From the NCBI GenBank assembly GCA_903831455.1, contig CAIKXV010000011.1, positions 1 through 33,769 of the forward strand: a stretch of 33,769 nucleotides of DNA, written 5' to 3'. The notes below the pieces were generated by a model. It had not been told where the DNA came from and did not search any database. It saw nothing but the letters and a program-made list of their open reading frames with translations. Each line of letters opens with the position of its first letter. Positions within the stretch are counted from its first letter, which is position 1. The stretch is from an uncultured Pseudomonadota bacterium. GTDB lineage: Bacteria; Pseudomonadota; Gammaproteobacteria; Burkholderiales; CAIKXV01. A program made the position numbers and the translations under genes. Positions 1 to 33,769 of the stretch are shown here, in pieces.

Positions 1-212
1 CCTACCATGGCCTCGCGCTCAACGTGGACCTCGACCTTGAACCGTTCGGCCGTATCGATCCCTGCGGCTACCCCGGGCAGCCGGTCACGCGCACGCGCGA
101 CCTGGGCATTCCCGCGGACACCGGCACGGCCGGACGCGGACTCGCCGCGACGCTCTCGCGGCTGCTGCGTGCCCACCCCCCGACGGACGTCCTGCCGCCG
201 CCCCAGGCCTGA
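1..212 (+). CDS. lipB: Octanoyltransferase LipB, C-terminal end (partial)
   Basis: LipB moves the octanoyl group from acyl-carrier protein to lipoyl domains, the first step of lipoate synthesis, in the cytosol. Only the last ~70 codons lie in the window; the gene enters from the left edge in frame 3. The segment reads [24 protein letters not shown], broken here as HGLALNV, then LEPFGRI, then DPCGYPG, which matches the conserved LipB end. The family's catalytic cysteine is the Cys codon at 63-65. It stops at 210-212, nine bases before lipA, so the two are almost certainly co-transcribed. The last ~25 residues, rich in Pro and Arg, are variable in the family. The identification rests on the motif and on adjacency to lipA. 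Confidence 0.9.
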
Positions 213-221
213 GAGGCCCGA

Positions 222-1181
222 ATGACCGCCCCGATCCAGCCCGGTGAGAAGCAGAAGTCGCAGGCCAAGACCTCGCGTAATCCGATCCCGATCGTCCCGG
301 TCGGCCAGACGCTGCGCAAGCCCGACTGGATCCGCGTGAAGGCACCCTCGCCCGGCTCGCGATTCCATGACATCAAGCGCATCCTGCGCGAGCAGAAGCT
401 GCATACGGTGTGCGAGGAGGCCTCGTGCCCGAACATCGGCGAGTGCTTCGGCAAGGGCACGGCCACGTTCATGATCCTCGGTGACCTGTGCACGCGTCGC
501 TGCCCGTTCTGCGACGTCGGGCACGGTCGGCCGCTGCCGCCCGACCCGGACGAACCCGTGCACCTGGGCGAGACGATCGCGGCACTCGGCCTGCGCTACG
601 TGGTGATCACCAGCGTGGACCGCGACGACCTTCGCGATGGCGGAGCCGGCCATTTCGCCGAGTGCATCCGAGCGGTCCGCGAGCGTTCGCCCGGCACCAC
701 CATCGAGGTGCTGGTGCCCGACTTCCGCGGTCGTCGCGACCGCGCGCTCGCGGTGCTCGAGCAGGCGCCGCCCGACGTGATGAACCACAACCTCGAGACG
801 GTGCCCCGCCTGTACCGCGCCGCCAGGCCCGGCGCGGACTACGCGAACTCGCTGCAACTGCTGCGCGAGTTCAAGTCGCGCCATCCCGGCGTGCCGACCA
901 AGTCGGGGCTCATGGTGGGCCTGGGCGAGACCGACGAGGAGATCCTGGGCGTGATGCGCGATCTGCGCGCGCATGACGTCGACATGCTCACCATCGGCCA
1001 GTACCTCCAGCCCTCGTCGCACCACCTGCCGGTGCTGCGCTACGTGCCGCCGGAGACTTTCCGAATGTACGAGCGCGAGGCGCAGGCGATGGGCTTCGTG
1101 CACGCGGCCTGCGGTCCGATGGTGAGGTCGAGCTATCACGCCGACCGGCAGGCGCACGAGGCTGGCGTGATCGAGGCCTGA
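222..1181 (+). CDS. lipA: Lipoyl synthase LipA
   Basis: LipA is a radical-SAM enzyme that inserts two sulfurs into octanoyl groups carried by lipoyl domains. The 319-residue length is normal. Both iron-sulfur cluster motifs are intact: the auxiliary cluster cysteines C64, C69 and C75 ([12 protein letters not shown]), and the radical-SAM CxxxCxxC at C90, C94 and C97 (CTRRCPFC). The conserved C-terminal RSSYHA segment, which supplies the serine ligand of the auxiliary cluster, is present. The ATG at 222 follows a GAGAGG element and the lipB stop by nine bases, giving a lipB-lipA operon. Nothing is odd about this gene. Confidence 0.97.
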
Positions 1182-1225
1182 GGTTGCAGGCCCGGCGACG
1201 GTTGACGCAGGGGAGGGAGGCGTCG

Positions 1226-1951
1226 ATGGGCAAGGGGGAGTCGGTCCTCGCCGCAAGGCGAAGGGTCGTGTTCGTCGTGCCGGCGGGAGCCGCGCTGGCG
1301 CTGGCCGCCGGAGGTCTGCGGGCGCAGGCGTTGTCGGCCATCTCCGGCGGGGACCAGGCGGGCGCGTTGCGCGCCGCGCTGGAACAGGGCGCGCGCCAGG
1401 CGGTCGAGACGCTCGGGCGTGCCGACGGGTTCTGGTCCAATCCCCGGGTCAGGATCCCGCTGCCCGACGCACTGGAGCGATTGCGCAGTCCGGCTCGACT
1501 CATGGGCATGGGCGGGCAGTTCGACGCGCTGCAGCTGTCGATGAACCGGGCTGCCGAGCAGGCGGTCCCACAGGCGATGTCCCTGCTCCAGTCGGCGATC
1601 CGGTCGATGAGCGTGCAGGACGCGCAGGCGATCCTCACCGGTGGCCCGACGGCGGCGACCGAGTTCTTCCGCACCTCGAGCAGCGCCGGCCTGGAGAAGG
1701 TGTTCCTGCCGGTCGTGACGCAGGCCACCGAGAAGGTCGGACTGGCCCAGCAGTACAACGCGCTGGCCGAGCGCGGCGCAGCGATCGGAGTGGTCGATGC
1801 GAAGCAGGCTCGCCTGGAGCCCTGGGTGACCCGCCGTGCGCTGGACGGCCTGTTCCTGATGATCGGCGAGGAGGAACGGAAGATCCGCGCCAATCCGGCA
1901 GGGGCAGCGACCGACCTCGCGCGCCGCGTGTTCGGCGCGGCCGCGCGCTGA
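1226..1951 (+). CDS. DUF4197 domain-containing protein, probably exported
   Basis: This 241-residue protein matches the DUF4197 family, whose members are periplasmic or lipoprotein-like proteins of unknown function. An Arg-rich start (AARRR) is followed by a hydrophobic stretch VVFVVPAGAALALAAGG and an AQA site near residue 30, consistent with a signal peptide. Family hallmarks include ALRAALEQGARQAVETLG, then FWSNPRVRIPLP, then AILTGGPTAATEFFR, and a C-terminal ALDGLFLMIGEEE. The ATG at 1226 is chosen because GGGAGGGAGG lies just upstream; a TTG at 1184 in the same frame would add 14 residues. It lies 44 bases after lipA and converges on typA. No function is assigned. Confidence 0.85.
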   Translation: MGKGESVLAARRRVVFVVPAGAALALAAGGLRAQALSAISGGDQAGALRAALEQGARQAVETLGRADGFWSNPRVRIPLPDALERLRSPARLMGMGGQFDALQLSMNRAAEQAVPQAMSLLQSAIRSMSVQDAQAILTGGPTAATEFFRTSSSAGLEKVFLPVVTQATEKVGLAQQYNALAERGAAIGVVDAKQARLEPWVTRRALDGLFLMIGEEERKIRANPAGAATDLARRVFGAAAR

Positions 1952-1979
1952 GCGCCCGGCGAGCGGGCGCCGCGCTCGC
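1952..1979. terminator. Bidirectional terminator between DUF4197 gene and typA
   Basis: Two overlapping GC stems fill the 35-base gap between these convergent genes: GCGCCCG (1952-1958) with CGGGCGC (1964-1970), and the alternative GCGAGCG (1959-1965) with CGCTCGC (1973-1979). There is no strong T run on either side, so termination efficiency is uncertain. Confidence 0.5.
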
Positions 1980-1986
1980 CTGAACC

Positions 1987-3816
<1,830 letters not shown>

Positions 3817-3922
3817 GGCGGCGTTCCTGTCGAAGGCAACCGCGGCGTGTGGTCGCGGCGCTGGACGCAGGCACCGGGTGGCGTGCCGCGACCGTGGGGG
3901 CGGGGGGTGCTGGGACCGGGAA

Positions 3923-3944
3923 CCCGCCTGCGGGAAAAACCCGC
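3923..3944 (-). promoter_or_regulatory. Mutually exclusive hairpins in the typA leader
   Basis: Three arms occur in a row: CCCGC (3923-3927), GCGGG (3930-3934) and CCCGC (3940-3944). The middle arm can pair with either neighbour. On the minus (typA sense) strand one hairpin carries a five-T loop. The site lies about 107-130 bases upstream of the typA start, so it would be in the leader only if transcription starts further upstream. An attenuator role is a guess. Confidence 0.25.
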
Positions 3945-4162
3945 GAGACTACCACGCGACCATGGCGTTTCCGCCCGACCCGGATAAACTTGCGGATTTG
4001 CCCGACGTTCGGGCCCCGGCCGAGGTGGCCAGCCCCGGCCGCGGGGCTCGGTGGCCCGGGGATGCCGGACGCCGGAGGCGGGCCACCGCCCGCGGGTCGC
4101 CGCCGACGCCGGGCGGATCGGACACGCTCCGGCGACCGGGTCCGGTGGGTCGCGGCGGCCAT

Positions 4163-4204
4163 ACACCCCACACCCCACACCCCACCCCCCACACCCCACA
4201 CCCC
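4163..4204 (+). repeat. Six tandem C-rich heptamers (ACACCCC)
   Basis: Six head-to-tail copies of ACACCCC run from 4163 to 4204; the fourth copy is ACCCCCC. The complementary strand therefore has six runs of at least four G separated by TGT or T, a pattern able to form a G-quadruplex. The array ends 14 bases before the ATG of the Ldh-family gene and takes the place where a ribosome-binding site would be expected. Seven-base units do not preserve reading frame if copy number changes. Confidence 0.9.
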
Positions 4205-4218
4205 GCGGCTCGCCGACC

Positions 4219-5223
4219 ATGACCACCCTCAGCCTTGAACAGATCACCGATTTGGCTCGCCGTGCGCTCGTCGGGGCCGGCGCCGCCGAGGATCAGGCGC
4301 AAGCCACTGCGCGCGCCCTGGCGGCCGCCGAGGCCGATGGCCTGGCGACCCACGGTCTGTCGCGGGTACCGCTCTACGCCGATCACCTGCGCTGCGGACG
4401 CGCCGATGGGCACGCGCGGCCGGTGCTCGCGCGCGAGCGTGGCGGGGCCTGCCTCGTCGATGCCGGCGGCGGGCTCGCTTTCCTGGCCTGCGAGATGGCG
4501 ATCGGCGAGGCCGCCCGTCGCGCGCGCAGCCATGGCATCGCGATCGCCGCGGTGACCCGCAGCCATCACAACGGCGCGGCGGTCTACCACCTCGAACCGC
4601 TCGCCGCACAGGGCCTGGTCGGGATGGCCTTCACCAACTCGCCGGGCGCGATCAACGCCTGGGGTGGCCGCCGTCCGGTGTTCGGCACGAACCCGATCGC
4701 CGCGGCCTTCCCGCGGCGCAACGCGCCGCCGGTGCTGATCGACCTGTCGCTGACCGAGGTCACCCGCGGCAAGATCATGCTCGCTGCAAAGGAAGGACGA
4801 CCCATTCCCGAGGGCTGGGCGGTCGACCGCGAAGGGCGCCCCACCACCGATGCGAAGGCCGCGCTCACCGGCAGCCTGTTCGCCATCGGCGGGGCGAAGG
4901 GCGCGATGCTGGCGATGATGGTCGAACTGCTGTGCGTGTCGCTGACCGGCGCGGCCTTCGCGTTCGAGAACGACTCGTACTTCGAGCCGGGCAACCACCC
5001 GAGCATCGGCCATGCCTATCTCGCGATCGACCCGGAGGCGCTGGCCGGGCGCGACATGGCCCTGGACCGCACCGAGGACCTGGTGGCGGCGATGCTGGCC
5101 GATCCGGGGGTGAGGCTGCCGGGCGATCGCCGGCACCGCGAGCGCGAGCGTGCGGCCCGCGAGGGCGTGGCGGTCCCCGACGATCTGGTGCGCCAGCTCG
5201 AGGCGATCGCGGCCGGGCGGTGA
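4219..5223 (+). CDS. Ldh_2-family (malate/lactate/sulfolactate-type) NAD(P)-dependent dehydrogenase
   Basis: The 334-residue protein belongs to the Ldh_2 family of NAD(P)-dependent 2-hydroxyacid dehydrogenases, which includes malate, L-sulfolactate, ureidoglycolate and pyrroline-carboxylate-type enzymes with a non-Rossmann fold. Visible hallmarks are [14 protein letters not shown] (H45), [15 protein letters not shown] (H116/H117), [20 protein letters not shown], the segment [20 protein letters not shown], and PTTDAKAAL followed by [13 protein letters not shown]. The usual DMATS-type motif reads DLSLT here. The ATG at 4219 is chosen because family homology begins there; the frame stays open upstream through the heptamer repeat to about 4051, and no Shine-Dalgarno sequence precedes 4219. 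Substrate cannot be read from the sequence. The neighbouring molybdenum hydroxylase suggests a catabolic role. Confidence 0.85.
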
Positions 5224-5545
5224 GAGCCGCCTTGCCACCCCGCCTGCGTGCGATCCCCCGCGGGACGGGCGGAGGTCGGTTCTGCGCCCGCCCTGCGTTC
5301 GGCTACGATCGCACCTTCGGCTTGCGGCGTTTGGCGGCAAGCCGGGTCTTCGCCACGGATGCCGGCTGCGGCGCCGTCGATGCTCCAGGGCCGGCGCGGC
5401 CACGTGCCCGGTCCGTTCAGACACCCGGTTGCCGCCCTGCGGGCGGGCGGCCGGTCCTCCGGGCGGCGCCTGAGCGCGTCGTTCCGGCCCGACGCACGGG
5501 ACGGGGCGCGAAAGCGTGCTCCACCCCGGCGTGCCTCCAGGACGC
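5224..5545. other. 322-bp intergenic region before the first hydroxylase pair
   Basis: No gene is supported. The frame of the [2Fe-2S] gene stays open for only ten codons upstream of its ATG. A possible -10 (TACGAT, 5304-5309) without a clear -35 precedes an 8-bp hairpin (CGGCTTGC at 5318-5325 with GCAAGCCG at 5337-5344). A promoter here would give a leader of roughly 230 bases. The rest is GC-rich with no recognised signal. Confidence 0.35.
5318..5344 (+). promoter_or_regulatory. Hairpin in the presumed leader of the hydroxylase operon
   Basis: A perfect 8-bp stem pairs CGGCTTGC (5318-5325) with GCAAGCCG (5337-5344) around an 11-base loop. It lies just after the possible -10 at 5304-5309 and about 200 bases before the gene. 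It could be a leader structure or a weak terminator for the upstream gene, though no T run follows. Confidence 0.3.
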
Positions 5546-6031
5546 ATGACCATGACCGACACGACGCTGACCTTGCGGGTCAACGGTGCCGAACGCACCG
5601 TGACCTGCGACCCCGAGACCGCGCTGCTCTACGTGCTGCGCAACGACCTCGATCTCAAGGGCGCCCGCTACGGCTGCGGCCAGGGCCAGTGCGGCGCCTG
5701 CACCGTGCTGGTCGATGGCAAGCCGGTGCAGTCGTGCAACGTCCCGACCTCCGAGCTGGCGGGTCGCGACATCGTCACCATCGAGGGACTCGGCACGCCG
5801 GAGGCGCCGCATCCGCTGCAGCAGGCGTTCATCGACGAGCAGGCGGCCCAGTGCGGCTACTGCATCACCGGCATCGTGATGAGCGCCAAGGCGCTGCTCG
5901 ACGCCAACCCCCGCCCCACCCGCGCCGAGATCGGCGCCGCGCTGCGCGACCACCTGTGCCGCTGCGGCACCCACGCGCGCATCGTGCGCGCGGTCGAGCG
6001 CGCCGCCGCGGCCCTGTCCGCCGCCCGCTGA
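5546..6031 (+). CDS. [2Fe-2S] subunit of a molybdenum hydroxylase
   Basis: This is the small iron-sulfur subunit of a xanthine-oxidase-family hydroxylase; it passes electrons from the Moco subunit through two [2Fe-2S] clusters. The 161-residue protein has the plant-ferredoxin motif [14 protein letters not shown] with a further Cys in PVQSC, then the helical domain motif QCGYCITG and CRCGTHARI. The start at 5546 (MTMTDTTLTLRVNG) follows CCAGGA; an in-frame GTG at 5516 would add ten residues with no family support. The Moco subunit gene follows 18 bases later. As in IorA/NicA-type enzymes there is no separate FAD subunit nearby, so the electron acceptor is unknown. No signal peptide is seen. 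Confidence 0.93.
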   Translation: MTMTDTTLTLRVNGAERTVTCDPETALLYVLRNDLDLKGARYGCGQGQCGACTVLVDGKPVQSCNVPTSELAGRDIVTIEGLGTPEAPHPLQQAFIDEQAAQCGYCITGIVMSAKALLDANPRPTRAEIGAALRDHLCRCGTHARIVRAVERAAAALSAAR

Positions 6032-6049
6032 TCCTGCAGGAGCCCCCGC

Positions 6050-8206
6050 ATGTCCCGCACCAACGAATCCTCCCCGCTGCCCGGCAGCCTGTCGGTCAAC
6101 CCGCGACTCGACCAGTGGATCCGCCTGATCCCCGCGACCCCCGGCGGGCGCGACACCGTCGGCGTGTCGCCCGGCAAGGTCGACATCGGCCAGGGCATCT
6201 CCACCGCGCTCGCGCAGATCGCGGCCGATGAACTCGACGTCGCGCTCGAGCGTATCGCGATGCGTGCGCCGGGCACCGATGCCAGCCCGAACGAGGAGAT
6301 GACCTCCAGCAGCCTGTCCATCGAGCACAGCGGCATCGCGATCCGCTATGCCTGTGCCGAGGTGAGGGCCACGCTGCTGCAGAAGGCGGCCGAGCGCTTC
6401 GGGGTGAGCGTCGAGCGCCTCACCGTCGAGGACGGCACCGTGAGCGTGGTCGGTGGCGGGCAGTCGGCCACCTACTGGGAACTGGCCGAGCCGGGCATGT
6501 TCAGCCGGGCCGCCACCGCCCAGTTCCCGCCGAAATCGCCCGACGAATTCCGCCTGATCGGCACCAGCGTGAAGCGCCTGGACATCCCCGCGAAGGTGAC
6601 CGGTCGGCCGAGCTACGTGCACGACATGATGCTGCCCGGCATGCTGCATGCGCGGGTGGTGCGGCCGCCGAGCTACGAAGCCCGCCTCGCCTCGATCGAC
6701 GACGAGGCCGCGGTACGCGCGCTGCCCGGGCTGGTCGAACTCGTGCGCGACGGCAGCTTCCTCGCGGTGGTGTGCGAAACCGAGGCGCAGGCGCTGCGCG
6801 CTGCGCGCGCGCTGCGCAACCGCGCGAAGTGGGACGACCGGACGCGCCTGCCGGCGCAGGCAGTCGTGCACGAGCACCTGAAGACGCTGCCGCAGTCGCT
6901 GCACGTGGTGGGCGAGAAGACCGACGCGGCCGCGGCCGCGACCGGTGCCAGGACGCTGAGCGCCGCGTTCACCAAGCCGTACATCGCGCACGCCTCGATC
7001 GGCCCGTCCTGCGCGGTCGCGGTCTGGAACGAGGGTCGCCCCGAGATCTGGTGCCACTCGCAGGGGATCTTCCCGCTTCGAGTCGATCTCGCCAAGGCGC
7101 TGCGCATGCCCGAGGCCGAGATCACCGTCCACCACGCCGAGGGCGCGGGCTGCTACGGGCACAACGGCGCGGACGACGTGGCGCTCGACGCCGCGCTCGC
7201 CGCCCGGGCCGTGCCGGGGCGCCCGGTGCGGCTGCAGTGGATGCGCGAGGACGAATTCCAGTGGGAGCCTTTCGGTCCCGCGATGAGCATCGAGCTCACC
7301 GCTTCGCTGGATGCCGATGGGCGCATCGTGGACTGGACGCATGAGCTGTGGAGCAACACGCAGAGCACCCGTCCGGGTCGCCAGCCCGAGGGCACCTGGC
7401 TGCTCGCCGGCTGGCATCTGGCCGATCCGCTGCCCAAGCCCCCGCCGCGGATGATTCCCATCGCCGGCGGAGGCGGCAGCGATCGCAACGCGATCCCGCT
7501 CTACGATTTCCCGAACCAGAAGGTGCTGCACCACTTCATCACCGAGATGCCGGTGCGGGTGTCGGCGCTGCGCTCGCTGGGCGCCTTCGCCAACGTCTAC
7601 GCGATCGAAACCTTCATGGACGAACTCGCCGAGGCGGCGGGGATCGATCCGGTCGAGTTCCGCCTGCGCCACCTGAAGGACGCCCGTGCGCGGGCGGTCA
7701 TCGAGGCGGCGGCCGATCGTGCCGGCTGGAAGGGGCGCGCCGCGGGCGACGGCAGCACCGGCATGGGCATCGGCTTCGCGCAGTACAAGAACAAGCAGAG
7801 CTACTGCGCGGTGGTGGCCGAGGTCTCGCTGGAAGAGGATCTGCGCGTCACGCGCTGCGTCGCGGCCGTGGAATCGGGGCTGGCGATCAACCCCGACGGG
7901 ATCATCAACCAGACCGAGGGTGGCGTGATCCAGGCCGTCTCGTGGACGCTGAAGGAGGCGGTGCCCTTCGACGAGCGCGGCATCCGCTGCATGACCTGGG
8001 ACGACTATCCGATCCTGCGGTTCGACGAGGTGCCGGAGGTCGACGTCGTGCTGATCGATCGTCCCGACCAGAAGTCCATGGGCGCGGGCGAGGCAGCCCA
8101 GGGGCCGACCGGGGCGGCGATCGGCAATGCGCTGGCCCGGGCGATCGGCGTGCGCGTGCGCGACCTGCCGCTCACGAAGGACCGGATCGCGAAGGCGCTG
8201 GTGTGA
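6050..8206 (+). CDS. Molybdopterin-binding subunit of a xanthine-dehydrogenase-family hydroxylase (NicB/IorB-like)
   Basis: The 718-residue protein is the Moco-binding large subunit that pairs with the preceding [2Fe-2S] protein to hydroxylate a carbon, probably next to a ring nitrogen or an aldehyde carbon. The N-terminal GKVDIGQGISTALAQIAADELDV resembles nicotinate dehydrogenase subunit B and isoquinoline oxidoreductase; it is split here as GKVDIGQGI and ALAQIAADELDV. The centre has AKVTGRPSYVHDMMLPGMLHARV-type sequence and the Moco loop GCYGHNGADDVALDAAL, where NicB/IorB relatives usually have GGxFGRR-like sequence. The catalytic Glu is E681 in GAGEAAQGP. There is no signal peptide and no cytochrome c domain, unlike NicB of Pseudomonas putida, so the enzyme is probably cytoplasmic. 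Substrate is unknown. Confidence 0.88.
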   Translation: MSRTNESSPLPGSLSVNPRLDQWIRLIPATPGGRDTVGVSPGKVDIGQGISTALAQIAADELDVALERIAMRAPGTDASPNEEMTSSSLSIEHSGIAIRYACAEVRATLLQKAAERFGVSVERLTVEDGTVSVVGGGQSATYWELAEPGMFSRAATAQFPPKSPDEFRLIGTSVKRLDIPAKVTGRPSYVHDMMLPGMLHARVVRPPSYEARLASIDDEAAVRALPGLVELVRDGSFLAVVCETEAQALRAARALRNRAKWDDRTRLPAQAVVHEHLKTLPQSLHVVGEKTDAAAAATGARTLSAAFTKPYIAHASIGPSCAVAVWNEGRPEIWCHSQGIFPLRVDLAKALRMPEAEITVHHAEGAGCYGHNGADDVALDAALAARAVPGRPVRLQWMREDEFQWEPFGPAMSIELTASLDADGRIVDWTHELWSNTQSTRPGRQPEGTWLLAGWHLADPLPKPPPRMIPIAGGGGSDRNAIPLYDFPNQKVLHHFITEMPVRVSALRSLGAFANVYAIETFMDELAEAAGIDPVEFRLRHLKDARARAVIEAAADRAGWKGRAAGDGSTGMGIGFAQYKNKQSYCAVVAEVSLEEDLRVTRCVAAVESGLAINPDGIINQTEGGVIQAVSWTLKEAVPFDERGIRCMTWDDYPILRFDEVPEVDVVLIDRPDQKSMGAGEAAQGPTGAAIGNALARAIGVRVRDLPLTKDRIAKALV

Positions 8207-8237
8207 GTCCGCAGGCCCCGGCAGGCGGAGGACGCCC

Positions 8238-9134
8238 GTGATCGGTCGCGCGCTGCTGCGGCTGGCCAACCTGCCGGCGCTCGCGCGCTACCTGCGCGAG
8301 CACCGGCCGGATCGCTCGGTATGGGATCCGGCCGAGGACCTGGAGCTCGAACTCTACGGGGCGATCTTCGGCAACGATTTCCTGCACTACGGCTACTTCG
8401 ATCCGATCCCGGGGTCAGCCGAGGAGATCAGCCTCGCCGACGTGAAGCGGGCGATGGACGCCTACGCGACGCTGCTGGTCTCCAGGGTGCGCGCAGGCGA
8501 GCGCGTGCTCGACGTCGGCTGCGGGATGGGCGGCCTGCTCGCGCGGCTGGATGCGGCGGGGGCTCGGCCCACCGGCCTCACCCCGAACCGCGCGCACGCC
8601 GCGCACATCCGCGAGCGCTGGCCGCACCTGCCGCTGGCCGAGGGGACGCTGGAGGAGGCACGCTCGCCCCTGCTCGACGCCCCGTTCCCGGCGATCGTGA
8701 ACGCGGAATCCTTCCAGTACGTGGATCTCGAGCGCGGACTGGCGCGCATCGCCGGGCTGCTCGCGCCCGGCGGGCGCTGGATCGTGATCGACTACTATCG
8801 ACTCCAGCCCGACACGCGAAACCGCTCCGGGCACCTGCTGGCCGACTTCGAGTCCGCGCTCGCCCGCCACGGGCTGGAGATCGTCGAACGGGTGGACGTC
8901 ACCGAGAACTGCATCCCCAGCCTCGCCTACGGCCGGCTGCTCGCCGCCCGGTTCGCGCTGCCGCTGGCGCGCTTCGGCGCGGAAAAACTGTTTCTTCGCC
9001 AGCGCCTGCTCGGCTACCTGTTCGGCGACGACGTGCGTGGCAAGCTCGACCGGGTGCGGCTCGATACCCTCGATCCCGACGTCTTCCGGCGCGAGAAGCG
9101 CTACCTGCTGTTCACGATCCAGCGACGAGGCTGA
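8238..9134 (+). CDS. Class I SAM-dependent methyltransferase
   Basis: The 298-residue protein has the Rossmann-type SAM site VLDVGCGMGG at 90-99, an acidic strand-2 region, and IVNAESFQYVDLERGLARIAGLLAPGG as the motif II-III region (given here as IVNAESFQYVD and LLAPGGRW). A preceding LHYGYFDP segment is typical of the small-molecule and cyclopropane-synthase-like group. The GTG start at 8238 has GGCGGAGGA six bases upstream and lies 31 bases after the hydroxylase, so it is probably in the same operon. The frame is open further upstream only by overlapping the previous gene. The C-terminal ~80 residues form a helical cap seen in small-molecule methyltransferases. Substrate is unknown; a role on a hydroxylated product of the adjacent enzyme is conjecture. 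Confidence 0.82.
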   Translation: MIGRALLRLANLPALARYLREHRPDRSVWDPAEDLELELYGAIFGNDFLHYGYFDPIPGSAEEISLADVKRAMDAYATLLVSRVRAGERVLDVGCGMGGLLARLDAAGARPTGLTPNRAHAAHIRERWPHLPLAEGTLEEARSPLLDAPFPAIVNAESFQYVDLERGLARIAGLLAPGGRWIVIDYYRLQPDTRNRSGHLLADFESALARHGLEIVERVDVTENCIPSLAYGRLLAARFALPLARFGAEKLFLRQRLLGYLFGDDVRGKLDRVRLDTLDPDVFRREKRYLLFTIQRRG

Positions 9135-9178
9135 CCGTCGGGACCGTCCGGTGCGGGTCCGCCGATCGGTTCCACTGC

Positions 9179-9194
9179 GCGGAACATGTTCCGC
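9179..9194. promoter_or_regulatory. 16-bp perfect palindrome, candidate IclR-family operator
   Basis: GCGGAACATGTTCCGC is a perfect palindrome 70 bases before the Bug receptor gene. A plausible -10 (TATCTT, 9214-9219) lies 19 bases downstream, so the palindrome would overlap the -35 position, as expected for a repressor site. IclR-family operators are often GGAA/TTCC dyads, and an IclR gene ends this operon. Two ACCGGCA copies (9234-9240 and 9245-9251), spaced by one helical turn, lie between the palindrome and the start codon. Confidence 0.5.
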
Positions 9195-9263
9195 CTGGCG
9201 GCGGCGACAGTGCTATCTTTTTCTCCTGAAACTACCGGCAATAAACCGGCAGGAGGAGAGACG

Positions 9264-10247
9264 ATGGCATGTACGATCACGCGCCTCGCGCTGTGCGCAG
9301 GCTCGCTTTGCGCGGCGGCATCCCTGTTGCCGGTGCCCGCCTGGGCACAGGCCTACCCCAATCGCCCGATTCGCCTGATCACGCCTTTCCCGCCGGGCGC
9401 AACGACCGATGCGCTCTCCAGGATCATCGCTTCGCGCATGACCGAGAGCTGGGGGCAGAGTGTCCTGGTCGACAATCGGCCTGGTGCGGGCGGAGTCGTT
9501 GGCACTGAACTGGCGGTCCGCGCGCCCGCCGATGGATACACGATCGTCAACGTGATCAGTTCGCATGCCGTCAACCCCAGCATCTACCCGCGCATGCCCT
9601 ACGACGCCATCCGCGATTTCACGCCTGTCATTCCGCTGGCCAGGGTTGCCAGCGTGCTGGTGGTGCCTTCGAACTCGACGATCACCTCGGTCAAGGATCT
9701 GGTGGCGGTCGCTCGCGCCCATCCGGGGAAGATCAGTTTCGGCTCCGCGGGTACCGGGAGTTCGAGCCACTTGATTGGTGAACTCTTCCGCCTGCTTGCA
9801 AAGGCGGAAATCACGCACGTGCCCTACAAGGGCGGCGCGCCGGCGCTGAACGACGTGCTGGGCGGCAACATCCCGCTCGTGATCGGCACCACGACCACCG
9901 TGACGCCTTTCGTGAGAAGCGGCAAGTTGCGCGCTCTGGCGATCAGCAGCGCCAAGCGCTCGCGCCTGCTGCCCGATGTCCCCGCGCTCGCCGAGCAGGG
10001 TTTCCCTGAAATCGATGCGACCGAGTGGTGGGCGATTCTCGCTCCGGCCGGAGTGCCCGCCAGCATCGCGAAACGGCTCAATGGCGAAATCGCGCGCATC
10101 ATGAACCTGCCCGATGTCACCGAGCAACTGAACGGCTTTGGCGCGGAGTTCATCGGCGGCACGCCCGAGGACCTCACCGCTTTCATCAAGCGCGAAATGG
10201 CGCGCTGGGCACCCGTGGTCAAGGCGGCCAACATTCGCGCCGAGTGA
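9264..10247 (+). CDS. Bug-family (TctC-like) periplasmic solute receptor
   Basis: Bug proteins bind carboxylates or related small molecules in the periplasm, in some cases for tripartite tricarboxylate transporters. The 327-residue protein has a signal peptide ending near VPAWAQA, then the canonical mature start YPNRPIRLITPFPPGATTD, followed by VDNRPGAGGVVGTE, ADGYTI, THVPYKGGAPALNDVLGG and GKLRALAISSAKRS. The ATG at 9264 follows AGGAGGAG, a strong ribosome-binding site. It is the first gene of the catabolic operon, with the acyl-CoA dehydrogenase 27 bases downstream. No TctA/TctB membrane partner is in the window; orphan Bug proteins are common in Burkholderiales. By context the ligand is likely the acid degraded by the following genes. 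Confidence 0.93.
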   Translation: MACTITRLALCAGSLCAAASLLPVPAWAQAYPNRPIRLITPFPPGATTDALSRIIASRMTESWGQSVLVDNRPGAGGVVGTELAVRAPADGYTIVNVISSHAVNPSIYPRMPYDAIRDFTPVIPLARVASVLVVPSNSTITSVKDLVAVARAHPGKISFGSAGTGSSSHLIGELFRLLAKAEITHVPYKGGAPALNDVLGGNIPLVIGTTTTVTPFVRSGKLRALAISSAKRSRLLPDVPALAEQGFPEIDATEWWAILAPAGVPASIAKRLNGEIARIMNLPDVTEQLNGFGAEFIGGTPEDLTAFIKREMARWAPVVKAANIRAE

Positions 10248-10274
10248 CACTCCCGTTCGAGGGGCGCAAGCCTG

Positions 10275-11450
10275 ATGGACTTCGCGTTTGACGAGTCGCA
10301 GCGGCTCATCTGCGAGATGGCGGAGCGCGTGGCACGGCGCGAACTCGAGCCTCGGCTCGAGGCGGTTTCGCCTGACCAGCCCATCCAGAGGGAACTTCTC
10401 CTCGAATTGTTCTCCGCGGTACGACCTATGGGTCTGCTCGCGCCTCGCCTTCCCGAGGCAGCAGGCGGGGCGGGGCTTGCCATGCTTGACTACGGGCTGA
10501 TGCTCGAACGCATGCCGGCGGCGCTGGCCATCAGCCTGATCGCGCACGAGGGATGCATCGCGCGACTGTATGCCGAGGGGAATCCGGCGCAGCGTGAGCG
10601 GTGGCTGCCGCCCCTGGTAGCCGGTACGGCCGTCGGATGTACCGGTTCCAGCGAGCCTGCGGCCGGATCGGACCCACGGGGAGTACAGACACGCCTCGAG
10701 CGGCGCGACGGTCGCCTGCAACTGACTGGCCGCAAGCTGTGGATCACCAACGCTTCGGTCGCCGATCTGATGATCGTTACCTGCCGCGATCTGCGCGAAC
10801 CGGCCGCAGATCGTGCGTCGCTGACGAAGGTCGTGGTGGCTCCGCGTGGTCCTGCCTGCGAAGTGCGCGAGATCGACACCATTGGCCTGCGCCAGGGCCT
10901 GCTCGCCGAGGTCATGTTCGACGCCCATCCGGTCGAGCCCGCGGATGTGATCGAGTCGCAGGCGGCAACCGAGGTGCTGAAGGCGACCTGGTCGGTGAAT
11001 CGCCCGCTCATCGGGCTGATCGCCGTCGGGCTCGCGCAACGCGCGTTCGAGCAAGCCCGGACGTACTGCGGGTTGCGCGAGCAGTTCGGCCGGGTGATCG
11101 CCGGGCACCAGCTGGTACAGAAGACGTTGTCCGATATTGCGACCCGTATCGAGGCGAGCCGCCTGCTCTGCTACAGCGCGCTCGCAGCCATCGACCGCGG
11201 CGAAGGTTCCGCGGGGCGGGGCGCGATGGCCAAGCGCCATGCCCAGGTGGCCTGCCAGGAGGCAATCTGGGAGTCGATGAACCTGCTCGGTGCCAGCGGC
11301 CTCGCCACCGAGACGGGAATCGAGCGGCTCTACCGCGATGTACGCATGCTGGCGATCCCGGACGGGACCAACGAGATCCTCGCGCTGATCCATGGCCGAG
11401 AACTGACCGGTGTCGATGCCTTGCGTGGCGCGCCGCCACGACGTCCATGA
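10275..11450 (+). CDS. Acyl-CoA dehydrogenase with Asp at the usual catalytic Glu
   Basis: This FAD-dependent enzyme would introduce a double bond into an acyl-CoA. The 391-residue protein starts MDFAFDESQRLI, as many family members do, and has the substrate/FAD motif CTGSSEPAAGSDP, the strand RKLWITNASVADLMIV, an FGRVIAGHQLVQKTLSDI helix, and MNLLGASGL near the end. At the position where most members have the base Glu in (Y/E)EGT, this protein reads AIPDGTNEI with D363. Some acyl-CoA dehydrogenases carry the base elsewhere, so activity is not excluded. The stop overlaps the start of the fused CoA-transferase (ATGA), indicating translational coupling. Substrate is unknown. Confidence 0.88.
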   Translation: MDFAFDESQRLICEMAERVARRELEPRLEAVSPDQPIQRELLLELFSAVRPMGLLAPRLPEAAGGAGLAMLDYGLMLERMPAALAISLIAHEGCIARLYAEGNPAQRERWLPPLVAGTAVGCTGSSEPAAGSDPRGVQTRLERRDGRLQLTGRKLWITNASVADLMIVTCRDLREPAADRASLTKVVVAPRGPACEVREIDTIGLRQGLLAEVMFDAHPVEPADVIESQAATEVLKATWSVNRPLIGLIAVGLAQRAFEQARTYCGLREQFGRVIAGHQLVQKTLSDIATRIEASRLLCYSALAAIDRGEGSAGRGAMAKRHAQVACQEAIWESMNLLGASGLATETGIERLYRDVRMLAIPDGTNEILALIHGRELTGVDALRGAPPRRP

Positions 11451-13528
11451 CCTCTGCTCCCCCCCCCGGGCTTGCGGGTGTCGAGGTGATCGAAGCCGGG
11501 GGTGATCGGGCGACACGGATCTGCGCCCGCCTGCTGGCGGGCATGGGAGCCCGCGTCGTGCGGGATCCTGGCACTCCTGCCGGAGCCGATGATCCGCTCG
11601 GCGTGACTGGCGAGGGATATGCCGGGACGCTGACCCGGGTGCCCGACGTGCGTCTGATCGACGAGGTCGCGGTGGCGCAAGAGATTGCCCGGGGCGCCGT
11701 CGACCTGACGAGCGGCACGATCGTCACGTCAATCACGGCCCTTGGACGCGAGCGCGCGGCCCGGGGTGAGAGCGCCTGCGAACTCGCCCTCCAGGCGCGG
11801 GGTGGGCTGATGGCGGTCACCGGCGAGGTGGGCGGCTCACCCCAGGCCGTCAGGGTGCCCGTGTCGGCGATGCTGGGCGGGCTGGTCGCCGCGACCGCAA
11901 CCCTTGCGGCGGTTCGCCATCGTCGACTGGGCGGACCGGGCCAGTCGGTCGATGTGTGCCTGCTCGAGGTGATCGCCGATCAGTTGCGCACGCAGGCCTC
12001 CCTGGTCTTCGAAGGGCGCCGGGACGGCTATCGGGCGGGCAGTCGTCATCCGGTATGCGCGCCCTGGAATGCCTATCGCGCCTCGGACGGCTGGGTGGTG
12101 ATCTGCTCTGCGAGCGACGCACAGTGGCGTTCGCTGGCCCGGTGCATCGATCCGCGGCTGGCGGACGATGGACGTTTTGCGACCGTCGACCAGCGGCGGG
12201 GCGACGTGGAGACGCTCGACACGCTGATCGAGCGCTGGACGTCCGCGAGGCGCGTCGAGGACATCGTGGCCGCAGTGGAGGCGGTGGATGTCCCGGTCGG
12301 ACCTGTGTCCACGGTGGCGCGGTTGCACGAGGCCGCGCGCGCGTGCGCGACCGACGGCATCGCGCCGGCCCTGCGCTCCCCCGTCCGGTATACCCGCCAC
12401 GCGCATGCGCCTGCGAAGCGGCTGCCAGTCGCTGCAGCATCGCTGCCCCTGTCCGGTATTCGCGTGATCGAATTGTCGCGCTACGCGGCGGGCCCGGTCG
12501 CGGGCACGCTGCTCGCGGCGCTCGGAGCCGAGGTAATCAAGGTCGAGGCTCCAGGGGGCGAGGACTGTCGTGCGTGGGCGCCCCGGTTCGGCGATACCTC
12601 GGGCTACTTCGCCAACTACAACACGGGAAAGCGGTCGGTCGTACTCGACCTTTCACGGCCGAGCGGTCGCACCGCCCTCTGGCAGCTCATCGGAAGCGCG
12701 CAGGTTCTCCTGTCGAATCTGCGTCCCGGCGTCCTGGATCGCATGGGATTCGATCCGCTCGCCCTCGCTGCGCGCTGTCCGGGCCTGGTCCAGGCCGAGA
12801 TCTCGGGTTACGGGCGCCACGGGCCGCGCGCTGCCGCGCTCGACACCGTCATCCAGGCGCAAAGCGGGCTGCTTTCGCTTGTCGGCACGCCGGGTGGCGC
12901 TCCCTGCCGCGTCGGCCTGTCGATCGCCGACCAGGTGGCCGGGCACTTTGCCGCGCAGGGTGTCATCGCGGCGCTCGAGTGCCGGGATCGCGACGGCTGC
13001 GGCGGACTCGTCGACGTGCCGATGATCGACGCGGCGATGTGGCTGACGCTGTATGCGTGGCCCGAAGGCGACGGCCCGCTGGAGGGCGTGGCCATGCTGC
13101 GCGCGCGCGACGGCTGGCTGTCGATGCAAGCCTCCGCGAATCACGTTCCGATCGCTGATGTCGCCGAACTGGATCGTGCCGCAGCACTCGAGGCACTCGC
13201 GACGCGCGGGATCGAGGCCTATCCGGTCCGCGAACCCGGCGAGGTGTTCGCCGAGGATCCGGTGCTGCGGGACAGGGCGAGCGTGGCCCTCGTGCAACAC
13301 CCCTGCGGCGTACGGGTGCCTGTCCTGCGTGTGCCGCTTGGCTTGCAGGGAACGCCGGTCAGCGTTCCGGCGCAACTCGCGGCGCTCGGCGCGGATAACG
13401 CCACCCTGCTTGCCCGGGACCTCGATCCTCCTGCCGGGGACCGGGGCGCAGTCGCCGTGTCGGGCGAGGTGGCGGACCCGGGCGCGGGGTCGATTCGACT
13501 CGACACCGATGACGGGAGGCTCTCATGA
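11447..13528 (+). CDS. Fused double class III (CaiB/BaiF) CoA-transferase with a degenerate N-terminal half
   Basis: Class III CoA-transferases move CoA between acids. This 693-residue protein contains two such modules in tandem. The C-terminal module (from about residue 335) has LSGIRVIELSRYAAGPVAG, GAEVIKVEAPGG, NTGKRSVVLDL and LRPGVLDRMGFD, with the expected catalytic Asp at D495 (SIADQVAG). The N-terminal module (LAGVEVIEAGG) lacks the NKRSV/RPGV segment, and the equivalent catalytic position reads SAML with Ala141. It keeps the later VDVCLLEV and CAPWNAYRASDGWVVI parts. The ATG at 11447 overlaps the previous stop, and its own stop overlaps the next start. The N-terminal half may be structural, since these enzymes form interlocked dimers. 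Confidence 0.85.
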   Translation: MTSAPPPGLAGVEVIEAGGDRATRICARLLAGMGARVVRDPGTPAGADDPLGVTGEGYAGTLTRVPDVRLIDEVAVAQEIARGAVDLTSGTIVTSITALGRERAARGESACELALQARGGLMAVTGEVGGSPQAVRVPVSAMLGGLVAATATLAAVRHRRLGGPGQSVDVCLLEVIADQLRTQASLVFEGRRDGYRAGSRHPVCAPWNAYRASDGWVVICSASDAQWRSLARCIDPRLADDGRFATVDQRRGDVETLDTLIERWTSARRVEDIVAAVEAVDVPVGPVSTVARLHEAARACATDGIAPALRSPVRYTRHAHAPAKRLPVAAASLPLSGIRVIELSRYAAGPVAGTLLAALGAEVIKVEAPGGEDCRAWAPRFGDTSGYFANYNTGKRSVVLDLSRPSGRTALWQLIGSAQVLLSNLRPGVLDRMGFDPLALAARCPGLVQAEISGYGRHGPRAAALDTVIQAQSGLLSLVGTPGGAPCRVGLSIADQVAGHFAAQGVIAALECRDRDGCGGLVDVPMIDAAMWLTLYAWPEGDGPLEGVAMLRARDGWLSMQASANHVPIADVAELDRAAALEALATRGIEAYPVREPGEVFAEDPVLRDRASVALVQHPCGVRVPVLRVPLGLQGTPVSVPAQLAALGADNATLLARDLDPPAGDRGAVAVSGEVADPGAGSIRLDTDDGRLS

Positions 13529-14778
13529 CGCAGGCAACCACGCCTCAGGCCGCGACGCCGCCGCTGGCGGGCATGCGCGTACTCGACTTCAGTCGCCTGC
13601 TGCCGGGCCCGTGGGCGACGCAACTGCTCGGCGCGCTGGGTGCGGACGTGGTGAAGGTCGAACAGCCGGGCGTCGGCGATCTCAGTCGTCACAATCATCC
13701 CCGCCTGCGCGAGGAGAGCGTGTACTTCAACGGGGTCAATGCCAACAAGCGCAGCGTGGCGATCGATCTCGCTCGCCCCGAGGGGGCTGCGCTGCTGCCC
13801 GCCCTGCTGGGCTGGGCCGACGTGGTGATCGAATCCTTCCGGCCGGGCGTGGCCCGACGTCTCGGGATCGATGCCGAGACAGTGCGCGGATGTCGTCCGG
13901 ACGTGATTCACTGCTCGATCTCGGGCTTTGGCCAGACCGGGCCGTTGTCGAACATCGCCGGGCACGACCTCGTGATCCAGGCGGCGACCGGTGTGATGGG
14001 TTGCCAGCCTCGAGGCGATGTCCCGCCCGAGGTGCCCGGCTTCCAGTCGGCCGACTTCGCGGGTGCGATGACCGCGGTGGTGGCCGTGCAGGCGGCGTGG
14101 GCGCGGCGCGGGAAGGACGGGACCGGCTGCACCATCGACCTGTCGATGTACGACGCGCTGCTCTCGATGTGCGTGATTCCGCTCGCCTCCGCGATGGCGA
14201 GGCTTGCCGGCGCGAGCGGCGAGCCCCGGCAGGAGGTGTTCGGAGCCAATCCCCGCTACTGCACCTACCGGACACGGGATGGCCGGGCGGTGGCCGTGTC
14301 GCTGCTCGAGGCACGGGCGTGGGCCGCGTTCTGTGGTGCGATCGGGCGAACGGATCTGGTGCGAGAGGACGAGTCGCACGCCGACCGTCTGACCGATCAC
14401 GGGGAACACGGGCTGCGCTACCGTGAAGCCATCGCGAACTACTGCGCGAGCCGCGACCGCGACGATCTGGTGTCCGAGATGCGCAGCCTTGGCATTGCGA
14501 TCAGTCCCGTGCTGGATCCGGACGAGGCGCTCGCACTCGATCATGCCCAGGCGCGAGGGGACATCGACTGGATCGAGCATCCGGTGGAGGGGCGCATGCC
14601 GCAACTGCTCACGCCTCTTCACCAGTCCGGTCTGGCCTCCCGGCCCCGGCCCGCCCCCGTGCTCGGGGAGCATACGCTGGCCGTCCTCCGGGAGGTCGGT
14701 GCGTCGTCCGAGTCGATCGACAGGGCGCTCGCCTGTGGCGCGCTCGTCCAGTGGCAGCCGGAGCGCCGAGGTGGGTGA
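13525..14778 (+). CDS. Class III (CaiB/BaiF) CoA-transferase
   Basis: This 417-residue protein is a complete single-module family III CoA-transferase. It shows LAGMRVLDFSRLLPGPWATQ, GADVVKVEQPG, NANKRSVAIDL, ESFRPGVARRLG, then SISGFGQTGP, with the catalytic Asp at D177 in SADFAG. The C-terminal ALDHAQARG and VLGEHT motifs are typical. The same fold includes alpha-methylacyl-CoA racemases, so racemase activity is an alternative. The ATG at 13525 overlaps the stop of the fused transferase (ATGA). It may act on the same substrate as its neighbour or assemble with it. No CoA ligase is in the cluster, so these transferases are the likely activation step. Confidence 0.92.
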   Translation: MTQATTPQAATPPLAGMRVLDFSRLLPGPWATQLLGALGADVVKVEQPGVGDLSRHNHPRLREESVYFNGVNANKRSVAIDLARPEGAALLPALLGWADVVIESFRPGVARRLGIDAETVRGCRPDVIHCSISGFGQTGPLSNIAGHDLVIQAATGVMGCQPRGDVPPEVPGFQSADFAGAMTAVVAVQAAWARRGKDGTGCTIDLSMYDALLSMCVIPLASAMARLAGASGEPRQEVFGANPRYCTYRTRDGRAVAVSLLEARAWAAFCGAIGRTDLVREDESHADRLTDHGEHGLRYREAIANYCASRDRDDLVSEMRSLGIAISPVLDPDEALALDHAQARGDIDWIEHPVEGRMPQLLTPLHQSGLASRPRPAPVLGEHTLAVLREVGASSESIDRALACGALVQWQPERRGG

Positions 14779-16138
14779 CTTCCAGCAGCGCGCAGGCCAA
14801 TGGCTCGCTGGCCTCGAGGGCACGCTACCGCCCCCGGTGGACGAAGCCTGCCGTCTTGCGCTGGTCGACTGGCTGGGCGTGACCCTCGGCGGACTGGATG
14901 AACCCGCCGCGCGTATCGCTCGTGCGCAGGCGGCACACCTGTTCGGTCCGGGGCCCTGCGCCGTGCTTGGGAGCGGGTACGCTTCGCCAGCGGCCGCGGC
15001 ACTCGCCAATGGCACGGCAGCTCACTGTCTGGATTTCGATGACACCCATGTAGGCGCGGTCACTCACGTCGGTGCACCGCTGTGGGCCGCGCTGCTGGCC
15101 TGCCTGCAGTCGCGTCTGTCGCGGGGGAATTGCATCGATGAACGAGCGCTGCTGCGCGCCTTCGCGGCGGGCTATCAGGTGGCGGCTCGCGCCGGCACCG
15201 GGCTGGGCGAGCAGGCGACGGCCCGGGGCTGGCATGGCACCGGCGTCTTCGGACGCATCGGTGCCGCAGCGGGCTGCGCGGCGCTCGCGGGGCTCGATGC
15301 GGAGGGTTGCAGCCACGCGCTCGGGTTGGCCGCCACTCAGGCGGCCGGACTGGTGGCCTCCTTCGGGACCATGGCCAAGCCGCTGCACGCCGGCAAGGCT
15401 GCAGCCGACGGCCTGCTCGCGGCGACACTGGCCGAGGGGGGCTTTCGGGGTGCCGCGAACCTGCTGGGGCCGGAGGGCGCGCTCGCCCGTGCGCTGGTCC
15501 AGCAGGTTGCCGTGCCGGCCGACCTTGCCCGCCCGGTTGATGACGGGTGGGAAGTGCTGGCCAACAGCGTCAAGCCGTATGCGGCCTGCCATCTCACGCA
15601 CCCTGCCGTGGATGCCGCACGATTGTTGCGCCCCCAACTGGGCGATGCGCAGGTCGGCGCGGTAGTCTGCTCCGTCGGTGCGCTCGCCGTACAGGTCACC
15701 GGATCGCGGGATCGCGTGCCGACCTGCGCGCTGGAGGCCAAGTTCGACCTGCCGTGGTGCGTCGCGCTTGCGCTGCGCGGCCATGCCGTGTCGGCCGACG
15801 ATTTCCGCGAACCCTGGAGCGCCCCGCCCGATGTCGCCGCGCTGGCCCGTCGCGTCCGGTTGCTGGAGGACGACGGCAGCGGCTTCGCGTCGGCCAGCGT
15901 GGAGGTGCAAACGGAGGATGGACGTACTCTTTCACTCCGGGTAGATCCGGCACTCGGTCATCCCGGCAACCCGATTGGCTGGGAAGCACTGCGTCGGAAG
16001 TATCTGGCGCTGGCTGCCCCGGTGCTTGGTCGTGCGGCCGAATCGCTGTTCGAAGCCGCGCGTGCGCTCGGGCACGGCGCGACCTGGCCGGATATTGCCG
16101 CCGCGCTGGATCAGGCGACTTGCGAAAGGAGAACGTGA
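14771..16138 (+). CDS. MmgE/PrpD family protein
   Basis: The MmgE/PrpD family includes 2-methylcitrate dehydratase and cis-aconitate decarboxylase. The 455-residue length fits. Conserved positions seen are DDTH at 90-93, the GTMAKPLHAGKAA segment with K203 and H206, and K268 in NSVKPYAACHLTH; both lysines align well in position with the active-site lysines known for this fold. The GTG start at 14771 has GGAG seven bases upstream and overlaps the previous gene by eight bases; no in-frame ATG is near. In this operon it would hydrate, dehydrate or decarboxylate an intermediate, but members are often annotated without known substrate. The stop overlaps the SDR start (TGATG). Confidence 0.88.
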   Translation: MGDFQQRAGQWLAGLEGTLPPPVDEACRLALVDWLGVTLGGLDEPAARIARAQAAHLFGPGPCAVLGSGYASPAAAALANGTAAHCLDFDDTHVGAVTHVGAPLWAALLACLQSRLSRGNCIDERALLRAFAAGYQVAARAGTGLGEQATARGWHGTGVFGRIGAAAGCAALAGLDAEGCSHALGLAATQAAGLVASFGTMAKPLHAGKAAADGLLAATLAEGGFRGAANLLGPEGALARALVQQVAVPADLARPVDDGWEVLANSVKPYAACHLTHPAVDAARLLRPQLGDAQVGAVVCSVGALAVQVTGSRDRVPTCALEAKFDLPWCVALALRGHAVSADDFREPWSAPPDVAALARRVRLLEDDGSGFASASVEVQTEDGRTLSLRVDPALGHPGNPIGWEALRRKYLALAAPVLGRAAESLFEAARALGHGATWPDIAAALDQATCERRT

Positions 16139-16932
16139 TGGATCTTGGGCTGGCGGGGCGGCGAGCGCTGGTGACGGGAGCGGGTAGCGGCATCGGGCGT
16201 GCCATCGCGCTTGCGCTGGCCGCCGAAGGGGTGGCCGTAGCGGTCAATGACGTCGACGCGGCCGGCGTGCAGGCGACCGTTGCGATGGCGCGCGAGGCGG
16301 GTGCCCAAGCCTGCGCTGCGGTTTTCGACATTTCGTCGCTCGAGGCCGTGCAGGACGGTGTCGCTGCCGCTGCGCAGAAGTGCGGCGGCAGCATCGATGT
16401 TCTGGTCAACAACGCGGCCGTGCTCGCGGCTCATGCGCCTTTCCTCGAGACGGATCCCGCCGACTGGCGGCGCGAGATCGACGTGATCCTGATCGGCACG
16501 CTCAACTGTGCGCGGGCCGTACTGCCCGGGATGGTCGCAGCCGGTGGCGGCAAGATCGTGAACGTCGTCACCGATGCTGCGCGTGTTGGGCAGGAGCGGG
16601 AGGTGACCTACTCGGCGGCCAAGGGGGGCGTGATCTCGTTTACCCGGTCGATCGCTCGCGAGGTCGGTCCGGCGGGCGTGAACGTCAATGCGGTGTCGCC
16701 CGCCGCGACCAACTCGCCGATGCGGCAGAAGGCGCTGGCCGCGATCGAAGCGAAAATCGGAGCCGAAAGGCTGGCCGAGCGGGAGGTCAAGGTGCGTCGC
16801 GCATATCCGATGCGCCGCATCGGCGAACCCGAGGACATCGCCGCGACCGTCGTGTTCCTGTGCTCTGCGCCTGCGCGGCATATCACCGGGCAGATCCTCA
16901 GCGTCAATGGCGGGTACGCCATGGTGGGCTGA
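16138..16932 (+). CDS. Short-chain dehydrogenase, BadH-like (hydroxyacyl-CoA dehydrogenase candidate)
   Basis: The 264-residue protein is a classical SDR with the cofactor motif TGAGSGIG at 13-20, NNAA after VLV, and the active-site YSAAK at Y158-K162. The stretch IVNVVTDAARVG closely resembles 2-hydroxycyclohexanecarboxyl-CoA dehydrogenase BadH (IVNIASDAARVG), but the catalytic Ser position, 13 residues before Tyr, is Thr145. The C-terminal HITGQILSVNGG is usual for the family. The ATG at 16138 follows AAGGAG and overlaps the previous stop. Expected job: oxidise a hydroxyacyl-CoA in the pathway. NAD rather than NADP is suggested by an Asp at the end of strand 2 (AVNDVD). Confidence 0.9.
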   Translation: MDLGLAGRRALVTGAGSGIGRAIALALAAEGVAVAVNDVDAAGVQATVAMAREAGAQACAAVFDISSLEAVQDGVAAAAQKCGGSIDVLVNNAAVLAAHAPFLETDPADWRREIDVILIGTLNCARAVLPGMVAAGGGKIVNVVTDAARVGQEREVTYSAAKGGVISFTRSIAREVGPAGVNVNAVSPAATNSPMRQKALAAIEAKIGAERLAEREVKVRRAYPMRRIGEPEDIAATVVFLCSAPARHITGQILSVNGGYAMVG

Positions 16933-16954
16933 CCCCGAGCCTCCGTCACGCCCC

Positions 16955-17686
16955 ATGAGAACCCTGCAGAGAGCCCTGGGCATCCTCGAGATCTTCAGTT
17001 CGGAGAGGCCCTCGCTCTCGCTGCAGGAGATTGCCGAACGAGGCGGGCTCGCCAAGTCGACCGCGTTTCGCCTCGTGGCGGCGCTGGCCGAATCCGGCTA
17101 CCTGCTTCGGCTCGATGACCAGCGTTACTGCCTGTCGTTCCGCTTCACCCGTCTCGCCGCGCTGGTGCAGTCCACCCTGAGCGTTCGCGATGTGGCCAGG
17201 CCGCTGATGCAGGCCTTGTGCGATCGGACCGGCGAGACGGTGACCCTCAACGCCGTCGAGGGGCGGTACAGGATCTGCCTCGACGTGGTCTGTGCGATGT
17301 CGCCACTGATGAGCGTGACCCGAACCGGCGCCCGCTCGCCTCTGGTCGACGGGGCGAGCGCCCGTGTACTCATGGCCCGCTTGTCCGAGCCGCAGCGTGG
17401 CCGGGTCATCACGGCCGCTGCCCGCGCGTGTCATCAGCCACGCGCATCCTTCGCCCGGGAGATCGAGATCGTTGCCCGCCGTGGTTGGGCGGTCACACAT
17501 GGCGAGCGCGTAGCCGGACTGACAGCGGTCGCCGCGCTCGTTGGCGATGCCGACGGCACCTGGCCCTGGTGCCTGACCGTCGCCGGACCCACGGTCAGGC
17601 TTCAGCCGCGCGAACGCGAACTGGTGCGGCTCGTCCAGCAGGCCGCTGCCAGTGCCTCGCGCCAGATGGGGGCTCCGCTTGCCTGA
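16955..17686 (+). CDS. IclR-family transcriptional regulator
   Basis: The 243-residue protein has an N-terminal winged helix (ILEIFSSERPSLSLQEIAERGGLAKSTAFR, shown in parts as SLSLQEIAERG and LAKSTAFRLV) in residues 1-60, and the C-terminal IclR effector domain from about residue 70 with DRTGETVTLNAVEG and ARRGWAVTHGERVAGLTAVAA (broken: RRGWAVTHGE, then VAGLTAVAA). IclR proteins are usually local repressors or activators of catabolic operons and sense the substrate or an intermediate. The ATG at 16955 lies 22 bases after the SDR stop. The gene ends seven bases before the convergent crotonase. Candidate target sites are the GGAAC dyads at 9179-9194 and 18551-18568. Confidence 0.93.
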   Translation: MRTLQRALGILEIFSSERPSLSLQEIAERGGLAKSTAFRLVAALAESGYLLRLDDQRYCLSFRFTRLAALVQSTLSVRDVARPLMQALCDRTGETVTLNAVEGRYRICLDVVCAMSPLMSVTRTGARSPLVDGASARVLMARLSEPQRGRVITAAARACHQPRASFAREIEIVARRGWAVTHGERVAGLTAVAALVGDADGTWPWCLTVAGPTVRLQPRERELVRLVQQAAASASRQMGAPLA

Positions 17687-17693
17687 CCGCGGA

Positions 17694-18473
17694 TCAGCGC
17701 CCCGTGAATTTCGGCGGCCGCTTTTCGAGGAAGGCGCCGATGCCTTCCTGCTTGTCTGCCGTACCGTACACGGTGGTGACGAGCATGGTCTCGAACTCGA
17801 GCGCGGACGCGAGATCCATCTGCATGCCACGGTGTACGGCCCGCTTGGCGAAGGCGACGCTGAGCGGCGCGCGTTGCGCGTACATCTCGCACCATTCCAG
17901 TGCTGCAGCGAGGGCGGCACCCGGGCGCGTCAGTCGATCCACCAGGCCGATCCGCAGCGCTTCGGCGGCGTCGATGGTTTGCGCAGACATCAGCAGGTGC
18001 AGCGCGCGCGACTGTCCTACCAGCCTCGGCAGGCGCTGCGTGCCTCCGGCCCCGGCAACGGTTCCGATACGGGCACTGGTGATGGCGTAGGTGGAGCCCT
18101 CGGCGGCGACGCGGAGGTCGCAGGCAAGCGCGAGTTCGAGTCCGCCGGTAATGCAGAAGCCCTCGATCGCGGCGACGACTGGCAGGCGCAATTGCTCGAG
18201 GGTGGCCGTGAGGTCGTGCCAGAGACGGAAGTACTCGCTTCCCTCGACCGCGCTGCGCACGGCGATGGCCTCGTTCAGGTCGGCTCCGGCGGAGAAGTAG
18301 GAATCCCCGCCGGTGATCACGACAGCCCGCACGGAGCCCGCGTCCTGTGCTGCACGCGCCGCCTGCATGATCTCCGCCATCATCTCCCGGCTGATGGCGT
18401 TTCGCCGGTCCGGCCGGTTCAGCCGGATCACCTGCGTGCTGTCATGGAGCGTGAGTTCGATGGTGGCGTACAT
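17694..18473 (-). CDS. Crotonase-fold enoyl-CoA hydratase/isomerase-like protein lacking the second catalytic Glu
   Basis: The 259-residue protein has crotonase hallmarks: RLNRPDRRNAIS near the start, oxyanion loop YFSAGADL, second oxyanion loop EGFCITGGLELALACDL with Glu at 113 (equivalent to rat crotonase Glu144), the GAGGTQRLPRLVG motif, and a C-terminal EGIGAFLEKRPPKF. At the place of Glu164 (QPE in typical hydratases) it reads ITS, with Ser133, so simple syn-hydration by the two-Glu mechanism is doubtful; isomerase or another crotonase reaction is possible. The ATG at 18473 follows AAGGAGG; upstream in-frame codons lack support. It faces the IclR gene and diverges from the BadI-like gene. 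Confidence 0.9.
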   Translation of the reverse strand: MYATIELTLHDSTQVIRLNRPDRRNAISREMMAEIMQAARAAQDAGSVRAVVITGGDSYFSAGADLNEAIAVRSAVEGSEYFRLWHDLTATLEQLRLPVVAAIEGFCITGGLELALACDLRVAAEGSTYAITSARIGTVAGAGGTQRLPRLVGQSRALHLLMSAQTIDAAEALRIGLVDRLTRPGAALAAALEWCEMYAQRAPLSVAFAKRAVHRGMQMDLASALEFETMLVTTVYGTADKQEGIGAFLEKRPPKFTGR

Positions 18474-18639
18474 GGGCCTGCCCTCCTTGCGGTGTTCCCT
18501 GCCGAGAGTACGCCATCGCGTCGCGGCGCAGCGAGCGTGTTTCGCAAGGTGGAACGCCGGTGTGTTCCGGTGCAGGCGAATTCGGCTTCGCGACCCGCCG
18601 CCGATGGTGGAGGGCGCAGTCATGGGAAGGAGGTGCCAG
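18474..18639. promoter_or_regulatory. Divergent regulatory region between the two crotonase genes
   Basis: This 166-base gap separates divergently transcribed crotonases. It holds GTTCC at 18494-18498 and the dyad GGAAC (18551-18555), eight bases, GTTCC (18564-18568); a GTTTC lies just before at about 18539. The same half-sites form the palindrome before the Bug gene. This fits shared control by the local IclR protein. No clear -35/-10 pairs were found. Strong ribosome-binding sites precede both genes. Confidence 0.4.
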
Positions 18640-19437
18640 ATGGACTATGAGGACGTGCTCTACGAGCAGGTGGGCGGGGTGGCGACGATCACGATCAACC
18701 GCCCGGAGAAGCGCAACGCTGTGCGGCCTCGTACCTATGAGGAACTCACGCATGCGATGCATCGGGCGGCCGACGAGCCCACCGTGGGCGTGGTGGTCCT
18801 GACCGGTGCGGGCGAGCGCGCCTTCTGTGCCGGCGGCGACATCGGTGACCAGTCGAGCCGTACGCCGGATATCGGCCGGGCGCACATGCGCCGCCTGCAT
18901 GCGCTGTCCTCCGTGATGCGCATGATGGACAAGCCGATCATCGCGAAGATCCGTGGGTACTGTGTCGGTGGCGGCAACGAGTTGCATCTGTTCTGCGACC
19001 TGTCGTTTGCCTCCGATGATGCCCGCTTCGGTCAGACGGGTCCGCGCGTGGGTAGCATCCCGATCTGGGGCGCCTGCCAGTTGCTGGCCCGCTACGTGGG
19101 CGAGCGCAAGGCCCGCGAGATGGTGTTCGGGTGCCGCCAGTACACCGCTGCGCAGGCGGTCGAGATGGGCCTCATCAATGAATGCTGCCCGGCGGATCGG
19201 CTGGATGCGCTCGTCGAGGAGTGGTGCCAGGAAATCCTGAACAAGAGTCCGCAAAGCCTGCGCATCGCAAAGGTGGCGCTCAACGCCGGATCCGATCTCG
19301 AATTCCTGCCCTCGTTCGGACCGGCGGGGGCCTTGCTGGCCGGCATCTACGGTAACGAGGAGAACAGCGAGGGCATCCGCGCCTTCCTTGACAAGCGCGC
19401 CCCTGATTTCCGGCAGTATCGACGGCGAGGGCTCTGA
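18640..19437 (+). CDS. Crotonase-fold protein resembling BadI/MenB (ketoacyl-CoA ring-cleaving hydrolase-like)
   Basis: The 265-residue protein looks most like 2-ketocyclohexanecarboxyl-CoA hydrolase BadI and naphthoyl-CoA synthase MenB: YEDVLYEQVGGVATITINRP, RAFCAGGDIGD, GYCVGGGNELHLFCDLSFA, ARFGQTGPRVGS, ERKAREMVFGCRQYTAAQA, MGLINECCP, and EWCQEILNKSPQSLRIAK. In BadI/MenB the segment after GPxxGS carries an Asp and a Tyr (VDPGYG or FDAGYG); here residues 140-145 read IPIWGA, so both are absent. The reaction may therefore differ from ring cleavage. The ATG at 18640 follows GGAAGGAGG by seven bases; an ATG at 18622 has weaker support. It is transcribed away from the other crotonase. Confidence 0.87.
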   Translation: MDYEDVLYEQVGGVATITINRPEKRNAVRPRTYEELTHAMHRAADEPTVGVVVLTGAGERAFCAGGDIGDQSSRTPDIGRAHMRRLHALSSVMRMMDKPIIAKIRGYCVGGGNELHLFCDLSFASDDARFGQTGPRVGSIPIWGACQLLARYVGERKAREMVFGCRQYTAAQAVEMGLINECCPADRLDALVEEWCQEILNKSPQSLRIAKVALNAGSDLEFLPSFGPAGALLAGIYGNEENSEGIRAFLDKRAPDFRQYRRRGL

Positions 19438-19763
19438 AGGTCGACGCGAGCCTGGACACCCGACAGGCGCTGCCACGTGCGCGTTGGCGGGCAACTTGGT
19501 TCGGGGGTACTGCACCGGCGTCGATGGCGAGGGGCCCTGAGCGGACGGACGGGTGGTCGCACCGTGCAGCCGGTTCCCGACCGATGGATGGACCCTGCTC
19601 CGGACCCGATGTTGACGAGTCCTGACTGCTTCGTCACCATGATCGTCGAGGCGAGGGTGCGATCCCGGCTGCGAGTCGCCTGGTGCGAACCCTCGTAACC
19701 CGCCAGCAACGCGTCACCCGCAGAGGTGGCCGTTGCCGCCCGGCATTCGTGGAGGAGCCCCCG
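19438..19763. other. 326-bp intergenic region before the second hydroxylase pair
   Basis: No gene is supported. A possible -35 TTGACG (19612-19617) is followed after 17 bases by a poor -10 (CACCAT, 19635-19640), which would give a leader of about 115 bases. GGAGGAG at 19751-19757 is the ribosome-binding site of the next gene. The rest shows no recognised signal. Confidence 0.3.
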
Positions 19764-20231
19764 ATGTCCCAGAAGATCACGGTCGCCCTGACCGTCAACG
19801 GGCAGTCGCGTACCGTCAGCGCGCTGCCGGATACCCCGCTGCTGTGGGTGCTGCGGGAAGACCTCAAGCTCACCGGCACGCGCTTCGGCTGCGGTGTCGG
19901 GCAGTGCGGGGCCTGCACCGTGCACATCGACGGCGAGGCCAACTACGCCTGCCTGAATCCGATCTCCGCGATGCAGGGGCGTTCGGTCACCACCATCGAG
20001 GGCCTCTCGCCCGCCGGCGATCACCCGCTGCAGCGCGCCTGGGTCGCCGAGCAGGTGCCGCAGTGCGGCTACTGCCAGTCGGGCCAGATCATGCGGGCGG
20101 CGACCCTGCTGCGCGACCGGCGACGTCCCACGCGCGAGGAAATCGTCAACCACATGCAGCCGAACATCTGTCGCTGCGGCACCTATGCGCGCATCGTGCG
20201 GGCGATCGAGCGCGCGGCGAAGGAGGGCTGA
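19764..20231 (+). CDS. [2Fe-2S] subunit of a second molybdenum hydroxylase (IorA-like)
   Basis: The 155-residue electron-transfer subunit has [17 protein letters not shown] with a further Cys in YACLNP for the ferredoxin-type cluster, then [11 protein letters not shown] and [11 protein letters not shown] for the second cluster. The order and length match isoquinoline 1-oxidoreductase alpha subunit. The ATG at 19764 has GGAGGAG seven bases upstream. The Moco subunit starts three bases after its stop. It has no signal of its own and is presumably exported together with its Tat-signal-bearing partner, as is known for related periplasmic enzymes. Confidence 0.93.
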
Positions 20232-20234
20232 GCG

Positions 20235-22586
20235 ATGAGCACGTTCGCACCCGATGCCGCGCCGGTCGCCGGCGCCCGTGACACCACTCCCCGTCCCGCC
20301 CTCCTCCCGGAGGGGTGGAGCCCCGTGCCCGCCTCGCTGCGCGCCGCGCGGGGCGTGGCCCGAGACGGCCGCCGCCGCTTCATGACCGGCGCGGCGGGAC
20401 TGAGCCTTGCCGTCGTGGCCGCGGGTTGGGCTGCGCCGCAGGGCGCGCTCGCCTCGGGCGAGGGCGTTGCGCCGCGGCCCTCGTCGATGAGAATGAACGC
20501 GTGGGTCACCCTGGCCACCGACGGCACGGTGACCATCATGGCCCCGGCCACCGAGATGGGGCAGGGTTCGCTCACCTCGCTGCCGCTGATCCTCGCCGAA
20601 GAGATGGACGCGGACTGGTCGAAGGTGCGCATCGTGCAGGCGCCTCCGATCGACGCGCTCTACGGCAACCCGCGCATGGGCGGCGTGATGTACACCGCGG
20701 GCAGCCTGTCGGTGACCGGCTACTTCACGCCGCTTCGGCAGTTCGGCGCGCAGGTTCGCTGGGCGCTCATCGAGAGCGCGGCCGCACGATGGGGCGTCCC
20801 GCCGGCCGAGCTATCCACGCAGCCCGGCTTCGTACTGCACGCGGCGACGGGTCGGCGCCTGTCCTACGGGGAGATCGCGGGTTTCGCGCGGGTGCCGGGC
20901 CAGGCGATGGTGGTGCCGCTCGAGCCGCTCGACCGGGTGCGCTTCCGGCTGATCGGGCGCGACGTCGGGCGCATCGACGTGCCTGCCAAGACCGATGGCC
21001 GGGCGCGCTACAGCATCGACGTGCAGCTGCCCGGCATGGTCTACGGCGCCATCCTTCGCGAGCCGGTCGAGGGTGCCTCGCCGGCGAGGGTCGACGACAC
21101 CGCGGCGCGTGCGATCGAGGGGGTGATCGACGTCGTGCGCCTGCGCTACGGCGTGGGGGTGGTGGCCGACTCGCCGTGGGCGGCGTTCAAGGCGCGCGAC
21201 GCGCTGCGCGTGGAATGGGGCGGAAAGGCGACCGGCTGGGGATACAGTTCGGCGCAGGGGCTCGCCCGGTTCGAGCAGATCGCGCGCGACGCCTCGCGCA
21301 GCGGGGTGGCCTGGGAGCGCGAGGGCAACGTGGCCGTGGCCATGAAGCGCGCGACGAGCACCTTCGAGCGCGAGTACCGCGCCGACTACGCCTACCATGC
21401 GCAGATGGAGCCGCTCAACTCGGTAGCCTCGGTCTCGGCCGCGGGCGACCTGTGCGAGATCTGGTGCGGCACGCAGAGCCAGACCTTCGCGGTGGCCGCG
21501 GTGGCCGATGCGCTGGGCCTGCCGGTCTCCAGGGTGAAGCTGAACGACATGCTGATGGGCGGAGGGTTCGGGCGTCGCGGCAACCGCGACACCGAGTTCA
21601 TCGTCGACTCCGCGCTGCTCTCGCGCGCGGTGCGCCGGCCGGTCAAGGTGACCTGGACGCGCGAGGATGATGTCCGGAACGGTCGTTTCCGTCCCCTGTA
21701 CGTGAACCGCCTGCAGGCGGGGCTCGACGCGTCCGGCCGCATCACGGCCTGGCATCACCGCGTGGTCTGCGATCGCGTGCTGCCCTTCGCCGATCCGGTG
21801 CGCGCTCGCGCCTCGAAGGGGCGCGACAACATCGCGATGCGGGGTACCGAGATCCCGAGCTACGGCATCCCCGACCGCCTGGCCGAGGGCCTGCACCCGG
21901 ACACGGGCATACGCACCGCGCCACTGCGCGCGATCGGCGTGGGCCAGAACTGCTTCGCCAACGAGTGCTTCATCGACGAGATCGCCGTGGCGCGCGGCCT
22001 CGATCCGCTCGACTACCGCGTCGGGTTGCTGGCGAAGGAGCCCAGGGCCCAGCGGGTGGTGCGCGAGGCTGCGCAGCGTGCCGGCTGGTCGAGGCGCGGG
22101 GCGCTTGCGAAGCAGGGGCGGGGGCTGGGCCTCGCCTACATCGACTACACCGGAACCCACCTGGCGGCGGTGGCCGAGGTGTCGATCGATCGGGCGAGCG
22201 GCGAGATCACCGTGCATCGCTTCACCTGCGCGATCGACTGCGGGGTGGCGGTGCAGCCCGACAACGTCGTGGCCCAGACCGAGGGCTCCATCGTCTACGG
22301 ACTGGGACTCGCCCTGACCGAGCGGATCACGATCGCCGATGGCCGGGTCGAGCAGGCCAATTTCTACGACTACCGGGTGCCGCGCATGAAGGACATGCCG
22401 GACCTGGACATCCTGCTCATCCCCACGCCCCACCATCCGACCGGCGCGGGACAGATGGCCACGCCGCTGGTGGCACCCGCGATCGCGAACGCGGTGGCCG
22501 CGCTCACCGGCGCTCGCCTGCGACAGCAGCCGATGCTGCCCGAGCGGGTACGCGTCGCGCTGGTGGGCCTGCCGTCCGTCGCCTGA
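20235..22586 (+). CDS. Tat-exported molybdopterin-binding subunit (IorB-like) with Gln at the usual catalytic Glu
   Basis: The 783-residue protein is the large Moco subunit of an isoquinoline-oxidoreductase-type hydroxylase. A long N-terminus carries a twin-arginine motif (GRRRFMTG, residues ~46-53) followed by a hydrophobic stretch LSLAVVAAGWAA, so it is probably folded with cofactor and sent to the periplasm. Family motifs include ATEMGQGSLTSLPLILAEEMD, AKTDGRARYSIDVQLPGM, GGGFGRRGNRDTEF and IAVQPDNV-like CGVAVQPDNVVAQTEG. Near the C-terminus, where GxGE holds the catalytic Glu, it reads GAGQMATP with Q740. Periplasmic relatives pass electrons to cytochrome c, but no cytochrome gene is in the window. 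The start at 20235 lies just after the partner gene stop. Confidence 0.88.
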   Translation: MSTFAPDAAPVAGARDTTPRPALLPEGWSPVPASLRAARGVARDGRRRFMTGAAGLSLAVVAAGWAAPQGALASGEGVAPRPSSMRMNAWVTLATDGTVTIMAPATEMGQGSLTSLPLILAEEMDADWSKVRIVQAPPIDALYGNPRMGGVMYTAGSLSVTGYFTPLRQFGAQVRWALIESAAARWGVPPAELSTQPGFVLHAATGRRLSYGEIAGFARVPGQAMVVPLEPLDRVRFRLIGRDVGRIDVPAKTDGRARYSIDVQLPGMVYGAILREPVEGASPARVDDTAARAIEGVIDVVRLRYGVGVVADSPWAAFKARDALRVEWGGKATGWGYSSAQGLARFEQIARDASRSGVAWEREGNVAVAMKRATSTFEREYRADYAYHAQMEPLNSVASVSAAGDLCEIWCGTQSQTFAVAAVADALGLPVSRVKLNDMLMGGGFGRRGNRDTEFIVDSALLSRAVRRPVKVTWTREDDVRNGRFRPLYVNRLQAGLDASGRITAWHHRVVCDRVLPFADPVRARASKGRDNIAMRGTEIPSYGIPDRLAEGLHPDTGIRTAPLRAIGVGQNCFANECFIDEIAVARGLDPLDYRVGLLAKEPRAQRVVREAAQRAGWSRRGALAKQGRGLGLAYIDYTGTHLAAVAEVSIDRASGEITVHRFTCAIDCGVAVQPDNVVAQTEGSIVYGLGLALTERITIADGRVEQANFYDYRVPRMKDMPDLDILLIPTPHHPTGAGQMATPLVAPAIANAVAALTGARLRQQPMLPERVRVALVGLPSVA

Positions 22587-23027
22587 GCGGTTCGCCGGGG
22601 TCGTCGACCGGCGCCGGTCGCATGGCTGGCGCCGGCTGCGCGGCCCGAGCGGGCTGCGGGGTCGCCATCGAGCGTGGCCGGGGGCCCGACGGGGCCTCGC
22701 CCCGCGCGCGCGATCACGCCCGGCGCGGCCCTCGCGGCATCGCCGGCCCGCCCTGGTATTGCGCGCGCGTGGCGTTCGAGGGGTGGCGCTTTCGCGTGCC
22801 GCTGCGGAGCGGGGCACCGGAGCCGGCCGTGACGCTCGCGTCCCGTGCGATCGGCCTGCACGGGACGCGCGGCCCGGGTGATGGCGTCGTGCAGCGTGCC
22901 GGCGGCGAGCATCGCACCGGCCTCGCCGCACCCCGGGCACGGCAAGGACGCGCGTGATGCCGTCCGCCCGATCGACCGAGCGCGGCTAACATCCCGCGAT
23001 CCATCCGTCGCCGACCAGGAGTGTCCC
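22587..23027. other. 441-bp intergenic region after the second hydroxylase
   Basis: No gene is supported on either strand; open frames here have no family motifs or start signals. It holds a hairpin listed separately, and near the right end GGCTAACAT (22984-22992), which has a -10-like TAACAT about 36 bases before the RidA-like gene, without a clear -35. Confidence 0.4.
22608..22635 (+). terminator. Hairpin after the second hydroxylase operon
   Basis: CCGGCGCC (22608-22615) pairs perfectly with GGCGCCGG (22628-22635) across a 12-base loop, 22 bases after the stop. No T run follows, so this may be a GC-only or Rho-assisted terminator. Confidence 0.4.
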
Positions 23028-23786
23028 GTGAGTTCGCCCCTTCCCGTCTTCGCCCCCGGCGGCTATCGCTACGTCCCCGGTCCGTTCCAGTACTCCGCGG
23101 GCGTGGCGGCCGAGCCGGGCCATCGAATCGTGCGCGTGCGCTTCGCCCGACCGTTGCCGCTGGCCGAAGGCTTTGCCGCCGCGCGCGAGGTGCTGGCCGC
23201 GGCGGGACGCCCGACCGAAGCGTTCTGCCAGTGCGAACTGCGCTCGCCTGCCCCGTTCACGGAGGAGGGCTTCGTCGAATTCAATCGGGTCTACGTCGGT
23301 ACGCTCGAGCGCTGGGGCATCGTTCGCAACGGGGTCAATCCGGTCGCACGCAGCAACGTGTGTCCCGAGACGGACCGTCCGGCCGAGCCCAGCCTGTACG
23401 CGTTCTCCTATACCGAGGCCTTGCCTGACGCGCCTGCCTCCTTCGTGGTCGCCGGCAGCGCCGAGGCCCCCGAGGGGCACGGCCACTACGGCGAGCACAT
23501 CGTGCGCCGGGGCGAGACCTCGGCCGGCGCGCTGCTCGAGAAGGCGCGCTGGGTGCTCGGCGAGATGGAGCGTCGCATGGGTCTGCTCGGATTCTCCTGG
23601 GCGGACACGACGGCCGCGCAACTCTATACCGTGCATGACCCGCACCCCTTCCTCGCCCGCGAACTCGCCGCGCGAGGCGCGATGCGCGGCGGACTCACCT
23701 GGCACTGGGTACGTCCGCCGGTGCAACTGCTCGAATACGAGATGGACGTGCGCGGCGTGCACGTCGAGCGCGTGCTGCCGGCCTGA
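23028..23786 (+). CDS. RidA/YjgF-superfamily-like protein (possible deaminase)
   Basis: The 252-residue protein is longer than a single RidA domain and looks like two related halves. The C-terminal half has EKARWVLGEMERRMGLLGFSW, then ADTTAAQLYTVHD, the pattern of RidA-type proteins. The N-terminal half begins GGYRYVPGPFQYSAGVAA. RidA relatives hydrolyse enamines/imines, and similar longer proteins are sometimes annotated as 2-aminomuconate-type deaminases (CnbZ); that assignment is tentative. The GTG start at 23028 has AGGAG seven bases upstream; the first residues fit the family start. It stands alone, followed by a terminator hairpin. If a deaminase, it would suit the nearby N-heterocycle-type hydroxylases. 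Confidence 0.6.
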   Translation: MSSPLPVFAPGGYRYVPGPFQYSAGVAAEPGHRIVRVRFARPLPLAEGFAAAREVLAAAGRPTEAFCQCELRSPAPFTEEGFVEFNRVYVGTLERWGIVRNGVNPVARSNVCPETDRPAEPSLYAFSYTEALPDAPASFVVAGSAEAPEGHGHYGEHIVRRGETSAGALLEKARWVLGEMERRMGLLGFSWADTTAAQLYTVHDPHPFLARELAARGAMRGGLTWHWVRPPVQLLEYEMDVRGVHVERVLPA

Positions 23787-23795
23787 ACGGCCATC

Positions 23796-23821
23796 GGGGC
23801 GTCTCGCCGTGCAGACGCCCC
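23796..23821. terminator. Bidirectional terminator between RidA-like and usp genes
   Basis: A perfect 9-bp stem, GGGGCGTCT (23796-23804) and AGACGCCCC (23813-23821), with an 8-base loop, lies between convergent genes ten bases after the RidA-like stop and 23 bases beyond the usp stop. Confidence 0.7.
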
Positions 23822-23844
23822 GCCGCGACAGCGCGCATGGATGC

Positions 23845-24348
23845 TCAGCGCGTGCTGCGTGCCGTCGGCTTTCGACCCCGGGCCGCACCCTTCGCCCGCG
23901 CGCCGGCGGGGCTGCGGACCAGCAGGACCGGAACCGTGGCCTCGCGCAGGATGGTCTCGGCGTCGCTGCCCATCAGCAGGTGCTGCAGCCCCCGCCGACC
24001 GTGCGTGCCGAGCACGATCACGCCGGGCTTCCATCGCTTCGCGTAGGCGAGCACCAGTTGCGCGACCGGATAGCCGCCGTTGTCCACCAGGGCCGTGCGA
24101 GCATTGACCCCGCGACGCGCGGCGCGAGCCCCGGCCCGCGCGAGCAGGGCCTGGGCCGATTCGCGCAGCGAGGCGAGCAGTTCGTCGGCGAACATCCCCG
24201 CCTCCGGATACAGCGTGGCGGCCAGCGGTTCGACCACGTGCACGATGCACAACTGGGCGCGCTGGTCGGTGGCGAGCCGGATTGCCTCGTCGAGCGCCCG
24301 GGTGGAGGTCGCGCTGTCGTCGATGGCCACGAGAATCTTGCGGTACAT
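23845..24348 (-). CDS. Universal stress protein (UspA family, ATP-binding type)
   Basis: The 167-residue protein begins MYRKILVAIDDSATSTRALDEA, the standard UspA start, and has the ATP-binding pattern G-2x-G-9x-G-S in GTHGRRGLQHLLMGS, followed by ATVPVLLVR. A basic tail of about 20 residues (ARAKGAARGRKPTARS) follows the domain. The ATG at 24348 has AAGGAG nine bases upstream; the open frame extends further upstream without family support. The FNR-type box at 24430-24443 suggests induction under low oxygen, as known for many proteobacterial usp genes. Confidence 0.93.
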   Translation of the reverse strand: MYRKILVAIDDSATSTRALDEAIRLATDQRAQLCIVHVVEPLAATLYPEAGMFADELLASLRESAQALLARAGARAARRGVNARTALVDNGGYPVAQLVLAYAKRWKPGVIVLGTHGRRGLQHLLMGSDAETILREATVPVLLVRSPAGARAKGAARGRKPTARSTR

Positions 24349-24836
24349 GATGCGCAGCTCCTTCGCAGGTGCGCCGCCAGCGGACGCCGACGGACGTTCG
24401 CAGCATGCGCGTCGATTCGCGCGCGCTTTTTGATCCTGGTCAAGACCCGATGCCGATCCACGCGCGTGCACGGCGCCCGCCCGGGAGCGGGCCCCGTGGG
24501 TCCGGGCATCGCGCAGGCGGTCGGCTGGCAACGGCCTGTCCCGGGCGACAGGCGATACGCGCACGGTGACAGGCCGCCTGACACGCGGTAGCCTGCCGAC
24601 CCTGGCAGCCGGGAATCGGCCGGCCTGCGAGCGGTGGCCGCCGGCAACAGTCGCTGTCGAGCGGGTCGGCCCCGCCCGCGTGGCTTCGGACGTCCCGGCC
24701 CCAGTCGTCTCGACCCTTGCCGTCCTGGTCGTCCCGGCGGCAGCCAAGCCCGCGTGCCCGGGCGGCACGCCGGCCTCGCGCCGTTCGCCGCCGTGGGCCA
24801 CCCGGCCGTTCGCGCCCGCCCTCCCCGGAGTCCGTC
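24349..24836. other. 488-bp divergent intergenic region usp / CMD-like gene
   Basis: No gene is supported. The left part carries the FNR-type box for usp. The right part is GC-rich with scattered CAGGC/GACAGG repeats around 24515-24580 (GGCAACGGCCTGTC, GGGCGACAGGCG, GGTGACAGGCCG) but no defined array. TAGCCT near 24589 could be a -10 for the rightward gene; no -35 was identified. Confidence 0.4.
24430..24443 (-). promoter_or_regulatory. FNR/ANR-type box upstream of usp
   Basis: On the minus strand the site reads TTGACCAGGATCAA, one base from the FNR/ANR consensus TTGAT-N4-ATCAA. Its centre is about 88 bases before the usp ATG. If it acts as a class II site centred at -41.5, a weak -10 (CATGCT) falls at the right place and the leader would be about 47 bases. 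Confidence 0.6.
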
Positions 24837-25505
24837 ATGCCCGATACCCCGCACGTCCCCCGTCCCCAGCGCATCAGCTACGTCCCGTTCGAGCAGATCG
24901 AGGATCCGCGGATGCGCGCCGAACTCGAGCGCTGCGCCCGTGACGGCACCCCGAGGCCGGAGAGCTCGGCCGTGCGGGCGCACGTGCCCGATTGCTTCTG
25001 GTTCTTCGCCGACTCCTGGGACCGGATCTTCCGCAACGGCGTGTGCGACCACGCGCTGAAGGAATTGTGCCGCGTCTACGTGTCGCGCTCGGTGATCTGC
25101 GAGTTCTGCGGCAACCAGCGATCCATCAAGGCGGCGCAGCAGGGGCTCACCGAGGCAAAGTACGACGACCTGATCGATTTCGAGACCTCGTCGCGCTACG
25201 ACGCGCGCCAGAAGGCGGCGCTTGCCTACGCCGAGGCGATCGTCTGGCGGCTGGACACCGACGACGCGTTCTGGACGCGGATGCATGCGCACTTCAGCGA
25301 GCCGGAACTGGTCGAACTGGGTTGTGCGATCGGACTCACGCTGGGCCAGCAGAGCTGGCTGCGGCTGCTCAACATCGACCACCACCAGTACCTGTCGGGT
25401 ACCGCCGGATCGATGGCCCCGGGCATGGAGGACGCCGGCGCGCTCGCGCAGGCCAAGGCACGACAGGACTACTGGGCCAACCGTCGCCCGGCGGCGGCGG
25501 GCTGA
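24837..25505 (+). CDS. Carboxymuconolactone decarboxylase/AhpD-like family protein
   Basis: The 222-residue helical protein resembles the CMD/AhpD superfamily: KELCRVYVSRSVICEFCGNQRSIKAA, cited in parts as KELCRVYVS and CEFCGNQRSIKAA, aligns with the Glu...CxxC...His region. The redox pair C88/C91 is present, but the position of the usual AhpD His reads Arg95. The downstream ARQKAALAYAEAI and the pattern FSEPELVELGCAIGLTLGQ are typical of the family. The ATG at 24837 follows CCGGAG. It is 12 bases upstream of the ketopantoate-reductase-like gene and probably co-transcribed. Both peroxidase-like and lactone decarboxylase activities occur in the superfamily; the role here is unknown. Confidence 0.75.
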   Translation: MPDTPHVPRPQRISYVPFEQIEDPRMRAELERCARDGTPRPESSAVRAHVPDCFWFFADSWDRIFRNGVCDHALKELCRVYVSRSVICEFCGNQRSIKAAQQGLTEAKYDDLIDFETSSRYDARQKAALAYAEAIVWRLDTDDAFWTRMHAHFSEPELVELGCAIGLTLGQQSWLRLLNIDHHQYLSGTAGSMAPGMEDAGALAQAKARQDYWANRRPAAAG

Positions 25506-25517
25506 TCGGGGCAGACG

Positions 25518-26455
25518 ATGCGCATACTCGTGCTCGGAGCCGGCGCGACCGGCGGCTATTTCGGCGGGCGACTCGCGCAGGCGGGGGCCGACGTCACCTT
25601 CCTGGTGCGCCCGGCGCGCGCAGCGCGGCTGGCCGCGCGCGGACTCGAGATCGAGAGTCCGGCCACCGGGGATGCACGCATCGCGGTGCAGACCTGCACC
25701 ACGGTCGACCCGCAGGCGCGGTTCGACGTCGTCCTGCTCTCGTGCAAGGCCTACGACCTTGATGCCGCGATCGACGCGATCGCCCCCGCGATGGGTGCGG
25801 AGACCTTCGTGCTGCCGTTGCTAACGGCTATGCGCACCTCGACCGCCTGGTCGGGCGGTTCGGTGCGGGGCGGGTGGTCGGCGGGCTCGCGAAGATCCAG
25901 GCCACGCTGTCACCCGAGGGCGTGGTGCGCCATCTGAACGACTGGCGCTACCTCACCGTGGGCGAACTCGATGGTGCGTCCTCGGACCGCCTCGAGGCGC
26001 TCAAGCGGCTGTTCGACGCCACGCCGGTCGGCGTCACGCTCTCGGGCAACATCCGCCGCGAGATGTGGATGAAGCTGGTTCACCTGTCGACCGTGGCGGG
26101 GATGACCTGCCTGCTGCGTGGCTCGGTGGGCGAGATCGCACGCACGCGCGAGGGCACGGACATCCTGCGGCGCTTCTTCCGCCTCAACCTGGACATCGCG
26201 GCGCGCGAAGGGCATGAGGCCGCGCCCGCCTTCGTGGCGGAATTCGACGCGCTGTTCGGCACCCGCGATTCGGCCTACAGCGCGTCGATGGCGCGCGACA
26301 TCGAGCGCGGCGGTCCGGTGGAGGCCGACCACATCCTCGGCTTCATGCTCGAGCGCGCCCGCGCACACGGCCTCGAGGACACGCTGCACCAGCTCGCGTG
26401 GACCCACTGCAAGGTCTACGAGGAGCGCCGCGCCGCGGGTCGCCTGCCCGCCTGA
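25518..26455 (+). pseudogene. 2-dehydropantoate 2-reductase-like gene broken by a one-base frameshift
   Basis: The two halves of a ketopantoate reductase (PanE/ApbA-family) protein lie in different frames. The first, from ATG 25518, has the Rossmann motif LGAGATGGYFGGRLAQAG and runs in family-like sequence to VLPLL at about 25822. It then leaves the family sequence. In the +2 frame from 25823 the text continues NGYAHLDRLVGRFGAGRVVGGLAK and ends at 26455, including MWMKLVHLSTVAGMTCLL with the conserved Lys. One missing base after 25822 (TTGCT-AAC where TTGCTGAAC is expected) explains this. Repaired, it would encode about 312 residues, normal length. It could be a true pseudogene, a sequencing error or, less likely, recoding. 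Such proteins near catabolic genes often reduce unrelated 2-ketoacids. Confidence 0.8.
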
Positions 26456-26672
26456 CCGGCCCGCGCGCCGCGCGTCCCGGAGTCCCCTCGGGTCCCACGG
26501 GCCGTCCGCGGCCGATTGCGGGCCGGCACGGATCCGGCTTCACCGGCGGTGGCCGGTTGCGCGCCGCGGCGGCCTGCCAGTGCCGAGGCGGTCGGGGCAT
26601 CGGCCCGGCCCCGCCGAGCCGGACCGGGCGCGCACGCACGCGGCGTGCGGACCCGCCCCTGAACCGTCGCCT

Positions 26673-26697
26673 GCGCCCCCGCAGCGCGCGGGGGCGC
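26673..26697. terminator. Bidirectional terminator between convergent genes
   Basis: A perfect 10-bp stem pairs GCGCCCCCGC (26673-26682) with GCGGGGGCGC (26688-26697) across a five-base loop. It lies between the ketopantoate-reductase-like gene and the convergent amidohydrolase. The remainder of the 268-bp gap shows nothing recognisable. Confidence 0.65.
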
Positions 26698-26723
26698 GGG
26701 TCGTGTGGTCTGCGGCCGTGCGA

Positions 26724-27554
26724 TCAGGCCGGCCAGCCCAGCCACTCGCAGACGCCGCGACCCATCACCCACTCGAGGTCGTCGCCCGCGAGCCACGGGA
26801 TCTGCTCGGTGAACATCGTGACGTTGTCGCGATAGGGGATCGGCGAGCGCGACAGGTCGGTGCCCCAGAACAGCCGCTTCGGGCCGAAGGCATCGAAGGC
26901 CTGGCGCAACCAGCCGTGGACCCGTCGGTACGGCCAGCTGTCGTTGGTGTAGCAGGGCAGCGCGCTCGCCTTGGCGGCAACGTTCGGTCGCTTCGCGATG
27001 GCGAGCAACTGGTCGAACCGCGCGAAGGCCTCGTCGTCGCGCAGGTGGCTGTCGAGCGCGAGGTGGTCCATCACGATGCGCAGGCCGGGATGGCGTTCGG
27101 CCACCCGGTCGACGAGGTGCACGATGCGGTGATGCACCAGCACGTAGATGGGCACGCCCGCTGCCTCGGCCTCGCCCCACACCCAGTCCATGTGACCCTC
27201 GTGCAGCAGCGCTTCGAGCTGCGGCGTGTGGAAGGTGAAGCGCAGGCCGAGCATGCCCGGCTGGCTGCGCCAGCGCGCGAGCGAACCGCGGCTGGCCGGG
27301 TCGGCCGGGTCGAGCCGGCCCATCGTGGCGAACCGGGTCGGGTGCGCGAGGTGGGCGGCGATCGCCAGGTCGTTGCGATCGCCCTCCCAGGACGGTGGCA
27401 CGATGATCACCCGCCCGACGCCCGCAGCATCCATCTCGGCGAGCAGCTCGTCGTGGCCCAGCGGTACCGGCCGCTGCGGCGGGGTGCGTTTCGGCCATGG
27501 GCGCTCGGGCGTGTCCGCGCCCCAGATGTGCACCTGCGAATCGACGATCAGCAC
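26724..27554 (-). CDS. Amidohydrolase family 2 metal-dependent hydrolase
   Basis: The 276-residue protein fits Amidohydro_2 TIM-barrel hydrolases (2-pyrone-4,6-dicarboxylate lactonase, sulfomuconolactone hydrolase and related enzymes). It starts LIVDSQVHIWG, where the usual metal motif HxH is DSQVHIW, as in the lactonase-type branch. Later elements are MLGLRFTFHTP, YVLVHHRIVHL, IVMDHLAL, and near the end LFWGTDLSR, with the conserved Asp. The GTG at 27554 is chosen because AGGAGA lies nine bases upstream and no nearer ATG exists. It follows the dehydrogenase gene by 29 bases on the same strand, so both likely form an operon. Likely job: hydrolysis of a lactone or decarboxylation; substrate unknown. 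Confidence 0.85.
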   Translation of the reverse strand: MLIVDSQVHIWGADTPERPWPKRTPPQRPVPLGHDELLAEMDAAGVGRVIIVPPSWEGDRNDLAIAAHLAHPTRFATMGRLDPADPASRGSLARWRSQPGMLGLRFTFHTPQLEALLHEGHMDWVWGEAEAAGVPIYVLVHHRIVHLVDRVAERHPGLRIVMDHLALDSHLRDDEAFARFDQLLAIAKRPNVAAKASALPCYTNDSWPYRRVHGWLRQAFDAFGPKRLFWGTDLSRSPIPYRDNVTMFTEQIPWLAGDDLEWVMGRGVCEWLGWPA

Positions 27555-27583
27555 GATGGGGTCTCCTGTGGTCGCGGGCGAGG

Positions 27584-28465
27584 TCAGGCCCGGTTCATCC
27601 AGCGCACCGGCAGGCGTACCGCGTCCTCGCCGCCCAGGCCCTCGCGCGACGCCTCGTCGAACACCTCGAGCGCGCGCTGCGTGACCGGCAGCGTGGCGCC
27701 GAGCGCGGCCGCCTCCTCGATCATCGTGCGCAGGTCCTTGCGGATCAGGTCGACGTCGAACGTGACCGCACCCGCGTCGCCGCCGCCCATCACCTTCGCG
27801 ATCGTCGCGCCGCGCACCTTGAGCACGTTCGGCCCCCCCGAGGTGTCGGCGAGGATGTCCATCACGCGCGTGGGATCCAGTCCCAGCGGGCGGATGATGG
27901 CCAGGGCCTCGCCCAGCGCCTGCCAGTAGACCAGCAGCGGCAGGTTGATCGCGAGTTTCATCGAAGCGCCGGCCCCGGCCGGACCGACATGCTCGACGCG
28001 CCGGCACAGTTGCTCCAGCACCGGCTTCGCGCGCGCGAAGTCCTCGTCCGAGCCGCCAGCGAAGCCCAGCAGCTTGCCGTCGCGCGCAGGGCCGACCGTC
28101 CCGCCGACCGGGCATTCGACCACCGCCGCTCCGAGCGCCTTGAGGCGCGTGGCGAGTGACTGCTGCGCCTGGGGACGCAGCGTGCTCATCTCGATGACCA
28201 GCTTGCCGGCCAGCGGGCCGCTGCCTACGCCGCCCGCCCCGAAGTAGGCCGCCTCCACCGCCGGCGCGTCGGCGAGGATGCTCAGGATCACGTCGCAGCC
28301 TTCGGCGAGCGCGCGCGGGCTCGCGGCCACCTTCGCGCCGGCCGACTCGAGGGCCTGCGCCTTGGCAGGGCTGCGGTTCCAGACGGTGACCTGATGTCCC
28401 AGGCCGAGCAGGCGGGTGGCCATGGCGGCGCCCATGCGCCCGATGCCGACGATGCCGATGTTCAC
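27584..28465 (-). CDS. NAD(P)-dependent beta-hydroxyacid dehydrogenase (3-hydroxyisobutyrate dehydrogenase family)
   Basis: The 293-residue protein has the N-terminal Rossmann motif IGIVGIGRMGAAMA, the substrate motif ECPVGGTVGPARDGKL, and the catalytic GxxxKxxxN as GASMKLAIN with K170 and N174. Asn30-Arg31 at the end of strand 2 (VWNRSP) suggests NADP use, as in tartronate-semialdehyde-type members. The GTG start at 28465 has CGGGAG upstream; family homology starts at its second residue. It is divergent from the CocE-like gene and upstream of the amidohydrolase in one operon. Substrate is a 3-hydroxyacid of unknown identity. Confidence 0.9.
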   Translation of the reverse strand: MNIGIVGIGRMGAAMATRLLGLGHQVTVWNRSPAKAQALESAGAKVAASPRALAEGCDVILSILADAPAVEAAYFGAGGVGSGPLAGKLVIEMSTLRPQAQQSLATRLKALGAAVVECPVGGTVGPARDGKLLGFAGGSDEDFARAKPVLEQLCRRVEHVGPAGAGASMKLAINLPLLVYWQALGEALAIIRPLGLDPTRVMDILADTSGGPNVLKVRGATIAKVMGGGDAGAVTFDVDLIRKDLRTMIEEAAALGATLPVTQRALEVFDEASREGLGGEDAVRLPVRWMNRA

Positions 28466-28497
28466 GGACGAGCTCCCGAGGGGTGTGTGGAGGCGCG

Positions 28498-28529
28498 AAC
28501 TTGACACCGCGCGCTGCCGCCGTCAACTT
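28498..28529. promoter_or_regulatory. Symmetric divergent promoter/dyad TTGAC-N16-GTCAA
   Basis: Between divergent genes, TTGACA (28501-28506) on the plus strand and TTGACG (28526-28521) on the minus strand face each other, each followed after 17 bases by a poor -10 (CAACTT at 28524-28529; CAAGTT at 28503-28498). The dyad may be two overlapping promoters, an operator, or both. Confidence 0.35.
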
Positions 28530-28583
28530 GCCGCCTCGATGCGGCGGGCCGCGGGCGTCCGCATGCGGGCACGGGAGGCGAGG

Positions 28584-30317
28584 ATGGCGGACACCAGGGT
28601 GGGCACGGTCGACATGCACTGCGAATACGACGTCGCGATCACGATGGACGACGGCCTGGTGCTGCGAGCCGACGTCTTCAGGCCCCGGGGCGAGGGCCGC
28701 TACCCGGTGCTCCTGACCTATGGGCCCTACGCGAAGGGGCTCGCCTTCCAGCAGGGCTATCCCAGCGCCTGGCAGCGCATGGTGGCCGAGCACCCCGACG
28801 TGGCCTACGGGTCGAGCAACCGCTACCAGAACTGGGAGGTGGTCGATCCCGAGAAGTGGGTGCCGGAAGGCTATGCCTGCGTGCGCGTGGACTCGCGGGG
28901 AGCGGGCCGCTCGCCCGGATACATCGACCCGTTCTCGCCGCGAGAGACTCGCGATTTCCACGACTGCATCGAATGGGCCGGCGTCCAGCCCTGGTCGAAC
29001 GGGCGGGTCGGCCTGAACGGCGTGTCCTACTTCGGCAGCAACCAGTGGCACGTCGCCTCGCTGCAGCCCCCGCACCTCGCGGCCATGTGCGTCTGGGAGG
29101 GTGCGGCCGACTGGTACCGCGACATGACGCACCACGGCGGCATCCTGTCCACCTTCTGGGCGAACTGGTTCGACATGCAGGTGAAGACCGTGCAGCACGG
29201 GCTGGGCGAGCGCGGGGCGCGTTCGGCGGTCACCGGCGAACTCGTCTGCGGCGACCAGACGCTGTCCGACGCGCAACTGGCCGCCAACCGCTGCCAGTTC
29301 GGCGACGACGTGCTGGCCCACCCGCTCGACGACGAGTACCACCGCGCGCGCTCGCCGCAGTGGGATCGCATCACGGTGCCCCTGCTGTCGGCGGCCAACT
29401 GGGGCGGGCAGGGCCTGCACCCGCGCGGCAACTTCGAGGGCTTCACGCAGGCCGCCTCGAAGCACAAGTGGCTGGAGGCGCACGGGCTCGAGCACTGGAC
29501 GCACTTCTATACCGACTATGGCCGGCGGCTGCAGCTGCGCTTCTTCGACCACTTCCTGAAGGGGGTGGACAACGGGCAGGACCGTTCGCCGCGGGTGCTG
29601 CTGCAGGTGCGCCACCTCGATCGTTTCGTCGAGCGCAGCGAACAGGAGTGGCCGATCGCGCGTACGCGCTGGACACGCTGGCATCTCGACGCCGGACCGG
29701 CGGCGATGGCGCCGCAGCCGGCAGTCGCGAGCGCCTCGCGCGAGTTCGAGGCGCTGGGCAACGGCGTGACCTTCTTCTCCGCGCCGCTGGAGCGGGAGAC
29801 CGAGTTCACCGGACCGCTCGCCGCCCGGTTGTGGGTGTCGTCGAGCACCGAGGACGCGGACCTCTTCCTGGTGTTTCGCGTGTTCTCGCCGGACCTGCGC
29901 GAAGTGGTGTTCATGGGCGCGATCGATCCGCACACGCCGGTGGCCCAGGGCTGGCTGCGCGCCTCGCACCGTCGCCTCGACGCCTCGCGGAGCGAGCCGT
30001 GGCGCCCGTACCACGCGCACGACCGTCGCGAGCCGCTGGTCCCCGGTGAGCCGGTGGCGCTCGACATCGAGCTCTGGCCCACCTGCATCGTCGTGCCGGC
30101 CGGCTACCGGCTGGCGCTCTCGGTGCTGGGTCGCGACTACGAGTGGCAGTCGAGCACCGGCGCGCGGCTGTCGAACTTCAAGAACGAGCTGAAGGGCTGC
30201 GGCCCGTTCCTGCACGATGACCCGCGTGACCGCCCGCGCGCGATCTACGGCGGGCGCACCACCGTGCACACCGGACCCGGGCACGAATCCTGGCTGCTGC
30301 TGCCGGACATTCCCTGA
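28584..30317 (+). CDS. CocE/NonD-family serine hydrolase
   Basis: The 577-residue protein is an X-Pro dipeptidyl-peptidase-S15-type alpha/beta hydrolase with the C-terminal jelly-roll domain. Residues 1-110 hold YDVAITMDDGLVLRADVFRP and RVDSRGAGRSPG. The nucleophile is S148 in NGVSYFGS. The His is likely H300, H304 or H307 in AHGLEHWTHFYTDYG. Where CocE has the catalytic Asp in a WYD motif, this protein reads NWGGQGLHPRGNF (N272-W273-G274), so the triad acid must come from elsewhere or be missing. The C-terminal domain includes FTGPLAARLWVSSSTEDADLFL, split here as FTGPLAARLWVSS and DADLFLVFRVF. Start at 28584 follows GGAGG. Family members hydrolyse esters or amides; substrate unknown. Confidence 0.88.
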   Translation: MADTRVGTVDMHCEYDVAITMDDGLVLRADVFRPRGEGRYPVLLTYGPYAKGLAFQQGYPSAWQRMVAEHPDVAYGSSNRYQNWEVVDPEKWVPEGYACVRVDSRGAGRSPGYIDPFSPRETRDFHDCIEWAGVQPWSNGRVGLNGVSYFGSNQWHVASLQPPHLAAMCVWEGAADWYRDMTHHGGILSTFWANWFDMQVKTVQHGLGERGARSAVTGELVCGDQTLSDAQLAANRCQFGDDVLAHPLDDEYHRARSPQWDRITVPLLSAANWGGQGLHPRGNFEGFTQAASKHKWLEAHGLEHWTHFYTDYGRRLQLRFFDHFLKGVDNGQDRSPRVLLQVRHLDRFVERSEQEWPIARTRWTRWHLDAGPAAMAPQPAVASASREFEALGNGVTFFSAPLERETEFTGPLAARLWVSSSTEDADLFLVFRVFSPDLREVVFMGAIDPHTPVAQGWLRASHRRLDASRSEPWRPYHAHDRREPLVPGEPVALDIELWPTCIVVPAGYRLALSVLGRDYEWQSSTGARLSNFKNELKGCGPFLHDDPRDRPRAIYGGRTTVHTGPGHESWLLLPDIP

Positions 30318-30499
30318 TCGGGGCCCGGCGCGATCAGGTTGCAGGCGAGGCTGCCCGGCGGGGGCGTCCCTCGACCGCGCGGGGCCTCATCGCGGGGCAT
30401 GGCCTGCGACGTCGCCGTCGCCGCCGCGTGGCATCGCGAGGGCTCGCTACACTGTCGACCCGTTCGCCCTGATCCCTCGCCATCCCTCGGAGTCCCGTC
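30318..30499 (+). promoter_or_regulatory. Intergenic region with a possible promoter for the GST gene
   Basis: GCTACACT at 30445-30452 contains a good -10 (TACACT, 4 of 6 matches) about 50 bases before the GST ATG. No clear -35 is seen at the expected distance. CGGAG at 30489-30493 is the ribosome-binding site. Confidence 0.35.
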
Positions 30500-31150
30500 A
30501 TGACCGCACCCGTGCTGTACGGCTTCTGGCGCTCGCTCGCCACCTTCCGTGTTCGTGTCGCGCTCAACCTCAAGGGCCTGGAGGCTCGCGAGACATCGAT
30601 CGACATCTTCAACGGTGCCCAGTACGACCCGGAGTTCATGGCGGTCAACCCGATGTCGGCCGTGCCGGCCCTGGTCGAGGAGGGCCAGGCAGCCCTGACC
30701 CAGTCCCTCGCGATCATCGAGTACCTCGACGAGACGCATCCGGCGCCGCCGCTGCTGCCACCCACGCCGCGCGGGCGCGCGGAGGCGCGCGCGCTCGCGC
30801 TCATGGTGGCGGCCGACGCTCACCCGCTGGTCGTGCCGCGGGTGCGCAACTACCTGTCGGGCGTGCTCGGGCTCGATGAGCCCGCCCGCAACGCCTGGAT
30901 CGCGCACTGGAGCCGCGCGGCACTGGCCGCCCTCGAGCAGCGACTGGCCGGGCGGCCCGGCCCCTGGTGCATGGGCGAGCAGCTCACCCTTGCCGACATC
31001 TGCCTGGCCACCCACGTGGCCGGGGCGAAGCTCACCGGTATCGACCTGACCGACTTCCCGGCCAGTCTCGCGATCGCCGAGCGCGCACTCGCGCTCGAGC
31101 CCTTCGCCCGGGCGCATCCCTTGCGCCAGGCCGGGGCACCTGCACGCTGA
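30500..31150 (+). CDS. Zeta-class glutathione transferase, maleylacetoacetate/maleylpyruvate isomerase-like
   Basis: The 216-residue protein has the thioredoxin-like GST N-domain with YGFWRSLATFRVRVALNLKG. The zeta-class motif SSCxxxRVR is present as S12-L-A-T-F-RVR, keeping the first Ser but not the Cys, which is often Ala in bacterial members. MSAVPALVEEG and TQSLAIIEYLDETHP are the usual glutathione-binding segments; the C-domain holds GEQLTLADICLA. Zeta enzymes isomerise maleylacetoacetate or maleylpyruvate in tyrosine, homogentisate or gentisate breakdown. The ATG at 30500 follows GGAG. It is a single gene here, with no homogentisate genes in view, so the exact substrate is uncertain. 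Confidence 0.85.
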   Translation: MTAPVLYGFWRSLATFRVRVALNLKGLEARETSIDIFNGAQYDPEFMAVNPMSAVPALVEEGQAALTQSLAIIEYLDETHPAPPLLPPTPRGRAEARALALMVAADAHPLVVPRVRNYLSGVLGLDEPARNAWIAHWSRAALAALEQRLAGRPGPWCMGEQLTLADICLATHVAGAKLTGIDLTDFPASLAIAERALALEPFARAHPLRQAGAPAR

Positions 31151-31471
31151 GCCCCGTGGTCGCCTTCGGGCAGGCGGGCGCTGCGTGCAAAGGCCTGCCC
31201 GCGCGTCGGCGGGTACGGGCATGGACAGTGCCTGCGCCGTCGGCTTGCGGTCGCCGGAGTGGCGTAGGGTGCGGTCGGAGCGATCCACGCAACCGGCCGG
31301 CCCGCGGCCGCCGTGCATGCGGCGTGCAGGGGCGAGGTTTCGGCCGATGGTCTCATCCGTGCGGGGCGACCTGTCGCCCGCGTCCCGTCGCCCCGACGCG
31401 AGGGGGGCGGCCGCGGTTGCTCCGCCGGCCCCGCGGCCGCGGCACCCCGAAGACCCCTTGAGGAGATGACG
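31151..31471. other. 321-bp intergenic region after the GST gene
   Basis: No gene is supported. It contains the hairpin terminator at 31167-31201 and, at the right end, AGGAG serving the next gene. Otherwise GC-rich sequence without recognised signals. Confidence 0.4.
31167..31201 (+). terminator. Hairpin after the GST gene
   Basis: CGGGCAGGC (31167-31175) pairs with GCCTGCCCG (31193-31201) over a 17-base loop, 16 bases after the stop. There is no T run. Confidence 0.4.
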
Positions 31472-32086
31472 ATGATGACCCGACCCATCGAGCTGTCCGC
31501 GCGTGGCCTGGCCCTGCTCGTGCTGTTCGCGCTGGCGGGGCTTTCGCTCGCGCAGACGCCCCAGAACGTGCGCATCCGCGGCACCGTGACGGCGGTGGAG
31601 TCCGGCGTGCTCGCGCTGCGCACGCGCGAGGGCACGGCCCTGCGCATCCGGCTGGTCGAGTCCACGGCGGTGGCCACCGCGCGGGCGATCGCGCTTGCCG
31701 ACCTCTCGCGCGACACCTACGTCGGGGTCACGGCGGTGAGGGCACCCGACGGCACCCTGGTCGCGCGCGGCCTGCACACGCTGCCGAAGACGGCCGCCGA
31801 GGGACACGGGGCCTGGGACCTCGAGCCCGGCGCGACGATGACCAACGCCTACATCGCGGCCGATGCGCAGGTGGGCGACGGGCGCGAGCTGACCATGTCC
31901 TTCAAGGGCGGCACGGTGCGGGTGCGCGTGCCGCCCGGCACCCCTGTGGTCACCACCGACCCGGCGAGCCGCGAGGCGCTGGTGCCCGGTCGCTACGTGT
32001 TCATGGCGGCGCGGCTCGATGCCGACGACACGCTGACCGCGCTGCGCATCACGGTGGAGAAGGACGGCGTGCGTCCCCCCCAGTAG
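31472..32086 (+). CDS. Exported hypothetical protein (beta-rich)
   Basis: This 204-residue protein is not recognised with confidence. It has a signal peptide (positively charged start, then LALLVLFALAGLSLA, cleavage near residue 27). The mature part is rich in beta-type sequence: NVRIRGTVTAVESGVLALRT, TALRIRLVEST, and later ELTMSFKGGTVRVRVPPGTPVV, split as ELTMSFKGG and VRVRVPPGT. This pattern recalls DUF5666-like or OB-fold periplasmic proteins. Three in-frame ATGs (31466, 31472, 31475) are close; 31472 or 31475 best fits the AGGAG at 31461-31465. The small membrane protein gene starts seven bases after its stop, so the two likely act together. Confidence 0.65.
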   Translation: MMTRPIELSARGLALLVLFALAGLSLAQTPQNVRIRGTVTAVESGVLALRTREGTALRIRLVESTAVATARAIALADLSRDTYVGVTAVRAPDGTLVARGLHTLPKTAAEGHGAWDLEPGATMTNAYIAADAQVGDGRELTMSFKGGTVRVRVPPGTPVVTTDPASREALVPGRYVFMAARLDADDTLTALRITVEKDGVRPPQ

Positions 32087-32093
32087 GGCCTTC

Positions 32094-32588
32094 ATGAAGC
32101 GACTGCTCAAGCTCCTGCATGAACTCGCCGGCATCGGCATCACCGGCGCGCTCGCCTGCCAGCTGGTGCTGCTCGCGCGCGCGCCCGCGGACATCACGCT
32201 GCCCGCCTATGCGGCGCTGCGCCAGGCGATCGTGGCCATCCACGGCTGGATCCTGCTGCCCTCGCTCGCGCTGGTCCTGGTGAGCGGCCTCGCCGCGATG
32301 GCGTTGCACTATCCGTTCGCTCAGTCGCGCTGGGTATGGGCGAAGGCGATTACCGGCATCGGGCTGCTCGAGGGCACGCTGGTCATCGTGATGGGCACCG
32401 GCCGGCGCGCAGCCGAACTGGTGACCGAGGCGCCCTCCTCGGCCGATACCGCGGCGCTCATGAGCGAACTCATGCGCACCGAGTGGATCGGGCTGTGGAC
32501 GGTGTTCGCGCTCTGCATGGTCAACGTCGTGCTGGGCGTGCTTCGCCCGCGCCTCGACTGGCCACGCGCGAAGCCGCGACCGGCCTAG
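32094..32588 (+). CDS. Small integral membrane protein (DUF2269-like)
   Basis: The 164-residue protein has four predicted membrane segments at about 7-27, 50-71, 80-101 and 131-151, and His residues at or near the starts of the first two (H9, H50). This layout resembles DUF2269-type membrane proteins of unknown function. It follows the exported protein by seven bases and is probably co-transcribed. The start ATG at 32094 sits after a weak site (TAGGGCC), so coupling to the upstream stop is likely. Its stop shares CTAG with the stop of the convergent regulator. Function is unknown. Confidence 0.75.
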   Translation: MKRLLKLLHELAGIGITGALACQLVLLARAPADITLPAYAALRQAIVAIHGWILLPSLALVLVSGLAAMALHYPFAQSRWVWAKAITGIGLLEGTLVIVMGTGRRAAELVTEAPSSADTAALMSELMRTEWIGLWTVFALCMVNVVLGVLRPRLDWPRAKPRPA

Positions 32589-33250
32589 AGCCCGAACAGG
32601 TTGCCGCGGGCGCAGGTCAGGTGCGCGAGCACCGCCTCGCGCGCGGCCGGTGCGTCCCGGGCCTCGAGGGCGGCCACGATGCGGCGGTGCTGGCGCTGGT
32701 AGTCGAGGCGCAGCGATTCGGTCACGATGCGATCGCGCAGCTTGCCGAAGGCCGCGTGCTGGCGAGCCTCGTGGAAGAGGTCGAAGATGCGGCCGATCAG
32801 CGTGTTGTGGGTGGAGGCGGCGACGGCCTGGTGCAGGGCCGCGTCCCACAGCTCGAACTGCGCGAGGGTGGTGGCGGCCTCGGCCCGCTGCAGGCACTGG
32901 TGCATGCGCGCGAAGTCGGCAGCGGTGGCGTGGACGACCACCAGTTCGACGACCGCGGGCTCGACCCGCAGTCTCGCCTCCATCAGCTCGGCCGGGCTGG
33001 TGCCGGGCAGGGCGGACTCCTCGCCGGCCGCGCGTGCGGGGGCGATGAACGTGCCGCGTCCGACCTCCCGGCGCAGCCGGCCGTCGGCCTCCAGTTCGGC
33101 GAGCGTGAGGCGCACTGCGTTGCGCGGCAGGCCGAACTGCCGGGCGAATTCCCGCTCGGTAGGCAGTCGCGTGCCCGCAGCGTCCGGGCTCGTGCTGCGC
33201 TCGAGGATGTACTGGCGCAGGGCGTGGCGGGAGCGGTCCGGCGGGGTCAT
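32585..33250 (-). CDS. FadR-subfamily GntR transcriptional regulator
   Basis: The 221-residue protein has an N-terminal GntR winged helix (LPTEREFARQFGLPRNAVRLTLAELE, shown in parts as LPTEREFARQFG and RNAVRLTLAELEADG, then GRGTFI) and a C-terminal helical FCD effector domain with LMEARLRVEPAVVELV, D and H in WDAALHQAVA, and a later H in QHRRIVAALEARD, residues that often bind a metal and carboxylate. Such regulators usually control uptake or catabolism of organic acids. The ATG at 33250 lies six bases from a -10-like element, so its mRNA may be leaderless. Candidate operators GATTGGT/ACCAAT lie in its own promoter and before the adjacent hydrolase gene. Confidence 0.92.
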   Translation of the reverse strand: MTPPDRSRHALRQYILERSTSPDAAGTRLPTEREFARQFGLPRNAVRLTLAELEADGRLRREVGRGTFIAPARAAGEESALPGTSPAELMEARLRVEPAVVELVVVHATAADFARMHQCLQRAEAATTLAQFELWDAALHQAVAASTHNTLIGRIFDLFHEARQHAAFGKLRDRIVTESLRLDYQRQHRRIVAALEARDAPAAREAVLAHLTCARGNLFGL

Positions 33251-33256
33251 GCGGGA

Positions 33257-33285
33257 ACGCTAAACCAATTCGGCGATTGGTTCAA
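33257..33285 (-). promoter_or_regulatory. Promoter of the FadR-type gene with operator in the spacer
   Basis: On the minus strand, TTGAAC (33285-33280), a 17-base spacer and TAGCGT (33262-33257) form a promoter six bases before the ATG. The dyad AACCAAT-N6-ATTGGTT (33263-33282) fills the spacer, so bound repressor would block polymerase; this fits autoregulation. Confidence 0.5.
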
Positions 33286-33383
33286 ATGGGTTCACTACCC
33301 CTTCCCGGGGATGCTGCGGTGCATCAGTCGATCCGGGCGACCCGCTGGCCTGTGACTTCGAGGGGCGCAGGCGGCACTGCCCA

Positions 33384-33410
33384 GATTGGTCCATGTCAAT
33401 CGAACCAATC
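33384..33410. promoter_or_regulatory. Cluster of GATTG/CAATC half-sites
   Basis: GATTGGT (33384-33390) and ACCAATC (33404-33410) form an inverted pair with 13 bases between; an inner CAATC (33397-33401) also pairs with the first GATTG. ATTGGT and ACCAAT are the half-sites known for FadR-family proteins such as PdhR. Confidence 0.5.
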
Positions 33411-33420
33411 GGGATCTCCG

Positions 33421-33450
33421 TTGACGATTGGTCGGACGGACCGCTAGCAT
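33421..33450 (+). promoter_or_regulatory. Promoter of the alpha/beta hydrolase gene with embedded GATTGGT
   Basis: TTGACG (33421-33426), an 18-base spacer and TAGCAT (33445-33450) fit a sigma-70 promoter. A GATTGGT half-site (33426-33432) overlaps the end of the -35. Transcription starting near 33457 would give a leader of about 108 bases. Confidence 0.55.
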
Positions 33451-33564
33451 TCCGCTGGTTGAGTCGCGATGCAGACCGCGGTGTCGGGCGCCTGGCCTGG
33501 CGGGTGCGGCCTCCGTCCGGGACCGTTCCGGGCGGCGACGCATCGCCCGCCCGGAGACGTCATA

Positions 33565-33769
33565 ATGGCCGATGCCCAGTTGCAGTCCGCGCTTGCCCAC
33601 TGGGCCCCGCGCCTCATCGCCAATGGCATTCCCCTGGCCGACTTCCAGGACGTGACTGCGAGCCTGGAGTCGTGGGAGGGCTGGTGCCGGGCCTGGGTGG
33701 CGCGTGGCGAGGTGCACGAGCAACTGGGCGAGGCCGATCTCGCGCGCGGCTGGCGGCTGTCGGCAGGCG
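33565..33769 (+). CDS. Alpha/beta hydrolase, N-terminal part (2,6-dihydroxypseudooxynicotine-hydrolase/FrsA-like), runs off the window
   Basis: Only the first 68 codons are present. The start MADAQLQSALAHWAPRLIANG, shown as LQSALAHWAPRLIANG, then PLADFQDVTASLESWEGWC and VHEQLGEADLARG, resembles the helical N-terminal domain of C-C bond or ester hydrolases of the FrsA/DUF1100 type, including 2,6-dihydroxypseudooxynicotine hydrolase of nicotine breakdown. The catalytic domain lies outside the window, so the call rests on the N-terminal domain only. The ATG at 33565 follows GGAG by nine bases. The promoter and FadR-type half-sites upstream suggest control by the divergent regulator. Confidence 0.55.
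   Translation, partial: MADAQLQSALAHWAPRLIANGIPLADFQDVTASLESWEGWCRAWVARGEVHEQLGEADLARGWRLSAG

Follow-up and report, generated by a model that had tools for sequence, protein, structure and literature searches.

Close to the start codon of a gene of the malate/L-lactate dehydrogenase family (ldh) lies a tandem array of six C-rich heptamers, a real, non-random and lineage-specific microsatellite of a kind that has already been described. The array is probably a small product of slippage in a lengthened ldh leader, of the type reported by Rehm et al. in 2015 (PMC4692102), with a nil or modest effect on ldh and without switching of its reading frame. Slipped-strand replication would have made the ACACCCC array in place, within a 5′ leader that is itself lineage-specific; in the ldh transcript the array would form a G-free part of the 5′ UTR, and its DNA template strand could fold into a G-quadruplex (G4). 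Positions given below are those of the window, the whole 33,769-nt stretch of DNA that was analysed.

Structure of the heptamer array

The array occupies positions 4163–4204 of the plus strand and is composed of three ACACCCC units, one imperfect unit (ACCCCCC) and two further ACACCCC units (TRF period 7, 6.0 copies, 94% match and score of 77). A spacer of 14 nt separates its end from the ldh ATG at 4219. The original prediction of a six-unit array 14 bases before the ATG of an Ldh-family gene is thus confirmed, save that the imperfection of the fourth unit had gone unmentioned. Simulations of 4 Mb at Markov order 1 or order 3 produced zero period-7 arrays of 35 nt or longer, and a chance origin of the array is excluded by them. 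Tandem-repeat statistics for the genome itself were drawn from samples of 0.5–1.4 Mb together with whole-genome pattern searches, and three consecutive exact ACACCCC units were found at one place in the whole genome (4.1 Mb, 306 contigs).

The G-rich strand of the array is the minus strand, which carries six runs of 4–6 G with a period of 7 and a four-tetrad G4 motif that is unique within the window. This strand, the template for ldh, could form a four-layer G4, and the G4 potential earlier ascribed to its six G-runs is supported at the sequence level. The mean G4Hunter score over the array is −2.6, and among 494,129 sampled positions, 2 had a 25-nt window that reached the array minimum.

An assembly artefact is unlikely, as the array is short and internal, has conserved genes on both sides and differs from the poly-C terminus of contig C98 in the same genome. 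The description of the array as telomere-like reflects a superficial likeness: it is internal on a 33.8-kb contig, between genes that are neighbours genus-wide, and a telomere repeat was rejected on the same grounds, the array sitting in the genus-conserved typA/ldh junction and not at a replicon end.

The typA/ldh junction

Downstream of the array is ldh itself (Ldh_2, PF02615; residing at 4219–5223 on the plus strand, Pfam 335 bits), the start of which is conserved in congeners. Its divergent neighbour, at 1987–3816 on the minus strand, is the GTPase gene typA/bipA (Pfam GTP_EFTU and BipA_C). In a congener set comprising one genome per species, related ldh genes were found in ten genomes, and the junction at which typA adjoins ldh is visible in nine of these; the contig of the tenth, G004, starts within ldh and has no assembled junction. 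The array is present in none of the nine congeners with an assembled typA/ldh junction and is, by this comparison, lineage-specific.

Between the two genes, the genus alignment contains two conserved blocks. The typA-proximal block (AAAAACCCGCGAGACTACCAC, positions 3935–3955, minus strand) probably holds the typA −10 box. The second, TAAACT at positions 3985–3990 of the plus strand, is the putative −10 box of ldh; its genus form TA(C/A)ACT is kept in all nine congeners with the junction. The full sigma-70 consensus has no match at this putative ldh promoter, for which the −10 box is assigned by genus conservation only. The distance from the box to the ldh ATG is roughly 30–60 nt in most congeners, about 130 nt in congener G008 and 228 nt in the window. 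Accounting for the additional length in the window is a GC-rich segment of the ldh leader (positions 3998–4162, plus strand, from the putative promoter to the array) that congeners lack or have in much shorter form; it is non-coding by codon-position GC and ends in the array. For this segment, the genome contains no meaningful paralogue or transposed source; an Rfam search returned no RNA match, and the ldh leader is not unusually structured (fold z = −0.02). G008 has two ldh copies beside typA, one of them almost identical to that of congener G006, which suggests contamination of the G008 assembly.

Because the array and the extra GC-rich leader are located between the −10-like box and ldh, the array probably belongs to the ldh 5′ UTR, with the transcript start placed from the conserved box; if this placement is right, ldh is transcribed from the G-rich strand. 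The array does lie between typA and ldh, in the upstream region that the two genes had been said to share, but no effect on typA is to be expected, as ~210 bp separate the array from the conserved block with the probable typA −10 box.

Related arrays in the genome and genus

Pattern scans of the genome revealed about five CCCC-heptamer arrays with differing units. A TCACCCC array is found near tRNA-Ser on contig C15 and a GCACCCC array near tRNA-Lys on contig C251, the identities of both tRNAs having been read from sequence only. An array of 12.4 copies of CCCCGTA (L230:9997–10083, G000:C270) ends 65 nt before a gene for a luciferase-like monooxygenase; the same unit also occurs in a relative from the order (G270, contig C5). 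On contig C98, ACACCCC/CCACCCC units run into poly-C at the contig end. This end (L232:5681–5762) consists of about 80 C and probably arose from a C-rich heptamer tract as an artefact of sequencing or assembly. Contig C251 also has, at its start, a 28-bp tandem repeat of 7.8 copies (L231:1–219, G000:C251). The 4.1-Mb genome further contains a large expansion of the TctC family (tripartite tricarboxylate receptor), with at least 150 genes, which would be in keeping with a Burkholderiales-like bacterium.

In 1.39 Mb of sequence from this genome, a sample that was not chosen for C-rich heptamer arrays, seven is the commonest array period among those not divisible by three, and four clean heptamer arrays occur, only two of them C-rich. 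As two of these four are not G4-capable, slippage is indicated rather than selection for G4, and heptamer slippage in this genome is not limited to G4 units.

Within the genus, consecutive pairs of exact ACACCCC units occur at just two places, the array before ldh and the lemA leader of G006, in which the last CCCC is 21 nt from the ATG (L365, G006:C806). The lemA leader of G009, a close relative of G006 (95% LemA identity), has an array of the 8-mer CCGCCCCT where G006 has the 7-mer ACACCCC (L366, G009:C165), and most other congeners have no array in this leader. These leaders suggest rapid local turnover of C-rich repeats near the lemA start, and repeated local birth and loss of C-rich arrays would be the simplest reading. 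Slippage in place as the likely origin of the array before ldh is well supported: the turnover in the lemA leaders of G006 and G009, the sister C-rich heptamers of the genome, the absence of the array from nine congeners and a match in orientation and in distance from the ORF to the repeats of Rehm et al. all argue for it. Taken as a product of slippage only, the array would be a further case of heptamer microsatellites born beside genes in GC-rich bacteria.

Relation to known heptamer repeats

Rehm et al. described G4-forming heptamers, GGGAATC and GGGGA(C/T)T, in Xanthomonas and Nostoc, demonstrated G4 formation by these units with circular dichroism, judged phase variation unlikely and left the function open (PMC4692102). 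By their rule, the repeats precede an ORF by no more than 50 bp and have G on the non-coding strand; they are under-represented between divergent genes (PMC4692102). The array before ldh is similar to these repeats in being a tandem, intergenic series of heptamers with a run of 3–4 G, in a genome with several such arrays, and in being absent or altered in relatives; its units are arranged head to tail with at least four G-runs of at least 3 G. It is also situated near an ORF start, beside a metabolic gene, 14 nt upstream of the ORF and so within the 50-bp limit, with the G-runs on the non-coding (minus) strand. It differs in its unit, GGGGTGT, in a G4 potential derived from sequence scores instead of circular dichroism, and in its location between divergent genes, which counts against filing it with the Rehm repeats. 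Those repeats are highly abundant, whereas the present genome has about five CCCC-heptamer arrays of differing units and a single ACACCCC array. As many genome copies of a shared unit are not found, the array is best filed by type, with intergenic G4-capable heptamers, and not as a member of the Xanthomonas/Nostoc family.

Two other systems have heptamers at comparable positions. In Haemophilus influenzae, 7-bp repeats (ATCTTTC)n within the 5′ UTR of the hmw1A P2 transcript cause proven phase variation, with 13–24 heptamers studied at the locus (PMC8262952). Those heptamers separate a promoter from the start codon, and the array before ldh would be placed likewise if the conserved −10-like box upstream of it is the ldh promoter, but hmw1A is an adhesin gene with 13–24 units that are not G4-capable, and the array before ldh has six interrupted units. 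In marine Beggiatoaceae, TAACTGA repeats precede start codons at 169 places, and ribosome entry independent of a Shine–Dalgarno (SD) site has been proposed for them (PMC4679880); they too are heptameric direct repeats just upstream of a start that has no SD, but they are not G-rich, and their many places stand against one ACACCCC array here. Earlier work, as cited in the same paper, ranked heptamers first among long-unit repeats in most genomes and placed four Burkholderia genomes among the ten richest (PMC4679880).

Within the order, arrays of the ACCCCNN type are present in 25 of 300 genomes, mostly as TCACCCC, with fewer genomes matched by a reversed-pattern control; ACACCCC itself is present in 3 of 399 genomes. 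An exact-match scan of species genomes for ACACCCC gave, among the matches listed, mostly Cyanobacteria, with other phyla scattered. The cyanobacterial arrays (Microcystis, Oscillatoria, Nostoc and others) have an identical unit, but many arrays per genome where the present genome has one, and independent origin of the cyanobacterial and present arrays would be the simplest reading. At 36 of 50 ACACCCC arrays elsewhere (p = 0.003), or 35 of 50 with GTG starts allowed, the nearer gene lies to the 5′ side of the G-rich strand, as judged from crude gene calls and with several loci from the same genome, which are non-independent. This bias is in the same direction as the asymmetry reported by Rehm et al. 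Taken separately, the order-level loci gave 14 of 20 (12 of 20 when GTG was accepted as a start), numbers too small to show asymmetry.

Translation start and possible effects on ldh

No SD site is visible before ldh, the last 22 nt before the ATG pairing with the anti-SD tail at only −1.7 kcal/mol. The array had been held to replace the ribosome-binding site; the SD is indeed missing, but this is not unusual, given that an SD-like 4-mer precedes 103 of 224 firm starts sampled in this genome (against 45 in a control stretch), leaving about half of the sampled genes without one, and that several congener ldh leaders are likewise weak in SD or have no clear SD. More distinctive is the G-free stretch of the ldh leader, which is 46 nt long, against a maximum of 18 nt among 224 other leaders. 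This stretch speaks against a passive reading, and so does the position of ACACCCC at its two sites in the genus: in either case a start codon is no more than about 25 nt away, possibly a sign of some function. The array as the extreme of a common G-poor leader type was rejected, since general G-depletion before starts is absent from the sample of this genome, in which positions −15 to −5 are even G-enriched.

Tuning of ldh transcription or translation by unit number or by a template-strand G4, in analogy to hmw1A, is unlikely, even with the array probably situated between promoter and start codon, its G4Hunter score extreme, and the 7-bp repeats in the hmw1A P2 5′ UTR as a precedent (PMC8262952). 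The gene is metabolic, the units are few and interrupted (six, compared with 13–24 at hmw1A) and the array is species-specific; the predicted accessibility of the start region is flat, at 0.29–0.31 across 4 to 12 units; and the ldh mRNA carries the C-rich strand, which precludes an RNA G4. That unit number or the template G4 sets ldh expression through a slippage-tunable 5′ UTR element, making the array a heptamer rheostat of a metabolic gene, we consider quite unlikely. Were such an element real, the lemA arrays of G006 and G009 would identify C-rich arrays near start codons as control elements that have been recruited repeatedly, and if expression followed unit number, G4-capable heptamers, the function of which Rehm et al. 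left open in 2015, could tune metabolic genes.

The G-free stretch could alternatively serve as an unstructured, SD-independent landing site for the ribosome, for example via S1, in a tightly folded leader. The 46-nt tract and the missing SD are in keeping with this, as are the ldh leader of G008, the final tract of which is likewise C/A-rich and poor in G but contains no heptamers, and the comparable proposal for TAACTGA repeats before starts (PMC4679880). Such a role is nevertheless improbable, owing to the G-enrichment at −15 to −5 and the lack of general G-depletion before starts, and to a start region that is predicted to be largely base-paired (about 0.3 unpaired) whether or not the array is present.

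The ldh frame is open upstream through the repeat, as originally predicted, as far as a GTG at 4051, the only in-frame start upstream; this openness is uninformative, because repetition of ACACCCC creates no stop codon in any reading frame: all three forward frames are open across the array, and three forward ORFs cross it. Codon-position GC is flat in the leader (0.82/0.81/0.86, compared with 0.77/0.55/0.88 in ldh), and a coding upstream extension of ldh was rejected on this evidence. The proposed phase-variable upstream initiation, in which slippage by 7 bp would switch an N-terminally extended Ldh on and off, has in its favour the open frame from GTG 4051 and a step that is not a multiple of three; it is nevertheless unsupported and highly improbable, since openness is shared by all three frames, the leader has no ldh codon signature, and the extension is absent from congeners, the starts of which align with ATG 4219. 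The conserved ldh start is, on this alignment, ATG 4219, and slippage would alter the length of the leader but, at any unit number, not the ldh frame read from this codon.
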